Below are positions 1 through 64,000 of a stretch of 64,000 bases of DNA, piece after piece. The notes under the pieces were generated by a model that saw only the letters and a list, made by a program, of their open reading frames with translations, was not told the DNA's origin and did no database searches. Numbering within the stretch: position 1 is the stretch's first letter; every line of letters starts with the position of its first letter. Source of the stretch: Gordonia jacobaea (GTDB taxonomy: Bacteria; Actinomycetota; Actinomycetes; Mycobacteriales; Mycobacteriaceae); contig NZ_LDTZ01000020.1 of assembly GCF_001186365.1 (NCBI RefSeq), forward strand, positions 62,001-126,000, in the 5' to 3' direction. The translations under genes and the position numbers were made by a program.

Positions 1-1374
1 GTCGACAACGCAGACGAGTCTGCGACCGCCGAATCGTTTCGACGCATCACCGGCGACGACACGGAGTTCGCGTCGTGGCAATGGTTTTACGGCCGGATGG
101 GTGAAATCGCACGTCGCGTCTTCCCGACGCTGATCGAACCGCTGCGCAGCCGCGAGGAACTGCGAGACCTGGTAGCAGGCGCGACGCGTCCTGCCGGCCT
201 CGACACCTCACTCGCCGAACTCTGGGAGATGCTCACCGAACGTCCACTCGGCGAACTCATCGAGCGCTACTTTGCCGACGACGTGGTGCGCGGTGTCGTC
301 GCCACCGACGCGCTGATCGGCACCTTTGCCGACCTCCACGACGCCCGACTGCGCCAGAACATCTGCTTCCTCTACCACCTGATCGGTGGCGGCACCGGCG
401 ACTGGGACGTCCCGGTCGGCGGGATGGGCGCCGTGTCGGGCGCACTCTACGAGGCCGCCGTCGCCGCGGGCGCACGCATCGTGACCGGCGCGCGGATCAC
501 GGGCATCGACCCGGCCGATGGCACTGTCGAGTACGCGCGCTCCGCGCAGGCCGCGAGCAGCCCGTCCCCGCTGGTCGAGCCGGCCGATCCGGCCGCGAGC
601 CGCTCCTCCCCGCTGGTCGAGCCGGCCGCGAGCGCAGCGAGCAGCCGAGTCGAGACCACCCTCCGCGCCTCGATGCTCTACGTCGCGTGTGCGCCGCAGT
701 CGATCAACGACTGCCTCGATGTTCCGCTCGACGTCGAATCCGACACCGCCGGAGCACAATTGAAGATCAACATGCTGCTCAATCGGTTGCCGGCGCTACG
801 TGATGGATCAGTGCTCCCCGACGCGGCGTTCTCCGGGACGTTCCACATCAACGAGTCATACGGCCAACTGCATGCGGCGTGGCAGCAGGCGAGCATCGAC
901 AAGGTCCCGAGCGTCCCGCCGTGTGAAATCTACTGTCACACACTGTCCGACAGGTCAATTCTCGGACCAGAGCTCGCCGGATGCCACACGCTGACGCTCT
1001 TCGGACTCCAGATGCCTCCGGCGGTTTTCGACGCGCCGTCGGCAACCAGCAGGGCCGTCGAAGCCACTCTGGACTCGTTGAATTCTGTTCTTGCAGAACC
1101 CATTCAGTCTGTGATCTGCACCGACGCCCACGGCAATCCATGTCTCGAGGCCAAGACGCCGCAGGATCTCGAGGCCGCACTCGGGCTGCCCGGCGGCAAC
1201 ATCTTCCATCGGAGCCTGCAGTGGCCGTGGGCGCCAGACCGGGACGCCGTCGGGCAATGGGGTGTCGAGACGCGGCACCCCCGCATGTTGCTTGCTGGTG
1301 CGGCGGCGCGTCGTGGCGGTGGTGTCAGTGGCATACCCGGACACAACGCGGCGGCGTTGGTGCTCGAAGGCTGA
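1..1374 (+). CDS. PYROXD2-like FAD-dependent oxidoreductase, 5'-truncated
   Basis: The reading frame is open from the first base, so this is the C-terminal 457 residues of a longer protein. The N-terminal dinucleotide-binding Rossmann motif would lie before the window. The segment with GGMGAVSGALYEAA and the C-terminal GGGVSGIPGHNAA are typical of the phytoene-desaturase/PYROXD2 flavoprotein superfamily. FHINESYGQL and EIYCHTLSD resemble the PYROXD2 branch. The substrate cannot be told from sequence. An odd low-complexity insertion, roughly codons 185-220 and rich in SPLVEP units, interrupts the fold and is written by a repeat element (see 565-660). The gene runs in the same direction as dprE1, 45 bases upstream of it. 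A link to cell-wall synthesis is not shown. Confidence 0.7.
   Translation, partial: VDNADESATAESFRRITGDDTEFASWQWFYGRMGEIARRVFPTLIEPLRSREELRDLVAGATRPAGLDTSLAELWEMLTERPLGELIERYFADDVVRGVVATDALIGTFADLHDARLRQNICFLYHLIGGGTGDWDVPVGGMGAVSGALYEAAVAAGARIVTGARITGIDPADGTVEYARSAQAASSPSPLVEPADPAASRSSPLVEPAASAASSRVETTLRASMLYVACAPQSINDCLDVPLDVESDTAGAQLKINMLLNRLPALRDGSVLPDAAFSGTFHINESYGQLHAAWQQASIDKVPSVPPCEIYCHTLSDRSILGPELAGCHTLTLFGLQMPPAVFDAPSATSRAVEATLDSLNSVLAEPIQSVICTDAHGNPCLEAKTPQDLEAALGLPGGNIFHRSLQWPWAPDRDAVGQWGVETRHPRMLLAGAAARRGGGVSGIPGHNAAALVLEG
565..660. repeat. In-frame repeat element in oxidoreductase gene
   Basis: Two copies of CCCCGCTGGTCGAGCCGGCC lie about 42 bases apart, and the segment ends in GAGTCGAGACCACC. 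Between them is a GC-rich GCCGCGAGCGCAGCGAGC stretch that is partly self-complementary. The ends match those of the repeats inside and beside pks13 (GCTGGTCGAGC...GTCGAGACCACC). The element keeps the frame open and adds a Ser/Pro/Ala/Glu-rich loop. Confidence 0.65.
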
Positions 1375-1405
1375 CAAGCTGCGTCGGGCGTATCTGCCGT
1401 CGCGG

Positions 1406-1411
1406 TAAGAT
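1406..1411 (+). promoter_or_regulatory. -10 element TAAGAT of dprE1
   Basis: TAAGAT fits the actinobacterial TANNNT -10 pattern. Its last base is 9 bases before the ATG at 1420, which would start transcription at or within two bases of the start codon. No Shine-Dalgarno sequence fits between. A leaderless transcript is therefore likely. The same geometry recurs at embC and embA. Confidence 0.5.
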
Positions 1412-1419
1412 CCCTAACG

Positions 1420-2865
1420 ATGTCTACTGAAGAGCTCCTGCCGATCACCACGCGCACGCTGGCCGGATGGTCACGTACCACCCCGATCACCGGGCATGTC
1501 CTGTCGACGCCATACCCCGAGGTCATCGCCGATGCGGTGGCTCGGGTCGCCGACGACAACGCGGACAAACCGGACTACCTCAAGCGTGGGGTCATCGCCC
1601 GTGGACTTGGCCGCTCGTACAACGAGTCGGCGCAGAATTCCGGTGGCCTGACCGTCGACATGACGCCGCTGACCAGGATCTATTCGCTCGACGAAGAGAC
1701 CGGCATCGTCGACGTCGACGCAGGCCTCTCGATCGACCACCTGATGAAGGTCGTCGTGCCCCGCGGCTTCTGGGTGCCGGTGATGCCCGGTACGCGACAG
1801 GTCACGATCGGTGGCGCAATCGCGCACGACATCCACGGCAAGAACCACCACGCGACCGGCGCGTTCGGCGATCACGTCACCGAGATGCAACTGCTTGTTG
1901 CAGACGGTCGGATTCTCACCCTGACTCCCGACGGCTCGCCCGACGACCCCGACGGCTCGCTGTTCTGGTGCACGGTGGCGGGTATCGGCCTCACGGGCAT
2001 CGTGCTGCGGGTGAAGATCAAGCTCAAGCGCACCGAGACGGCCTACTTCAAGGCAGACACCTTCACCACCAACAACCTCGACGAGACCATCGCGCTGCAC
2101 CTCGAGGACAACTACGAGGACGGCTACGAGTACGCGTCCGGCTGGTTCGACACGATGAGCGCCGCCCCGAAGCTCGGTCGCGGTTCGTTCAGCCGCGGCA
2201 ACCTGGCAACGTTTGACGAACTGCCGGACAAGCTCAAGAAGGATCCGCTCAAGTTCAACCCGAAGCCGCTGATCACGCTGCCGAACATCTTCCCGCGTGG
2301 ACTCGACAACAAATTCGACTTCGGACTCATCGGCGAGCTCTACTACCGGGCCGGATCGAACAAGCGCGACGTCATCGAGAGTCTGCCGCAGTTCTATCAC
2401 CCGCTCGATCTGATCGGGAACTGGAACAACGCCTACGGGCGCCCCGTCGCGTACGGCAAGGGCGGCGGATTCACGCAGTACCAGTTCATCGTTCCCAAGG
2501 GCAACGAGGACGAGTTCAAGAAGATCATCACCGACATCCAGGCGTCGGGTCACATCAGCTTCCTCAACGTGATCAAGCTGTTCGGCAAGGGCAATCCCAA
2601 AGCGCCGCTGTCGTTCCCGTTCGAGGGGTGGAACGTCTGCCTCGACTTCCCGCTGCGCGCAGGGCTCGCAGAGTTTCTAAACGACATGGACCGTCGGGTC
2701 ATGGAGATCGGCGGAAGGCTGTACACCGCAAAGGATTCGCGCACGTCTGCCGAGCACTTCCACAAGATGTACCCGGAGATCGACAAGTGGATCGCCAAGC
2801 GTCGCGAGATCGATCCGACCGGCGTGTTCCTGTCCGACATGGGCCGACGACTTGAGCTCAACTGA
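1420..2865 (+). CDS. dprE1: Decaprenylphosphoryl-beta-D-ribose 2'-oxidase DprE1
   Basis: FAD-dependent oxidase that, with DprE2, epimerises decaprenylphosphoryl-ribose to decaprenylphosphoryl-arabinose, the sole donor for arabinan synthesis. It acts on the periplasmic side or membrane face. It has 481 residues against about 461 in M. tuberculosis. The N-terminal FAD-binding domain shows [15 protein letters not shown] and [14 protein letters not shown], the latter holding the histidine linked to FAD in the family. The C-terminus matches the family closely ([12 protein letters not shown], ending GRRLELN). Cys407, in GWNVCLDFP, equals Cys387 of the M. tuberculosis enzyme, the residue that benzothiazinones attack. 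The ATG at 1420 is supported by the -10 element just upstream. dprE2 follows after 99 bases. Confidence 0.97.
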
Positions 2866-2964
2866 CGTGAACTCGGCTCGCCTGTACTGAATTGCGTTGC
2901 GGCCGAATTCGGTTGCCCGTTCAGACCACCATCTACTTCCCAACACCCGAGGAGACACCAACCA

Positions 2965-3726
2965 ATGTTCAACGCCGTCGATTCGCCGCAGTCGATCCTG
3001 ATCCTCGGTGGCAGTTCCGAGATCGGACTCGCCATTGCCAGCGAGTTCCTCGTTCGTGGACCCGCCCGCGTCATTCTCGCCGTCGTGCCCGGTGATCCGA
3101 CGGCCGACGCCGCGGCCGACACCATGCGCAAGGCGGGTGCGACGTCGGTCGAGCTCATCGACTACGACGCGACGAAGCCCGAGACGCACCCCGAGACCAT
3201 CGAGAAGGCTTTTGCCGGAGGCGATGTCGACCTCGCGATCGTCGCGGCCGGTGTGCAGTTCGACGACGAAGAGGTCTGGCAGGACCAGCGCAAGGCCGTC
3301 ACCGAGGTGACCATCAACTACACCGCCGCGGTCAGCGTTGGCGTGCTGCTCGGCGACAAGATGAAGCATCAGGGTCGTGCGCAGATCGTCGCGATGAGTT
3401 CGGTTGCGGGCGAGCGTGTTCGACGCAGCAACTTTGTGTACGGGTCGTCGAAGGCAGGTCTCGACGGCTTCTACCTCGGCCTCGGCGAGGCGCTGGCCGA
3501 CGACGGCGTGCACGTTCTCGTCGTGCGTCCCGGCCAGGTGCGGACCCGACTGTCGGCAAACGTCAAGGAAGCGCCGCTCACCGTCAACAAGGACGTCGTC
3601 GCCAAGGCCGTCATCAAGGCCGTCGACGACAACAAGGAAATCGTCTGGGTGCCTGGCACTTTCCGGTTCATCATGACCGTGCTGCGCCACATCCCGCGCA
3701 AGGTCTTCCGCAAGCTGCCGGTCTAG
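2965..3726 (+). CDS. dprE2: Decaprenylphosphoryl-2-keto-ribose reductase DprE2
   Basis: Short-chain dehydrogenase of 253 residues that reduces the 2-keto intermediate made by DprE1 to decaprenylphosphoryl-arabinose. A nucleotide-binding GGSSEIG motif lies at residues 15-21. The catalytic Ser lies near 146 in MSSVAGE. Tyr159 and Lys163 lie in VYGSSKAG. The length is that of the mycobacterial enzyme. The ATG is preceded by GAGGAG at good spacing. The gene directly follows dprE1, as in all mycolata, and the two are probably co-transcribed. The M. tuberculosis locus has aftA next; here about 5.6 kb of other genes intervene. Confidence 0.95.
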
Positions 3727-3753
3727 ACGCACCCGAAGTCACGCTCGCGACAC

Positions 3754-4170
3754 TCAGGGGCGAGACTTCATCTGTCCGATGCGGATTCGGTTGCCGAACG
3801 GATCGCGGATACCGAAATCGATGCCGTAGTCACGATCGGTCGGTTCATCGGTGAAGTCGACACCCTTGGCCAGAAGTGCGTCTGCGGTCGCATAGGCATC
3901 ATCGGTTGACATCGAAAACCAGCCACCGCCAGCACCTTTCGTCAATAGGTCGCGGACCTGGGCTGCGGTCTCCGGGCTCAAAGACGGCGGCCCGGGGATC
4001 TCCAACATGAGTTGGCGGTCGGGGTCGGACGGCAGATTGATGGTGAGCCATCGCATGAAACCCATGTCGACATCGGAGTGCACCTCGAAGCCGAGGTTGC
4101 CGACGTAGAAGTCGAGGGCTTCATCGTGGTCGAGTACGTAGATCTGGGACAGGATGATCGTGTTGGGCAT
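3754..4170 (-). CDS. VOC-family (glyoxalase/bleomycin-resistance fold) protein
   Basis: A 138-residue single-unit vicinal-oxygen-chelate protein. The N-terminal beta strand and helix (LSQIYVLDHDEALDFYVGNLGFE) and the C-terminal IDFGIRDPFGNRIRIGQ are characteristic. Substrate is unknown: such proteins may be dioxygenases, isomerases or drug-binding proteins. It lies 66 bases downstream of the small AraC-type regulator on the same strand, a pairing often seen for VOC proteins. It converges on dprE2 with only 27 bases between the two stop codons. Confidence 0.85.
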   Translation of the reverse strand: MPNTIILSQIYVLDHDEALDFYVGNLGFEVHSDVDMGFMRWLTINLPSDPDRQLMLEIPGPPSLSPETAAQVRDLLTKGAGGGWFSMSTDDAYATADALLAKGVDFTDEPTDRDYGIDFGIRDPFGNRIRIGQMKSRP

Positions 4171-4236
4171 GGCGGGAACGCTACCGACGCTGCCCCGGTC
4201 TCACTTGTCCAAAACTGCTCTGTTCGTGACAGATGC

Positions 4237-4656
4237 TCACGCCGGCCGACGTAGCGCCTTGACCGCGCAGATCGGCGCACCGTGGTCCCCGGCGTGACGG
4301 CGATGCGCGGTGGGTGTCTCGCCCATGATCTGCCCGAAGGTCCTGGTGAAGGTCGCGAAACTGCTGAACCCGACTGCGGTGCTGATGTCGCTGATCGACA
4401 GCTGCGTCTCGCGCAGCATTGACGACGCTCGCTCAATCCGTCGTCGTTGGAGGTAGCGGTGCGGCGTTTCGCCGAAGGTCGCCTTGAACACGCGGCTGAA
4501 GTGCGACTCCGACACGTGCGCAATCGCCGCCAGCGCAGCAAGGTCCAGGGGTTCAGCGAACCGGCAATCCATCGCATCACGCGCGCGCAGCATTCGCCGA
4601 TTCGTGTCCTCGGTGTGGTTCGTCCGCGCGCGTGCCTGCCGCGCATCACCAGTCAT
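4237..4656 (-). CDS. Minimal AraC-family transcription regulator
   Basis: A 139-residue protein that is almost only the AraC DNA-binding domain with its two helix-turn-helix units: LAALAAIAHVSESHFSRVFK, and the hallmark VGFSSFATFTRTFGQIMGETP. There is no separate ligand-binding domain. It probably controls its own operon and the following VOC gene. Its ATG overlaps the stop codon of the glutaminase gene in an ATGA arrangement (4653-4656), so its translation is probably coupled to glsA. Confidence 0.88.
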   Translation of the reverse strand: MTGDARQARARTNHTEDTNRRMLRARDAMDCRFAEPLDLAALAAIAHVSESHFSRVFKATFGETPHRYLQRRRIERASSMLRETQLSISDISTAVGFSSFATFTRTFGQIMGETPTAHRRHAGDHGAPICAVKALRRPA

Positions 4657-5891
4657 GATCTGTCCGGATAGCTTCCGTCGCCCAGATCGGGATCGGGCAG
4701 AGTGTCGTCGGGATCAATCAATACGACGCGGCGCCCGTCCTCGCGGACACGACGCATGCCCTCCAAGATCATCCGACGCCCGACGTCGGCGAAGTGGCTG
4801 ACCTGACTGACGTCGAAAACCACAGTCGGGGTGCCTGTTTCGTCGGCAGCCAGATTGTCGAGGACGTACTCCGCGCCGCTGAACTGGATGACTCCCTGTA
4901 GTTCGAAGGTCGTCGAATCGTCGGAGGTTCGGACGTCGCGCAGCACGGTGGTTCCGTAGGGCTCGGCGTCGACCATGTGCATGTTCATGTCGGTCGACAG
5001 CCGGCGGAACGTCAACACGCCGCGCGTGCTGTTGCCGTGTTCGTCAAGCCGCGGCGAGAAGACCGCGATGCCGCATTGGCCGGGCAGCGTTCCCAGAAGT
5101 CCGCCCGCCACACCGCTTTTCGCCGGAATACCGACGGTGGTCAACCACTCGCCCGCGCCGTCGTACATGCCGCAGCCTGCCATCACCGACATCACCTGAC
5201 GCGCGATCCGTCGACTCATCACCCGCTCGCCGGTGACGGGGTGCACGCCGCCGTTGGCAAAGCACGCTCCGATCACAGCAAGATCCTTGGCGGTCACCAT
5301 GATTGAGCATTGTTGGATGTATCCGTCGACGATGTCGTGCGGCGCGTCGTCGACGATTCCGTAGTTGCGCAGCATGTGCGCGATCGCAAGATTGCGGTCG
5401 GCCGAGTCCATCTCGGACTTGTGTAGCGCTTGATCGACGGTCAGTTCGCGTCCGGCCAGCGTGGAGAAGAAGCTGCGCGCCCGCTCGACGCGCGACTCGA
5501 CGTCGGCATCGTCGTCGACGAGCAGCCCGTGGGTGGTGATCGCGCCGGCGTTGATCATCGGGTTGCGCGGCCGGCAGGTACCGCTCTCGAGTGAGAGCTC
5601 GTTGAACGCCTCGCCCGACGGTTCGACGCCCACCTTCTCCAGCACAGTGTCGAATCCGCGGTCGGCCAGAGCTGCCGCGTAGGCGAGCGGCTTGGAGATC
5701 GACTGGATGGAGAACTCGACCTCGTCGTCGCCGACGCAGTACGTTCGGCCGTCGACGGTGGTGACTGCGATCGCGAACAGATCGGGGTTGGCCTCGGCCA
5801 GGTCCGGGATGTAGTCGGCGACGGCTCCGCCGCGCTCGGCATCGAGCGAATCGAGGACCTCGGTCAGATAATCGCGGACGGGTGACTGCAT
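4653..5891 (-). CDS. glsA: Glutaminase with C-terminal STAS domain
   Basis: Hydrolyses glutamine to glutamate and ammonia in the cytoplasm. Starting at MQSPVRDYLTEV (5891) the protein has 412 residues. Residues 1 to about 300 are the serine-dependent beta-lactamase-like glutaminase fold. The Ser-x-x-Lys active site lies in QSISKPLAYA, with NPMINAGAI and SGVAGG further on. Residues about 310-400 form a STAS domain (VIQFSGAEYV, VVFDVSQVSHF), a fusion known in actinobacterial glutaminases. The frame is open further upstream to 6062, but that part runs through a tandem repeat and has no family similarity, so I reject it as coding. It heads an operon with the AraC and VOC genes. Confidence 0.93.
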   Translation of the reverse strand: MQSPVRDYLTEVLDSLDAERGGAVADYIPDLAEANPDLFAIAVTTVDGRTYCVGDDEVEFSIQSISKPLAYAAALADRGFDTVLEKVGVEPSGEAFNELSLESGTCRPRNPMINAGAITTHGLLVDDDADVESRVERARSFFSTLAGRELTVDQALHKSEMDSADRNLAIAHMLRNYGIVDDAPHDIVDGYIQQCSIMVTAKDLAVIGACFANGGVHPVTGERVMSRRIARQVMSVMAGCGMYDGAGEWLTTVGIPAKSGVAGGLLGTLPGQCGIAVFSPRLDEHGNSTRGVLTFRRLSTDMNMHMVDAEPYGTTVLRDVRTSDDSTTFELQGVIQFSGAEYVLDNLAADETGTPTVVFDVSQVSHFADVGRRMILEGMRRVREDGRRVVLIDPDDTLPDPDLGDGSYPDRS

Positions 5892-5949
5892 ACAGGTAGA
5901 CGCCTCCTTGCGCTTTGCTGTCCACGGTACCGACGACCGCGCCGCGGCT

Positions 5950-6133
5950 GATCCGTATGACAGTCGGCCCCGATTTTGGGGGTAAACGTCATACGGATCG
6001 CTGGGCGGTCGAGCACCACGCCGACCCGCCGCAGCGCTGCAGATCCGTATGACAATAGGCACCCATTTCCGGCGTCTACGTCATACAGATCGCCAAGCCG
6101 TCTAGCACCACGCCAACCTGACGCAGCGCTGCA
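5950..6133. repeat. Two tandem 92-bp units, each with an inverted repeat
   Basis: Unit 1 starts at 5950 and unit 2 at 6042. Each begins with GATCCGTATGAC and has its inverse 26 bases on: GTCATACGGATC at 5988-5999 (perfect 12-bp arms) and GTCATACAGATC at 6080-6091 (one mismatch). Each unit ends with the palindrome GCAGCGCTGC. The arms are better conserved than the loops, which points to selection on the folded or protein-bound form. The repeat fills the gap between glsA and the acyltransferase gene (5892-6190). Confidence 0.8.
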
Positions 6134-6190
6134 GACTGCAGAACCCGGGGCCGACAACTCGACCGCGCGAGCCGCGCACGCGGACAACCA

Positions 6191-6886
6191 TCACGCTGCG
6201 TCAGACTCTTCCACATGCGACTTCCACTCTCGCGCATACCTATTGACGCATGACTGCCCGGTCTGCGTCGAGATCCTGCGCATCAACTCGTCAGTCGCCG
6301 CCCTGATGCCAGCCGCTCCTTCGACGCGATACGGATCGAGTTCCAGTGGCTCGAGAATGTGAATAGAGACCCGCTGCTGCCACCAGCGCACCGCAGATCC
6401 CGGTCTCGTTCCCGTGATCGCGACTGGTATCAGTGGTGCGCCCGTGTCCATTGCGACTCGAACAGCACCGGTTCGGCCTCTATAGAGCCGACCGTCCGGC
6501 GAGCGTGTGCCCTCGGGATGAATGCCCCACGCCCCTCCGTGCGCGAGGATCGTCGTCGCGGCTCGCAGCGACGCCGACGACGCGCTACCCCCTCGCCGGT
6601 CGACGCCGATCTGCCCCATTGCCGCAAAGAACCATCGTTGCGTCCGGCCGAAAAGCCCTGGCTTATCGAAGTATTCGCGCTTCGCCAGAAACGTCACATG
6701 TCGCCTCGCAGCGAGTGTCAGATAGAACGAGTCCAGCACGGCGAGGTGGTTGGCCGCCAAGATCACCGGCCCGCATCGTGGGATGTGCTCGCGGCCCATG
6801 ACCTTCGGCCGCCCGAAGACGTACAGCATTGGCCCGATCACAAGATGTCGGCACACGCGATAAACAAGTGCAGTCCACAAGCGCAT
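6191..6886 (-). CDS. Lysophospholipid acyltransferase family (PlsC-like)
   Basis: 231 residues with the acyltransferase HX4D motif in NHLAVLDSFYL near residue 47 and the second block HPEGTRSPDGRLYRG near residue 123. It probably transfers an acyl chain from acyl-CoA or acyl-ACP to a lysophospholipid or related acceptor at the membrane. It differs clearly from the two acyltransferases at 56.4-58.1 kb. It is divergent from the TetR gene at 6923, with 36 bases between the starts and two operator-like boxes in that gap. It is therefore the likely target of that regulator. Confidence 0.86.
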   Translation of the reverse strand: MRLWTALVYRVCRHLVIGPMLYVFGRPKVMGREHIPRCGPVILAANHLAVLDSFYLTLAARRHVTFLAKREYFDKPGLFGRTQRWFFAAMGQIGVDRRGGSASSASLRAATTILAHGGAWGIHPEGTRSPDGRLYRGRTGAVRVAMDTGAPLIPVAITGTRPGSAVRWWQQRVSIHILEPLELDPYRVEGAAGIRAATDELMRRISTQTGQSCVNRYAREWKSHVEESDAA

Positions 6887-6921
6887 AGACAGTGCCTACA
6901 CGAGATAGGAGACACTGTCTA
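6886..6921. promoter_or_regulatory. Twin TetR operator-like boxes
   Basis: The gap between the divergent acyltransferase and TetR genes holds a 9-bp inverted repeat, TAGACAGTG (6886-6894) and CACTGTCTA (6913-6921). Each half is itself part of a 13-bp partial palindrome: TAGACAGTGCCTA at 6886-6898, and GAGACACTGTCTA at 6909-6921, whose core AGACACTGTCT is perfect. Two similar boxes 23 bases apart, covering both starts, fit binding of two TetR dimers that repress both genes. Confidence 0.7.
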
Positions 6922-6922
6922 C

Positions 6923-7471
6923 GTGACCGTCGAAGACACCAGATCCGCACTCGTACATGCGGGCATCGAATTGTTGGAGGAGACAGGCTCTGCCGACGTC
7001 GGATTGCGGGCGATCGCGAGGCGCGCCGGCGTGTCTCACGGAGCGCCCCGACGCTGGTTTCCGACGCACCGGAGCCTGCTTGCAGGAATCGCCGAAGTGG
7101 GCCTGCACGATCTAGCTGAAGCACTCAAAACTGCAGACCTGGCATCCGACCACGACCTCGTGGAGATCGGACTCGCCTACGTCGACTTCGCGCAACGCAG
7201 ACCTGCGATGTTCACGCTCATCTTCCGTCACGACCTACTCGAGGGGTCGGGCGCTGAGCTTCGAAACGCGTCGCGCCCGCTGTACGAGTGGCTGGTGTCC
7301 GTCATTCGGGAGAGCGGTCGGACAACAGATCCCGAAAGAGTCGCAGCCTCACTGTGGGTCGCGCTACACGGGATAGCGGTCCTGTCGTCAACGGGCGCCC
7401 TCGAACTGACCATACCGGGATCGAACGTCGTCGAGATGATTCGTCACACCGTCCGAAACACCGGCTGCTAA
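6923..7471 (+). CDS. TetR-family transcription regulator
   Basis: From the GTG at 6923 the protein has 182 residues (MTVEDTRSALVHAGIELLEE). The N-terminal helix-turn-helix is LRAIARRAGVSHGAPRRWFP, and the C-terminal part is a helical ligand-binding domain (LIFRHDLLEGSG, ASLWVALHGIAVLSSTGAL) of the type found in TetR regulators with a WHG-like C-terminal domain. The longer open frame back to 6359 is antisense to the acyltransferase gene and has no similarity. It probably represses itself and the divergent acyltransferase through the boxes at 6886-6921. The inducer is unknown. Confidence 0.9.
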   Translation: MTVEDTRSALVHAGIELLEETGSADVGLRAIARRAGVSHGAPRRWFPTHRSLLAGIAEVGLHDLAEALKTADLASDHDLVEIGLAYVDFAQRRPAMFTLIFRHDLLEGSGAELRNASRPLYEWLVSVIRESGRTTDPERVAASLWVALHGIAVLSSTGALELTIPGSNVVEMIRHTVRNTGC

Positions 7472-7504
7472 CGCTTTCACCTGGTCGGACAGAATTGTCA
7501 GACC

Positions 7505-7520
7505 TCGAATGTATGTTCTG
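7505..7520. promoter_or_regulatory. SOS (LexA) box-like site upstream of 13E12 gene
   Basis: TCGAATGTATGTTCTG resembles the actinobacterial LexA box TCGAAC-N4-GTTCGA: five of six bases match on the left and four of six on the right. M. tuberculosis 13E12-repeat genes are known to be DNA-damage-induced and preceded by such boxes. The site covers the first possible ATG (7509), which favours the second ATG at 7524 as the true start. Confidence 0.5.
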
Positions 7521-7523
7521 ACT

Positions 7524-9230
7524 ATGGCATCGGAGAACCCCGACGGCACCGGCCCGCTGACACCCGACGAATCACCCGTCGTGCCCGCGGCCAACAGTCA
7601 TGCGCATACGCCAGCAGTTGACGCACCGACCTCCGACGTCGAGACACAGCTGACACAGCTCGCCGACGACGAACGCCTCTACTCACGTGAACTCGTCGAG
7701 GTGCTTTTCCACACCAACGCGATCAAGGCGTGCGCCGACTATCGCATGCTGCAAGCCGCAATCCTGCTGTACGAAGAACGCGAGGCCGAATACCTCCAGC
7801 GCATCGACGCTGAAATCGGAACCGGCGAACACGCCGTCCCCGACGGCTGTACCGACCCCGAACAACTCGCCGCGCTCCTGACGCAGAACAACCAGAACCC
7901 GCTGGCCCGCTTCGGCCCCGATGGCCTGACCACAGCCATCGCCGAGCTCGGCGCCACCCTCTGCCTCACACCCGGCCAAGCCAAGAAGATGATCGAGACC
8001 GGCGCAGCCCTGCGCTACCGCATACCCCGAACCGCAGAACTGTTGGCAACCGGCCGTATCGACCTACCCCGCTTCCACGAAGTCGTTGCCCGCACCGACA
8101 ACGTCGACGACGCGCATCTCACCGCGGTCGATACCGCACTCGCCGCAGCAATCAGCGCACGAGAACCCATGTCCATGACCAGGTTTCGCACCATGATCGA
8201 CGCCACCGTCGAACGCGTCGATCCCGACGGCGCCGCCCGCCGCCGCGATACCGCCACCAGCCGCCGCTACCTCCGCATCCGCCCCCACCGCGACGAGCCC
8301 GGTCAGTCCAGAATCGACGGCCAAATCCCTGCCACCGCGGCAGCGATCCTCGATACCCGGCTCGAAGCGATGATCGCCGACATCCACCCCGACGACCCCC
8401 GCACGCACACCCAACAACGCGCCGACGCACTCACCGCCCTCGCGCAGGGCCACCAGACCCTCCCCTGCACCTGCCCCGACTGCGCCACCGTGTCCGATAC
8501 TCCGCGCAGCGACAACGTCGACGACAAGCAGAACCCCGCAACCACAACCGTCACGAACCCGGTCGCAGCAACTCAGAGCTCCACCGCCCTCGCACCCCGG
8601 CCGATGTTCCACATCGTGGTCAACCTCTCGACTCTGCTCGGCCACGACAACAACCCCGCGTTCCTCGACGGCCATGGGCTCATCGACGCCGACACCGCCC
8701 GCCGACTACTCGCCGACGCCACCCGGAACTACATCCATCCCAACCGCGTCACCCCCAACAACAAAGCCGCCTACCGCTATCCCATCCCCGAGAAACTGCG
8801 AGTCCTGGTCAAGGCAGGCGAACTCTGCTGCACTTTCCCCGGCTGCACCAACAAAGTTGCCACCGCCGACGTCGACCATGCCAAGCCGTTCAACCACGGC
8901 AATCCGAAAGCCGGCGGACTCACCGAGCGCACCAACCTGCGCCCCTTGTGCCGCTTCCACCACCGCCACAAAACCTTCGCCGTCGGCTGGCGCGACCATC
9001 AGACACCCATGGGCCGCGCCATCTTCCGGTCCCCGGGCGGCTACCACTTCGTCGGCAACGCGTACAACGGTCGCGACCTCTTCCCCGACCTCGACGAACC
9101 CGATCGCCCAGACCGACGCATCCCCGGACGGCTCGCCTCCGCTCATAGCGCGCGCATCGGACAACACCGCGCCGACACCCGCGCCTGGCGGCTCGCCAAC
9201 GACCCCAACACCGGCGACCCGCCCTTCTGA
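7524..9230 (+). CDS. 13E12-family DUF222 protein with HNH endonuclease domain
   Basis: 568 residues from the ATG at 7524. Roughly residues 40-350 are the DUF222/13E12 domain, common and multi-copy in Mycobacteriales. Residues about 425-480 are an HNH nuclease domain: CCTFPGC supplies two zinc cysteines, then VDHAKPFNHG, TNLRPLCRFHHRHKT. The role is not established; a mobile or damage-response nuclease is likely. The gene is Ala/Thr/Pro-rich and sits inside the cell-wall locus, where M. tuberculosis has none, so a late insertion is plausible. An SOS-like box lies just upstream. The 108 bases between it and aftA contain the aftA promoter. Confidence 0.9.
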   Translation: MASENPDGTGPLTPDESPVVPAANSHAHTPAVDAPTSDVETQLTQLADDERLYSRELVEVLFHTNAIKACADYRMLQAAILLYEEREAEYLQRIDAEIGTGEHAVPDGCTDPEQLAALLTQNNQNPLARFGPDGLTTAIAELGATLCLTPGQAKKMIETGAALRYRIPRTAELLATGRIDLPRFHEVVARTDNVDDAHLTAVDTALAAAISAREPMSMTRFRTMIDATVERVDPDGAARRRDTATSRRYLRIRPHRDEPGQSRIDGQIPATAAAILDTRLEAMIADIHPDDPRTHTQQRADALTALAQGHQTLPCTCPDCATVSDTPRSDNVDDKQNPATTTVTNPVAATQSSTALAPRPMFHIVVNLSTLLGHDNNPAFLDGHGLIDADTARRLLADATRNYIHPNRVTPNNKAAYRYPIPEKLRVLVKAGELCCTFPGCTNKVATADVDHAKPFNHGNPKAGGLTERTNLRPLCRFHHRHKTFAVGWRDHQTPMGRAIFRSPGGYHFVGNAYNGRDLFPDLDEPDRPDRRIPGRLASAHSARIGQHRADTRAWRLANDPNTGDPPF

Positions 9231-9325
9231 CCCACGCCCGCGCGAGCGCCAGCCCCCAGACACGGTCTCGGGGGCCGCGCGCCGTCGAGCTGCGGCGTCC
9301 GGCGTGGGTCAGTACGGCCCCCTGC

Positions 9326-9331
9326 TAGAAA
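9326..9331 (+). promoter_or_regulatory. Possible -10 element of aftA
   Basis: TAGAAA(T) at 9326-9332 in a GC-rich gap ends 7 to 8 bases before the GTG at 9339, the only start that fits the protein. It does not match TANNNT fully in one register. A leaderless or very short leader is possible, as at dprE1 and embC. Confidence 0.3.
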
Positions 9332-9338
9332 TAGACGC

Positions 9339-11336
9339 GTGACGTCAACGCAGAGCCCGACCACCGACGACTCCAGTCCTCAGGTTGCTGCGACCCCTCA
9401 GCGTCGAGCCAATCGCCATGTCCGCACCCTGATCGACCTGGTCATCGCGGTGGTTGTCGGGGCGATCGTGGCATTCGTCGGCCTCAAGGCCATCGACTCG
9501 GTGCAATGGCCCGCGTTCAACTCGTCGAATGTCACCCGCTCGCTGACCACGGCGGGCCAGGTGGTGGCCGTGGCGATCCTGGTGATCGCGGCACTGCTGT
9601 ACCGCTACGGCAAAGCGCGATGGCTGGTCACTCTGCTGTCGGCGGCGGGCATTTCCGGGCTGGTCACCGTCACGCTCGGTATGCCACTCGGGGCGACGCG
9701 CCTTTACCTCTTCGGCCTCTCCGCCGACCAGCAGTTCCGCACCGAGTACCTGACCCGGCTCACCAGCAGTCCGCACCTGGCGGACATGACCTATCTGCAC
9801 CTCGCTCCCTACTATCCGGCTGGATGGTTCTGGGGCGGAGGCCGCTATGCGTCGTTGATGGGTCTGCCCGGGTGGGAGGCGTTCAAACCGTGGGCGATCC
9901 TCTCGATGGCGGTCGCCGCAGCGATCGGAGTAGTGCTCTGGGCTCGCATGGTACGCGCCGACCGCGGCATCGCGACAGCGCTCGCGGTCACCGTGGTGAC
10001 GCTGATGTACGCGGGTCCCGAGCCGTATGCGGCGGTACTGATCATGGTCGGCGTCCCGATGCTGATCCCGATGCTCTACGGCCTGCGCGGTCGCTCACGC
10101 CACGCCGACGGCCCGACCGCCTCGCTCCGCTCCGGCACGAGCTGGGCGGCGGTAGTGGCGACCGGCCTCTTCCTCGGTCTGAGCGCAACCTTCTACACGC
10201 TCTACACGGGACTGTTCGCGGGCGTCGCGATCCTGATGGCATTGGCGCTCATCGTTCACGGCTGGGTCAACGCCTCCAACAAAGCGCTACCCAGCGACGA
10301 AGTATCGAAAATTCGACGCGGCGTCGTGCTGGCGGTAGTCGGGCGGCTGGTGGTGATGGGCGTCATCTCCGGCCTCATCGCATTGACCGTGTGGGCGCCC
10401 TATCTCCTGGCTCGAGCGCGCAGTGAGCCCACGAGTGGCGGCACCGCCGAACACTATCTGCCAGAACGTGGTTCGTTCTTGCCGTGGCCGATGTTCCACC
10501 TCAGCCTCGTCGGTGCGATCACATTCATCGGACTCATCTGGATTCTGCTCCGGTTCCGTCAACGCACCATCGCCGCAGCCCTGGGCATCACGGTCGTCGG
10601 CATCTACCTGATGAGTCTGCTCTCGATGCTGGTCACCGCCGCGGGTACGACGCTGCTCGGTTTCCGACTCGAACCCATCCTCGTCGCGGTGCTCGCGGCG
10701 GCCGGAGTGTTCGGAGTCGTCGAGCTCGCCCACTGGGCAGTCGGCAGGTTCGGTGACGTGCGCGTCGTGGTCGGCGTACTCGCAGCGCTCGCGGCAATCG
10801 CTGTGGCACAGAGCATTCCGGCCTATCTCTCCAACGAGATCACGACCGCCTACACCGACACCGACGGCTATGGAGACCGCGCCGACAAGCGACCACCCGG
10901 CGCCGAGTCGTACTACCCGCAGATCGACAAGCTCATCGGCGAGAAGACCGGACGCCCGGCCACCGACAACGTCGTACTCACCGCGGACTACGGATTCCTC
11001 TCCGTCTATCCGTACTGGGGCTTCCAAGGGCTCACCTCGCACTACGCAAACCCGTTGGCGGAGTTCGACAAACGAGCAGCCACGATCGAGACCTGGTCCA
11101 AGGCGACATCGGCCGACGACTTCGTCCGCCAACTCGACGCCGCGCCATGGACACCGCCGAACGTCTTCTTGTTCCGCTACTCTGCGGACGGCTACGCACT
11201 GCGCCTCGCCGCAGACGTCTACCCGAACGATCCAAACGTCAAGCGCTACACGGTGACCTTCGACCCGAACCTCTTCAACGACCCACGTTTCGAGGTCACC
11301 GACGTCGGACCATTCGTCCTTGTGGTGCGCAAGTGA
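9339..11336 (+). CDS. aftA: Galactan 5-O-arabinofuranosyltransferase AftA
   Basis: Integral-membrane GT-C glycosyltransferase (family GT85) that puts the first arabinose residues on the galactan chain, using decaprenylphosphoryl-arabinose. It has 665 residues, near the mycobacterial length of about 640. About ten hydrophobic segments occupy residues 25-520 (for example IDLVIAVVVGAIVAFVGLKA). The periplasmic C-terminal domain holds NVVLTADYGFLSVYPYWGFQ and SHYANPLAEFDKRAA. The order dprE1-dprE2-aftA-emb is the conserved mycolata order, although unrelated genes break it here on both sides. The stop codon overlaps the start of the next gene by four bases (GTGA, 11333-11336). Confidence 0.93.
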   Translation: MTSTQSPTTDDSSPQVAATPQRRANRHVRTLIDLVIAVVVGAIVAFVGLKAIDSVQWPAFNSSNVTRSLTTAGQVVAVAILVIAALLYRYGKARWLVTLLSAAGISGLVTVTLGMPLGATRLYLFGLSADQQFRTEYLTRLTSSPHLADMTYLHLAPYYPAGWFWGGGRYASLMGLPGWEAFKPWAILSMAVAAAIGVVLWARMVRADRGIATALAVTVVTLMYAGPEPYAAVLIMVGVPMLIPMLYGLRGRSRHADGPTASLRSGTSWAAVVATGLFLGLSATFYTLYTGLFAGVAILMALALIVHGWVNASNKALPSDEVSKIRRGVVLAVVGRLVVMGVISGLIALTVWAPYLLARARSEPTSGGTAEHYLPERGSFLPWPMFHLSLVGAITFIGLIWILLRFRQRTIAAALGITVVGIYLMSLLSMLVTAAGTTLLGFRLEPILVAVLAAAGVFGVVELAHWAVGRFGDVRVVVGVLAALAAIAVAQSIPAYLSNEITTAYTDTDGYGDRADKRPPGAESYYPQIDKLIGEKTGRPATDNVVLTADYGFLSVYPYWGFQGLTSHYANPLAEFDKRAATIETWSKATSADDFVRQLDAAPWTPPNVFLFRYSADGYALRLAADVYPNDPNVKRYTVTFDPNLFNDPRFEVTDVGPFVLVVRK

Positions 11337-12085
11337 GCTCCTTCGAGATCACCGAGGTCGGCGCCGCGTCGTCGACGGCGTATCTGGTGCACACGGCCGC
11401 GGTGAATTGGGTTCTGCTGCGCGATGATTCGCGCATCACGCTGATCGACGGTGGATATCCGGGCAACGCCGACGACGTGGTGGCCTCGATCGAATCGATC
11501 GGCGCACACCCCACCGACATCAGAGCAGCACTGCTCACCCACGCTCACGTCGACCACATCGGAGGACTCGCGAAGCTGGTGGACCGCTTCGGCTTCCCGG
11601 TCTTCGTCGACCCCGCCGAAGTGGCACACGCACACCGCGACCTCCTGCAGCAGGCGGGCCCACTCGACATCGCTGCGGTCGCGTGGCAGCCACGCGCGTG
11701 GCGGTGGCTGGCGCTGGTCACACCTCTCGGCGTGCTCAACCGGGCCGGAATCGCCACCGCGCAACCCTTTTCGACCGACGGCACCCTTGACCTTCCCGGG
11801 CGACCACGGCCGGTCATTGCTCACGGCCACACGGATGGGCACAGCGCCTTCCTCGTCGCCGACGGCGCGGTACTCGTCTCGGGCGACGCTCTGATCAGTG
11901 GCCACCCGCTCTCCGGACACGAAGGGCCGCAGCTACTCCCGCGCTTCTTCAACCACGACGCTGCCGCGACCCGACGCAGCGTCGAATCGTTCACCGACCT
12001 CGACGCGACAGTGCTCTTCCCGGGACACGGACGTCGCCTCGACGGCCCAGTCGCCGAGCTGGCCCGAGAAGCCCTGGCTCGATAA
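11333..12085 (+). CDS. Metallo-beta-lactamase-fold hydrolase
   Basis: 250 residues from the GTG at 11333, which overlaps the aftA stop codon, so translation is probably coupled. The zinc-binding HXHXDH motif is THAHVDHIGG near residue 64. Further ligands lie in AHGHTDGHSAF, in the Asp of VSGDALI and in FPGHGRR at the C-terminus. This is the glyoxalase II/MBL-hydrolase layout. Substrate is unknown. Coupling to aftA is not found in M. tuberculosis and may only mark a shared promoter. Confidence 0.88.
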   Translation: MSSFEITEVGAASSTAYLVHTAAVNWVLLRDDSRITLIDGGYPGNADDVVASIESIGAHPTDIRAALLTHAHVDHIGGLAKLVDRFGFPVFVDPAEVAHAHRDLLQQAGPLDIAAVAWQPRAWRWLALVTPLGVLNRAGIATAQPFSTDGTLDLPGRPRPVIAHGHTDGHSAFLVADGAVLVSGDALISGHPLSGHEGPQLLPRFFNHDAAATRRSVESFTDLDATVLFPGHGRRLDGPVAELAREALAR

Positions 12086-12152
12086 CACCCGACACGACAA
12101 GCCTCGGCACGATGAACCCAGCGCGAAAACTGCCGCCGCGCTGAAGAATCCG

Positions 12153-13013
12153 TCAGGAGCGGTCGATAGTCCCGTGGCCGCGTTGGCGTCGAACACCCGA
12201 CAGCAGCGTCGCGGACTCTTGCGCGCCGGCGGCCTCGGACAGCGAACGCCCATGAGCGGCAAGCACTTCGCGCGTATCCGAAAGCTCACAGTCCCACCCG
12301 GCGGCGTCGACGTGCTGAGCGACGTCAACATCGCTGCGCCACAACTTCCGCACATCAGCGAACGGGTCAGCAGCAGAATCGTCGACAACCGACGACGCGG
12401 CGCGGCGCACGGTCACCCCGATCCGTGAGCCGGACTCGGATGCCGCGGTGATGCCCTCGATCACGCGCAGACCGAGCCCGTCGGGTAGGTACACGAACAG
12501 CCCCTCGGCGAGCCACGCCGACGGCAGGTCGGCCCGAAAACCCTTGCCCTGCAGGGCGCGCAGCCAGTCGTCGGCCAGATCGGAAGCCACCACACGACGT
12601 TCGACGGTCGGAGCAAGACCCGACTGCGCGACGAGATCCTCCTTGACCTCGACCACCGACGGCCTGTCGACCTCGAAAAGCTTTGCTCCCGAACCGAAAT
12701 CGAGTCGAAATCCCCGACCGTCCAGCCCCGACCCGAGAATCACGAACTGCGTGATGCCGGCGGCGACTGCGGCCGCGAACACCTCGTCGAGAAACACCGT
12801 GCGCGCGACGATCCAGTCGTACATCGCTCGGATCTTGGCCGAACCACGTTCATCGGTGCCATCATCTCCGCCGAACTCGGAGCCGCGGGGCCGGATTCGC
12901 GCAATCGCCTCGGCCAGCGGGTCGTCGAACAATGCGTCGTCCCTCGACGATTCGGCGGCTCGCGCCCACGCGACACCCAGCGCCGTCAGTCCGAGATCGT
13001 CGAGATCGGCCAT
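12153..13013 (-). CDS. Class I SAM-dependent methyltransferase (TIGR00027-type)
   Basis: 286 residues from the ATG at 13013 (MADLDDLGLTALGVAWARAAES). The family hallmark is the N-terminal helix with RAAES, then RTVFLDEVF, QFVILGSGLDGRGFRLD as the SAM-binding loop, and LFEVDRP. Mycobacteria carry many paralogues of this putative O-methyltransferase/LCM-like family with unknown substrates. Its start overlaps the last base of the aroQ stop (TGATG), so the two genes form a coupled pair transcribed away from embC. It converges with the metallo-beta-lactamase gene. Confidence 0.85.
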   Translation of the reverse strand: MADLDDLGLTALGVAWARAAESSRDDALFDDPLAEAIARIRPRGSEFGGDDGTDERGSAKIRAMYDWIVARTVFLDEVFAAAVAAGITQFVILGSGLDGRGFRLDFGSGAKLFEVDRPSVVEVKEDLVAQSGLAPTVERRVVASDLADDWLRALQGKGFRADLPSAWLAEGLFVYLPDGLGLRVIEGITAASESGSRIGVTVRRAASSVVDDSAADPFADVRKLWRSDVDVAQHVDAAGWDCELSDTREVLAAHGRSLSEAAGAQESATLLSGVRRQRGHGTIDRS

Positions 13014-13474
13014 CAGCCCAGGACCTCCACGAGGCGTCGAATCGCGAACTCGTAGCCGCGGATGCCGTAACCGATGATCACACCCGAGGCCAGCGGCGAC
13101 ACGAACGAGTGGTGTCGGAACTCCTCCCGCTTGTGCACATTGCTGATGTGCACCTCCATGATCGGAACGTCGGGGATCACAAGCGCATCCGCGAGCGCGA
13201 CTGAGGTGTGCGTCCACGCGGCCGGGTTGATGACGATCCCGCTGATGTTGCCGCGCGCCTCGTGCAGCCAGTCGATCATCTCGCCCTCGTGGTTGGTCTG
13301 CGCCGCACGCAGGCCGTAGCCGAGTTCACCAGCGGTGCGTTCGGCGAGTTCGACGACGTCGGCAAGCGTCGCCGAGCCGTACACCTCGGGCTGTCGAATC
13401 CCGAGCGTGTTCAGGTTGGGCCCGTTCAGCAGCAGGATCGGCAGCGGTTCGGTATCCGTGGCGTCGGTCGACAT
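13013..13474 (-). CDS. aroQ: Type II 3-dehydroquinate dehydratase
   Basis: Third step of the shikimate pathway: dehydrates 3-dehydroquinate to 3-dehydroshikimate, as a cytoplasmic dodecamer in known members. 153 residues from the ATG at 13474. Signature motifs are LLLNGPNLNTLGIRQPEVYG with the catalytic Tyr at its end, INPAAWTHTSVALADAL, and EVHISN with the catalytic His region. Family members usually read NPGA where this one has NPAA. Away from other shikimate genes, its place beside embC is unusual. Its start is 128 bases from the embC start on the other strand. Confidence 0.95.
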   Translation of the reverse strand: MSTDATDTEPLPILLLNGPNLNTLGIRQPEVYGSATLADVVELAERTAGELGYGLRAAQTNHEGEMIDWLHEARGNISGIVINPAAWTHTSVALADALVIPDVPIMEVHISNVHKREEFRHHSFVSPLASGVIIGYGIRGYEFAIRRLVEVLG

Positions 13475-13588
13475 GGTTGCAAGCCTATCCACCGGCACCG
13501 GGCCCGCGTCCATACTCTCCGGCGTCCACACCCACGAGCCCGTCAGACCCACGAGCGACCGAGAGTTCGCGACGTCGCATCCGGCCGT

Positions 13589-13594
13589 TAGGAT
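13589..13594 (+). promoter_or_regulatory. -10 element TAGGAT of embC
   Basis: TAGGAT matches TANNNT and ends 9 bases before the GTG at 13603, the same distance as at dprE1 and embA. There is no Shine-Dalgarno sequence, so a leaderless transcript is likely. The site lies in the aroQ-embC divergent gap. Confidence 0.5.
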
Positions 13595-13602
13595 CACTGC
13601 TT

Positions 13603-16600
13603 GTGCAATCGCAGACCGTGAGACGAGCGAAACTCATCGCCATCGTCACCGGCCTGCTCGGAGTAGTCCTCGCGCTGGCCACGCCATTGATGCCGGTCAA
13701 GCAGACCACGGCGGAGATCAACTGGCCCTCCACCGGCAGCGTCGGATCCAGCGAGATCGGGTCGGTCTCGGCACCCCTCATTTCCTATGTCCCGATCGAC
13801 CTCGACGTCTCGGTTCCGTGTTCGGCAGCCGAGCGGCTCGGCACCGACGATTCGGTCTTGCTGTCGACGACCCCCAAGCAGGCTGCCAAGTCGGCCGAGC
13901 GCGGCCTGTTCATCCGCCGCACCGGCAACCCTGCCGACTCTCCGGACAAGCAGAGCATCGAAGTCGTCGTCCGTAACGTGCCACTCGTCTCGGCCACGCT
14001 TGCCGACATGCGCTCGCAGGGGTGCCGCGACATCGTCGTCCACGCCGATTCCGAAGCCGTGACCGCCGAGTTCGTCGGCATGACCGCACCCGCCGACTCT
14101 TCCGAATCCGGCAACACCACGCTGATGGGGACCACCAAGGGACGCGAGTCGCAGAGTTACAGCTCCGACCAGCGCCCACAGGTGACAGGACTGTTCACCG
14201 ACCTGTCCGGAGCGGCGTCGGAACTGCCCGGTCTACGCGCACACGTGACCATCGACTCGCGCTATTCGACGGCCCCGACAATCCTGAAATGGCTCGTCCT
14301 GATCGTCGGCATCGTGTGCACGCTGCTGTCGCTGTCGGCACTTGCCGTTCTCGATTCGACGGACGGCCGCAAGCACCGTCGAATCTTCCCTGCGAAGTGG
14401 TGGCGACTCAACGCACGCGACTATGTGGTGATCGGCGCCCTGATCGTCTGGCATTTCATCGGACCCAACACGTCCGACGACGGCTACCTGCTGACGATGT
14501 CGCGGGTGGCACAGAACAGTGAGTACACGGCCAACTACTTCCGTTGGTTCGGTGCACCCGAGGCGCCCTTCGGCTGGTACTACGAGGTCTTCGGCCTGAT
14601 GAGCCACATCTCGCTCGCCAGCCCGTGGGTGCGTATACCGGCTCTGCTGTGCGGTATCGCGTCGTGGTTGATCGTCAGCCACGAGGTGCTGCCACGGCTC
14701 GGCCGTGCCGCGATCAGCCGACCGGTCGTCGGCTGGACGGCAGCCTTCGTCTTCCTCGCGTCGTGGTTCCCTTTCGACAACGGCCTGCGACCGGAGCCGA
14801 TCATCGCGCTGGGCGCGCTACTGACCTGGTGTTCGGTCGAACGCGCAATCGCGACCGGACGGATCCTGCCCGCCGCGATCGCGTGTCTCATCGGCGCGTT
14901 CAGTCTCGCCGCCGGCCCAACGGGCCTACTCGCCGTCGCCGCGCTCATCGCGGGAGCGAGACCGATCATCTTGGCCCTGATCAAACGTGCTCGGGCGATC
15001 GGCGGCGGATTCTGGTCGTACGCAGCACTGCTCGCACCGGTTCTCGCCTCCGGTACGTTCGTCATCTTCGTCGTCTTCTCGAACCTGACCCTGCGCGCGT
15101 TCTCCGACTCGTCGAAGATGAAGACCGCACTGGGGCCGTCGGCGCACTGGTACAACGAGATCGATCGGTACTCGTCGCTGTTCGCGTTCTCTGCCGACGG
15201 TTCGATCGCACGACGCTTCGCCGTCCTCGCGATGATCCTGGGCATGGTGGTCTCGGCAGCGGTACTGATCCGCAAGTCGCGCATCCCCGGCACGGCCGTC
15301 GGCCCTGCTCGACGCATCGTAGGCATCACATTCGCATCGCTGGTCTTCCTGATGTTCACGCCGACCAAGTGGACGCACCACTTCGGCGTGTTCGCCGGAC
15401 TCGCCGCGGCATTGGCTGCCATCGCCGCCATCGCCGCGAGCAACAAGGCCATGCATTCACGGCGCAACCGCACACTCTTCGCCGCACTCGTGCTCTTCAT
15501 CGCGGGTCTGGCGTTCACGGCACCCAACTCGTATTACTACGCGTCGGCGTGGGGCATGCCGTGGGGCGTCGGCCAGGTCAGCTTCGGATTCTCGGTGAGC
15601 AATGCGCTGCTCTACGTCTCGCTGCTGCTGTTGTTGGTCGCGCTGTGGTTCCACTTCCGCGAACCGTTCACCGGAACCGACCCCCAGGACACGACGCTCG
15701 AAGAGACCGACACCGGACAGCGCTGGTATCGCAGGGCGATCGACTCCGTCGCGGGTGCACCGCTCGCATATGTGGCCGCCGCCGTGGTGATCTTCGAACT
15801 CGTCACCGCGGGATTCGCAGCGGTCAACCAGTCGTCGTCGTTCTCGGTTCCGCGGTCGAACATCGAGGCTCTCGCGGGCAAACAGTGCGGCATGGCCGAC
15901 AAGGTGTGGGTGGAACGCAACCCCAACGACCACATGCTCTCGCCCGTCGACCCGACCCTGACCGACCCCCTCGCGGGTCCGTCGACCGTGGACCCGAACG
16001 CATCCCGGCCGCCGACAACCGGATTCACGTCGAACAGCGTTCCCGAAGACCTCACCACGCAGGCGAGCGCGGGTTCGCTCGGCGTGCTCGCAGGCAACGC
16101 GACGTCGACCAACGACGTCCTCACCGCCAACAGCGGCGGAACCGGCGGTGGAGAACTCTCGACGGCCGGGGTCAACGGCAGCCGCGCACGTCTGCCGTTC
16201 ATGCTCGACCCGGCCCGCACACCTGTCGAGGGCAGCTACTCGACGACCGATCAGGTTCCCGCGCGTCTGACCTCCGGCTGGTACGCACTGCCTCGCGACT
16301 ACAAGAAGCAGCCGTTGCTGACCTTCTCGGTCGCCGGACGCTACGACAATCCGAACCTCTTGCTGGAGTACACAACCGACCCCGTCGGGTCGTCGACCCG
16401 CGACGCCGACCTCAAGCCGACCGGCGAGACCGAGATGATCGACCCGGGGCCGCAACCGTCGTGGCGCAACGTCCGCATCACCACGTCGTCACTCCCCGAC
16501 GACCTCACCGCGGTGCGGATCGTCGCCAACGACGACAATCTCTCGGCGGATCGGTTCATCGTGGTGACCCCACCGCGACTGCCCCACATGGAGACGCTGC

Positions 16601-16968
16601 AAGAGGTCGTCGGAAGCGAAGACCCGGTACACGTCGACTGGACGTCGGGTCTGGTCTTCCCCTGCCAGCGGCCGTTCACCCATCACTACGGCGTCGCGGA
16701 GATCCCGAAGTGGCGCATCAGGCCCGGCGCCGACCTCGCCGCGGCCGTCTCGGCGTGGCAGGACTCCTATGGTGGCGGTCCGCTGGGGTGGCTCGAGGTG
16801 TCGCAGCAGCCCGAGACCGTCGCGACCTACCTGCAGGGCGACATCGGCCGGGATTGGGGAGCTCTCGAGCGCTACGAGCCCTACGGAGACGTGACGACCC
16901 TCGCTCCCATCACCACGGGCACCGCAACGCGCAGCGGGTTGTGGAGCCCGGCCCCGATCAGGCACTGA
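13603..16968 (+). CDS. embC: Arabinosyltransferase EmbC-like
   Basis: GT-C membrane arabinosyltransferase (family GT53) using decaprenylphosphoryl-arabinose. 1121 residues. About thirteen membrane helices lie in the N-terminal 700 residues, then a periplasmic carbohydrate-binding C-terminal half. The catalytic Asp pair is 292-293 in NTSDDGY. FTPTKWTHHFG is the conserved loop. A cysteine pair lies in KQCGMAD and FPCQRP. Met333 sits where ethambutol-resistance Met306 lies in M. tuberculosis EmbB. I call it embC by gene order; whether it serves lipoarabinomannan or arabinogalactan is not decided by sequence. The start is the GTG at 13603. An upstream extension to 13477 would be Pro-rich and would run into the aroQ promoter. 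Confidence 0.9.
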   Translation: MQSQTVRRAKLIAIVTGLLGVVLALATPLMPVKQTTAEINWPSTGSVGSSEIGSVSAPLISYVPIDLDVSVPCSAAERLGTDDSVLLSTTPKQAAKSAERGLFIRRTGNPADSPDKQSIEVVVRNVPLVSATLADMRSQGCRDIVVHADSEAVTAEFVGMTAPADSSESGNTTLMGTTKGRESQSYSSDQRPQVTGLFTDLSGAASELPGLRAHVTIDSRYSTAPTILKWLVLIVGIVCTLLSLSALAVLDSTDGRKHRRIFPAKWWRLNARDYVVIGALIVWHFIGPNTSDDGYLLTMSRVAQNSEYTANYFRWFGAPEAPFGWYYEVFGLMSHISLASPWVRIPALLCGIASWLIVSHEVLPRLGRAAISRPVVGWTAAFVFLASWFPFDNGLRPEPIIALGALLTWCSVERAIATGRILPAAIACLIGAFSLAAGPTGLLAVAALIAGARPIILALIKRARAIGGGFWSYAALLAPVLASGTFVIFVVFSNLTLRAFSDSSKMKTALGPSAHWYNEIDRYSSLFAFSADGSIARRFAVLAMILGMVVSAAVLIRKSRIPGTAVGPARRIVGITFASLVFLMFTPTKWTHHFGVFAGLAAALAAIAAIAASNKAMHSRRNRTLFAALVLFIAGLAFTAPNSYYYASAWGMPWGVGQVSFGFSVSNALLYVSLLLLLVALWFHFREPFTGTDPQDTTLEETDTGQRWYRRAIDSVAGAPLAYVAAAVVIFELVTAGFAAVNQSSSFSVPRSNIEALAGKQCGMADKVWVERNPNDHMLSPVDPTLTDPLAGPSTVDPNASRPPTTGFTSNSVPEDLTTQASAGSLGVLAGNATSTNDVLTANSGGTGGGELSTAGVNGSRARLPFMLDPARTPVEGSYSTTDQVPARLTSGWYALPRDYKKQPLLTFSVAGRYDNPNLLLEYTTDPVGSSTRDADLKPTGETEMIDPGPQPSWRNVRITTSSLPDDLTAVRIVANDDNLSADRFIVVTPPRLPHMETLQEVVGSEDPVHVDWTSGLVFPCQRPFTHHYGVAEIPKWRIRPGADLAAAVSAWQDSYGGGPLGWLEVSQQPETVATYLQGDIGRDWGALERYEPYGDVTTLAPITTGTATRSGLWSPAPIRH

Positions 16969-17017
16969 CCCGCAACCGCTGATCGCGGCACCGGGCGGGC
17001 GGCGCGACGTAATCGCC

Positions 17018-17023
17018 TAACAT
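17018..17023 (+). promoter_or_regulatory. -10 element TAACAT of embA
   Basis: TAACAT matches TANNNT and its last base is 9 bases before the GTG at 17032. This supports a separate embA promoter inside the emb cluster and selects 17032 over the GTG at 17026. In M. tuberculosis embA also has its own promoter. Confidence 0.5.
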
Positions 17024-17031
17024 CAGTGACC

Positions 17032-20000
17032 GTGCCTGCGACAGCCCCGCCAGCCGAGTCCGATGCTTCGCCACCGGCCGACAATTCGACGATCGGCTCA
17101 CGTCGCACCGTCGGGCTGGTCGCCACCGTCTCCGGACTACTCGGTGCCGTGCTGTGCGTGCTGATCGGATTCCTACCCGTACACAGCACCGACGCGTCGT
17201 TCTCCTGGCCGCAGGGTCAACAACTCGCGTCGACGACGTCGTCGGTGACCGCCCCGCTGATCGCGCAGACCTCGCAATCGCTGGACGTCCGCATCCCGTG
17301 CCGCGTCCTCGCCGACGTACCGGCGGGCAAGTCGACGCTCATCATGTCGACGATGGCCGTCTCCGCACAGGACTCCAAGGCCTCGGCCCTCTACGTGACC
17401 GCGGGCGACACCGTCACCGCGACCTTCCGCAACTCCGTCGCGGCGTCGGCGCCGAGAGCCGATCTGGGTCGCTGTAGCGAGTTGCACGTCTGGTCGTCGC
17501 CGGACGGACCCGGCGCGCAGTTCGTCGGCCTCGGTGCCGCCACAACCCTCGACCCCGACAAGCGCCCGCAGATCGACGGCGTGTTCAGCGACCTGACGCC
17601 CGACCAGGCTCGAGCAGCCGCCGACGCGGGGATGCGGGTCGACATCCGCATCGACAATCGCTACGAGAGCTCGCCGACGACACTCAAGACCGTCCTCATG
17701 GTTCTGGCAGTGCTCGCGGTGATCGTCTCGCTCGTCGCACTCTTCCTGCTCGACCGAATGAGCGACGACGTGCGGCACCGAGCCCGACGCCGCGCCGGGT
17801 GGCTGCGCATCCTGCGTCCCCGCGCCACCGATCTGACGGTCACCGCGGTACTGGTGATCTGGTTGTTCCTCGGGGCGGGCAGTCCCGACGACGGGTACAT
17901 CCTCAACATGGGACGCACAGCGTCGTCGTTCGGCTATCTCGCCAACTACTACCGCTGGTACGGAATCCCCGAGGCTCCGTTCGACTGGTACTACTCGTTC
18001 CTCGCCCACTGGTCGTCGATCTCGCCGTCGATTCTGTGGATGCACATCCCCGCGCTGATCGCCGGACTCGCCTCGTGGTTCGTGCTGAGTCGAATCCTGT
18101 TGCCCCGACTGGGTTCTGCTATTCGAGGCAGCGGCTGGGCGCAATGGTCGGCGGCACTGGTCTTCACCGCGTTCTGGCTGCCGTTCTGCTCCGGTCTGCG
18201 TCCCGAGGGAATCATCGTGTTGGGCTCACTGCTCACGTGGTGGGCGGCCGAGCACACACTGGCGACCCGCAAACTGTTCCCCGGAGCCATCGCAGCGGGT
18301 CTCGCGGCATTCACTCTTGCCCTTGCGCCACAGGGCATCATCGGCGTCGCGATCCTCATCGCCTCCTCCCGCGCACTGCTGCACGTGCTGCTCGTGCGCA
18401 GACGCTCCGACGGTCTGCTCCCCCTGGTCGCACCAACCATCGCCGCCGGACTTCTCGTGTTGGTCGTCGTGTTCCGCGACCAGACGATTGCCGCGGTGAT
18501 CGAGGCGATCCGCGTCCGCTACGTCGTCGGACCCGTCATCGGTTGGTATCAGGAGTATCTGCGCTACTACTTCATCTCAGTCGTGACCGACGACGGAGCG
18601 CTCACCCGCCGCGTCCCCGTACTGCTGCTGTTGGCGGGAATGGTCGTCACCGTCGCAGTGATGTTGCGGCGCGGACGAATTGCCGGTGTCCACGCCGGCC
18701 CGACATGGCGACTGATCGGCGCCGTCGGCGTGACCCTCGTGCTGTTCGCCTTCATCCCGACGAAGTGGACGATTCAGTTCGGGGTGTTCGCCGGACTCGC
18801 CGCCGCGATCGCAGCGATCGCGACTCTGGCTGTCGCGCAATCGGCCGCACGCTCGGCACGGAATCTGACGGTCTTCGTCTCGGGACTGTTCTTCGCCCTC
18901 GCCGCCGCAATGGCCGGCTACAACGCCTGGCCATTCGCCTACGAATACGGCATCTCGTGGTTCGACCGCGCCCCGATCATCGCGGGCAGACCGGTGTCGA
19001 CCCTGTTCCTGATCCTGGCCGTGATCGCCGCCGGAATCGCGGTGTGGCAGCACCTGCGACTCGACTACGTTGAGAACAAAGGACTTTCGCATACGACGGA
19101 CGGCCCCGGCGAGACGCGGGCTGATCGTCGACGACTCTTCCTCGCGTCGTCGCCCATCGCGCTCATCGCCGGACTCATGGTGATCGCGGAGCTGCTGGTG
19201 TTCGCCAAAGGGGCGGTATCGCGCTATCCGGCGACCACCGTGTTCGCCGAGAACGTGAACACGCTGCGCGGCAACAACTGTGGCATGGCCGACGACGTGC
19301 TCGTCGAATCCGATCCCAACACCGGCATGCTGCGACCCGCCGACGGACGCACGGCGACGCAGGCACTCTCGGGAGCGACAAGTGGACCGGACGCGGCAGT
19401 CGGATTCTCCCCCAACGGAATTCCCGATGATCTCTCCCCCGAGCCCGGCAGTCAACGGCCCGGCCAGATGAACGTGGCGGCAAGTCCCGCACGACCGTTC
19501 TCGATCACGGGCGGATTGGGCGCGGGCACCACGGGCGGCCGCGGACCCGAAACCGTCAACGGTTCGACCGTCGCACTTCCGTACGGACTCGACCCCGCGA
19601 CGACGCCCGTCCTCGGCAGCTACGGCTACGCGGGCGAAGCCCGCCTGACCACCGACTGGTACGACCTACCCGCCGATCGCGCGAAGACCCCGCTGCTCGT
19701 GGTCTCGGCCGCGGGTGCGATCTCGACGGTCGACACCTTCGGGGTGACCAACTTCGGACAGAAACTGGTCGTGCAGTTCGGCACCAGGGGACCCGACGGG
19801 TCGTTCACCCAGATCGGGCCAGACATCCTCCCGATCGACCCCGGACCGGTCATCTCCAACCGGCCGTGGCGCAACCTGCGCGTACCCATGAGTGCGGCGC
19901 CACCGAGAGCATCGGCGATGCGAATGTCGCTGTTGGACAACAACCTCGGGCAGTACCAGTTCATCGGCATCACCCCGCCACGAGCGCCGCAACTGCAGAC

Positions 20001-20397
20001 ACTCCAGCAGGTCGTGGGATCACAGACTCCCACACTGATCGACTTCATGGTTGCCGCCCACTTCCCGTGCCAGCAGCCGATGCGGGTGACCAACGGGGTC
20101 GCGGAGATCCCGCGCTGGCGCATCCTGCCCGACTATCCCTTCGCCAACTCCCAGTCGAAGACCTGGCAGGCGGGGGTCGACGGTGGCCTGCTCGGCATCT
20201 CGGAGACAACGACGGCCGCCCAGGCCGTCCCGACCTATCTCAAGGACGATTGGACACGGGAATGGGGTGCGCTGGAACGACTTTCACCACTGACCCCGGA
20301 CGCGCCGTCAGCACAGCTACAGACGTCACAGACCACCCGCTGGGGTTGGTCACACGATGGTTCGATCAGGGTGGAGCCGCAGTCCGATGACAACTGA
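17032..20397 (+). CDS. embA: Arabinosyltransferase EmbA
   Basis: GT-C arabinosyltransferase that in mycobacteria pairs with EmbB to build the branched hexa-arabinoside ends of arabinogalactan. 1121 residues from the GTG at 17032. The Asp pair is 286-287 in GSPDDGY; the GSP variant and FIPTKWTIQFG (in place of HHFG) are features of EmbA rather than EmbB or EmbC. Trp327 stands at the position of EmbB Met306. The cysteine pair lies in NNCGMADD and FPCQQPM. The 63-base gap from embC contains a candidate promoter. The stop codon overlaps the embB start by 11 bases. Confidence 0.92.
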   Translation: MPATAPPAESDASPPADNSTIGSRRTVGLVATVSGLLGAVLCVLIGFLPVHSTDASFSWPQGQQLASTTSSVTAPLIAQTSQSLDVRIPCRVLADVPAGKSTLIMSTMAVSAQDSKASALYVTAGDTVTATFRNSVAASAPRADLGRCSELHVWSSPDGPGAQFVGLGAATTLDPDKRPQIDGVFSDLTPDQARAAADAGMRVDIRIDNRYESSPTTLKTVLMVLAVLAVIVSLVALFLLDRMSDDVRHRARRRAGWLRILRPRATDLTVTAVLVIWLFLGAGSPDDGYILNMGRTASSFGYLANYYRWYGIPEAPFDWYYSFLAHWSSISPSILWMHIPALIAGLASWFVLSRILLPRLGSAIRGSGWAQWSAALVFTAFWLPFCSGLRPEGIIVLGSLLTWWAAEHTLATRKLFPGAIAAGLAAFTLALAPQGIIGVAILIASSRALLHVLLVRRRSDGLLPLVAPTIAAGLLVLVVVFRDQTIAAVIEAIRVRYVVGPVIGWYQEYLRYYFISVVTDDGALTRRVPVLLLLAGMVVTVAVMLRRGRIAGVHAGPTWRLIGAVGVTLVLFAFIPTKWTIQFGVFAGLAAAIAAIATLAVAQSAARSARNLTVFVSGLFFALAAAMAGYNAWPFAYEYGISWFDRAPIIAGRPVSTLFLILAVIAAGIAVWQHLRLDYVENKGLSHTTDGPGETRADRRRLFLASSPIALIAGLMVIAELLVFAKGAVSRYPATTVFAENVNTLRGNNCGMADDVLVESDPNTGMLRPADGRTATQALSGATSGPDAAVGFSPNGIPDDLSPEPGSQRPGQMNVAASPARPFSITGGLGAGTTGGRGPETVNGSTVALPYGLDPATTPVLGSYGYAGEARLTTDWYDLPADRAKTPLLVVSAAGAISTVDTFGVTNFGQKLVVQFGTRGPDGSFTQIGPDILPIDPGPVISNRPWRNLRVPMSAAPPRASAMRMSLLDNNLGQYQFIGITPPRAPQLQTLQQVVGSQTPTLIDFMVAAHFPCQQPMRVTNGVAEIPRWRILPDYPFANSQSKTWQAGVDGGLLGISETTTAAQAVPTYLKDDWTREWGALERLSPLTPDAPSAQLQTSQTTRWGWSHDGSIRVEPQSDDN

Positions 20398-23300
20398 TCC
20401 GACACCGCAGCCGCCGACCCAGAGCACGGAACGCGACGAACCAACCACCGGGGCGCCACGCAACTACCGCCGAGCGCAGATCATCGCTGCCGTCGCGGGA
20501 GTGCTCGGTGTCCTTCTCGCGGTTGCCACTCCGCTGCTGCCGGTCACACAGTCGACAGCGGCCCTGTCGTGGCCGCAGGGTGAGGGCGTCGGCAACGTCG
20601 CCGCACCGCTCGTCTCGTTCGTTCCCGTCGACATGGATCTGCGGGTTCCGTGCTCACTCGCCCGTGACCTGCCCGCGTCGGGTGGAGTCCTGATGTCGAC
20701 GACGCCCGCGGGCGGTCAGGACGCCAGCGCGCGCGGATTGTTCGTCCGCGCCGACGCGTCGACGATCACCGTCACCGACCGCGACGTCGTGATTCTCTCG
20801 ACCGAACGCGCAGCCGCTCAGGACAATTCGTCGTGTGCGGTGGTGTTCCACGCCGACGAGCGCGGGGTGAACGCGAAGATCGACGGCACGTCGGCAGGTG
20901 CGGGCAGCCCGTTGACGTACTCGACTCCCGACCACGAGATGCGCCCGCAGATCGTCGGGGTCTACACCGACCTTCCCGGGTCTGCGTCGCGCGACGGCCT
21001 GTCGATGCACGCCACGATCGACACCAGATACGTGAGTTCGCCGACGCCGCTCAAACTGGCCGCGATCATCGTCGGCATCATCATGACGTTGCTGTCCCTG
21101 GTCGCACTCGGCGTGCTCGACTCGCGAGATGGCAGGGGCCACAGACGATTCCTGCCCGCCGGCTGGTTCACCATCCGCGGCCCCGACCTCGCGGTACTCG
21201 CCATACTGGCGTTCTGGTGGTTGGCGGGGGCCAACACATCCGACGACGGCTACAACTTCATCGTCGGACGCATCACCGGCGATGCCGGCTACGCCGACAA
21301 CTACTTCCGCTATTTCGGTGTGCCGCAGGACCCCTTCGGCTGGCACTTCCAGGTGATCTCCGCGATGACGCACGTCAGTCTCGCCACACCGTGGATGCGC
21401 CTGCCCGCCTTCCTACTCGGACTTCTCGGATGGTGGCTCATCTCCCGCGAGGTGATCCCGCGGCTGGGACGAGCGGTGCGCACGAGCACTCCGGCCGTGT
21501 GGTCGGCGGCATTCGTCTATCTCGCACTCTGGTTGCCCTACAACAACGGTCTGCGGCCCGAACCAGCGGAAGCGGTCGGCGCACTCCTGACGTGGTGCTG
21601 CGTCGAACGTGCCATCGCCACACGCAGATTGCTGCCGTACGCGGTCGCCGTCGCCGTCGCCGCGTTCACCCTTGCACTCGCTCCCGGTGGTCTCATGGCC
21701 GTGGCCGCCCTGCTCGCGGGTGTCCGTCCCATCGTGCGCACCATCGTGACCCGACGTCGGCGCGACGGACTGCTCCCCATGCTCGCGCCGATCTTCGCGG
21801 CCGGAACCCTTGTGCTGTACGAGATCTTCGCCGACCAGCCACTCGCGCCGCTGATCGCGGGCAACAAGGTTGCCACCGACGTCGGTCCGACGCTCGAGTG
21901 GTGGCAGGAGCCGATTCGCTACTACTACCTCATCCTGCCCACCGCCGACGGCACGCTCGCACGCCGCTACGGCGTGCTGATCATGATCCTGTGCCTCGTC
22001 GTCGTACTCCTGCGACTGCTGCGTAAGCAGCATCCCAACGGCATTGCGCGCGCACCGATCTGGCGGCTGATCGCGGTCACGCTCGGCACGATGTTCTTCA
22101 TCGCTTTCACACCCACCAAGTGGACTCATCACTTCGGCGTCTACGCCGGAATCGCAGGCGGACTCGCCGCCGCCGCGGGCGCAATGATGGCGCCGACCAT
22201 TCTGCGTTCACGCCGCAACCGCGCGTTCTTCGCAGCGGCGGTACTCGCGGTCACCGGAATCTCGTTCGCGGGCACCAACGGTTGGTGGTTCGTCGGCAGC
22301 TACGGCATCCCCTGGTGGGACAGGCAGCCGTCGATCGGCGGTGTGAGCCTCTGGTGGGTATTCCTGATCGCAGCGGTTCTCACTGCGGCGGCAGGTCTGT
22401 GGTTCCACCTGCGCGACGACTACACCGACGAACAGACGCGAACCGGCCACTCCGATCACTGGTACAGCAAGCTGAAATTCTCTCCGCTGCCGGTCATCTC
22501 GATCTTCATGGTGCTGTTCATGGTGGCCTCGTTCGCAAAAGCCGCCTACGTGCAACGTGATTCGTGGTCGTGGCTGAACTCCAACGCCCGCGCTCTCACC
22601 GGCAACGAGTGCGGCCTCGCCAATGACGTCCTCGTCGAGGCCGACGTCAACACGGGCATGCTCGCACCCGCTGCCGTCGACGGCCGCCCCGCGCCGAGCA
22701 TCTCCGACGCTCTCGCAGGCGCTGGGCAGGGCTCTTCGGCTGTCGGATTCACCCCGAACGGTGTGGCCAACAAGCTGTCGGTCGACGCGACCGAGGACAC
22801 GGACTCGTCGGGATCGTCGGGCGCCGTGAGTTCGGCGCCCACCAACTCTGCACCGACGGGCGCGGGTTCCGACGATCGCGACCAGACAACCGACGCCTCG
22901 CAGGGCGGCACCGAGGGTGGGCAGGGCGCGCGCGGCGTCAACGGCTCCACTGTGCGACTGCCCTTCGGACTCGACCCCGCGACCACCCCGGTACTCGGCT
23001 CCTACGGCGCGCCGTCGGGAACCGGTTCGGTGACAACCGACTGGTACCAGGTACCCCAACGCAGCGCCGACAAGCCGCTGCTCACGATCGCCGTCGCGGG
23101 CTCGGTCGACGCCGTCGACGGTGACGGACTGCGCAGCGACGGTCAGGACGTGACCGTCGAATTCGGACGCGTCGGCGCCGGCGGCACCGTGCAGCGTCTG
23201 GGCACGATGTCGCCGCTCGACGTCGGAACGGCTCCGACGTGGCGCAACCTCCGATTCCCCCTCGCCGATGCACCGGCACAGGCGACGCTCGCGCGGGTCG

Positions 23301-23755
23301 TCGTGCGTGACACATCCGGAGCACCGTCGGAATGGGTCGCAGTCACCCCGCCACGGGTTCCGGCCCTGCGGACGCTCAACGAGGTCGTCGGAACCACAGA
23401 TCCGGTCTTCATCGACTGGGTGTCGGGACTCGTCTTCCCGTGCCAGCAGCCGATGAAGGTGCGCAACGGTGTGATGCAGGTACCGCGTTGGCGCATCATG
23501 CCCGACGCCGAGGCCACCCAGAAGAACAGCCAGACCTGGATGTCGGGGACCGCGGGCGGGCCGCTCGGTATCACCGAGGCCATGCTCATCCCCACCTTGC
23601 TCCCCACATACCTGCGCAACAACTGGGGCCGCGACTGGGGCGGACTGCAGCGGTTCACCGAGGTCGACCCCGCGCCACCGGCACAGCTCGAACTCGGCAC
23701 CGCGCGCCGATCGGGACTCTGGGACCCGGGTCCCATTCGCTCGAGCGGGTACTGA
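20387..23755 (+). CDS. embB: Arabinosyltransferase EmbB-like
   Basis: Third GT-C arabinosyltransferase, 1122 residues from the ATG at 20387 (MTTDPTPQPP), which lies inside the end of embA and suggests translational coupling. The Asp pair is 286-287 in NTSDDGY. FTPTKWTHHFG, NECGLANDVLVE and FPCQQPM are conserved. Met327 in the SAMTHVS loop equals the ethambutol-resistance residue Met306 of M. tuberculosis. The first periplasmic loop reads YNFIVGRITGDAG, departing from the usual YILxMAR. The C-terminal domain carries a Ser/Thr/Gly/Asp-rich stretch (about residues 800-850) that looks unstructured. Named by order. Confidence 0.9.
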   Translation: MTTDPTPQPPTQSTERDEPTTGAPRNYRRAQIIAAVAGVLGVLLAVATPLLPVTQSTAALSWPQGEGVGNVAAPLVSFVPVDMDLRVPCSLARDLPASGGVLMSTTPAGGQDASARGLFVRADASTITVTDRDVVILSTERAAAQDNSSCAVVFHADERGVNAKIDGTSAGAGSPLTYSTPDHEMRPQIVGVYTDLPGSASRDGLSMHATIDTRYVSSPTPLKLAAIIVGIIMTLLSLVALGVLDSRDGRGHRRFLPAGWFTIRGPDLAVLAILAFWWLAGANTSDDGYNFIVGRITGDAGYADNYFRYFGVPQDPFGWHFQVISAMTHVSLATPWMRLPAFLLGLLGWWLISREVIPRLGRAVRTSTPAVWSAAFVYLALWLPYNNGLRPEPAEAVGALLTWCCVERAIATRRLLPYAVAVAVAAFTLALAPGGLMAVAALLAGVRPIVRTIVTRRRRDGLLPMLAPIFAAGTLVLYEIFADQPLAPLIAGNKVATDVGPTLEWWQEPIRYYYLILPTADGTLARRYGVLIMILCLVVVLLRLLRKQHPNGIARAPIWRLIAVTLGTMFFIAFTPTKWTHHFGVYAGIAGGLAAAAGAMMAPTILRSRRNRAFFAAAVLAVTGISFAGTNGWWFVGSYGIPWWDRQPSIGGVSLWWVFLIAAVLTAAAGLWFHLRDDYTDEQTRTGHSDHWYSKLKFSPLPVISIFMVLFMVASFAKAAYVQRDSWSWLNSNARALTGNECGLANDVLVEADVNTGMLAPAAVDGRPAPSISDALAGAGQGSSAVGFTPNGVANKLSVDATEDTDSSGSSGAVSSAPTNSAPTGAGSDDRDQTTDASQGGTEGGQGARGVNGSTVRLPFGLDPATTPVLGSYGAPSGTGSVTTDWYQVPQRSADKPLLTIAVAGSVDAVDGDGLRSDGQDVTVEFGRVGAGGTVQRLGTMSPLDVGTAPTWRNLRFPLADAPAQATLARVVVRDTSGAPSEWVAVTPPRVPALRTLNEVVGTTDPVFIDWVSGLVFPCQQPMKVRNGVMQVPRWRIMPDAEATQKNSQTWMSGTAGGPLGITEAMLIPTLLPTYLRNNWGRDWGGLQRFTEVDPAPPAQLELGTARRSGLWDPGPIRSSGY

Positions 23756-23777
23756 CCGGGCGCCGGCGCGGCGTCGT

Positions 23778-23841
23778 AGAAACACGTGTTTCTGACAGAC
23801 GCGAGCAAAGCTTCGCGTGCATGTGTCAGAAACACGTGTAT
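23778..23841. terminator. Long inverted repeat built on CACGTG palindromes
   Basis: AGAAACACGTGTTTCT (23778-23793) is a perfect 16-bp palindrome. AAACACGTGTTTCTGACA (23780-23797) pairs with TGTCAGAAACACGTGTAT (23824-23841) at 17 of 18 positions, and the loop contains a smaller stem of ACGCGAG with TTCGCGT. It starts 23 bases after the embB stop. It could end emb transcription, although no T-run follows, or it could be a protein-binding site upstream of the VIT gene. Confidence 0.6.
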
Positions 23842-23927
23842 TTGCGGCTCGGGTCGAGCCGTCCAGCGTGGTGAGGACATGATCACCTTGCTTGCGCCAA
23901 CGGCGTGGGCGCGCATCATTGGTGCTC

Positions 23928-24713
23928 ATGAGCGTCGACGATTCTTCGCCCGCGGAACCCGCAGAACCCCCACGGCGCGCAGAGCACGCGGAGGAGCCAG
24001 GACACAGCCACGGTCACGGCGACGAGCCGCACGCGGGGTCGCTCGCGAATCGGCTGAACTGGTTGCGGGCTGGCGTGCTCGGGGCCAACGACGGCATCGT
24101 CTCGACGGCGGGCATCGTCGTCGGCGTTGCCGCCGCGACCACTGATCGTGCCCCGATCTTCACCGCGGGAATCGCGGGGTTGGCCGCAGGAGCGGTGTCG
24201 ATGGCGCTCGGCGAGTATGTCTCGGTCAGCACCCAGCGCGACACCGAACGCGCACTGCTCGACAAAGAGGCCCGGGAACTGGCCGAGCAACCCGAAGCCG
24301 AGTTCGACGAGCTGGTGGGCCTTTACGAAGCGAAGGGACTGACACATTCGACGGCGTGTCAGGTCGCGCGCGAGTTGACCGAGCATGATGCCTTCGACGC
24401 GCACGTCGAAGCCGAACTGGGCATCGATCCGCACGAGCTCACCAACCCCTGGCAGGCGGCAGTCTCGTCGGCGGTGTCGTTCACGACGGGAGCAGTCCTA
24501 CCCCTGATCGCAATCCTCGCGCCGCCCGCATCGATTCGGATTCCGGTCACATTTGTCGTTGTCCTGATCGCACTGGCGATAACCGGAGCCCTCGGCGCGA
24601 TCCTCGGCGGCTCGAAACCGTGGAGACCAATGATTCGGGTCGTGATCGGTGGCGCAATCGCGATGGCCGTGACATTCGGCATTGGTCACTTGGTAGGCCA
24701 TACCGTTACTTGA
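23928..24713 (+). CDS. VIT1/CCC1-family divalent metal transporter-like protein
   Basis: 261 residues from the ATG at 23928 (MSVDDSSPAEPAEPP). A His-rich leader (EEPGHSHGHGDEPH) precedes five predicted membrane helices. The first pair is typical of the family: NWLRAGVLGANDGIVSTAGIVVGVAA, then GLAAGAVSMALGEYVSVSTQRD, followed by a charged cytoplasmic metal-binding domain (ALLDKEARELAEQPEAEFDE) and three C-terminal helices. Relatives move iron or manganese into vacuoles or out of the cytoplasm. An iron-box-like site lies 60 bases beyond its end, not before it. The frame is open back to 23892, but no similarity supports that. Confidence 0.88.
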   Translation: MSVDDSSPAEPAEPPRRAEHAEEPGHSHGHGDEPHAGSLANRLNWLRAGVLGANDGIVSTAGIVVGVAAATTDRAPIFTAGIAGLAAGAVSMALGEYVSVSTQRDTERALLDKEARELAEQPEAEFDELVGLYEAKGLTHSTACQVARELTEHDAFDAHVEAELGIDPHELTNPWQAAVSSAVSFTTGAVLPLIAILAPPASIRIPVTFVVVLIALAITGALGAILGGSKPWRPMIRVVIGGAIAMAVTFGIGHLVGHTVT

Positions 24714-25027
24714 CAGTCACCTACGACTACCTGTGCGGCGCTTGTGAGTGATACGAAAATGGACTTCTACCAGCAAGTTCAGGCTTACCTTGCTTGCCGA
24801 TGACGCACCCCGAGACACGCACGCGATCCGATTCCGAAGTGGTCACATTTCAATTAACAAGGATTTGGTTCGCATACCGCAAGGATTCTCGTGGCCTACC
24901 GTTGAGTATGTAAAGAAACCGCGAGAAACCGCAACAGAAAAGGCTTGTACGTCCAGCGAACCGAATTCTGCTGAACCGCTTCCGCAGTGGACCTCCGACA
25001 AGGGTTCACCCTCCCATTGGAGCGACG
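24714..25027. other. Intergenic region with iron-box-like site, no gene
   Basis: These 314 bases are markedly lower in GC than the neighbourhood between about 24835 and 24940. Open frames here show no protein similarity and poor codon use. The stretch probably contains the promoter of the small membrane protein at 25028. The only clear motif is the palindrome at 24774-24792. Confidence 0.5.
24774..24792. promoter_or_regulatory. Candidate IdeR/DtxR iron box
   Basis: CAAGTTCAGGCTTACCTTG is a 19-bp imperfect palindrome. Aligned with the IdeR consensus TTAGGTTAGGCTAACCTAA it agrees at about 12 of the inner 16 positions, including the AGGC core and ACCT. It lies between the VIT gene end and the small membrane protein gene, 236 bases before the latter. 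Confidence 0.35.
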
Positions 25028-25468
25028 ATGAGCATCCTGGATCACACCTCACACGACCTCTCCCCGCGCGAGCACGGCTACGAGACAAACGACTTCGGCG
25101 AGATCGTCGGGTTCGAGCACGCGGAGCTCGAAAAGACCGCTCCTGAGCACTATTTCGATCCGTTCGTCGAGCAAGCAGACACCGGCGACTTCCCCTCGCT
25201 ACGTGCCGACGCCTCTCCGGTTTCGACCTCTGGTACCGACCCAAAGGTGGGTCGCGAGTCCACCACTGGAACCGTGCCCGCCCCCGACAACCACGAGGAA
25301 CACAGCACCCTCCTCATCGCCGGACTCCTCCCCATCGGCTGTCTGTGGATCGGCATCACCGTCGACAGCCTCTTTGATTCCGTTGCGCTCACCGCCTCCA
25401 TCGTCGCAGTGTTTGCTACTCTCACGCTCGGAGTGCTCGTCGCATCAGCACTTCACGACAGCGAATAG
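25028..25468 (+). CDS. Small membrane protein of unknown function
   Basis: I do not recognise this 146-residue protein. It has a hydrophilic acidic N-terminal part (residues 1-88) with many His, Glu and Asp residues. Two hydrophobic helices follow (about residues 93-116, LLIAGLLPIGCLWIGITVDSL, and 120-142), ending in a short charged tail. The start is supported by GGAG 6 bases before the ATG. A hairpin overlaps its stop codon. An iron-box-like palindrome lies upstream. Confidence 0.6.
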   Translation: MSILDHTSHDLSPREHGYETNDFGEIVGFEHAELEKTAPEHYFDPFVEQADTGDFPSLRADASPVSTSGTDPKVGRESTTGTVPAPDNHEEHSTLLIAGLLPIGCLWIGITVDSLFDSVALTASIVAVFATLTLGVLVASALHDSE

Positions 25469-25484
25469 CGCGGTCCGACCGCGC
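25468..25484 (+). terminator. Hairpin at the stop codon
   Basis: GCGCGGTC and GACCGCGC are perfect 8-bp arms around a single C, starting at the last base of the TAG stop. No T-run follows, so termination is only likely. Confidence 0.45.
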
Positions 25485-25530
25485 CGTAGATGTCGGGGCG
25501 ACATCGACGCTCCGTCAGAGAGCGTGAGGG

Positions 25531-26754
25531 ATGAGCCAAGGTCTGACGAGTACCAGGGGCGGGGACGCAGCGTCGATCTTCCAGGGTATGGAGTTGAGGC
25601 TTCAGTTCAGCCCGGTCTTCGAACTGTCGGGCGGGAGCCTGGTCGGGGCAAGTCTCGAGCTCAGCGGCCCGAAGGGCACCAATTTCGACTCCCCGCGCGC
25701 TCTGCGTCGAACCGCGACGCTCATGGAACAGCGCACGGTCCTCGATTCGCGGAAGTTCGCATTCGCCGACTCCGCGGCGGCCAGACGCGTCTCCGCGGCT
25801 CTTCCGCTCTTCCTCGCCGTCGACATCGACCTCTACGATCCGGAGCGCACCTACTCAGATGGTGAGACCCTTGCGTTGCTGATCGAACCGCGTAGCGTCT
25901 TGCGGCGTCCGCAGTCGCGGCTCGCCCAGGTCGCACGGGCACGGCGAGACGGACGACTGATCGCCGTCGAAGGGGTCAGCGCGGATCGTAGGACGGCGAC
26001 ATTACTCACGCTCGTCGAACCCGACGTCGTGCTACTGCACCCCGACATCCTCGCGCCGATTCCGACACCCGAAACCGCGCACCTCGCACACACACTCGCC
26101 GCACACACCGAACGCACCGGCGCGATCGTCATCGCAACGGGAGTCGACACCGAGGCCGATCGGCGGACCGCTCAGACCCTCGGCGCCCGATACGGGTTGG
26201 GCGCCCTGCACCCGCCGGTGTCGGATGCCGACGACCGTGTGCTCGGCTCGATCTCCGAACTCCCTCCGCTGCCTGCACGCACAACGCCGTCCACCGACGA
26301 GAAGACACCGTTCGCCATCGCATCGAAGTCGGGTGCGCCACGTCTCGCCGACGAACGACTGCTGCTCGAGATGAGCAAGGACCTCGAGCGGACCGCGACC
26401 GAGGCGAGCGTCGCGGTGGTGCTCGGCACCTTCCAGGATCAACACCGCTTCGCACCGTCGACGTCGCAACGGTGGCGTGCACTCTCGGAAAAGGTGGGCC
26501 TCGTCGGCGTGTACGGCGAGGGAATCCGGCCCATGAGCGAGGGCAACATCCATTACGCACCACTGAGTTCCGACGACGCTCTCGTGGAGGAATGGAACGT
26601 CGCCGTCCTCGGAATGCACTTCGCCGCACTGCTTTCCGCACGCGAAATCCATGGGCGACGCCCCAGCGGTCGTCGCGAGTTCATGTTTGTCCAGAGCTAC
26701 GATCGGACGATCGTGACGCAGGCGGTGCGAGTGATCTTGTCCCGCTTCACCTGA
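25531..26754 (+). CDS. Degenerate EAL-like plus DICT sensory domain protein
   Basis: 407 residues. Residues about 20-235 resemble an EAL phosphodiesterase fold (QFSPVFELSGGSLVGASLELSG at the usual EAL position, VEPDVVLLHPDIL, IVIATGVDTEADRRTAQTLGARYGLG), but the Glu-Ala-Leu motif and metal ligands are missing. It is therefore probably not an active c-di-GMP phosphodiesterase. Residues about 255-405 match the DICT domain, a sensory unit found with diguanylate cyclases and two-component proteins. Likely a signalling or ligand-sensing protein. It is a single gene, convergent with accD4. Confidence 0.72.
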   Translation: MSQGLTSTRGGDAASIFQGMELRLQFSPVFELSGGSLVGASLELSGPKGTNFDSPRALRRTATLMEQRTVLDSRKFAFADSAAARRVSAALPLFLAVDIDLYDPERTYSDGETLALLIEPRSVLRRPQSRLAQVARARRDGRLIAVEGVSADRRTATLLTLVEPDVVLLHPDILAPIPTPETAHLAHTLAAHTERTGAIVIATGVDTEADRRTAQTLGARYGLGALHPPVSDADDRVLGSISELPPLPARTTPSTDEKTPFAIASKSGAPRLADERLLLEMSKDLERTATEASVAVVLGTFQDQHRFAPSTSQRWRALSEKVGLVGVYGEGIRPMSEGNIHYAPLSSDDALVEEWNVAVLGMHFAALLSAREIHGRRPSGRREFMFVQSYDRTIVTQAVRVILSRFT

Positions 26755-26778
26755 CGCCCTACCTCTCTGCGAGCGAAC

Positions 26779-28329
26779 TCAGATCGGCATCAGCAGATGC
26801 TTACGCGGAGTGCGCATCGTCTGCTTGTCACGCAACTGCGCCAACGCTTTTCGAAGCTGCAGTCTCGTCTGGGCGGGCTCGATGACGGCGTCGATGTAGC
26901 CACGCTCTGCGGCGAGATACGGCGTGGCCATCATCGTGTTGTAGAAGTCGATGAAGTCGCGTCGCACCTTGTCGGCGTCGTGCGCCGACATGCCCTCGGT
27001 CTGCCTACGAGTCAGCACCGCCGCCGCCGACTCTGCGCCCATCACAGCGATTTTCGCCGTCGGCCACGCGAAGTTGAGGTCGGCACCGAGCTGCTTGGAA
27101 CCCATCACCGCGTACGCGCCGCCGTACGCCTTGCGCAGGACGACGGTGACCTTCGGAACGTCGGCTTCGACGTAGGCGAACAAGAACTTGCCCGAGCGTC
27201 GAATGGTGCCCTTCTGCTCCTCGACGAGTCCCGGCAGGATTCCCGGGGTGTCGACGAGGAATACGAGCGGGATGCGGAAGGCGTTGCAGATGCGCACGAA
27301 TCGCGTTGCCTTCTCGGATGAGTCGGTGTCGAGCGTCCCCGCCATCACGCTCGGCTGGTTGGCGACGACGCCGACGCTGTGCCCGTCGACGCGCGCGTAA
27401 CCGGTGAGGATGTTGGGCGCGAACAATTCGCCGACCTCGTGGAACGCGCCGTCGTCGAAGAGCTTCACGATGATGTCGCGCATGTCGTACGCGGCGTTGT
27501 CGCTGTCGGGCATGAAATCGTTGAGCGCCAAGTCGGACTCGGTGATCTCGGGCTCGAGGCCCGGATTGATGACCGGCGGCTCTTCGAAGCTGGTCGACGG
27601 CATGTACTGCAGGTACTCGCGTACCCACTCGAATGCCTGCTTCTCGTCCGGCGCGATGTGATGGATGTTGCCCCACCGCGCCTGGTTGTGAGCGCTACCG
27701 AGGTCTTCTGCCGAAATCTCCTCGCCCGTGGTCTGTTTGATGACGTCGGGGCCGGTGACGAACATGTACGACTTGTCCTCGACCGCGACGAGGATGTCGG
27801 TGTTCGCGGGCGTGTACACCGCGCCGCCCGCACACTTTCCGAGGATCACCGACACCTGCGGCGACAGACCGGAGAGCAGATCGTTTCGTCGCCCCATCTC
27901 GGCGTACCAAGCCAGTGAGGTCACCGCGTCCTGGATGCGCGCACCGGCCGAATCGTTGATGCCGACCATCGGGCAGCCGATCTTGCCTGCCCACTCCATG
28001 AGCGCAGAAACCTTGCGGCCGAACATCTCTCCGACGGTGCCGCCGAAGACGGTCTGGTCGTGGCTGAAGGCAGCGACAGGACGGCCGTGCACCAGTCCGT
28101 GTCCCGTCACGACGCCGTCGCCGTAGCCCGTGTGTGCTGCCCCGGGCATCTTGGCGAGCGCACCGATCTCGACGAAGGTCCCGGGATCGAACAGCATATC
28201 GAGACGCTCACGCGGAGAACAGATTCCCTTACGCTCGCGCTTCTCGATCGCCTTCTCGCCACCGGGTTCACGCGCCTGCTCCAACCGGACGCGTAGATCG
28301 GCGAGTTTGGCTGCGGTCGTGTCGGTCAC
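26779..28329 (-). CDS. accD4: Acyl-CoA carboxylase beta subunit AccD4
   Basis: Carboxyltransferase subunit that, with AccA3, AccD5 and AccE5 in mycobacteria, carboxylates the C24-26 acyl-CoA that Pks13 condenses with the meromycolate. 516 residues from the GTG at 28329. It has the two crotonase-like halves of the family: N-terminal [24 protein letters not shown] and [12 protein letters not shown]-terminal [10 protein letters not shown] and [18 protein letters not shown]. Length and placement downstream of pks13 match Rv3799c. The frame continues upstream into the pks13 end but without similarity. 65 bases separate it from pks13, and the three genes fadD32-pks13-accD4 are probably one operon. 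Confidence 0.94.
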
Positions 28330-28394
28330 GTGATTCTTCTTCCTCGATGTCAGTGCTGCGCCGGCCCGCTTCGCGTTCCGTCGCGATGTCGGTG

Positions 28395-31300
28395 CTAGTT
28401 GGTCGCCTTCGCCTCCACGGCGGCCAGACGCTTCGTCAGGTCGGCGCCGATCTTGGCGATGTACGGCTCGTCGACGATCGACAGGTGATCGCCGCCGATA
28501 TGGATGATCTCCAGGTCGTCGACGACCTCGCCCCACCGACCATCCTCGTCGATCTCCGCCCACTGGGGCTCGAGTTCGATTGCGCCGTCGTGCATCTTGT
28601 CGGCGCGGTAGAGGATCACCTTGCCGCTATAGGGCTGCGGCGCGATGTTGGTCAGCGCGCGGTTGTCGACAAACGACGTCCGCTGATGCTCGATGATGCC
28701 GCCGGGGATCTTGGTGCCAGACATCGAGACCATCTCCATGATGATCGCGAACTGGCCCTCGTCGTCGGCGTCGACGAGTCGGTCCATCGGGATCGGGACG
28801 TCGGGGTCGAGATCGTAGTTGCGGATCGCGAAGTCTTTCCAGCGTTCGAGCCGTGCCCGCTTGTTCTCGGGGGTGTCGGGCACATCGTGGCGCGGTCGGA
28901 CCACGTCGATCAGTCCGACGAACGCGACTTCTTCGCCCTCGTCACGCAAGACCTTGGCGCAGCCGTACGCGAGCGCGCCGCCGAGCGACCACCCGATCAG
29001 CACATACGGGCCGTGCGGTTGGACCTCACGCAACCGAGGCAGGTACTGCGCGACCCGTTCCTCGATGGTGCCCTCGACGCGGTCGAAACCGATCACCGGC
29101 TGATCGTCGGGAAGCCGCTTGAGCAGTGCCTCGTACGCCGACGTGTTACCGCCCGCGGGGTGGAACAGCAAGGCGGGCACCGGATCTCCCGCGGTGGGGT
29201 CGTACGACTTCTTACCGCTCGGCACCAGGCGCAGGTAGCGGATGAAGCCGTCGGTGTCGGCCGCGGCGTCGAGGAACTTGCGGACGTAGTCCGACATCTC
29301 CTCGATCGTCTCCGAATCGAGAATGTCCTCGACATCGATGTCGCCACCGGTGCGCTCGTTGAGCTTGTCGGTCAGCTTCTGTGCGACGTCCTCTTCGAGC
29401 ACGGGCAGCTTGTTGAAGATGCCCCCGGCCGACTTGCCCGTGATGACCGCGTACACGCCGAACGTCAAGCGCTCTGCGGCATCTCGCGGCGGAACGTCGG
29501 AACCCGCCGCCTCTGCGACGGCCTGCTGGCTGGTGAGGTCCGGCGCAGGGGCCGCGACCTCAGCGGCCTTGGCCGGCGCGGCGGTCTCCACCCGCTGATC
29601 GAGCTCTTCTCGCTGATCGACCTCCGACCGCTGATCGAGCTCTTCTCGCTGATCGAGCTTGTCGAGATCACCCCGCTGATCGGCGGTCTCCCGCTGATCG
29701 AGCTTGTCGAGATCATCCTTCGCGAGTTGCTCGTCGATGTATGAGTTGAGCGCTGCGGTGTCGAGTTCACCTTCGCCGGCGGCCTTGCCTGCGAGGTCGT
29801 CGAGTTGGTCGCGGTGGGTGACCGCGAACGCGACGAACTTCTCGACGTCGGACAGGTTTGCCTGACGCATCGCCTGCAGTTGCAGTTGCGGAATGTCGAA
29901 TTCGTACTCGACACGGTTCTTGATGCGCACCGCCATGAGTGAGTCGAGTCCGAGTTCGATCAGCGGGATCTCGCGCGGTAGATCCTCGGGGTCGTAGCCC
30001 ATCGACTCACCGACGATGATCGCGAGTCGATCACCAACGGACTCACCCGATTCCGGGTCCCACTTGTTGCCGATGTCGTCGACGACCTCGTCCTCGACCG
30101 TCAGCGACGTGTCGGTGTAGCCGACCTTCGCCGGGTCTATGGCACCGTCTGCGCGCTCGGCAGCGCCGTCGGCAGGTTCCGCGCTGCCGCCGCCAGCTTC
30201 TGTGGTGCCCGTGACGACCGCCTCGAACAGGAGGTGGAAGTTCTTGTCCCGCTTGGTGTGCACCGTCACCGACGCACCGCCAGGATGCGGACTCAGTGTG
30301 GTGGTCAACGAGCCGGTCTTCGGGAACTCGCCGTGCGTAGCTGCAGCGCCGACGCGCGCGTCGTCGAATACCTCTGCGGCCGCGGCACGAACCAACTCAC
30401 GCGGATCGGTCACCGCAGCAGCATTGACCTCCCACGCGTGGCGGCCATCGGGAAGCGCGACGTGCGAACCGGGAATCCGCCCTGCCGTACCACCACTGGA
30501 GATCTGCGCGGTGAGCCAGAATGGCTTGCGGTCGAAACGGGTTCGCGGGATGTCGGCGTAATCGCCTGTGCCGAACAGTGATCCGACGTCGACGGGATGT
30601 CCGTGGACGTACAGCTTCATCAGCGCGTTGACGACACCGAAGCTCTCGTCCTCCTTGCGGCGCAGCGTCTCGATCAGCTCGGCGTCGTGCAAGCCTGCCG
30701 AAAAGGTCACTGCGGCAACGGAGATCAGCACCGCCGGGTTCGGCGAGAGCTCGAGGAAGGTCCGGTGGCCGTTCTCGACCGACTTCGAGATCGCCTGGCT
30801 GAACCACACGCTGTGGCGCAGGCCCTTGAGGAAGTAGTCGATGGTGTGCACGGGCTCGTGTCCAGCGCGGTAGAAGGCCTCGCGATCGACCGAACTGTAG
30901 AAGCCGGTTTCGAGGCGCTTCGGCTCGATTCCGGTGAGCTCGTAAGACAATTCGCCGAGCAACGGGTCCATCTGCGACGTGTGGCTCGCACCCTTGGTCT
31001 GCAGTTTGCGACCCAACTTGCCCTCGGCCTCGGCGCGCGCGACGATCGCGTCGACCTGAGGCTCGGGTCCACCGATGACGGTGTGCGTCGGTGCCGCGTA
31101 GACGCAGATCTCGAGGTCGGGGAAGTCGACGAGGACGTCATTGATGTCGTCCGCGCTGTACTCGACGAGCGCCATCAGGCGGATGTCGTCGCCGGAGAGC
31201 GTCGCCTCGCCCTCGCCCATGAGCCGCGAGCGCTGGCAGATGACACGTGTGGCGTCTTCGAGCGAGAGCCCCCCACTGATGTACGCGGCCGACGCCTCGC

Positions 31301-33809
31301 CCATCGAATGCGGCACCAGCACACCGGGTTCGGCGCCGTGGTGACGCAGGAGGTCGGCAAGGGCAACCTGGATCGTGTAGATACCGACCTGGGCGGTCTC
31401 GATGCCGTAGGTCTGCTCGTCGTCGACGAACATCTCCGCGATGGAGTATCCGAGTTCGTTCTGCACGTACTCGTCGACGCGGTCGACGTACTTCTTGAAG
31501 ATCGGATTCTCGAGGTAGAGCTGCTTGGCCATCTTGCGATGCTGCGAGCCGAAGCCCGAGAGCAGCCAGACCGCCGTTGCGGCGTCGGGCGAATCAGCCG
31601 AGTACACAAGAGGATTGGCTTTGCCCTCCGCGACGGCGCGCACACCCTTGACTGCGTCTTCGTGGGTGCGGGCCATGACGACCGACCGCGAACGACCGTG
31701 GTTGCGGTGCGCGAGCGCGCGTCCGATGTCGGCGAGGGGCGTCGACGCACCCTCGTCGGACTCGAGCCACTCGAGCAGGTCGGCGGCAGCCTTACGACGC
31801 CGCGACGGCAGGAATCCCGAAAGCACCAGCGGCACAACCGATCCCTCGACGGCGCACGGGGCAAAGCCGTCGGCGGGGTCGGCTTCGACGACCTCGGCGG
31901 GCGCGTCGTCCTTCTTCGCCTGCGCGGCCAGGACGGCGCGCTCGGCGTCGGTGAGGAAGTCCTCGTCGTCATCGTCGGTGGTTTCGACAAGCTCAACCAG
32001 CGAGGACGGCTCAACCAGCGGGGACGGCTCAACCAACGAGGAGGACTCAGCGTCTCCGGTGGTCGGGGTGTCTCCGCTGGTCGAGCTTGTCGAGACCACG
32101 CCCGACAGATCACTCGGCAGCGCCTCACGCACGACGACGTGCGCGTTGGTGCCACCGAAGCCGAAGCCCGACACACCCGCGACAGCATGGCCCGAGTAGC
32201 GCGGCCAGTCCGTCGGCTCCTCGACCACCTTGAGGTGTCCGGCGTCGAACTGAATGTAGGGGTTGGGGCCGGAGTAGTTGAGCGATGCAGGCAGCTTGTT
32301 GTGCTGCATAGCGAGAACCACCTTGGCGAGCGCACCTGCGCCCGCGGCGGACTCCATATGCCCGAAGTTCGTCTTGGCGGAACCGAGGAGTGCAGGCGCG
32401 TCGGCCTGTCGACCGCGCCCGACGACGCGCCCGAGGGCGTCGGCTTCGATGGGATCGCCGAGCACCGTGCCGGTTCCGTGCGCTTCGATGTAGTCGACGC
32501 CGCGCGGATCGACAGCGGCGTCGGTGTACGCCGAGCGCAGCACCTCGACCTGGGCCTCGGGATTCGGAGCGGGCAGGCCGTTGGAGCGGCCGTCGGAGTT
32601 GACCGCCGAACCCGCGACAACTGCGAGCACGGTGTCGCCGTCGCGTCGGGCGTCGGCGATGCGCTTGAGTACGAACAGTCCGCCACCCTCGGCGCGGATC
32701 ATGCCGTCGGCGTCGGCCGAGAACGCCTTGATGTGGCCGTCCTTGGCCTGCGCGCCGATGCTGTCGAAGCCGAGCGTCGCCGCGGGCGTGATGATCATGT
32801 TGACGCCACCGGCGAGCGCGACGTCGGATTCACCCGAGCGCAGGCTGCGTACGGCCTGATGCACGGCGACCAACGACGACGAGCACGCGGTGTCCATCGC
32901 GACCGACGGACCGTGGAAGTCGAAGAAGTAGGAGACGCGGTTGGCGACGATCGACGTCGACGTTCCGGTCAGCGCGTAGGCGGCGGTGTCGTGAGCGCCG
33001 TCGTCGAGGCCCATGGCCGCGAGAAGCTGGTAGTCGTTGGTCGACGTGCCGATGAAGACACCGACCGGCGCGCCCTTGAGGTCGCTGGCCGGAATGTGGG
33101 CGTCTTCGAGTGCCTCCCATGCCAGTTCGAGTGCGAGGCGCTGCTGCGGGTCGACCATCTCGACCTCGCGCGGACTCATCTGGAAGAAGTCGGCGTCGAA
33201 GCTCTTGACGTCGTCGAGGTAGCCGCCCTTGACGTTGGACTCGTCGATCACCTTCGCGAGGCGCGGGTCGGATTTGAACTCGGCCCAGCGGTCGTCGGGA
33301 AGGTCGGAGATGCCGTCGCGGCCGGAGATCAGGGCTTCCCAGGTGGAGTCAGGGGTCTGCCCGGCCTTGGGGAAGCGTGTCGAGAGGCCGACGATCGCGA
33401 TGTCGTCGTCGGCGTTGCGCTCGCGAATCCAGAAGGTCTCGGCGTCGAGGTCGAGGCCCTCGTCGGGGTCGCCTTCGATGATGCGCTTGGCCAGCATCGC
33501 GATGGTGGGGTGGTTGTAGGCGACCGTCGCGGTCAGTACGACGCCGGTCTTGTCCTCGATGTCGGCGGCAAGCGCCACCGCATCGCGCGACGACAGGCCG
33601 AACTCCTCCATCGGACGGTCGTCGGAGATCTGCTCCGCGGAGATTCCGGTCGACGTCGCGACCCACTCCCGCAGCCAGTCGCGCAGTTCGGAAACCGTCA
33701 GCCCACCGGCGGTCTCGCCGTCGGTGCTCTCGCTGTTGACGCTGTCGGTGTCGGGGCTGTCGGCGTCGGCCGCAGGCTCGATGTTCGGCTCGTTGTTCAG
33801 TTCAGACAT
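28395..33809 (-). CDS. pks13: Mycolate condensing polyketide synthase Pks13
   Basis: Type I polyketide synthase that condenses meromycoloyl-AMP from FadD32 with a carboxylated acyl-CoA to give alpha-alkyl beta-keto trehalose precursors of mycolic acids. 1804 residues against about 1733 in M. tuberculosis. Domains: N-terminal acyl carrier (Ser74 in GLSSRD), ketosynthase about 135-560 (Cys309 in DTACSSS, His444 in EAHGTG, His484 in NFGH), acyltransferase about 745-1050 (Ser835 in PHSMGE), C-terminal acyl carrier (Ser1290 in GLDSLMAV), thioesterase about 1500-1800 (Ser1608 in GWSLGG). Most of the extra length comes from repeat elements in two linkers, residues about 571-611 and 1366-1408. Confidence 0.96.
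29592..29716. repeat. pks13: DQR-coding repeat array in the Pks13 ACP-thioesterase linker
   Basis: CGCTGATCGA or a close variant occurs six times in about 125 bases, twice extended to CGCTGATCGAGCTTGTCGAG (ending near 29667 and 29711). On the coding strand it reads LDKLDQR and related units, with DQR six times. It is the same family as the other repeats here, diverged from GGTC to GATC. It lies between the second acyl carrier and the thioesterase. Confidence 0.8.
31977..32100. repeat. pks13: Repeat element with terminal inverted repeats in the Pks13 KS-AT linker
   Basis: The left arm 31977-32002 and right arm 32075-32100 are inverted copies of 26 bases, agreeing at 23, both built on TCTCGACAAGCTCGACCAGC. 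Two further partial units (GGCTCAACCAGCG type) follow the left arm. On the coding strand it reads [12 protein letters not shown] and [10 protein letters not shown]. The insertion lies after the ketosynthase and before the acyltransferase domain and keeps the frame. Confidence 0.85.
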
Positions 33810-33863
33810 CGGTCACCAGACTACTTGGCGGCGCAGCCAGGGCTGCGCGGGTTGTGGGCAGAA

Positions 33864-33969
33864 GTGGTCTCGACAAGCTCGACCAGCGGGGCGGGGGCTC
33901 GACCAGCGGCGGGCACTCGACCAGCGGGTGGTCTCGACAAGCTCGACCAGCGGTGGCCGCTCGACCACC
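33864..33969. repeat. Repeat array between pks13 and fadD32
   Basis: Two identical 26-base copies (33864-33889 and 33928-33953) contain TCTCGACAAGCTCGACCAGC. Between them lie two shorter CTCGACCAGCGG units, and a final CGCTCGACCACC follows. All point the same way. The array fills most of the 204-base gap between the pks13 start and fadD32 stop, so the fadD32-pks13 transcript would carry it. Confidence 0.85.
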
Positions 33970-34013
33970 CCGACGACGCCGCCTCCGACGAAGAGCTGCG
34001 CCGCGGGCCCCAA

Positions 34014-35933
34014 TCACACCGAATCGGGAAACGCATCCTGCTTGTATCCGCCGCGGAGTCGGCCGTCGACATATGCGGTCTTGGTGGCGCGGCGTGCGAT
34101 CTTGCCGCTGCTGGTGCGGGGAATCGAGCCTGCGGGCACGAGCAGTACGTCGCGGGCCATCACGCCGTGGCGCCGGGCCACCGCGGCGCGGACGGTGTCG
34201 GCGATCTCCTGCGGATCGGTCTTCTTGCCCGGTCCACGCTCGGCCACGATGACCAGCTGCTCCGACGCGTCGTCGGCGTCGAATTTCAGTCCGCTGGCGG
34301 CGTTCTCGAAGACGACGCTCGGCAGCTGGTTGGCGGGGACGGCGAAGGCGGCGACAAAGCCGGGGCGCAGCGCGGTGCTGGCCTCCTGTGCGCTGAACTC
34401 GAGGTCTTGCGGGTAGTGATTGCGGCCGTCGACGATCACGAGGTCTTTGACGCGACCGGTGATGTAGAGCTCGCCGTCGAGCCAGACGCCGTAGTCGCCT
34501 GTGCGCATCCACTGTGCGTCTGCGGGCGCGCCGTCGGTGTGGCTGCCCTGTTCGAGCGGCGTGTCGACGGTGTTGTGGAACGTCGCCTCGCTCTCGTCGG
34601 CCTTGTTCCAGTAGCCGGCTCCGATGTTGAGGCCGTGCAGCCAGATCTCGCCGACCTCGCCGTCGGCTTTCTCGACGGCCTTTCCGGTCTCGTCGTATTC
34701 AGCGGCGTCGACGATCGTGGCCCACTGGCTCAGCGCGACCTGTCCACACGAGACCTGTGCGACCGCGTTGGGTGCGTGCTGGTCGACGACCTTCATGTGT
34801 CCGGCGTTGAGTTCGTCGCGGTCGACGTAGACGATCTTGGCCTCGTTGTTGCGCTGCGTCGCGGAGACGAACAGCGTTGCCTCGGCCATGCCGTAGCAGG
34901 GCTTGATCGCGGTCTTGGGCAGGCCGTACGGACCGAATGCGTCGTTGAACTTCTTCATCGAGCTGACGGTGACGGGCTCGGAGCCGTTGATCAGGCCGAT
35001 CACGTTCGACAGGTCGAGGTGCTCGCCGTCCTTGGGCAGACCGCGTGCTGCGGCGTGCTCGTAGGCGAAGTTCGGGGCTGCCGCGTATGTCTCGGCGCCG
35101 TCGCTTGCCGCTGCGAGTTCCTTGATCCAGCGGCCCGGCCTGCGGACGAATGCCTGCGGGCTCATGATCGTGATGTAGCGGCCGCCGAGCGCAGGAAGGA
35201 TCACCGTGAGCAGACCCATGTCGTGGAACATCGGCAGCCAGGTGACGCCGCGCGCGTTGCGGTCGATCTCGATGCAGTCGTAGATCTGCAGGCAGTTGGC
35301 CGCGACAGCCTCGTAGGTGATCTCGACGCCTGCGGGCACGCGGGTGGAGCCTGACGTGTACTGGAGGTACGCGACGGTGTCGCGGTTGTGGTCCTTACCC
35401 GCGACCGGTGCGACCCAGCTCGATCCGACGGAGTCGGGGACTGCGTCGACGGCGATCACGCGGGGACGTTCCTTGGCGGGCACGCCGGCGAAGAAGTCGC
35501 GTACGGCCTCGGCCGACTTGGTCGAGGTGAGGATTGCCGTCGGCTTGCAGTCGGCGAGCACCGCGGTCAGGCGATCGGTGTGGCCCGGCTCGTCGGGGCT
35601 GAAGAGCGGAACGGCGATATTGCTCGCGTAGAGCGCCGCGAAGAAACCGATCACGTACTCCAGCGATTGCGGAGCAAGAATCGCGACTCGATCACCGGGC
35701 TTGGTGACCTGCTGCAGCCGTGCGGCGACCGCGCGCAGTCGCTTACCGAACTGCGCCCAGGTGAGGTCTTGCGCCTCGCCGTCGCGTTCGCGGCTGTAGT
35801 CGATGAAGCGGTACGCCAGCGTGTCAGCCTGATCGCGCACGTTCCGTTCGACATAGTCGACCAGCGTCGCGTCCTCGTTGAAATGCAGGTTGCCGCTCTC
35901 ATCGAGGAACTGCTCAAATTCTGTGTTCAGCAT
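34014..35933 (-). CDS. fadD32: Long-chain fatty-acyl-AMP ligase FadD32
   Basis: Activates the meromycolic acid as an acyl-adenylate and loads it on the N-terminal acyl carrier domain of Pks13. 639 residues, as in mycobacteria (about 637). The adenylation P-loop region LQYTSGSTRVPAGVEIT lies near residues 190-206 (Ser194). GYWNKADESEATF and the C-terminal TGRVKDLVIVDGRNHYPQD, with the GR turn and lysine regions, fit the fatty-acyl-AMP-ligase branch. The ATG has AGGAG very close (2 bases), which is short but has no better alternative. It is first of the fadD32-pks13-accD4 set. Upstream are two palindromes. Confidence 0.95.
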   Translation of the reverse strand: MLNTEFEQFLDESGNLHFNEDATLVDYVERNVRDQADTLAYRFIDYSRERDGEAQDLTWAQFGKRLRAVAARLQQVTKPGDRVAILAPQSLEYVIGFFAALYASNIAVPLFSPDEPGHTDRLTAVLADCKPTAILTSTKSAEAVRDFFAGVPAKERPRVIAVDAVPDSVGSSWVAPVAGKDHNRDTVAYLQYTSGSTRVPAGVEITYEAVAANCLQIYDCIEIDRNARGVTWLPMFHDMGLLTVILPALGGRYITIMSPQAFVRRPGRWIKELAAASDGAETYAAAPNFAYEHAAARGLPKDGEHLDLSNVIGLINGSEPVTVSSMKKFNDAFGPYGLPKTAIKPCYGMAEATLFVSATQRNNEAKIVYVDRDELNAGHMKVVDQHAPNAVAQVSCGQVALSQWATIVDAAEYDETGKAVEKADGEVGEIWLHGLNIGAGYWNKADESEATFHNTVDTPLEQGSHTDGAPADAQWMRTGDYGVWLDGELYITGRVKDLVIVDGRNHYPQDLEFSAQEASTALRPGFVAAFAVPANQLPSVVFENAASGLKFDADDASEQLVIVAERGPGKKTDPQEIADTVRAAVARRHGVMARDVLLVPAGSIPRTSSGKIARRATKTAYVDGRLRGGYKQDAFPDSV

Positions 35934-36119
35934 CCATTACTCCTGTGGCCCCCTTGTGGGACGCCACGTCCGTGCGCCTCGTCGGCGCGGTGTCGTGGCA
36001 CTCCCCGCAGGTACCACGTCTTTTGGGCGTCGCGTCCGCATCTATAACGCGTGACACGGTAGCCCACACTCGGCTACTCACCCGAATTCTTGGCTTTTGG
36101 TGGATTGCACCTTTACGAC

Positions 36120-36161
36120 GTCGGAATTCCGACACATCCCGAGAGTCATTCGCAGGCGAAT
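36120..36161. promoter_or_regulatory. Two palindromes upstream of fadD32
   Basis: GTCGGAATTCCGAC (36120-36133) is a perfect 14-bp palindrome and ATTCGCAGGCGAAT (36148-36161) is a 6-bp-arm palindrome 14 bases on. They lie about 190 bases upstream of fadD32, in a 274-base gap that is lower in GC than its surroundings. They could be operators of the mycolate operon or part of a hairpin after the oxidoreductase gene. Confidence 0.4.
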
Positions 36162-36207
36162 TCACGTCAGCCCATTCCGACGAATGCGAAATGGGCCGTC
36201 GATGATG

Positions 36208-37194
36208 TTACTCCCCCTTCAATTGTGCAAGCACAGGCGCAAACGCATCCATCTGAGTGGGGAAGACGCCCACGTACGACATCGTCGTGCGTCGACGCAC
36301 CTCGCGGATCTGGTCGGCGATCTCCTCGAACGATCCGATCGCGATATAGGGCGACGTCAACACGTCGTCGACGGTGAACTCGGTGTCGTGGGCAATGTTA
36401 GGCGGGTACCCCTGCGCAAGCGCCTTGAGTGCCATTTCCGCAGTGGCCTCGCGGTCGTCGGTGATGACGATGACCGCGATGGTCCAGTTGAGCTCGATGT
36501 CGGCGAACCGGTCGCCCGCGACCTCGCGGATGCGGTCGACGCGCGCCGCCGTCCTCTCGATCGTCATGTCCGACAGCTTCATCTTGCCGTCGGGCGTGGT
36601 GCCCGGGGCGACGGAGATGATGTCGGCGTGCTTGGCGGCCAGGGCGAGCATCTTCGGTCCGCCGCCGCCGACTGCGATCGGCGGTCGCGGTCCCTGACGA
36701 GGCCGAGGACTGCCCTCGAGGCCGTGGATCTGATAGAACTCGCCGTCGAAGTCGACGGTCTCGCCGCGCATCAGCTTGTCCAGGATGGTCAGCGATTCGT
36801 CGAGCTTCCTGATGCGCACACCCGGCGACTCGAACTCGATCCCCGCCTTGTCGAACTCTTCCTTCATCCATCCCGCGCCGATGCCGAGCTCGAGTCGGCC
36901 CTTGCTCAGGACGTCGATCGTGTTGGCCTCCTTGGCCAGGATCGCCGGATGACGGAAGCCGTTGGCGAGCACGGAGGTTCCGAGACGGATGGTGCTCGTC
37001 GCCTGGCTGAGCGCTCCGAGGGCTGCGAGCGGTCCGACCTGGTTGCCCAGGTGGTCGGGTACCGCGAACGTGTCGTAGCCGTACTCTTCCGCGGTCTGCG
37101 CCAGCTTCACGAACTTGCGGGCTCCGCCCTCGTCCTTGTTGCCCTCGCCGCCGGCTCCGAACCGGAACTTGCGCAGTTCACCGGGGTCACTCAT
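36208..37194 (-). CDS. LLM-class F420-dependent oxidoreductase
   Basis: 328 residues from the ATG at 37194, preceded by a strong GAGGAGAAG ribosome site. Luciferase-like TIM-barrel motifs: YGYDTFAVPDHLG, ANTIDVLSKGRLELGIGAGW, PPIAVGGGGPKMLALAAKHADIIS. This pattern matches the mycobacterial F420-binding subgroup, so the likely cofactor is F420H2. Substrate is unknown. In M. tuberculosis nothing lies between fadD32 and the Culp6 gene, so this is an addition to the locus. Possible mycolate keto reduction is speculation. Confidence 0.85.
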   Translation of the reverse strand: MSDPGELRKFRFGAGGEGNKDEGGARKFVKLAQTAEEYGYDTFAVPDHLGNQVGPLAALGALSQATSTIRLGTSVLANGFRHPAILAKEANTIDVLSKGRLELGIGAGWMKEEFDKAGIEFESPGVRIRKLDESLTILDKLMRGETVDFDGEFYQIHGLEGSPRPRQGPRPPIAVGGGGPKMLALAAKHADIISVAPGTTPDGKMKLSDMTIERTAARVDRIREVAGDRFADIELNWTIAVIVITDDREATAEMALKALAQGYPPNIAHDTEFTVDDVLTSPYIAIGSFEEIADQIREVRRRTTMSYVGVFPTQMDAFAPVLAQLKGE

Positions 37195-37404
37195 CGTCGC
37201 CTGCTTCTCCTCACGCATCACTGCGGTTACCGGTCGCGTTGCCGGTTGGTCTGGTGGGCGTATATGCCCGACCGTCCAACGGTAATGCAGGTCGACGGCG
37301 CTGCCCAAACACGGCTCGACGGGACATACGACCTAGTCGAGCGCGGGCATGACTGCGAACGCGACGATCCGACGCCGCGTGACGGGCGCGACGTCGGATC
37401 TACG

Positions 37405-38415
37405 TCAGTTGTGTGCGGGACGCGGGGCGTCGGCGATCACTTTGTTCGACCAGCCGTACATCCACTGCGTGGCGCTGACGCCGTCGAGCTGCCAGTAGCG
37501 CTTGGTCGCGTACATGGCGTGAACGGGATTGTTGATCGCGCCCGCGAGCTGACCGACCGCAGCGACCGGATTGGCGACGGTCGGCGAATCGCAGATGAGA
37601 TCGCCTGGCGCACAGATAGATTGGACGCGGTCTCGGAGATCGCCGAACCCACCGCTTCGCGGTCCGGTCATCGTGATCCCCGGCACGAGCTTGCCTATCC
37701 CGCTGAGCGCGACCTCGGCACCTACACCGTCGGGTGCGGGGCCGATGTCGTTCTGCTGCCCCTTCTCGCGTCGGCCGTCGGCGATGAGCCCGACGCCGAG
37801 CACCAGGTCCTGATCCGACGCGGCGATCGGGCCGCGACCGTTGCCGATGTTGCTCGCGAGGTCGCCTCCGATGACCGCACCTTGCGAGAAGCCCATGATC
37901 ACGTAGCGCGTCAGCGGACACTTCTTGTTGGTGTCACGCAGTTTTGCCGCAGCGCGGTTGTAGCCCTGCTGTCGGGACACGTTGTAGTCGACCTGGCGGT
38001 CGTTGAGATTGGTCGGGTTACGGAATTGCGCGATGTAGGGAACGGTGTAGACCTCGGTGCGCGAGGTCGGGTACTCGTTCTGCAGCGCCGTGGACACCCG
38101 TCGCATCAGCGACGCCTTGTTGGCCGTCGGATTCATCGGGTCGTCGTCGGCCGACGATTCCCACGTACCCGGTATGACCAGCGTCAACACGTCCGGACAG
38201 TCGGCGGACTGCGCCTCCGGACGTCCGGGCGACGGTGGAGCGCTGGTCGACGGCCCCTCGCCGCCGGGAATACTCGGCGGTCCGGGTTTGAGCAGAGTGA
38301 TCACCAAGATCACGATCAACACGATCGCGATGACGGCGAGAAGGGCTAGGAGCAGTGCAATACGACCGAGTCGACGACCCTTACGTCGACCGGTGGCACC
38401 TCGCTTGGCCGTCAC
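37405..38415 (-). CDS. Culp6-like membrane-anchored cutinase/lipase (Rv3802c type)
   Basis: 336 residues, the same length as Rv3802c, an essential phospholipase/thioesterase of the mycolate envelope. A basic N-terminus and one membrane anchor (residues 18-43) precede a Pro-rich linker and the cutinase fold. Catalytic Ser177 lies in GFSQGA, Asp272 in CAPGDLIC and His299 in NPVHAMY. Paired cysteines are visible (ADCPDV with KKCPL; SICAPGDLIC). It begins with GTG directly against the TAG of the lipoprotein gene, so the two are co-translated. It lies between fadD32 and the mycolyltransferases, as in mycobacteria. Confidence 0.92.
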   Translation of the reverse strand: MTAKRGATGRRKGRRLGRIALLLALLAVIAIVLIVILVITLLKPGPPSIPGGEGPSTSAPPSPGRPEAQSADCPDVLTLVIPGTWESSADDDPMNPTANKASLMRRVSTALQNEYPTSRTEVYTVPYIAQFRNPTNLNDRQVDYNVSRQQGYNRAAAKLRDTNKKCPLTRYVIMGFSQGAVIGGDLASNIGNGRGPIAASDQDLVLGVGLIADGRREKGQQNDIGPAPDGVGAEVALSGIGKLVPGITMTGPRSGGFGDLRDRVQSICAPGDLICDSPTVANPVAAVGQLAGAINNPVHAMYATKRYWQLDGVSATQWMYGWSNKVIADAPRPAHN

Positions 38416-38967
38416 CTAGCAGTAATTGTCACGTGCGGCTTTGATGACCTTGTCCGCCTTCGAGTTCGCCTCTGCGACGTTCTTCGAACTCGGGCCGATC
38501 ATCGCGGTCACGAAAGCCTTCACGGTCGTCGGATCGGCTCCCTTGGACTGCTGCGCACAGACGTACTCGGCGCTGTTGAGCGCGACGGAGTTGTCGGAGT
38601 CGCCTGCGAAGCTGATGTTCTGGTCCTTGAGCGCCTGCAGGTACTTCTTGCCCTTGTTGCTCACCGGCTCGCCGCCGGGGCCGGGAAAGTTCTCCGGCAC
38701 CTTGGTGCCGCTGTTCGGTGCGGTCGCGGGCAGCGTCGTCGAACCCGACACCTTGGTGCCGTCCGACGCGGCTTTCGACGACTCGATCTCTGATTCCGAC
38801 GACTTCGCGGCCGACGACGACGGAGACGAGTACATCGACGTCGTCGTGACGGGGTCACTCGTGATCGGAGCACTTGCTGTCGAGTCGTCCGAGCACGCGG
38901 TCAATCCGCCTGCCAGAGCGAGTCCCGCCACCATCACACCCAACCCGAAGAACTTCCTCATCATCAC
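38416..38967 (-). CDS. DUF732 lipoprotein
   Basis: 183 residues. The signal peptide ends in a lipobox GGLTAC with the lipidated Cys25, so the protein is anchored outside the membrane. A Ser/Thr/Glu-rich spacer (residues 26-95) leads to a DUF732 domain: KYLQALKDQNISFAGDSDN, YVCAQQSKG, and a C-terminal Cys likely paired with it (RDNYC). Function is unknown. It abuts the Culp6-like gene without a gap, which suggests a shared envelope role. M. tuberculosis has no such gene at this place. Confidence 0.85.
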   Translation of the reverse strand: MMMRKFFGLGVMVAGLALAGGLTACSDDSTASAPITSDPVTTTSMYSSPSSSAAKSSESEIESSKAASDGTKVSGSTTLPATAPNSGTKVPENFPGPGGEPVSNKGKKYLQALKDQNISFAGDSDNSVALNSAEYVCAQQSKGADPTTVKAFVTAMIGPSSKNVAEANSKADKVIKAARDNYC

Positions 38968-39163
38968 TTCCTCATCACAACCCGACCGGTCGTTGTCGGC
39001 ACCGTGCCAGGCTACTCCGAACGCAAGACGTCACAGACCACCACAACGACGTCACCTGCGAAAACGCCGCGATTCCTCAGCGAGATCTCAGCGCACCCAC
39101 ACCCGGCGCCGAGGCTGTGCCGATCAATCGAACACACTCGGCACCGGGTGAGGCTGCGCGCGG

Positions 39164-40645
39164 TCATTTACCGATGACCGTCCCGCCATTGGCGGTCCAG
39201 GAAATCTTGCCGCGCTCGAACGTGTTGAAGCGTCCCTTGCCGTCCCTGGTTGGCAGTTCGTCGCTGGTCGGCAGACCCAGTTTGCCGCCGGGACCGCCGA
39301 TCGAGGCGTATGCCCCACCGATCGCGCCCGCGACCTCCTTGGGCCCCTTGGGACCCGTGATCACGCGACCCTTGTAGAAGTCCTGTGCGCGTCCACCCGG
39401 TACCGCGTACTCGGGGGTGAGGCAGCCGCCCAGTTTGTTGGCGTCTGCGACCTTCTTGAACGCCGCCGACGCACGGCACGCGACCTTGTCGCCGCCGAGT
39501 CCGAGCGCCGCCGCAGCCTGCGGCCACGCCTGCGCCATCTCGAACTCCCAGTAGGCCCAGGTGTGGGTTCCGGACGGTCGGTACACCGCCTGCCCCGGGA
39601 TGCCGAGCTGGTTGAGCTTGATCGCGAACTGTTGCGACGTGACGCGGCTGAGCAGTTCCAGACCGACGCCCGAGTAGTTCGTGGCGAGCAGCGGGATATC
39701 CGACGGCTTGTCGTGTGGTCCGACGAGTCCGTTGCCCGACGAGACGTAGAGGCTCGTTCCGCGAAGCTTGTCGGCGATCAGGAACGGGTCGTGCTCCTTC
39801 CATGCCGGATCGCTCGGCGGTCCGAACATGTTCATCGAGTTGTAGCCACCGCCATCGCGCTGAGCGAACTGGATTGCCTGCGGCATACCCGTCGACGTCA
39901 ACTGCAGAATGCCCGAGAACGACGCCGCGAACTTGTAGAAGCCCGGATTGCGCGCGGCCAGCATCATCGCGCCGGTGCCACCCATGGAGAGGCCCTCGAT
40001 GCCGCGGACGTCCGTCGAACGCCAGTCGCCTTCGATGATCGGGGGCAGCTCGTGGATGAGGAATGTCTCCCACTTGTAGGTCTTGCCGCGGTCGGGCTGC
40101 TTCCAGTCGGTGTAGAAGCTCGACTCACCGCCGATGGGGAGAACGACGTTGACGTTCTTGTCCTTGTAGAAGTCGACGATGTTGGTGTTCAGGACCCACC
40201 CACTCTGGTCGTCCTGCGCACGCAGGCCGTCGAGCATCGTCAGTTGCGGGAACTTGGCGTCCGGGCGCGCCCACCAGTCACGCGCCAGCAGGATCTGCAC
40301 CTGGATGTCGGTGTTCATCGCGGGCGAGTGCACCCACAGCGCGACGCGGCGGTCGGTGTACCAGAACACTTTCGTGACGCGTGCGGGCTGAGCGGGCGCC
40401 GCTGCAGGCTGCGCGGGTGCTGCCGCGGGCGGCGCAGGCTGAGCGGGCGCCGGCGCTGCGGGTTGGGCTGGCGCTGCGGGTTGAGCCGGCGCTGCCGGGT
40501 TGGCAGGGGGCGCGGCGGGCGGATCAGCAGGCGCCGACGCCTGGCCCGCCATCGTCACACCGACTGCCACGGCGATCGTCGCCGACACCGTGGCTGCGAA
40601 ACGCGTGATCCGACGTCCTCGTCGCCACCCCTGCTCGTTCGTCAC
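39164..40645 (-). CDS. Mycolyltransferase (antigen 85 family) with C-terminal LGFP repeat
   Basis: Secreted esterase-fold enzyme that moves mycolates between trehalose esters and arabinogalactan. 493 residues from the GTG at 40645 with a GGGGGATCG-type ribosome site. Signal peptide residues 1-38 (ends AGQASA). Ala/Pro-rich linker 39-88. Catalytic domain about 89-390 with Ser220 in GLSMGG, Glu330 in VGLELLSR and His361 in GTHTWAYW. A single LGFP-type unit lies at about 435-490 (GAIGGAYASIGGPGGKLGLPT, FERGKISW). LGFP repeats occur in corynebacterial mycolyltransferases and are thought to hold proteins in the cell wall. It occupies the fbpD (Rv3803c) position. Confidence 0.93.
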   Translation of the reverse strand: MTNEQGWRRGRRITRFAATVSATIAVAVGVTMAGQASAPADPPAAPPANPAAPAQPAAPAQPAAPAPAQPAPPAAAPAQPAAAPAQPARVTKVFWYTDRRVALWVHSPAMNTDIQVQILLARDWWARPDAKFPQLTMLDGLRAQDDQSGWVLNTNIVDFYKDKNVNVVLPIGGESSFYTDWKQPDRGKTYKWETFLIHELPPIIEGDWRSTDVRGIEGLSMGGTGAMMLAARNPGFYKFAASFSGILQLTSTGMPQAIQFAQRDGGGYNSMNMFGPPSDPAWKEHDPFLIADKLRGTSLYVSSGNGLVGPHDKPSDIPLLATNYSGVGLELLSRVTSQQFAIKLNQLGIPGQAVYRPSGTHTWAYWEFEMAQAWPQAAAALGLGGDKVACRASAAFKKVADANKLGGCLTPEYAVPGGRAQDFYKGRVITGPKGPKEVAGAIGGAYASIGGPGGKLGLPTSDELPTRDGKGRFNTFERGKISWTANGGTVIGK

Positions 40646-40991
40646 CCGATCCCCCTTCGCGCGATCAGCGCGTACCGCTCGACGCATTCGATTCCCACTC
40701 CTTCGCACCGGTGGGGCGGAACTCCGCTGTGTACGCGTCTACGCACACCTCAGAAATCACACACATCCCACTAGCCACATTTTGCCTCAGGTGTTTCTTA
40801 CCCTGTCCCGACGATGAATCCACGCGCGACGCGCTGAGGCGGATGAGATTTCTGTGACTTGTGATGCAGATGGGGTCAGTCGACGTGGCGCTATCGAGGT
40901 CGGCCACAAATTCGAGGTCGGCCACAAACGACGCGACCCCGACCGGGAGTCCCGGTCGGGGTCGCGTACGAGTAGAGCGTTACTGATCAGA
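40646..40991. other. Gap between the mycolyltransferase genes
   Basis: 346 bases without a gene. It holds the ribosome site and probable promoter of the LGFP mycolyltransferase (AT-richer part near 40740-40800), a 17-bp direct repeat TCGAGGTCGGCCACAAA at 40894-40910 and 40912-40928, and the strong hairpin at 40931-40967. The two mycolyltransferase genes are therefore probably separate transcription units. Confidence 0.6.
40931..40967 (-). terminator. Terminator hairpin of the downstream-facing mycolyltransferase gene
   Basis: Perfect arms ACGCGACCCCGACCGGGA and TCCCGGTCGGGGTCGCGT flank a single base, giving an 18-bp stem, 24 bases after the stop at 40992. It is the most stable hairpin I see in the window. 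On the minus strand it is followed by a TCGTTTGTG stretch rather than a T-run. Confidence 0.75.
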
Positions 40992-42035
40992 TCAGCGGAA
41001 GAAGCCTCGCTGGTAGGCGCTCCACACCATGTCCTGCCAGTAGCCCCACGCGTGGGTGCCATTGGCGTCGTAGGTCATCAGGTTGATGCCCTGCGTGAAG
41101 GCTGCGACCTCGAATGCCTTGCGCTGTGCCAGCGCCAGCACCTCGAGCGTCGAACCCTTGAACAGGTCGTCGAAGACGTTCGGCAGCGCGTTGTAGCGGC
41201 CGAAGAGTCCGTTGCCCGATCCGGTGAAGACCTTGAGGTGATGCATGCGGTTGATCAGCATGAACGGGTCGTTGTCGTACCAACGCTGATCCCACGGGGG
41301 ACCCCACATGGCGTCGACGTTCCACGGCTTGGGATCGACGTCGAGCATGGCCAGTCGAAGCATGGTGTGCATGCCCGGCGCGCTCAGGAAGTCGTAGCCC
41401 GAGAGCGAGCCTGCCGCGTAGTAGAGATCGGGGCGCTTGGCAGCGAGAACCAGAGCCGCGTTACCACCGGACGAGATGCCCATGATGGCGTACTTGCCGC
41501 CCTTGCCCTTGAAGCCCTTCTGGCGCAGAGCCGGCGCGAGGCGGTTCTGGATCACGCACTCCCACATGTAACGACGCTGCTGGCCGTTGAAGTTACTCGG
41601 CGCGTTCCAGTTGGTGTAGAAGCTGGCAGGTCCGCCGATCGGCTCGACGACGTTGACGCCGCGGTTGACCAGCTCCTGGACGTTGGTGTTGATTTCCCAG
41701 CCCGAGAAGTCGTACTGGGCGCGCATCCCGTCGAGAAGGATCACGGTGCGGGTGTTGCCCGGCTTGAACCAGGAGCGCACCTTGACCTTGCCGGGAGCCA
41801 TCGACTTGTTGCCGAAGGCACCGTTGGTCGGCATGCCGCAGGCGTCGATCCACCACTCGCTCTTGCCTGCGGGGGTTCCGTTGACACGTGCATCTGCGGT
41901 ACCTGCGCCCGTGATGACCGACGCGAGACCCGCGATCGTCATCAGCGCGACTGTCACCGCAACCAACCGGCTACGCATCCGGAATCCACCGCGTTTCCCG
42001 GGCGTCATCGCTCCCGACCTCACCGCTACTCCCAT
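40992..42035 (-). CDS. Mycolyltransferase (antigen 85 A/B/C type)
   Basis: 347 residues from the ATG at 42035, with AGAGGAG about 9 bases before. The signal peptide runs to about residue 49 (GAGTADA). Catalytic Ser188 lies in GISSGG, Glu298 in STLEVLA and His328 in GTHAWGYW. LDGMRAQYDFSGWEINT and ASFYTNWNAP are the substrate-loop motifs of trehalose mycolyltransferases. It has no LGFP tail. It sits in the fbpA (Rv3804c) position. The enzyme makes trehalose dimycolate or loads arabinogalactan; specificity is not readable from sequence. Confidence 0.93.
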   Translation of the reverse strand: MGVAVRSGAMTPGKRGGFRMRSRLVAVTVALMTIAGLASVITGAGTADARVNGTPAGKSEWWIDACGMPTNGAFGNKSMAPGKVKVRSWFKPGNTRTVILLDGMRAQYDFSGWEINTNVQELVNRGVNVVEPIGGPASFYTNWNAPSNFNGQQRRYMWECVIQNRLAPALRQKGFKGKGGKYAIMGISSGGNAALVLAAKRPDLYYAAGSLSGYDFLSAPGMHTMLRLAMLDVDPKPWNVDAMWGPPWDQRWYDNDPFMLINRMHHLKVFTGSGNGLFGRYNALPNVFDDLFKGSTLEVLALAQRKAFEVAAFTQGINLMTYDANGTHAWGYWQDMVWSAYQRGFFR

Positions 42036-42480
42036 CGACCAAACTCTCCTCTGTTACCAGTCCCCATGCGCCCCACAGGACACACCAGGCACCAGATCGT
42101 TACGTGCGCGATATCAACCCGACCGGCTTGGCTACCCCTGGACTACGTTCCCACCCGTCACATGCGGCCTCCGCACGACCTGTGCGAGACACACTCTGCG
42201 AGTGCAATACACACCGAATCCGGTGCAATGCACAACGACTCGGGAGCCTATTGCATAGTCCAACACACTGACAATCAGTGTGACCGTCGCCACATGGACC
42301 GTCTTACGACGTCGACGTGGTGCCGATCGACCAATACCGCTCGGTCTTATCTCTCATCGCTTTATCAGGCTCCGACGTTACCTATCCGATACATAACAGG
42401 ACAAATCTGTCATGCACTTAGCCACCCTTAAGGTGTCTGACCTGCACAGATCGTTGGGTGATTTGTCCAGATTGTGACGC
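42036..42480. other. Long leader region between aftB and mycolyltransferase
   Basis: 445 bases with no gene. It is AT-richer than its surroundings between about 42330 and 42430 and probably holds the mycolyltransferase promoter, with a long untranslated leader; I cannot fix the -10. It contains the hairpin at 42264-42282 and a loose pair of GTGCAAT-CAC units at 42200-42235. A regulatory RNA leader is possible but not shown. Confidence 0.4.
42264..42282. promoter_or_regulatory. Small hairpin/palindrome CACACTGA-CAA-TCAGTGTG
   Basis: Perfect 8-bp arms around CAA, about 230 bases upstream of the mycolyltransferase start. It may be an operator or an RNA stem in the leader. It is too far from the aftB stop (about 200 bases) to be its usual terminator. 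Confidence 0.4.
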
Positions 42481-44832
42481 TCATCTCGGGTGCATGCGGG
42501 GCGGAACGGGCAGTCCGCAGCGCTGGAGTTCGTACTCCGGGTTGCGCTGAATGCGGTAGTCGGAGAAGCCGAACGACTGCGGCAAATTCTTCTTGAAACG
42601 CTCGAAGGACCACGTGTCCTTATACGACTCGATCCGATCGACGGTCTGCGAACACGTCAGCGCTTCCTTCGCCTGCGCAACCATGTCCTCGTCGAGGAAG
42701 CCCGGCAGCACCGGCCATTTGGGATAGGCGCCGGACTCCGCGATGACCCACTCGGCGGGCAGGTTCTTGTCGTGCCCGATGCGACCGTCCTCGAGGCGTT
42801 CGGTGTGTGCGGCGATCGGGTACGCGAGTCCCATCTGATCGATCACGCGGACGTCGAGCGGAGCGTTCATGCTCGTCATCCCGAGATTGAGGAAGTAGAC
42901 GGTCGCCTTGCGCTCTGACTGCGGGGTGTTGTCCGGCAGCTTGGCCACGTACCACTCGTCGTAGTTGTTCGACGGCAGGATCACTCCACCCTGCGTCCGG
43001 TACTCGTCGATCCGCTCGACCATGGCACGCATGCGTGGGTAGTCGAGGTAGTCGGCTGCGGTGACCGGGTTTTCGTTGCCCATGTTGGTGACGTAGAACC
43101 GACGCTCGTCGACGATGCCGCTGCGTCCGATGTCGATGCCGGCGTTGGGCAGCACCTTCTCATGGCAGACGATCGCCCAGACGAGCGTCGTGATCCACAG
43201 CGCAGCCATCACGGTCGCACCGCCGAGTTGCACCATCACGCGTCGGCGCCGACCCCGGTCCTTCACCGCGTCGACGCCGCGTCCGAAGGCCGCGCGGACA
43301 TCGGCAACAGCGGGCAGCGAGAGCGGTATGACCATGACCGGGAGCAGGATCGTGAACATCGGCGTCAGCAACACACGGCCGTGCATGAAGTCGCCACCCT
43401 GGCGCAGCCAGTAGACGCCGACCACGAATCCCGCGACCACGATGGCCACCGTGACGGTCGTCGGAGTCTGCAGATTGCGCGACCATCGTGACAGTCGCTC
43501 GCGGACCGTCGGGCGTTCTGTGTCCTTCGACGTGTCCTTTGACGACGCCGCGGCGCTCGAGTCGTCTCGTGTGGCCGTGCGGTTCATCCGGATGCCCACG
43601 ACGATCAGGACTCCCGCAACGATCGCGAGGACGACCGGAAGGACAAGCGTGTACGGCCCGAAGAGGTTGCCGAGATAGACGAAACCCTGATGCCACTTGG
43701 ACCCGCTCGCATCCTTCGCGACGGCAGGGTTGGGAATGAGCAGTGCGTAGTAGCCCATCCGGAAGATCTGATAGCCAACCGGCAACACCGCGGCACACAG
43801 CACAACGCCGACACGCATCTTCCACGTCAGCGGCGCCAGGAAGACCAACAGCAAGGCGATTCCGCCGACCACGGCGAGTTCTGGCCGGATCAGCGGCGCG
43901 AGACCCGCCCAGAACGCGAGGAACAGCGTCGCCGCTGCTCCTCGGTATCCCGCGTTTCTCTGCGCGCCCTCCGGAGCGGCACCACCGGACCGTCTTCGGG
44001 ACCAGGCGATCAGCAGACACCAGAGCACCGCGACCCAGAAGATGCACAGCCCGTTTTCCAGGCCGCTCGTGGCAAAGTCACGCGCGGGTGGGATCGCGAT
44101 ATAGATGATCGCTCCCAGCGGCAGCAGCAGCGTGATCCCGGTTGCAGCGGGACCGGTGATGCGCGGTCCGAGCAGTCGCGCCGTGCCGTACATCGCGATC
44201 GGGATCGCAGATACCGAGAGCACCAGTGCGACCCACAGGGCGACGTACTCGAGCTGACCGTCGGTCACCCATGCCCAGAACCACAGCAGGTAGGTCCACG
44301 CCGTCGACGTGTTCGCCTCGACTCGCTCGCCCGCATTGAACACCGGTCCGTTGCCTGCGAAGAGGTTTCGCAGCGTGCGCAGCACGATCAGACCGTCGTC
44401 GGCGATCCAGCGACGCTGCCACGCACCGATCGCGAAGAAGGTTGCGACCCCGATGGCCCCGATCAGGAAACTGACCGTCGCCGTCCACTCACGCGGCCCC
44501 CACGACGACAGAAATCGCCGACGCCCCGCTCCCGGCGGGGGGCCGGCGGCCGCACCGTCGACGGCCTTGTCACTCTCGTCGTCGACCTTGTCGTCAGTGC
44601 GGACGTCATCGGGGCCGACGTCATCAGAGCCGACATCAGCTCCGGTGTCCTCGCCGACGGGACCGGTTTCCGGATCGGCGGCACCAGACCGCTCACCGAT
44701 GACGGGGATCACCATCGTGACGTCGGTGCCCACGGCTCGGTCGGCGTCGTCATAGGAGTCCGCGGTGCCGGGGATCTCTCGAAGTCTGTGTCGCCCCGCG
44801 CGAGCGGGCTCGTCACGAACGTCAGACGACAT
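42481..44832 (-). CDS. aftB: Terminal arabinofuranosyltransferase AftB
   Basis: GT-C membrane enzyme (family GT89) that adds the terminal beta-1,2-linked arabinose to arabinan, the sites where mycolates attach. 783 residues from the ATG at 44832, which overlaps the ubiA end by 11 bases. The catalytic Asp pair is in WIADDGLIVLRTLRN; ANTSTAWTYLLWFWAW and QGGDFMHGRVLLTPMF are family motifs. About ten membrane helices are followed by a periplasmic C-terminal domain. It is longer than mycobacterial AftB (about 630): an acidic disordered N-terminal tail of about 105 residues (EDTGADVGSDDVGPDD) and a Ser/Asp-rich cytoplasmic loop account for it. Confidence 0.93.
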   Translation of the reverse strand: MSSDVRDEPARAGRHRLREIPGTADSYDDADRAVGTDVTMVIPVIGERSGAADPETGPVGEDTGADVGSDDVGPDDVRTDDKVDDESDKAVDGAAAGPPPGAGRRRFLSSWGPREWTATVSFLIGAIGVATFFAIGAWQRRWIADDGLIVLRTLRNLFAGNGPVFNAGERVEANTSTAWTYLLWFWAWVTDGQLEYVALWVALVLSVSAIPIAMYGTARLLGPRITGPAATGITLLLPLGAIIYIAIPPARDFATSGLENGLCIFWVAVLWCLLIAWSRRRSGGAAPEGAQRNAGYRGAAATLFLAFWAGLAPLIRPELAVVGGIALLLVFLAPLTWKMRVGVVLCAAVLPVGYQIFRMGYYALLIPNPAVAKDASGSKWHQGFVYLGNLFGPYTLVLPVVLAIVAGVLIVVGIRMNRTATRDDSSAAASSKDTSKDTERPTVRERLSRWSRNLQTPTTVTVAIVVAGFVVGVYWLRQGGDFMHGRVLLTPMFTILLPVMVIPLSLPAVADVRAAFGRGVDAVKDRGRRRRVMVQLGGATVMAALWITTLVWAIVCHEKVLPNAGIDIGRSGIVDERRFYVTNMGNENPVTAADYLDYPRMRAMVERIDEYRTQGGVILPSNNYDEWYVAKLPDNTPQSERKATVYFLNLGMTSMNAPLDVRVIDQMGLAYPIAAHTERLEDGRIGHDKNLPAEWVIAESGAYPKWPVLPGFLDEDMVAQAKEALTCSQTVDRIESYKDTWSFERFKKNLPQSFGFSDYRIQRNPEYELQRCGLPVPPRMHPR

Positions 44833-45739
44833 AGACCGCGACACCAACACAGACGATCCATGCCAGCGCCAGGATCTGCAGAATGCGGTCGCCGAAGGCG
44901 ATCTCTTCGGGTTCGCCCGCGGTACCGCCGTCGACGACGACGGCATAGCGCAGAATCGCGATGGTGAACGGCACCATCGAGATGGCGTACCACACGTTGG
45001 TGTCGTGCCCGGAGTTCTTGTCGAACGCCCACAGGCCGTAGAACGCGACGACGAGCGTCGCCGACAGCGTCCACACGAAACGCAGGTAACTCGTGGTGTA
45101 GTACTGCAGCGATTTGCGGATCTTTGCGCCGGTTCGCTCGGCGAGAACCAGCTCGGCGTAACGCTTGCCCGCTGCCATGAACAGCGATCCGAAGGCCATG
45201 ACCAGCAGGAACCACTGCGACAGTTTGATGTCGGTCGCGGTACCACCGGCGATCGCGCGCAGCAGGAAGCCGGACGAGACGATGCAGATGTCGATGACCG
45301 GCTGGTTCTTGAGCCCGAAACAGTAACCGAGCTGGATCACCAGGTAGATCGCGATGACCACCGCGGTCTGCCAGTTCGCCGAATAGGCGATCAGCAGCGA
45401 CGCCACACCGAGCACCACCGCGAGTACGTACGCGAGCTTGACCGGCACCACGCCGGCGGCGATCGGCCGATAACGCTTGGTCGGGTGGTTGCGATCGGAT
45501 TCGACGTCGATCGCGTCGTTGATCAGGTAGATGCACGACGCCGCGAGACAGAACGCCACGAAGGCGATACCCGCGCGGCCGAGCACGTGTGCATCGGTGA
45601 TGCTGCCCGCGGCGAGCGGAGCTGCCAGCACCAGGACGTTCTTCACCCACTGGCGTGGGCGGAGCGCCTTGATCAGGCCGTCGACCCGGTTCTTCGGCGG
45701 GCCGACCTTCTTGCCGTGCTCGATGGGCTCCTCGCTCAT
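44822..45739 (-). CDS. ubiA: Decaprenyl-phosphate phosphoribosyltransferase UbiA
   Basis: UbiA-type prenyltransferase that joins phosphoribosyl pyrophosphate to decaprenyl phosphate, the first committed step to decaprenylphosphoryl-arabinose. 305 residues from the ATG at 45739 with a GAGGAG site. The metal-binding NDAIDVESDRNHPTKRYRP lies near residues 75-93 and the second Asp-rich region near FGSLFMAAGKRYAE. Eight to nine membrane helices. It matches Rv3806c in length and place. Its start overlaps the PAP2 stop by four bases (ATGA), so the two successive pathway steps are translationally coupled. Confidence 0.95.
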   Translation of the reverse strand: MSEEPIEHGKKVGPPKNRVDGLIKALRPRQWVKNVLVLAAPLAAGSITDAHVLGRAGIAFVAFCLAASCIYLINDAIDVESDRNHPTKRYRPIAAGVVPVKLAYVLAVVLGVASLLIAYSANWQTAVVIAIYLVIQLGYCFGLKNQPVIDICIVSSGFLLRAIAGGTATDIKLSQWFLLVMAFGSLFMAAGKRYAELVLAERTGAKIRKSLQYYTTSYLRFVWTLSATLVVAFYGLWAFDKNSGHDTNVWYAISMVPFTIAILRYAVVVDGGTAGEPEEIAFGDRILQILALAWIVCVGVAVYVV

Positions 45740-46476
45740 GCCTCTCCTCGGTTCCTGATCGCCCACGCGGCAGCGGTCCGTGCGGTCTGCCCGGGCACCA
45801 GTGCAAGTGCACCCGCTCGGGCCGCCACACGCGCGGTGCGCGTGGCACGCGGATGCCCTGCAGCCGTGCGTGATGCCTGCTCGAACAGCGTGTCAGCACC
45901 GATGACGGCTCCAGCACCCAGCGCGCCGAGTGCGGCTCCCGCGGCGACGTCGCTCGGATAGTGAACCCCGAGCACAAGCCGCGAGGTGAGCATAGGTGGC
46001 ACCAGAAGTGCCGGTAGCAGGTAGGGCGGCAAACCGGCGGCCCGACCGATCAGAATCGACGCCGCAGTTGTCGACGTCGCGTGCGACGACGGGAAGCTCA
46101 ACTTGCTCGGCGTCGACACCCCGATCCGGATTCTGGGGTCGTGCGGCCGGGGGCGTCGGACGATGCGTTTGATGATCACCGACGCCGCGTGCGTCCCGAA
46201 TGCTCCGACTCCGGCCTCGACCCATCGACGTTGCGCCGTGGCGTCGCCCCGACGACGAGCGGCGGCGTACCCGAGTCCCGAGATGGCCAGCCAACCGAGC
46301 GAATGCTCTCCGAAATGCGAGAGAGCCCGCGCTGTCGGGAGCACACCGGGTCGGTCGTAGAGCGCATCCTGGATGGCGATCAGCGCGTCGACCTCGCGGC
46401 TCTCGCCGCGACTGACTGCATCGTTCGACGACTCGTCGCGTTCCGCGACGTCCCGATCATTCGATTCCGAAGACAC
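45736..46476 (-). CDS. PAP2-family phosphatase (Rv3807c type)
   Basis: 246 residues. The three PAP2 motifs are KRIVRRPRP, PSSHATST and SRLVLGVHYPSDV. In this operon the likely reaction is removal of the 5-phosphate from decaprenylphosphoryl-5-phosphoribose made by UbiA, giving the DprE1 substrate. It is longer than Rv3807c (about 165) because of an N-terminal hydrophilic part and an Ala/Arg-rich C-terminal tail. The start overlaps the glfT2 end by 20 bases, and the stop overlaps the ubiA start. Confidence 0.88.
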   Translation of the reverse strand: MSSESNDRDVAERDESSNDAVSRGESREVDALIAIQDALYDRPGVLPTARALSHFGEHSLGWLAISGLGYAAARRRGDATAQRRWVEAGVGAFGTHAASVIIKRIVRRPRPHDPRIRIGVSTPSKLSFPSSHATSTTAASILIGRAAGLPPYLLPALLVPPMLTSRLVLGVHYPSDVAAGAALGALGAGAVIGADTLFEQASRTAAGHPRATRTARVAARAGALALVPGQTARTAAAWAIRNRGEA

Positions 46477-48433
46477 CCGCCCAGCTCTCCTTACTGGTCA
46501 AGTCCTGATGAGCGGCGCGGTAGCGCTGCGCCATCTCAGGAAACCTCTCGTTGAGTTCACGCACCAGGGCAGCGGATTCGCGTGCGAGCGCGATCATCTT
46601 GTCGCGGTCTCGCTGGCGATACACCACTCCCCGACCATCCGCCGTGGTGACCGTGACACCGTCGACCCGCCCGAGCGAGAACCACCGCGCCTCGATGGGC
46701 GGGTAGTTGGCTTGCGGCACCTCGTGATGACGAGGGTCTGCCGGGCGCAGGTTGTTGACCACCGACGCCGCGAGCGCCTTGATCTTGCTCACCGGATTGG
46801 TCGGCACATTGACACCGAGATGCGTTGCCTCCCCGCTGGTTCGAGGCAGTTCGGTCGCCGAGGGCAACACGACCGCGTCGGGGTACTGCTTACGCATCTC
46901 CGCGATCTTGGGAAGCGCTGTCGGCAACAGGTCGCGGATGTGATCCGGTCCCGCGAGGAAGTCGCGGATCGCTTCGTTCTGAATCGCCACCGTCGAATAT
47001 TCAAGGCTCAGAAGATGTTTGGCAGTCGCCTTGACCATCGACTGCAGAATCCCCTTGATCGGACCGTCGTGGTGGATCGAGGCGACGACGAGCCGGTTGC
47101 GAAGGTGGAAGTACGCCTGCCAGTCGATGGCGTCGTCCTTGTCACTCCAGGCCATGTGCCAGATGGCGATTCCCGGGATCGTCGCCGTCGGGTAGCCCGC
47201 TTTCGCGGCACGCAGGGCGTACTCCCAGTCGTCCCACTTGATGAACAACGGCATCGGTAGGCCGATCTGCTCCGCGCATTCACGCGGGATCATGCACATC
47301 CACCAGCCGTTGCCCTCGACGTCGATCCGACGATGCAGGTTCTTGGAATTCTCCCTGTCGCGCAACGGGTACTGCGCGAAGTCGTGGTCGTACTCGACGA
47401 AGGGCGCGGCCGTCCACATGAAGTTGTGGTGATTGATCACCTCACCCATCGAGTGCAGGTGACTGCGGTCCTGCAGGTTGAGCATCTGACCGCCAACGAG
47501 CATGGGCGACTTGGCAAATCGCGACATCGCGAGCGCGCGCAGGATGGAATCCGGCTCGATCGCGATGTCGTCGTCCATGTAGAGGATGTACGGGCTGTCG
47601 GTGAGCCGCAGCGCCTCGTACATGATGCGCGCGTAGCCGCCCGAGCCGCCGAGGTTGCCCTGGTCGAAGATGTGCAACCGATCGCCGAGCGCTGCGGAAG
47701 CTTCCTCGTAGCCGGGCTCGTCGACGACGTTGCGCGTGCCCTGGTCGGGCATGAGCACGGCGTCGATCACCGCGTCCACCAACGGATCCGACGTGAGCGC
47801 GGCCAGTGCATTGACCGCGTCCGTCGGCCGGTTGAAGGTCGGGATGCCGACGGTGACGCGCTTGGTCTCCGGGCCTGTAGCCGCTGCAACCGCCGAATAC
47901 CAACCCGCCGAGACGATTTCGGTGTCGGTGTCGGTGGTGACGTCGAACCAGATCCATCCGCCGTCCTCGAATGGCCCGAGGTCGAGCTCGAATTCGATGA
48001 CGCCGTAACCATGTTCGTCGGTGGGCACCAGGTCGCCGCCGATTCCAATGCGCGAACCGTCGACCTTGGAGCGGTAGAGGTCCACGCGGCACGTGCCGCG
48101 GACCTCGACGCGCAGCACAACCGACTTCAGGACCGACCAGCGTCGCCAATACGACGCCGCGAACGCGTTGAAGTAGGTCTCGAAGCTGACCTCCGACTCG
48201 CCTGCGAGAAGCACAGACGTCCTGGTCGGCGCGTGGGCACGACGAGTGTTGTTGTCGGACTCCACCTGATAGAGCGAGCGCACGTCGATGGGCTCACCCG
48301 GCCGCGGGAAGATGACCCGCTGCAGTAGTTCGACGGCCTTCGACTCGGGAACGCTCGGCGCCGTCGCCGGCTGCGCCCCGGTGGTCTCGATCGTCTCGAC
48401 AGACGTCGTTTCGTTGGAAACAGTCACACTCAT
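46457..48433 (-). CDS. glfT2: Galactofuranosyltransferase GlfT2
   Basis: Bifunctional, processive galactan polymerase using UDP-galactofuranose with alternating beta-1,5 and beta-1,6 links. 658 residues (about 637 in M. tuberculosis). An N-terminal beta-sandwich, then a GT-A domain with VTVGIPTFNRP and the metal-binding Asp287-289 in YMDDDIAIEPDS, then KWDDWEYALRA (catalytic Asp region) and IWHMAWSDKDD. A helical C-terminal part follows. Its ATG abuts the glf stop codon exactly. Confidence 0.95.
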   Translation of the reverse strand: MSVTVSNETTSVETIETTGAQPATAPSVPESKAVELLQRVIFPRPGEPIDVRSLYQVESDNNTRRAHAPTRTSVLLAGESEVSFETYFNAFAASYWRRWSVLKSVVLRVEVRGTCRVDLYRSKVDGSRIGIGGDLVPTDEHGYGVIEFELDLGPFEDGGWIWFDVTTDTDTEIVSAGWYSAVAAATGPETKRVTVGIPTFNRPTDAVNALAALTSDPLVDAVIDAVLMPDQGTRNVVDEPGYEEASAALGDRLHIFDQGNLGGSGGYARIMYEALRLTDSPYILYMDDDIAIEPDSILRALAMSRFAKSPMLVGGQMLNLQDRSHLHSMGEVINHHNFMWTAAPFVEYDHDFAQYPLRDRENSKNLHRRIDVEGNGWWMCMIPRECAEQIGLPMPLFIKWDDWEYALRAAKAGYPTATIPGIAIWHMAWSDKDDAIDWQAYFHLRNRLVVASIHHDGPIKGILQSMVKATAKHLLSLEYSTVAIQNEAIRDFLAGPDHIRDLLPTALPKIAEMRKQYPDAVVLPSATELPRTSGEATHLGVNVPTNPVSKIKALAASVVNNLRPADPRHHEVPQANYPPIEARWFSLGRVDGVTVTTADGRGVVYRQRDRDKMIALARESAALVRELNERFPEMAQRYRAAHQDLTSKESWAGVFGIE

Positions 48434-49654
<1,221 letters not shown>

Positions 49655-49683
49655 TCAGGGTAACGGACCCGACAACGGTGCTA

Positions 49684-49765
49684 TCCACACACGCAGGGGA
49701 GTCGTCCACACACGCGGGGGCAGCGTCGTCGACGCACGCAGGGTCGAGGTGGTCGACACGCGCGA
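49684..49765. repeat. Four imperfect tandem units of 21-24 bases
   Basis: Units begin at 49684, 49705, 49729 and 49753 with TCCACACACGC or TCGACGCACGC-like heads. On the minus strand one frame reads PACVDDAAPACVDDSPACVDS. The repeat lies 35 bases upstream of the glf start, in its leader or promoter. Confidence 0.6.
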
Positions 49766-49844
49766 ACACCCTGAGACGACGTCGCGAGTCCCCTATTCGG
49801 ACGTGATGTGCCCCGAGCACACAATTAAGGCTGGCCAGGGCCGG

Positions 49845-49850
49845 TATAAT
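49845..49850 (+). promoter_or_regulatory. Consensus -10 TATAAT
   Basis: A perfect TATAAT in an AT-rich stretch, about 100 bases upstream of the PIG-L start. No clear -35 lies at 17 bases. It would give a leader of about 95 bases. Confidence 0.45.
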
Positions 49851-49955
49851 CAATACATCGGGCTGTAGAAAACGGCTCACCGAAGACTGTGCGACGCAGT
49901 TTGTGTACCGCTGTTCGAGTACCGCGGATTGCGCAACTCCCCGAGGAGTCCGCCA

Positions 49956-50795
49956 ATGACCTCCCAGCACATCACCCCACCAGTCTCTCTGCGTAGTTCT
50001 TCGACGTCTGACGTCCCGATTCCGCCCCGCACGCCGATGACCCGGTTCTTTCCCGCGCCGACGCACAGTCAGCCACCGCAGTCGTTCGGCACCCCGGAAC
50101 CGGAGTGGCTGACCTGGCTGGCTTCGCAGAGCTGGCCACAGGTTGCCTTCGACATCGATCGCCTCGTCGTCGTCGCAGCTCATCCCGACGACGAGATCCT
50201 GGGGGCCGGTGGCCTCGTGCATGCCGCGGCGGCGAACGGCATCGAGGTGGTCACGATCTGCGCCTCCGACGGCCATGCGACCCACCCCGGATCGCCGGAG
50301 CAACTGGCAAACCGTCGACACCTCGAACTCGATGCCGCGTCGATGCTGCTCGGCCTTGACCTCCCGCGGTGGGGCGGCCTCCACTCGGGAACCCTCGAGC
50401 AGTACCCCGACCGGCTCGACGCGATGATCACCGACGCCCTCGACGACCGGCCGGGCGCCCGAAACGGCCTCTTGGCCGTCTGGGATCACGACGGCGAGGC
50501 CGATCACGAAGCCGTCGGCCAGGCCGCCATGCGTGTCGCAAAACCACGCGGTATCCAACTGTGGATGTACCCGATCTGGCTCTGGTACTGGGCACATCCC
50601 GGCGACGCGAATGTGCCGTGGCACCGTGTGCAAACCATCGGCGTCTCGCCGATCGTGATGGCCGTGAAGAATGCCGCTGCGCGATCCTTCGCGGAGCAGA
50701 AGCGTCCCCGCAACGCGGACGACAACCCACAGCCCATTCTCGGCAGCTCGATCACGTCGCATCTCCTCCGGGGTACGGAGTATGTTTTCGGCTGA
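49956..50795 (+). CDS. PIG-L/LmbE-family N-acetylglucosaminyl deacetylase-like hydrolase
   Basis: 279 residues from the ATG at 49956, preceded by GAGGAG. The zinc-binding motifs of the family are AAHPDDEILGAGG near residue 77 and HDGEADHEAVG near 181, the site of the second His ligand. Members remove N-acetyl groups from sugar conjugates (mycothiol synthesis MshB, mycothiol conjugate amidase Mca, GlcNAc-PI deacetylase). The sequence is not close enough to MshB or Mca for me to assign either. A Pro/Ser-rich N-terminal tail of about 55 residues precedes the domain. It is divergent from glf. Confidence 0.87.
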   Translation: MTSQHITPPVSLRSSSTSDVPIPPRTPMTRFFPAPTHSQPPQSFGTPEPEWLTWLASQSWPQVAFDIDRLVVVAAHPDDEILGAGGLVHAAAANGIEVVTICASDGHATHPGSPEQLANRRHLELDAASMLLGLDLPRWGGLHSGTLEQYPDRLDAMITDALDDRPGARNGLLAVWDHDGEADHEAVGQAAMRVAKPRGIQLWMYPIWLWYWAHPGDANVPWHRVQTIGVSPIVMAVKNAAARSFAEQKRPRNADDNPQPILGSSITSHLLRGTEYVFG

Positions 50796-50881
50796 AAGGT
50801 CGCGGCCAAACGTCTCCGCACAGCACCAAATGTGCGCCTGTGACGAAGTGCTGTGTGGATGCCTTGCCGAAGGAGTAACCG

Positions 50882-51604
50882 TTGACTGACCTCACCTCGC
50901 GGACAGACGCACCGACCACGTGGACGGGCACTGAGATCGCACAGAAGAGTTCGGAGATCGCTCGCATTGTCGCGCAACTGCAGTCGGAGAGCACCGACAG
51001 CGACATGCTGCTGCGCCTGTTCACCAAGGCCGCCGCCGAGGCGATCGGCTCGGACTACGCCAGCATCACCATCGTCACCGAAGGCCGGATCGAGACGCCG
51101 GTGATGATCGGCGAGATCGCGGCACAATCGGACGCGCTTCAACAGGAACTCGGCGAGGGACCGTGCATCCGCTCGGCCACCGACGACACCACGATCTGGA
51201 TCGACGACATGCGTCGAGAAACGCGTTGGCCGACGTTCTGCGCAGCGGCCGCCGACCTCGGCATCGGGTCGATGGCGTGCTTCTGCCTCTACATCGCGGG
51301 CGAAGAACGCGGCGCACTCAACCTGCACAGCACTGTTCCGAACGCCTTCGACGACGAGGCGCGGGCCCTCGGCCAGTTGTTCGCCGCCCACACCGCGACT
51401 GCGTTCTCGGCGGTGCGCGAGAAGGAGCAGCTCCGCACGGCGCTCAGTTCACGCGACCTGATCGGCCAGGCCAAGGGCATGCTGATGGAACGGTACCGAC
51501 TCAGCCCCGACCAGGCGTTCAGCCTCCTCGCGCGGCTCTCCCAGGACTCGAACACCAAACTCGTCGACATCGCCGCCCAGGTCGTCGACGCCGGCCCGGA
51601 GTAG
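50882..51604 (+). CDS. GAF-ANTAR RNA-binding antiterminator
   Basis: 240 residues. The start is TTG at 50882 with AAGGAG six bases before; no ATG or GTG fits better. A GAF sensory domain covers about residues 25-170 (ASITIVTEGRIETPVMIGE, ELGEGPCIRSATDD, SMACFCLYIAGEE). An ANTAR domain covers about 178-235 (LIGQAKGMLMERYRLSPDQAFSLLARLSQDSN) with the conserved Ala, Met and Leu pattern. ANTAR proteins bind paired RNA hexaloop stems and prevent transcription termination. It probably regulates distant targets; I saw no dual-hexaloop leader nearby. Confidence 0.92.
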   Translation: MTDLTSRTDAPTTWTGTEIAQKSSEIARIVAQLQSESTDSDMLLRLFTKAAAEAIGSDYASITIVTEGRIETPVMIGEIAAQSDALQQELGEGPCIRSATDDTTIWIDDMRRETRWPTFCAAAADLGIGSMACFCLYIAGEERGALNLHSTVPNAFDDEARALGQLFAAHTATAFSAVREKEQLRTALSSRDLIGQAKGMLMERYRLSPDQAFSLLARLSQDSNTKLVDIAAQVVDAGPE

Positions 51605-51710
51605 TCGGGCCGGGTCGTCGGCTCGGGGGTCGTCGGCTCGGGCGGTTGGCTCGACGCCACAGCGATCGGGCCGCCGCACTGATTGACCGCGGCCGGCCCG
51701 ACCCGACCGC

Positions 51711-53285
51711 TCAGCGCAGCCGGTCGGCGCGCGGGAAGCCGAGCACGGGGACGCCGCCGCGCTGCTGGAAGTCGGCCAGCCCTTTGCCCGCGAGCGCGTG
51801 GGCGCCGGTCGGCTGGCTGAAGAACATCATGCCCTTCTGGAAGAGCTGCGTGACCCCGGCGCCGTCGGGCGTCAGCGTCGGGACGCCGACCGCCTGGCCG
51901 AGCGGCCCGGTGACGCCACCGAGATCGCCGAGCTTGCCGTTGAGCGCGTCGGTCGCGATGCCCAGGAGCTTCGACGACCCGGGCACGAGGTTGTCGGCCA
52001 GTCCGGTCAGCGAGTCGGGGATCAGCGAGCCGAGATCAGCAGAACCCAACCCGGCGCCAGCACCCGGCCCCGTCGGCGGGGTCACGATCTTCGGCTTACT
52101 CGTCTGGCCCTTCACCGAGAACCACGACGACTTGAGCTGAAGCTTGGTCCGAACGTCCTCGCCGGTCGCCTCGACGGTGCCGCCCGAGCCGGAGACGCGG
52201 ACCCGCAAGGCGCGACCGTTCTCCGGCCCGAGCCCGTTGGCCTCGATCACCTCGAAACTACGCAGCGCACCGACCCCGAAAGCGGACGCGATGCTCGACC
52301 CACTCACGTTGGCAGTCCAATTGTGTTCCGGCGCAATCGAATCGCCCTCGTCGACGACGGCCGGGAAACGTCCACCCGCGGTGTAACCACCGGTCGACGC
52401 GGAGAATTCCGTGAACGCCGGCTGGCCGTTCTGCCGCAGGATCTGTCCCGCGGTCGCGTCGGCCGCACGATTGGTGCGCGGGTCCTCACCCGCGACTCCG
52501 CCGTACATCTGGGAGTTCTGCGTGTCGTCGATCTTCTTGCCGCCCGCGATGGCCGAGAGCGCGTAGCTCCGCGCGACGACGGCCTGCGCCTTGAGCGCTT
52601 CCATGCCGCCCGAGTCGCCCCAGCTCGGAATGCTCTCCTTGGCGATCACACCCTTGACGTAGTCGTCGAGGTTCAGTTTGTTGACCACGCGTCCGCCGTC
52701 GAGCCCGAGCGAACCGCGATACGCCGCGTTCGATCCGCAGAACTTCAGCAACTCGCCACCGGGGCGATTGGTCGCCGGGTTGATCGGATCGACGAAGGTC
52801 GCGGGCACCGATTGCACCGCGCCGCCGCCACAGCCGTTGGTGATGGTCGCGGTTCCACCCGAGATGCTGACAGCCTGCCCCGGCTGCACCTGCACACTGC
52901 CCACACGCGCACCTGCGTCAGCGCGGACGTTGACCGCGGACTGTTTGCTCAGCCCGACGGTGATGTCGGGGCGGTCGGCCTTGCTCAGCGTCGTCCCGCC
53001 GTAGAAGTGCTGCAGGATCTTCGACGACGACCAGCCCTTCTTGGCGTACCCGTATGCACCCCACTGGCCCATGCCACGGCCGTGACCGTGCCCGTGTCCG
53101 ATCAGGACCACGCCGGGGTCGGCCACGAGACCGATGTCGGATCGCGCAGAGAAGCCGTCGCCCGCGATGACCCCTCCCACCAGCAGCGCAGGGGCAACGG
53201 CACAGACGACCGCAGACGATGTTCGACGACGTCGACTCCCCGGACGCGCCCGGGAGACGAACGGATTCGACAGTCGGAGTTTCAC
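51711..53285 (-). CDS. Secreted SpoIID/LytB-domain protein
   Basis: 524 residues from the GTG at 53285. A long basic N-region (SRARPGSRRRR) and a hydrophobic core ending near residue 43 form a signal peptide. The SpoIID domain, residues about 60-330, contains GHGHGRGMGQWGAYGYAKKG, NLDDYVKGVIAKE, EALKAQAVVARSYAL and AFTEFSASTGGYT. Such proteins cut or modify denuded glycan strands of peptidoglycan; in actinobacteria the role is unproved. The C-terminal 150 residues are Gly/Leu-rich. The longer frame to 53396 would start before the signal peptide and is less likely. It converges with the ANTAR gene. Confidence 0.88.
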   Translation of the reverse strand: MKLRLSNPFVSRARPGSRRRRTSSAVVCAVAPALLVGGVIAGDGFSARSDIGLVADPGVVLIGHGHGHGRGMGQWGAYGYAKKGWSSSKILQHFYGGTTLSKADRPDITVGLSKQSAVNVRADAGARVGSVQVQPGQAVSISGGTATITNGCGGGAVQSVPATFVDPINPATNRPGGELLKFCGSNAAYRGSLGLDGGRVVNKLNLDDYVKGVIAKESIPSWGDSGGMEALKAQAVVARSYALSAIAGGKKIDDTQNSQMYGGVAGEDPRTNRAADATAGQILRQNGQPAFTEFSASTGGYTAGGRFPAVVDEGDSIAPEHNWTANVSGSSIASAFGVGALRSFEVIEANGLGPENGRALRVRVSGSGGTVEATGEDVRTKLQLKSSWFSVKGQTSKPKIVTPPTGPGAGAGLGSADLGSLIPDSLTGLADNLVPGSSKLLGIATDALNGKLGDLGGVTGPLGQAVGVPTLTPDGAGVTQLFQKGMMFFSQPTGAHALAGKGLADFQQRGGVPVLGFPRADRLR

Positions 53286-53699
53286 GGCTGTCCGCACCTC
53301 CAGCGCGCAGTTGGTCAGACTCTCCCCATCGAGGCCTGTTACAGATGTGACTAATGGGACGTATGTGACCATAGTGATTCTTCTTCCAAATACCAACCTC
53401 AGGGCATAACAACCGCGTCACGAGTTGGACGGCCTCCTCGCCCCGACCACGCGCGCATCCACGCCGCCTGGGCGCTCCGTACGGCCGACTGGGCGTTCCG
53501 TACGGCCGACTGGGCGCTCCGTAAAGCCCACTGGGCGTGCCCAACTTTCGGATCGCCGCAGTTCTTAACCTGTCGGTCGCTCGCGACGCTTCCTATCGTT
53601 CGACGCACCACCGCGGGCCCGTCTGCCGCACGGCATCACGCAGATCGACGATTCACCGGCATCAGAACCGCACCGACTTCCACCTTCAGGGGACACCTC
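53286..53699. other. Divergent gap with 21-bp tandem repeat
   Basis: 414 bases without a convincing gene. It has an AT-richer part at 53340-53400, a likely promoter of the SpoIID gene, the tandem repeat at 53469-53541, and the leader of the peroxidase-like gene with CAGGGGAC before its ATG. Confidence 0.5.
53469..53541. repeat. 21-bp tandem repeat, about 3.5 copies
   Basis: Units at 53469, 53490 and 53511 share GGGCGCTCCGTACGGCCGAC after a T, with one to four changes, and a fourth partial unit follows. The period of seven codons keeps frames open on both strands, which makes spurious ORFs here. It contains the palindrome CCGTACGG. Confidence 0.75.
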
Positions 53700-54287
53700 A
53701 TGACAAACACGCTCGACGTCGCTCCCGAGACCCAGATCTCGCGCCTCACGGTGCCCGAGATCGACGACCTGCCCGACGATCTTCAACGCCAGATCCGTTC
53801 CATCGAGCGTCAATTGGGCTACATCCCCAACTGGGTGCGCGCGTTCGCGCTCGGTGGCGCACACGCCGCGCGGTTCAACGAATACATCCTCGGACTGCTC
53901 GACCCCAACGCCGGCCTGCTCCCCTACGCCGACCGTGAACTGATCGCCACAGTCAGTTCTGCCGAAAACGGTTGCTCCTATTGCCGTCTCAATCACGCCG
54001 TGAGCCTCGGCGATGCACTCGGCGACAAGAAGCTCGGCACCCGAATCGCCGTCGACTACCGCGAGGTCCGTGAACTCACCGCCCGCCAGCGCACACTCGC
54101 CGACTTCGCGGCCACGCTCTCGGTCCGCCCGGGGGAAGTCTCCGACGACGACCTCGACGCGCTGCGCGACCTCGGACTCGACGACGCCGCAATCTACGAG
54201 GCGATCCAGGTCGTCGCAGCCTTCGCCGCGGCGAACCGGTTCAGCATCGCGCTGCAGGTACGCCCCGACGACCAGTTCTTCGACTGA
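53700..54287 (+). CDS. Peroxidase-related (AhpD/CMD-like) enzyme
   Basis: 195 residues with the carboxymuconolactone-decarboxylase/AhpD helical fold. The redox motif is NGCSYCRLNHA (CXXC followed by His) near residue 90, as in the uncharacterised peroxidase-related family. It probably reduces a peroxide or disulfide. The next gene, 78 bases on, encodes an acyl-CoA dehydrogenase, and the two are probably co-transcribed; this pairing suggests a shared oxidative pathway. The start ATG follows GGGGAC. Confidence 0.88.
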   Translation: MTNTLDVAPETQISRLTVPEIDDLPDDLQRQIRSIERQLGYIPNWVRAFALGGAHAARFNEYILGLLDPNAGLLPYADRELIATVSSAENGCSYCRLNHAVSLGDALGDKKLGTRIAVDYREVRELTARQRTLADFAATLSVRPGEVSDDDLDALRDLGLDDAAIYEAIQVVAAFAAANRFSIALQVRPDDQFFD

Positions 54288-54365
54288 CACCCACCGCCCA
54301 ACACCGCCACAGCGGAAACTCCACCGCCGAAAACACAACAGCCGCAACTCCATAAGGGAAACGCC

Positions 54366-55535
54366 ATGACAGAGACAACAATTCAACCGACCACCACCGA
54401 ATGGGTGATCCCCGAGGACACCCTCGAACGCTTCCGCGAGCGCGCCGTCGCCCATGATCGCGACAACACCTTCTTCGCCGACGACCTCGCCGACCTCTCC
54501 GAACTCGGCTACCTGCGCGCAACGCTGCCGGTCGAACGCGGCGGCCTCGGCCTGACGCTGCACCAGCTCAACGCCGAGCAGCGCCGCCTGGCCACGTTCG
54601 CACCTGCCACCGCGCTCGGGATCAACATGCACCTGTACTGGGTCGGCCCGATCACCGATCAACTGGCACAGGGCAATTCGGATGTCTCCTGGCTTGCCGA
54701 CGAGGTCGCGGCGGGCAAGGTCATCGCCGCCGGACACGGCGAACCCGGCAACGACCTCGTCATCGACGATTCGACGACCATCGCGACTCCGGTCGAGGGT
54801 GGTTACCGCATCACCGGCCGAAAGATCTTCACCTCGCTGTCACCGGCGTGGGATTGGCTCGGCGTGCACGCCCGCGACAACTCCGACCCCGAACACCCAA
54901 AGATCGTGCACACCTTCATTCCTCGCGGAGAAGGCGTCACCACCGTCGAGACCTGGGACACCCTGAGTGTGCGGGCAACAGCAAGCCACGACACTCTGCT
55001 CGACAACGTCTTCGTTCCGCACGAACGCACCGTCGGCGTCGTCGAACTCGGCGAGCAACCCACCGGATACGTCGCGGGCATCTTCCCGTGGGTACTTCCG
55101 GCACTCGGCAACATCTACGTCGGAATCGCCCGCCGCGCACTCGATCTCGCGATCGCCTCGGCGACGTCGCGCAGCGCGCTCAGCCTCGACGGTGAAACCG
55201 TCGCCCACAAGCCGTTCACGCAGTATCACGTCGCGGAGGCCGAACTGGCACTCGAAGCCGTGACCGGCGCACTGGACGACCTCACCAAGTCGCTCACCGC
55301 CGGTGAGGATCTCGGCGACCGTGCCCTCCTACGGCTGTTCGCCGCAAAGGAGAACAGCACCCGGGTCGGCCGACAAGTCACCGACCTTGCGCTCGAGATC
55401 GCGGGAGCCGGTGCGCTGCATCGTCGTAACGAGTTGGAGCGGCTCTACCGCGACGTACGCGCGGGCAGCTTCCACCCACCGAACTCCGACGCGGTGCGCG
55501 CTTTCGTCGGGGCGTTCGCGCTCGGACTCGCCTAA
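54366..55535 (+). CDS. Acyl-CoA dehydrogenase family flavoprotein
   Basis: 389 residues. The helical N-terminal domain is followed by a beta domain with the FAD-contact GEPGNDLVIDDSTTIA and YRITGRKIFTSLSPAWDWLGVHA, and a C-terminal helical domain (VAEAELALEAVTGALDD, LEIAGAGALHRRNELERLYRDVRAG). The last segment fits the dibenzothiophene-monooxygenase/acyl-CoA dehydrogenase-like branch as well as true dehydrogenases. The catalytic Glu cannot be fixed by eye. AAGGGAAACGCC precedes the ATG. Likely operon with the AhpD-like gene. Confidence 0.88.
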   Translation: MTETTIQPTTTEWVIPEDTLERFRERAVAHDRDNTFFADDLADLSELGYLRATLPVERGGLGLTLHQLNAEQRRLATFAPATALGINMHLYWVGPITDQLAQGNSDVSWLADEVAAGKVIAAGHGEPGNDLVIDDSTTIATPVEGGYRITGRKIFTSLSPAWDWLGVHARDNSDPEHPKIVHTFIPRGEGVTTVETWDTLSVRATASHDTLLDNVFVPHERTVGVVELGEQPTGYVAGIFPWVLPALGNIYVGIARRALDLAIASATSRSALSLDGETVAHKPFTQYHVAEAELALEAVTGALDDLTKSLTAGEDLGDRALLRLFAAKENSTRVGRQVTDLALEIAGAGALHRRNELERLYRDVRAGSFHPPNSDAVRAFVGAFALGLA

Positions 55536-55559
55536 AACTCCTCAGCTCGCACGGTGGTT

Positions 55560-56438
55560 CTACCCGAACCACCGCGCGAGCACCCGCGCGACGCCGTCCT
55601 CGTTGTTGCCGACCGTGACTTCGTCGGCGGCGGCGATCGCAGCCGGATGCGCGTGTCCCATCGCAACCCCGTGCCCGGCCCAGGTGAGCATCTCGACGTC
55701 GTTCGGCATGTCACCGAACGCCACGGTGCGCTCGCCCGAAAGCCCTGCGAGGTCGATCAGTTTGTCGAGACCCGACGCCTTGTGCGTGTCGGGCACCGAG
55801 AGCTCGATCAGTCCGTTGTCGGTGGAGAAGGTGACCTGCGCGATGCCGTCGACCTCCGGCAGAAGTCGCCGCGCCATCTCACCACTGGCCAGATCGGGCT
55901 GTCGCACAAGCAGTTTCACCACCGGCTCCGAGTAGACCTCGTCGTCGCCTACCTCGATGTGGTCGGGGTTGAGCCACGCGTGTCGATAACCCGCGGTCGC
56001 CACGAAGGGCGGTGTCGCAGCGTCGAATTCCGACGAGCCGACCCGTTCTCCGGCAACCCCGGCGTCGGGAAGACACCGCGCGATCACCTCGCGGAGCACC
56101 GCGAGCCGATCGGTTTGCAGCAGAGCCGAATACACGATCTTGTCGTTCGCGATGTCGTAGATGATCGCACCGTTGGCGCATACCGCATATCGCACGTTGA
56201 CCGCGGAACCCGGGAATTGGTCGGTGATCTCGGCGATCCAACGAGGTGGCCTGCCCGTCGCCAGGACGAACTCGGTGCCGGCATCACACGCTGCCCCGAG
56301 TACGCCGATCGTGAAGGGCGACACCGTGTTCTGGTCGTCGATCAGGGTGCCGTCGACGTCGCTGGCAATCAGTGTCGGCGGGCCGTCGAATCCGACTGTG
56401 CTCTCGCCGGTCGACGCTGCGGATGCGTCACTCACCAT
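55560..56438 (-). CDS. Cof-type HAD-superfamily phosphatase (Rv3813c type)
   Basis: 292 residues from the ATG at 56438. The HAD motif I is ASDVDGTLIDD, motif II lies in FVLATGRPPR, and motif IV is AFGDMPNDVEML. A C2-type cap sits between. It dephosphorylates a small cytoplasmic phosphate ester; substrate unknown. Its start overlaps the acyltransferase stop by 11 bases. The order HAD-acyltransferase-acyltransferase equals Rv3813c-Rv3815c. Confidence 0.92.
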   Translation of the reverse strand: MVSDASAASTGESTVGFDGPPTLIASDVDGTLIDDQNTVSPFTIGVLGAACDAGTEFVLATGRPPRWIAEITDQFPGSAVNVRYAVCANGAIIYDIANDKIVYSALLQTDRLAVLREVIARCLPDAGVAGERVGSSEFDAATPPFVATAGYRHAWLNPDHIEVGDDEVYSEPVVKLLVRQPDLASGEMARRLLPEVDGIAQVTFSTDNGLIELSVPDTHKASGLDKLIDLAGLSGERTVAFGDMPNDVEMLTWAGHGVAMGHAHPAAIAAADEVTVGNNEDGVARVLARWFG

Positions 56439-57234
56439 TGGCCTTTCGCTCGCGGGCAGCAGCCTTGCGCTCGGCTTCGTCCTTCTCGATGACCGCAGCC
56501 TCCTCGGGTGTGGGTGCCGAACCACCGAGTCGGTGGGGCACCCAGAACTCACCCTCCGGGTGCGATCCGTAATCGTGCTGAACACGCAGGAGTTGCTCGC
56601 GCATCACGTCTCGTAATCGCGATGTCTCCTGCTCCGGATTACTCGCGGCCGCAACCGTTATCGGACTGCCGTAGCGCACGCGCACCGGAATCCGACTGCG
56701 CCCCATGTCACGTGTGCCACCCTTGGTCCACTGTCGCTGCGCTCCCCAGACGATGGTCGGAATCAACGGCACTCCTGCCTCTGCGGCCATGCGCACCGCA
56801 CCGGTCTTGAAGTCCTTGAGCTCAAAGCTGCGACTGATCGTCGCCTCCGGATACACCGCGACGATCCGACCCTCTCGCAGCGACGAGACCGCGCCCCGAA
56901 AGGCTTCGACACCTTGCGATCGATCAACGGGCACGGAGCGGGTGAGGGTGATCAAGAACCGCATGATGGCGATATCCATCATCTCGGACTTGATCATGAA
57001 CCGCGTTCGACGCCCCGCCTGGTACACGCCGTACGCCGCGGGCAGGAAGTCGACGTAGCTCGTGTGGTTGATCACCAGGACCGCACCGCCGTCGGCGGGG
57101 ATGTTGTCGAGACCGTCGAATCGGAGGTCCATCTTCTGGCCGCGGACGATTCCGGTGGCGATCAGTTCGAGAACACGGAAGACCGGCTCCCGACGCGACG
57201 AGTCGCCGTTGTCACCTCTCGACTCAGAACTCAC
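56428..57234 (-). CDS. 1-acyl-glycerol-3-phosphate acyltransferase-like protein, copy 1
   Basis: 268 residues with the HX4D motif in NHTSYVDFLPA, the second motif VYPEATISRSFELKDFKTG and WGAQRQWTKGG. It shares long identical blocks with the next gene (YPEATISRSFELKDFK, EGEFWVP, RLGGSAPT), so the two arose by tandem duplication. The C-terminus is a charged helix. A membrane-associated acyl transfer to a lysophospholipid or phosphatidylinositol mannoside is possible. It is co-transcribed with the HAD gene. Confidence 0.9.
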   Translation of the reverse strand: MSSESRGDNGDSSRREPVFRVLELIATGIVRGQKMDLRFDGLDNIPADGGAVLVINHTSYVDFLPAAYGVYQAGRRTRFMIKSEMMDIAIMRFLITLTRSVPVDRSQGVEAFRGAVSSLREGRIVAVYPEATISRSFELKDFKTGAVRMAAEAGVPLIPTIVWGAQRQWTKGGTRDMGRSRIPVRVRYGSPITVAAASNPEQETSRLRDVMREQLLRVQHDYGSHPEGEFWVPHRLGGSAPTPEEAAVIEKDEAERKAAARERKANGE

Positions 57235-57289
57235 CCGTCCAGCCTATCGGGCAGGCCGCCGCCCACCTGAGGGCAACCACTCGGGGTGC

Positions 57290-58057
57290 CTACTCCGGCG
57301 ACGACTCGTCACGCGCCGCCCTGCGCGCGTCCCGGGCAGCCTTCTCCTCGGCGTCCAGGCGGTTGGCTTCCTCCAGCGTCGGCGCCGAACCTCCCAGTCG
57401 CGCGGGCACCCAGAACTCGCCCTTGGGGTGCTCACCGTAGGCGTCCTGTAGTTCGAGCAGCTTCTCGCCCATCGACTTGTGCAACTGCGCGGTCAAGGTG
57501 TCAGGGTCGCCGACGGGCTCGATCGGCTCGGCCACGCCGACCATGATCTTGTAGCCCGTGCGGCCCAGTTGCTTGGGGTATCCCTTGGTCCAGACGCGCT
57601 GCGCCCCCCAGATCACCGTCGGGAGCAGCGGCGCCCCGGACTCGAGTGCCATGCGCGCGGCACCGTTCTTGAAGTCCTTGAGCTCGAAACTCCGGCTGAT
57701 CGTCGCCTCCGGATATACCCCGACCAGCTCGCCCTGCTTGAGGTACTCGACTGCCTGGTGATAGCTGTCGGCGCCATTGGCCCGGTCGACCGGGATGTGC
57801 TTGAGCGCCCGCATGATCGGCCCCGAGACCTTGTTGTCGAAGACCTCTTTCTTCGCCATGAACCGCACGTACCGCTTGCCCTGGAGATACGCCGGGATGC
57901 CCGCGTAGGTGAAGTCCATGTAGCCCGTGTGATTGAGCGCAACCACGCCCGGCCCGCTCTTCGGGACGTTCTCGACGCCGGAGATCTCGAACTTCAGGCC
58001 TTCGGCCAGCCACAACAGTCGCGCGGTTGTGATCACAGAGGCGTACACGGGTTCCAT
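57290..58057 (-). CDS. 1-acyl-glycerol-3-phosphate acyltransferase-like protein, copy 2
   Basis: 255 residues, a paralogue of the preceding gene product: HX4D in NHTGYMDFTYAG, VYPEATISRSFELKDFKNG, GAQRVWTKGYPKQ and KGEFWVPARLGGSAPT. It matches the Rv3814c-Rv3816c group. 55 bases separate the two. The divergent MBL-Rieske gene starts 208 bases away on the other strand. Confidence 0.9.
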   Translation of the reverse strand: MEPVYASVITTARLLWLAEGLKFEISGVENVPKSGPGVVALNHTGYMDFTYAGIPAYLQGKRYVRFMAKKEVFDNKVSGPIMRALKHIPVDRANGADSYHQAVEYLKQGELVGVYPEATISRSFELKDFKNGAARMALESGAPLLPTVIWGAQRVWTKGYPKQLGRTGYKIMVGVAEPIEPVGDPDTLTAQLHKSMGEKLLELQDAYGEHPKGEFWVPARLGGSAPTLEEANRLDAEEKAARDARRAARDESSPE

Positions 58058-58265
58058 GTGTCGAGCTTAGCCAGTGCCGCAACACCTGAGCGTGACTCAT
58101 CTACACCCGCAGGCACATACGAGGAAGTGCGCCCTGTCACAGCGATCGAGAACGGTACCGAAGCCCCATGACGCGAGTTGCACGCAGTCGATAGATTGGA
58201 TGGTCGAGAGCTCCACCGCGCGACCCGTAGAACTTCAGCCCCCGCGCGAACACGAAAGGCCCCAC

Positions 58266-59909
58266 GTGCAGATCACCAGTATCGGACACGCCGGTTTCCA
58301 CCTCCAGACCAACGCAGGCTCGATCCTCTGCGATCCCTGGACCAACCCGACGTACTTCGCGTCGTGGGTGCCGTTCCCCGACAACTCCGAACTCGACTGG
58401 AAAGCGCTCGGCCAGTGCGACTACCTCTACGTCTCGCACCTGCACCTCGACCATTTCGACGAGCGCAACCTGCGTGAGAACGTCAGCAAGGACGCGACGG
58501 TCCTGCTCCCCGACTACCCGGTCCCCGACCTCAAGCGCGAGCTCGAGAAGCTCGGGTTCACCAAGTTCGTCGAGACGACCGACTCGGTCAAGACCACGGT
58601 CAGCGGCCCCAAGGGCGACCTCGACATCATGATCATCGCGTTGCGCGCACCCGCCGACGGCCCGATCGGCGACTCCGGCCTCGTCGTCTCCGACGGCGAG
58701 ACCACCGCGTTCAACATGAACGACGCCCGACCGATCGACCTCGACGTCATCGCCGAGCAGTTCGGCCACGTCGACGTCCACATGCTGCAGTACTCGGGCG
58801 CCATCTGGTACCCGATGGTCTACGACATCCCGAAGCGCTCCAAGGCCAACTTCGCCGCGCAAAAGCGTCAGCGCGGCATGGACCGCGCCCGCTCCTACAT
58901 CGAGCAGGTCGGGGCGACGTGGGTCATCCCGACAGCAGGCCCACCGATGTTCCTCGACGACGACCTGTTCGAGCTGAACGACTTCGGCTCCGGGATCGAC
59001 GATCCCTCCCAGAACGCACGGCCGGGCGACGTGACGTCGATCTTCCCCGACCAGGAGACCTTTCTCGAGCAGATGGTCATCCACGGCACCGACGACGGCG
59101 AGCATCACCGCGGCCTGATGATGGTGTCGGGATCGACGGCCCGCTTCACCGGTTCGACGCTCGACGAGGTCAGCCACCCGTACGCCCCGCACGACGTGTT
59201 CGGCGAGAACAAGCAGGCGTACCTCGAGCAGATGAAGGAGAAGTTCGCACCGGTCATCGCCGCACAGAAGGAAACCTGGGCAGTCGACGACGGCGAGTCG
59301 CTCCTCGAACCTCTCCGCGAGTTGTTCGAGCCGATCATGGTGCAGTCGGACCTGATCTGCGACGGCATCGGGTACCCGGTCGGCCTGGTCATCACCCCGG
59401 ATTTCCGTAGCAAGGACGGCGCCGACCACCCGCAGGCACAAACCGTCGTCCTCGACTTCCCCAACCGCATCGTGCGCGAGCCGAAAGAGGGAGAAGGCAA
59501 GTACCGCTACGGTTTCCGCATCGCCCCCGAACTGGTGCGCACGGTGCTGCGCGATCAAGAGCCCGACTGGGTCAACACCATCTTCTTGTCGACGCGGTTC
59601 ACCACGTGGCGCATCGGCGGCTACAACGAGTACCTCTACACCTTCTTCAAATGCCTCACCGACGAGCGAATCGCATACGCCGACGGCTGGTTCTCCGAAG
59701 CGCACGACGACTCGGCGTCGATCGTCAAGGACGGCTGGGAAATTCAACGCCGCTGCCCGCACCTCAAGGCCGACCTCTCCAAGTTCGGTGTGATCGAGGG
59801 CGAGAAGCTCACGTGCAATCTGCACGGCTGGCAGTGGGACCTTCCGTCGGGGCGCTGCCTGACGTCGAAGGGACATGAGTTGCGCTCCAAGCACATTGAC
59901 GCAATGTGA
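58266..59909 (+). CDS. Metallo-beta-lactamase/Rieske iron-sulfur fusion (Rv3818 type)
   Basis: 547 residues from the GTG at 58266 (MQITSIGHAGFHLQT); the longer frame from 58074 has no similarity. The N-terminal half is a metallo-beta-lactamase fold with SHLHLDHFDERN and further ligands in MLQYSGAIWYP. The C-terminal 100 residues carry a complete Rieske [2Fe-2S] site, CPH-x17-CNLH in RRCPHLKADL and LTCNLHGWQWD. This layout resembles CMP-N-acetylneuraminate hydroxylase and the essential mycobacterial Rv3818. A monooxygenase-like role on a sugar or lipid conjugate is an inference. Confidence 0.9.
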   Translation: MQITSIGHAGFHLQTNAGSILCDPWTNPTYFASWVPFPDNSELDWKALGQCDYLYVSHLHLDHFDERNLRENVSKDATVLLPDYPVPDLKRELEKLGFTKFVETTDSVKTTVSGPKGDLDIMIIALRAPADGPIGDSGLVVSDGETTAFNMNDARPIDLDVIAEQFGHVDVHMLQYSGAIWYPMVYDIPKRSKANFAAQKRQRGMDRARSYIEQVGATWVIPTAGPPMFLDDDLFELNDFGSGIDDPSQNARPGDVTSIFPDQETFLEQMVIHGTDDGEHHRGLMMVSGSTARFTGSTLDEVSHPYAPHDVFGENKQAYLEQMKEKFAPVIAAQKETWAVDDGESLLEPLRELFEPIMVQSDLICDGIGYPVGLVITPDFRSKDGADHPQAQTVVLDFPNRIVREPKEGEGKYRYGFRIAPELVRTVLRDQEPDWVNTIFLSTRFTTWRIGGYNEYLYTFFKCLTDERIAYADGWFSEAHDDSASIVKDGWEIQRRCPHLKADLSKFGVIEGEKLTCNLHGWQWDLPSGRCLTSKGHELRSKHIDAM

Positions 59910-59968
59910 CAGTCCTGAGCGTGACAACTCAACCGTGACATACGAACCGTGACAACAGAACTGTGACA
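59906..59968. repeat. Five GTGACA units with 14-15-bp period
   Basis: GTGACA begins at 59906, 59921, 59935, 59949 and 59963; the last four units fit GTGACAACNGAACC. The first covers the stop codon of the Rieske gene and the last provides the GTG start of the TetR gene. The period puts copies 1.3-1.4 helical turns apart. It may bind the regulator, or may be a slippage tract. Confidence 0.8.
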
Positions 59969-60586
59969 ACCGAACCGGGCCAGCGCACGTACGCCGGGCG
60001 TCCTGTCGCCGACCGGCTGGCAGAGAGGCGTCGACGCTTTTTCGACGCGGCACTGGGCGAATTCGCCTCCGTCGGCTACGCCAAGTCGTCGGTGACGTCG
60101 ATCTGCCGAGAAGCAGGTCTGTCGCGTCGACAGTTCTACGAGCTGTTCTCCGACCGCGAAGAACTCCTCGTCGCGCTCTACGACGAAATCCAGGGTGCCG
60201 CCCGAGATGCCGTCGCAACCGCGTTGTCGGAGAGCACTTCTCGTGACACGCACGTCTTGGCAACCGCTGCGATGCGCGCCTACATGCGCTCTGTGGGCAC
60301 CGACCCCCGGCGTGCCGAGGTGTCGTTCGCACAGATCGTCGGAGTCAGTCCGCGCGTCGAACAGCACAGACTCGACGGCCGCGACGAGTGGGTGTCGTAC
60401 TTCGTGGCCGCGATGTCGACCTTCGCGGGGAGGCCCACCGACTCACGCACCGATCAGCTCGGAATCGCCTTCGTCGGCGCACTCACCGCGATCGTGCACC
60501 GCTGGAGCCTCTCCCCCGATCCCGAGTCGATCGACGACGTCGTTGAACTTCTCGCCGACGTCCTCCTGGCGTTCGCCGAAATCTGA
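59963..60586 (+). CDS. TetR-family transcription regulator
   Basis: 207 residues from the GTG at 59963. Helix-turn-helix: SVTSICREAGLSRRQFYELFSDREEL. The C-terminal helical domain (AMRAYMRSVGTDPRRAEVSFAQIVGVS, DQLGIAFVGALTAIVHRWSLSPD) is of the mycobacterial fatty-acid/lipid regulator type. It lies 53 bases after the Rieske gene, same strand, with no classical ribosome site. The GTGACA repeats overlap its start, suggesting self-regulation. The downstream lipase gene is another candidate target. Confidence 0.88.
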   Translation: MTTEPGQRTYAGRPVADRLAERRRRFFDAALGEFASVGYAKSSVTSICREAGLSRRQFYELFSDREELLVALYDEIQGAARDAVATALSESTSRDTHVLATAAMRAYMRSVGTDPRRAEVSFAQIVGVSPRVEQHRLDGRDEWVSYFVAAMSTFAGRPTDSRTDQLGIAFVGALTAIVHRWSLSPDPESIDDVVELLADVLLAFAEI

Positions 60587-60742
60587 CTCCTCTGAGGATC
60601 CGACCAGCCTGTCGAGACCTGACCGACGCTGTCGAGATCTGACCAACTCCGCGCCGATCTTGTGTGCCACACCACACTGGAGTAGCTTCTCCCCACAGTG
60701 AGACGTCGGTGTCTCACTCATTGGCAGCGAGGAGTCATCCAG

Positions 60743-62176
60743 GTGAGTCGGGGAACAGGTCACGCAGTCAGACGTGTGTGGACGGTCGAGGTTGCGGCAC
60801 TGATGGCGCTCGGATTGATTGCGGGAGCGTTGATATCCGGCGCAGGGCAGGCGTCGGCGGTGCCGGTCGCGCCGGCGCTCCCCTTCCCCGTACCGCCGGC
60901 GATCCCCGAGTTCGACAAGAGTTTCTACTCGCCACCCGCGCAGACCGTGGCCACCAAGCAGCCCGGCGAACTCATCGCAGCTCGACGGGTCAACCTGGCC
61001 GCGCTCTCGATCTTTCCGTTGAACGTCGACAGTTGGCAGTACTCCTTCCGCTCGACCAACACTCGCGGCGAGCCCATCGCCTCCGTCGCCACCGTGCTCA
61101 AACCCCGCGGCAAGGCGAAACCCGGTCCGTCCAAGCTGATCTCGTGGCAGTCGGCCGAGGACTCGACGGCGCAGTACTGCGCGCCGTCGTATGCATTGCA
61201 GCAGGCCTCGATTCCGGGAACCCTGACCGGCTCGGTCGATTCCACATTTGAACTACTCCAGATCACGTCGCTTGTCGCGGCCGGCTACTCGGTGGTGATC
61301 CCCGACCATCAGGGACCCGATTCCGCTTTCGCCGCAGGCCCTCTCGCCGGGCGTATCACCCTTGATGCGATTCGGGGTGCACGGAACTTCACGCCGTTGG
61401 GACTAAAGCGCGACCTGCGAGTTGGTTTGATGGGCTACTCCGGTGGTGCGATCGCGACCGGCTGGGCGTCGGAGCTTCACGAGTCCTATGCTCCCGAGCT
61501 GCCGATCGTCGGGGCAGCCGAAGGTGGTGTGCCCGCGAACATCCGCGCGCTCGTCGACCTCGCCAACAACAACGCGGCGTCCGGCCTCATCCTCGCCGGC
61601 GTGATCGGTGTCAGTCGCGAGTACCCAGAGCTCGCGGCTTTCCTACGCGCACATACCAACCCGCTGGGCAAGGCGCTCATCGAGGGCAAGAATCCGCTGT
61701 GCCTCTCCTACCAGGCGGCGCTCGCCCCGTTCCTCAACATCAAGGGATTGATCGATGTCCCCGGCGACCCACTGGACTACCCGGCACCACGAAAAGTGCT
61801 GAACGAGTTGAAGATGGGGCGCAACACTCCGACCTTCCCGATGTTCATCTACCAATCGAATCCCGACTGGATAGCCCCGGTCGGTCCGGTCAACACCCTC
61901 GTGAAGACCTACTGCGCAACGCCGGGAGCCGACATACAGTACACGCGCGACCACTTCAGCGAGCACATCACGCTGGCCGTCGAGGGCTTCGCTCCTGCAG
62001 TCGTCTGGATGGCAGATCGCCTGGACGGCAAGCCCGTTCGACGCGGATGTTCTACGAGCGACCAGGGAACGATGGCACTCAACCCCGACACCTGGCCCGC
62101 TTTCGTCAACCTCGTCGGCAACAACCTCGCGGCGCTCGTGGGGCAGCAACTCGGCCGAAACCCGGTGCACCCCTGA
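60743..62176 (+). CDS. Secreted lipase of the LIP family (PF03583-like)
   Basis: 477 residues from the GTG at 60743, chosen because GAGGAG lies 8 bases before it; the frame is open back to 60698. The signal peptide is RRVWTVEVAALMALGLIAGALISGAGQASA. The alpha/beta-hydrolase nucleophile lies in MGYSGGAIATGW. VVIPDHQGPDSAFAAG and the C-terminal DHFSEHITLAV (His) complete the probable triad. Cysteines in QYCAPS, PLCLSY, KTYCATPG and RRGCST suggest disulfides. These enzymes release fatty acids from glycerides or esters outside the cell. It is convergent with a second member at 62180, with 3 bases between stops. Confidence 0.9.
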   Translation: MSRGTGHAVRRVWTVEVAALMALGLIAGALISGAGQASAVPVAPALPFPVPPAIPEFDKSFYSPPAQTVATKQPGELIAARRVNLAALSIFPLNVDSWQYSFRSTNTRGEPIASVATVLKPRGKAKPGPSKLISWQSAEDSTAQYCAPSYALQQASIPGTLTGSVDSTFELLQITSLVAAGYSVVIPDHQGPDSAFAAGPLAGRITLDAIRGARNFTPLGLKRDLRVGLMGYSGGAIATGWASELHESYAPELPIVGAAEGGVPANIRALVDLANNNAASGLILAGVIGVSREYPELAAFLRAHTNPLGKALIEGKNPLCLSYQAALAPFLNIKGLIDVPGDPLDYPAPRKVLNELKMGRNTPTFPMFIYQSNPDWIAPVGPVNTLVKTYCATPGADIQYTRDHFSEHITLAVEGFAPAVVWMADRLDGKPVRRGCSTSDQGTMALNPDTWPAFVNLVGNNLAALVGQQLGRNPVHP

Positions 62177-62179
62177 CCG

Positions 62180-63469
62180 TCAGCAGCGCGGCGCCGGCCG
62201 ACCGGCGAACCTGTCGTTGAGGTAGGCCAACGCGTCGCCGGTCCACGGCGCGAGCGCCTCGGCGTGGTCGAGTCCCTGGTACACATGGATCGACGTGGAA
62301 AGTCCACGCGCACAGTAGCTTCTGCTCAGCCCGACCACATCGGCGGTGAGCATCACCCCGTCACCTCGACCGTCCTTGTCTCCGACGCCGAGCATCATCG
62401 GTGTTCGAGGTGTGCCGAGGGAACCCATCACGTTCGCCTTGATCGCTGCGGGGATACCCGGAACGTCGAGGAGCGAAGGATACTGCGGGAGCAGCAACGA
62501 CGAATCGGTCAGATTCGGGTACTTGCCGAGGAAGTTGTTGATGCACTCACCACGAATGTCGCCGAGAACCTGAACACCCTTCGGCGACAGGTACTTATCG
62601 ATACCGATGCCGTACGTCTCGTCGTAGACGCTCATGAGTGCGGGGATCACCGCCGACCACCGCGTGGTCCCGTTCACATAGGCGAGGTTGTGTGCCGGGT
62701 TGACCAGCACGCCGCCGGCCGTCGCACCGACCAGGTTCAACTCAGGTGCATACGACGGTGCGATCTCAGCACCGAATCCTGTGGGGATCGAACCACCCGA
62801 GTAGCCGTAGAGGCCGACCGGCGTCGAGGCCGGGGCGCGCAGAAACCGTTGTGCCGCACGGATTCCGTCGAGCGCGGCGTGCGCCGACTCCTTTCCGATG
62901 GTCCACCGCATGTTGGGACCCTCGTAGTCGGGAACCACCACCGTGTAGCCTGCCGAGACCATCGACGCGATCATCGTGACATCGACCGCACTCGACGATG
63001 ACTTGCCACCGCGCAGCGTGTACGACGGATCGCACTGGCTGCCGAGCGCGTCGTAGAACTCGTGATACGAGATCATGCGTCGCGGCGTTCCCGGCCTGCT
63101 GCCCGGCGGCGAGATGATCGTGGTGACCGTCGACGACGGCGCCCCGAAGGCATCGTTGGTCCGGTACAGCAGTTGTGTGCCCGTCGCGGGCAGGCTCGTG
63201 CCGTTCGTGCCGAGCGTCACCACACGCGACGAGATCACCGCGCCGGGCCGCAGCCCACCGATCGGCTCGCTCGGGGTGTAGAACGGGTCGTTCGCAGGCG
63301 TAACCGTTGGCGCCGGAGCGGGACTCGCGGCCTGCCCGGTCGACGGGGGTGCCGCCGACGCCGAACCCGCCGAATACCCCGAGTACCCCAGCAGCGACAA
63401 TGACAACAAAAGCGCGACGACGACCGCTCGTACCAACACCGACCGTCGACTCACATCTACTCTGCGCAC
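62180..63469 (-). CDS. Second secreted lipase of the LIP family
   Basis: 429 residues. The signal peptide has twin Arg and a hydrophobic core (VRAVVVALLLSLSLLGYSGYSAGSASA). Nucleophile in YGYSGGSIPTGF, VVVPDYEGPNMRW, and a C-terminal His in YQGLDHAEALAPW. It is a diverged paralogue of the lipase at 60743 (same YSGG block, same APELNLVGATAGGV type block). A -10-like TAGTTT ends 7 bases before the GTG at 63469, supporting that start; a second GTG lies at 63454. Confidence 0.9.
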   Translation of the reverse strand: MRRVDVSRRSVLVRAVVVALLLSLSLLGYSGYSAGSASAAPPSTGQAASPAPAPTVTPANDPFYTPSEPIGGLRPGAVISSRVVTLGTNGTSLPATGTQLLYRTNDAFGAPSSTVTTIISPPGSRPGTPRRMISYHEFYDALGSQCDPSYTLRGGKSSSSAVDVTMIASMVSAGYTVVVPDYEGPNMRWTIGKESAHAALDGIRAAQRFLRAPASTPVGLYGYSGGSIPTGFGAEIAPSYAPELNLVGATAGGVLVNPAHNLAYVNGTTRWSAVIPALMSVYDETYGIGIDKYLSPKGVQVLGDIRGECINNFLGKYPNLTDSSLLLPQYPSLLDVPGIPAAIKANVMGSLGTPRTPMMLGVGDKDGRGDGVMLTADVVGLSRSYCARGLSTSIHVYQGLDHAEALAPWTGDALAYLNDRFAGRPAPRC

Positions 63470-63475
63470 CCGCTC

Positions 63476-63481
63476 AAACTA
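63476..63481 (-). promoter_or_regulatory. -10-like TAGTTT of the second lipase gene
   Basis: On the minus strand TAGTTT matches TANNNT and the GTG start begins 7 bases after it, which would give a leaderless transcript. Confidence 0.4.
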
Positions 63482-63525
63482 GAACAGCGCCACCATCCGC
63501 GCAGCACGATCCACCAAGACGCCGA

Positions 63526-64000
63526 TCAGACGACGCCCCCGCGGGTCACTTCGATTGCGCGTTGCTCGATATCGGCGTCGGTCGCAGCGGACAGGTCGAT
63601 CGCAGCTACGCCCAGAATGCGGTCATAGACAGACTTGTCGTGTTCTGCCAACCACTTCGAGAACTGCTCCGCGACGTCGGCCTTGCCCTTCCCGTGCCCG
63701 AGGAGAACGAACGAACGGTCTTTCAGATCGAGCTTGATCGATCCGGACAATTCCTTGAAGAAGGCGTCGAGCTCCTTCTCGTCGTCGCGGCCGGTTGCGC
63801 GTTCGACGGTCCGCAGGTGACGCGCGACGGACTGCTTGTCGCGCACCTGTTCCGCGGCGTCGGTGACCTTCACCTCGTCGAGGTCGTAGGACAGAATCCG
63901 CGCTCCCTTGGCGTCGACGGTGACCACGGCCAGATCTCCCTCACCCTGGTCCTCCGGCTTGGCAGCCAGCAGGTGGCGAGCGAGCTCGATGTCCTCGATC
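63526..64000 (-). CDS. Protein of unknown function, truncated at the window edge
   Basis: The minus-strand frame is open from the window end to the stop at 63526, so at least 157 C-terminal residues are present and the start lies beyond. Two features stand out: a beta-strand pattern VVTVDAKGARILSYDLDEV and a nucleotide- or RNA-hydrolase-like stretch SFVLLGHGKGKADVAEQFSKWLAEHD. It may belong to the bacterial archaeo-eukaryotic release-factor-like (baeRF) group, which is a guess from these two stretches only. Lys/Glu/Asp-rich and probably cytoplasmic. Confidence 0.5.
   Translation of the reverse strand, partial: IEDIELARHLLAAKPEDQGEGDLAVVTVDAKGARILSYDLDEVKVTDAAEQVRDKQSVARHLRTVERATGRDDEKELDAFFKELSGSIKLDLKDRSFVLLGHGKGKADVAEQFSKWLAEHDKSVYDRILGVAAIDLSAATDADIEQRAIEVTRGGVV

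Follow-up and report, generated by a model that had tools for sequence, protein, structure and literature searches.

A family of short palindromic repeats in Gordonia that lies in frame in Pks13 linkers and brackets UPF0213-type GIY-YIG genes

The genome of Gordonia jacobaea carries a multi-copy family of short palindromic repeats with compensated arms, which varies in copy number, keeps the reading frame inside proteins and has recurrently occupied the inter-domain linkers of Pks13 across the genus. Small GIY-YIG genes of the UPF0213 type are bracketed by the matching repeat subfamily. We consider it fairly probable that these are REP-like, non-autonomous repeats that would be spread by cleavage by such a nuclease followed by copy-back repair, with cleavage, copying and mobility being inferred.

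Results

The KS-AT insert of Pks13 is made of opposed arrays

The analysis started from a 64,000-nt stretch of the G. jacobaea genome (the window). It contains pks13 (28395..33809, minus strand), which encodes a mycolic-acid synthase of 1804 aa, homologous to the solved Pks13 structures 9f48, 7uk4 and 8cuy. The original prediction described one repeat element, bounded by terminal inverted repeats, inserted between the KS and AT domains. Its 26-bp arms were confirmed, by eye, as inverted copies (23 of 26 positions) at 31977-32002 and 32075-32100; of the three mismatched positions, two make up a compensated stem pair (C/G versus T/A). Each arm is a full unit in its own right. Unit A (32075..32100, plus strand; 19-mer at 32079-32097) has GGTC/GACC arms and is read in pks13 as VVSTSSTSG, whereas unit B (31977..32002, minus strand; 19-mer at 31980-31998) has GGTT/AACC arms and is read as LVELVETT. 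Two half units consisting of the left arm only were recognized by eye in the interior, at 32028..32039 and 32010..32020 (both on the minus strand), and each is read as LVEP. Because of these interior half units and the opposite orientations of the full units, the insert is a minus-strand array (a full unit and two half units, GGTT/AACC) opposing a plus-strand full unit (GGTC/GACC). A single element with terminal inverted repeats was thus ruled out, since the two full units differ in both orientation and arm type. The translation of pks13 runs uninterrupted across the insert, as had been claimed.

The arm core had also been reported in a noncoding array beside the gene, and core units were indeed found there, in a mosaic array between fadD32 and pks13 (33866..33968, minus strand) with full units at 33866-33884 and 33930-33948 plus half units. 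A second in-frame array, with GATC/GATC arms, had been missed; it lies in the ACP-TE linker of pks13 (29593..29716, plus strand) and comprises full units at 29651-29669 and 29696-29714 and left-arm half units around 29593-29603, 29610-29622 and 29630-29639, all on the plus strand. This array is read in a different frame from that of the KS-AT array (DLDKLDQR...ELDQR), and its residues, approximately 1366-1406, fall inside an unaligned gap (1355-1413) between two stretches matched in 7uk4.

The named Pks13 nearest to that of G. jacobaea is from G. sputi NBRC 100414. Outside the two array-bearing linkers, the pks13 DNA of G. jacobaea is 95.0% identical to that of G. sputi (4681/4925), 88.4% to that of G. 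otitidis and 88.6% to that of G. aichiensis. Compared with G. sputi, G. jacobaea has a longer KS-AT linker (63 aa against 46 aa) and a shorter ACP-TE stretch (94 aa against 106 aa). These lengths agree with the earlier view of the insert as a copy-number-variable palindrome that has become protein-coding. The fadD32-pks13 gap holds five full units in G. sputi, none in G. otitidis and one degenerate copy in G. aichiensis, whose local score was matched by 0 of 1000 shuffles; a weaker trace of the repeat in the G. aichiensis kdpA loop had a score matched by 6 of 1000. No target-site duplication was noticed by eye in the KS-AT comparison or in that of the oxidoreductase described below, in which inverted arms are present.

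The repeat is abundant in two species and patchy elsewhere

With up to three mismatches allowed, the core TCTCGACAAGCTCGACCAGC occurs 6 times in the window, versus 0.03 expected. The G. jacobaea genome contains 88 exact copies, 41 forward and 47 reverse, and the backwards control gave 0. A search of 42 genomes with a wider short form, GRTYTCGACARGCTCRAYC, detected 214 copies in G. jacobaea, 238 in G. sputi, 11 in G. otitidis and 0 in G. aichiensis, with 0-10 per genome in the remaining 38 and 0 for the backwards control in all 42. From these counts, the expansion of the short form in G. jacobaea and G. sputi is probably recent.

At a larger scale, the GGTC arm had a match in 51 of 396 genomes of the phylum. 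Outside Gordonia, most of these matches (1-4 per genome) look like chance by count; one genome of another family, with 107 matches, is not chance-like. Matches to the GGTT/TGGTT arm were found in 14 of 197 genomes of the class, with up to 43 per genome in a single family. The pattern TGGTCGAGN{2,32}TCGAGACCA also picks up conserved Pks13 codons (EIFLDDEQTYAIET and similar), so that a single count per genome means little. Viral contigs contained no exact match of GGTCTCGACARGCTCGACCAGCG and no confirmed relative of the G. jacobaea GIY-YIG protein.

Repeat units have compensated arms and form polar arrays

The superfamily can be written as TGGTYGAG-[2-36 nt]-TCGARACCA, with a left arm TGGTYGAG, a right arm TCGARACCA and a variable inner part; around the palindromic core GGTYGAG-n-TCGARACC, units measure 19-26 nt (short form) or approximately 40-50 nt (long form). 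Inspection of the short unit by eye revealed no stop codon in any frame. Among the short forms of G. jacobaea, at loci mostly chosen on the GGTC core, 118 had GGTC/GACC arms, 8 GGTT/AACC and 5 GATC/GATC, and one was uncompensated (131/132 compensated, with 16 arm combinations allowed). When all forms were counted, G. jacobaea had compensated arms in 240 of its 244 units and G. araii in 57 of its 61; for genomes of other families the figure was 57 of 60. Compensated arms could also arise by template-switch correction without a recognizing protein.

In G. araii the ends of the unit are constant and the inner stem is variable yet paired: 30 of 46 distinct inner parts, with 19 different stem starts, contained a stem of at least 5 bp, compared with 4.5% of shuffles. 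Such stems were present in 16 of 34 distinct inner parts from other families versus 6.9% of shuffles, and in 4 of 106 from G. jacobaea versus 4.8%, where many of the inner parts counted are composites of a half and a full unit. The unit folds as TGGT-CGA/TCG-AG-ACCA with a two-base bulge. The long form typical of G. effusa and G. araii folded better than its shuffles (z -2.75 as DNA and -3.81 as RNA, for one sequence), and a second G. araii long form gave z -1.62 as DNA. The short-form hairpin was weak against shuffles (z -0.43 to -1.57 as DNA; -0.20 and -0.73 as RNA), as was the 44-nt long form of G. jacobaea with its flanks (z +0.50 as DNA; -0.71 as RNA).

The arrays are polar. At the G. jacobaea loci, 150 free left arms were counted within 300 nt of full short units, versus 11 free right arms; when long forms were also treated as full units, the free left and right arms numbered 66 and 7 in G. 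jacobaea, 38 and 0 in G. araii, and 37 and 16 in other families.

Pks13 linkers have been occupied repeatedly

Across 39 Gordonia Pks13 loci, the three inter-domain linkers (14.5 kb in total) contained 30 compensated full elements. The rest of pks13 (195 kb) gave 5 compensated matches, all in one conserved codon stretch and not elements, and the flanking DNA (230 kb) gave 14. In 200 rounds of codon shuffling, the linkers yielded a mean of 0.05 elements and a maximum of 1. At least one linker element was present in 15 of the 39 genes (KS-AT, 6; AT-ACP, 2; ACP-TE, 13), and the minimum numbers of changes on a core-domain tree were 5, 2 and 8, respectively; this was a quick tree of 41 rows from which two of the 39 Gordonia loci (L039 and L048) were absent. 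Within one group, the KS-AT site is filled (LVEPVET) in G. amicalis and in G. lacunae, where the arms of the copy are not compensated, and empty in G. alkanivorans, G. namibiensis, G. paraffinivorans and 'Campus'. The KS-AT linkers of Gordonia sp. OPL2 and ABSL11-1 hold in-frame copies of a second family (CCCTGAGGAGCGAGC...), unrelated to the first. In other genera the KS-AT linker is not conserved; with 88 exact core copies in the G. jacobaea genome, neither of the two outcomes named beforehand as speaking against the original prediction occurred.

It is conceivable that the Pks13 linkers are ordinary low-complexity sequences rich in E, P, S and T that converged on similar strings unrelated to the genomic repeat, and Gordonia linkers do vary in sequence and length; this reading can be set aside almost entirely, since exact strings are common to the noncoding arrays, both strands and several frames are used, and the codon-shuffled linkers already contradict it.

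Arrays lie mostly between genes and keep the frame inside proteins

Forty stretches (approximately 185 kb) around repeat copies were read in G. jacobaea. With a simple codon-usage ORF caller, 37 of 48 clusters fell outside ORFs and 11 overlapped one. Arrays were concentrated in convergent gaps: of the 35 gaps that held an array 16 were convergent, compared with 7 of the 88 that held none (p=5.6e-6; heuristic gene caller). At least four clusters start 2-5 nt past a stop codon. An Rfam search of six loci matched no family apart from tRNA, which excluded a known RNA family as the identity of the repeat in these loci.

Nine of the 11 ORF-overlapping clusters were accepted as lying in proteins, each of which has a Pfam domain; L076 and L102 were excluded because their ORF ends are doubtful. 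The nine are a POR/DUF6537 protein, which we take to be indolepyruvate ferredoxin oxidoreductase; an EIIA-HPr-EI fusion, with the array between HPr and EI; KdpA; an acyltransferase-SGNH protein; an AMP-binding protein, presumably MenE; a zincin-like peptidase; a TetR regulator; a DUF1365 protein; and a GMC-type oxidoreductase. At the termini, where several of the arrays lie, the choice of start or stop is less certain. The in-protein copies use both strands and at least four reading frames, one of which reads LVELVET. The spacing between arm motifs was a multiple of three in 39 of 41 cases in coding arrays versus 63 of 140 in noncoding arrays (Fisher p=1.5e-9), in hand-picked intervals (11 coding and 30 noncoding, with several small clusters excluded) within which spacings are not independent of one another.

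Two of the protein sites were compared among relatives. The oxidoreductase site spans 91 aa in G. jacobaea and 97 aa in G. sputi, and 37 aa in 24 of 30 relatives; it is 50 aa in G. otitidis, which apparently retains a single half unit, and 51 aa in G. aichiensis, and paralogue-like proteins have 37, 39 and 47 aa (three of the 30 loci, L173-L175, resemble paralogues). The KdpA loop at profile position ~505 is 119 aa long in G. jacobaea versus 31-33 aa in seven species. In G. otitidis this loop contains one full unit plus half units, and in G. polyisoprenivorans an in-frame long form like those around its GIY-YIG gene; most other loops, of 52-83 aa, lacked a full element. The kdpA gene of G. sputi matches two contigs.

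Single-domain GIY-YIG genes are bracketed by the repeats

A search for Y1_Tnp, the domain of IS200 and RAYT transposases, gave no match in 59 Gordonia genomes, and the control search matched 5 of 14 genomes; seven separately searched genomes (three non-Gordonia, and four Gordonia probably already among the 59) were also negative. A RAYT-driven REP system was therefore rejected for the Gordonia genomes searched.

In one G. jacobaea cluster, two oppositely oriented arrays enclose a 96-aa GIY-YIG gene. The product of this gene belongs to UPF0213, a sequence family of single-domain GIY-YIG proteins with the solved structures 1zg2 (best match, E 2.4e-17) and 1ywl, both 'hypothetical' in the PDB listing. 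A GIY-YIG search of 22 genomes, mostly picked because they hold the repeat and including the near duplicates G. jacobaea and G. sputi, gave 30 loci with retrieved sequence, further matches, of which at least one (G608 C6) is short, being left out. These loci comprised 23 short single-domain genes and 7 long frames, called UvrC-like from frame length alone. Compensated elements lay within 600 bp of 20 of the 23 short genes, on both sides in 17, versus none of the 7 long frames (p=5.9e-5). The element nearest upstream of a short gene pointed '+' in 16 of 17 cases and the one nearest downstream '-' in 19 of 20; most of these elements are separated from the matched domain by 58-142 bp. Inverted repeats of at least 12 nt bridged all 23 short loci, none of the 7 long loci and 208 of 4000 random windows of Pks13 loci.

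The short genes without GGTYGAG-form flanks were those of G. amicalis and G. lacunae and one OPL2 gene. The G. amicalis gene is flanked by its own palindrome, GGCTGAG...AAGCC, which reads as another compensated arm. The G. lacunae and OPL2 genes are flanked by the CCCTGAGGAGC family, the same family as in the OPL2 Pks13 linker, and the two nucleases are sisters (L235+L241, support 98/99), this pair alone being used from a poorly resolved tree of 24 of 29 proteins in which the bootstrap had not settled.

The repeat subfamily found in the Pks13 linker, defined by the two outermost bases on either side of the inner part, also surrounded a GIY-YIG gene in 8 of 9 genomes, with G. amicalis left out (8 of 10 if it is counted as a miss). 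Without G. sputi the figure was 7 of 8 (7 of 9 with G. amicalis as a miss), compared with a permuted mean of 2.25, and 14 of 20000 permutations reached 7. At most three short GIY-YIG genes were found per genome searched; in the richer genomes the repeat numbers tens to hundreds. No short GIY-YIG match was obtained in G. aichiensis, which has no exact repeat copies, nor in two repeat-bearing genomes, G. rhizosphera (21 copies) and G107 (7 and 1 copies). Beyond the actinomycetes, six proteobacterial relatives were inspected among 36 plasmid GIY-YIG matches, and bridging inverted repeats were present in two of the six (Methylobacterium and Sphingomonas).

Discussion

We favor a model in which a small UPF0213-type GIY-YIG nuclease would recognize and cut its own palindrome or a similar end, after which units would be copied to new places, and arrays lengthened, by repair synthesis or template switching. 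Units would settle between genes and also, if the protein tolerates them and the frame is kept, in the linkers, loops and termini of proteins; local growth would give polar arrays in which left-arm half units stand beside full units; and in proteins only arrays that keep the frame would survive. Neither insertion nor excision was observed, nor any target-site duplication or nuclease activity, and it is presence and absence, copy number and repeated occupancy that suggest mobility. For the wider proposition, we see the case as evenly balanced: UPF0213-type GIY-YIG nucleases, rather than RAYTs, may be the mobilizers of a broad class of palindromic repeats in bacteria, each gene lying between inverted copies of its own family, and such families may repeatedly colonize intergenic gaps and protein linkers, including those of Pks13. 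There are at least two candidate nuclease-repeat pairs in Gordonia, those of the GGTYGAG and CCCTGAGGAGC families, both of which lie in frame in Pks13 linkers, and a possible third pair in Sphingomonas, with CTGAGCGAAGTCGAAG.

The main rival to this model is slippage without a nuclease, in which REP-like repeats tolerated in proteins spread by replication slippage and template switching alone and the GIY-YIG genes either are passengers or entered existing arrays. It would fit the fast divergence of arrays between near-identical genomes, the strong excess of left arms among half units (150 versus 11 at the G. jacobaea loci), such as hairpin-stalled slippage might give, the lack of Y1 transposases in the Gordonia genomes searched and the existence of repeat-bearing genomes with no flanked GIY-YIG gene; it would account for the compensated arms as well. 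We nevertheless regard it as rather unlikely, because slippage accounts for local growth and not for some 200 dispersed copies, because the GIY-YIG bracket is regular in orientation (16/17 and 19/20) and recurs in other families of the class, and because the subfamily of the bracket is that of the Pks13 linker in 8 of the 9 genomes tested.

The preference for convergent gaps (16/35 versus 7/88, p=5.6e-6) and the clusters that begin just past stop codons would suit a different explanation, in which the arrays act at gene ends, as functional RNAs or as terminators, and the coding copies are spill-over. The absence of Rfam matches other than tRNA in the six loci, the patchy presence of the repeat in Gordonia and the weak folding of the short form and of the G. 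jacobaea long form make this improbable; moreover, the same placement is described for REPs generally (PMC3733652).

GIY-YIG enzymes include homing nucleases. A model of group I intron endonucleases matched two of the three GIY-YIG proteins scanned, weakly and far below its cut-off. One could accordingly suppose that the GIY-YIG gene is the only selfish gene and cuts sites free of the repeat, which would serve as a recognition or protection mark and be amplified later. Since the repeats outnumber the nuclease gene (tens to hundreds versus at most three), we give this slightly less credence again than the preceding explanation.

The nuclease-repeat model that we prefer places the Gordonia repeats near several known systems. 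Intragenic REPs and RPEs are already known (PMC3733652, PMC2229807, PMC6649704, PMC3116915, PMC2267715). REPs and BIMEs associated with RAYTs form the GTAG and CGTC superfamilies (PMC3733652) and REPINs have been defined (PMC3116915); REPs are generally found in convergent gaps and at 3'-ends, and for the CGTC REPs no transposase is reported to have been identified (PMC3733652). REPs and REPINs share with the Gordonia repeat the short, high-copy palindromes, the clustering, the mostly intergenic location (37 of 48 clusters outside ORFs here) with convergent and 3'-end placement, the occasional in-frame copies in proteins and a nuclease or transposase gene flanked by the repeat. Unlike them, the Gordonia repeat is conserved in its two arms and not in a GTAG or CGTC tag, neither of which was seen by eye in the short unit CCGCTGGTCGAGCTTGTCGAGACCACC; its arrays are polar and made of left-arm half units, and the flanked gene encodes a GIY-YIG protein, with no RAYT in the 59 genomes. 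Some long forms of other species contain GTAG, overlapping the left arm.

The original prediction compared the insert in kind with the Rickettsia palindromic elements, and the in-frame copies in Pks13 and nine other proteins bear out the likeness: the RPE and WPE of Rickettsia and Wolbachia are likewise palindromes in frame in unrelated conserved proteins (PMC2229807, PMC3733652). RPEs are given there as 105-146 bp long (PMC2229807), whereas the Gordonia units measure 19-50 nt, occur in arrays in an actinomycete host and have a candidate partner nuclease. Correia elements, ERIC/RU and other bacterial MITEs resemble them in being inverted-repeat DNA that is non-autonomous and has open frames joined to those of genes (PMC2229807). 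The Gordonia units are far shorter than those MITEs; no target-site duplication was noticed by eye in the two comparisons above, and no parental transposase was identified.

The link between UPF0213 GIY-YIG genes and flanking repeat families is new. Five short-form strings had no match in the full-text literature searched, which lacks most subscription papers, and the literature matches of six long-form strings carry, among those listed, unrelated titles. Judged by titles and the beginnings of abstracts, no describing literature was found among the matches listed for REP combined with Actinobacteria, Gordonia, Pks13 or GIY-YIG, and none of those listed combined 'GIY-YIG' with 'repetitive extragenic'. 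This novelty is provisional, because most subscription papers lie outside the literature searched.

The bracketing links REP-like repeats that have no identified transposase to the UPF0213 proteins, and both become directly testable. For genomics of the genus, the arrays seem to break assemblies, as with G. sputi kdpA on two contigs, and they may vary fast enough to be useful for strain typing. Pks13, KdpA and the oxidoreductase offer natural experiments on the amount of foreign peptide that linkers and loops can tolerate and on the conversion of intergenic DNA into protein.

Palindrome families in Pks13 linkers and around GIY-YIG genes

In the Pks13 loci of Gordonia sp. OPL2 and ABSL11-1 (loci L019 and L026), the KS-AT linkers contained a second palindrome family, CCCTGAGGAGCGAGCTTGCGAGCGTCACGAAGGG, in frame. 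The same family also bracketed two GIY-YIG genes that form a sister pair of their own, found in G. lacunae and OPL2 (loci L235 and L241). Among Alphaproteobacteria, a UPF0213-like GIY-YIG gene on a Sphingomonas parapaucimobilis plasmid (L247) was located between inverted repeats CTGAGCGAAGTCGAAG, and inverted repeats GGCACCTCAGGATGAGG were present on both sides of such a gene in Methylobacterium bullatum (L246); at loci L248–L251, inverted repeats bracketing the GIY-YIG gene were looked for and none were found.

The ACP-TE linker of G. malaquae (L064) contained GAGCGCAGCGAGTCGAAGGGTCGAAACC, which translates as LSERSESKGRN and is perhaps one further palindrome family. Left-arm arrays (e.g., VEPSPVVEPSPVVERSRD) were observed in the ACP-TE linkers of L028 and L025, where a pattern search detected no intact full unit, and these arrays look as if they were old insertions in the course of losing their repeat identity. 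In the G. jacobaea genome, a distinct palindrome, AATGTGTGTCGAACGTAAAGATGTGGG...CACATCTTCACAAACGACACACATCTACC, and its variants were interspersed among the GGTYGAG arrays, with three copies at two loci (L082, about 2150–2480, and L086, about 2380–2480; contigs C2 and C4).

Altered GIY-YIG genes and a fragmented assembly

At L217, from another actinomycete family (G608 C1:177698–177916 and downstream), the GIY-YIG open frame was lengthened by in-frame repeat copies (GVSTSSTTEDGVSTSSTT) of the same short form as in the G. jacobaea genome. The C-terminal half (EKRPELVAGQ...) of the bracketed GIY-YIG gene of Gordonia sp. ABSL49_1 (L240) diverged from its relatives, as if degraded. Finally, the repeat arrays appear to have broken the assembly of G. 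sputi NBRC 100414 (L126 and L142): kdpA had matches on two contigs, with the break close to where the array lies, and the GIY-YIG gene of this strain was near a contig end.
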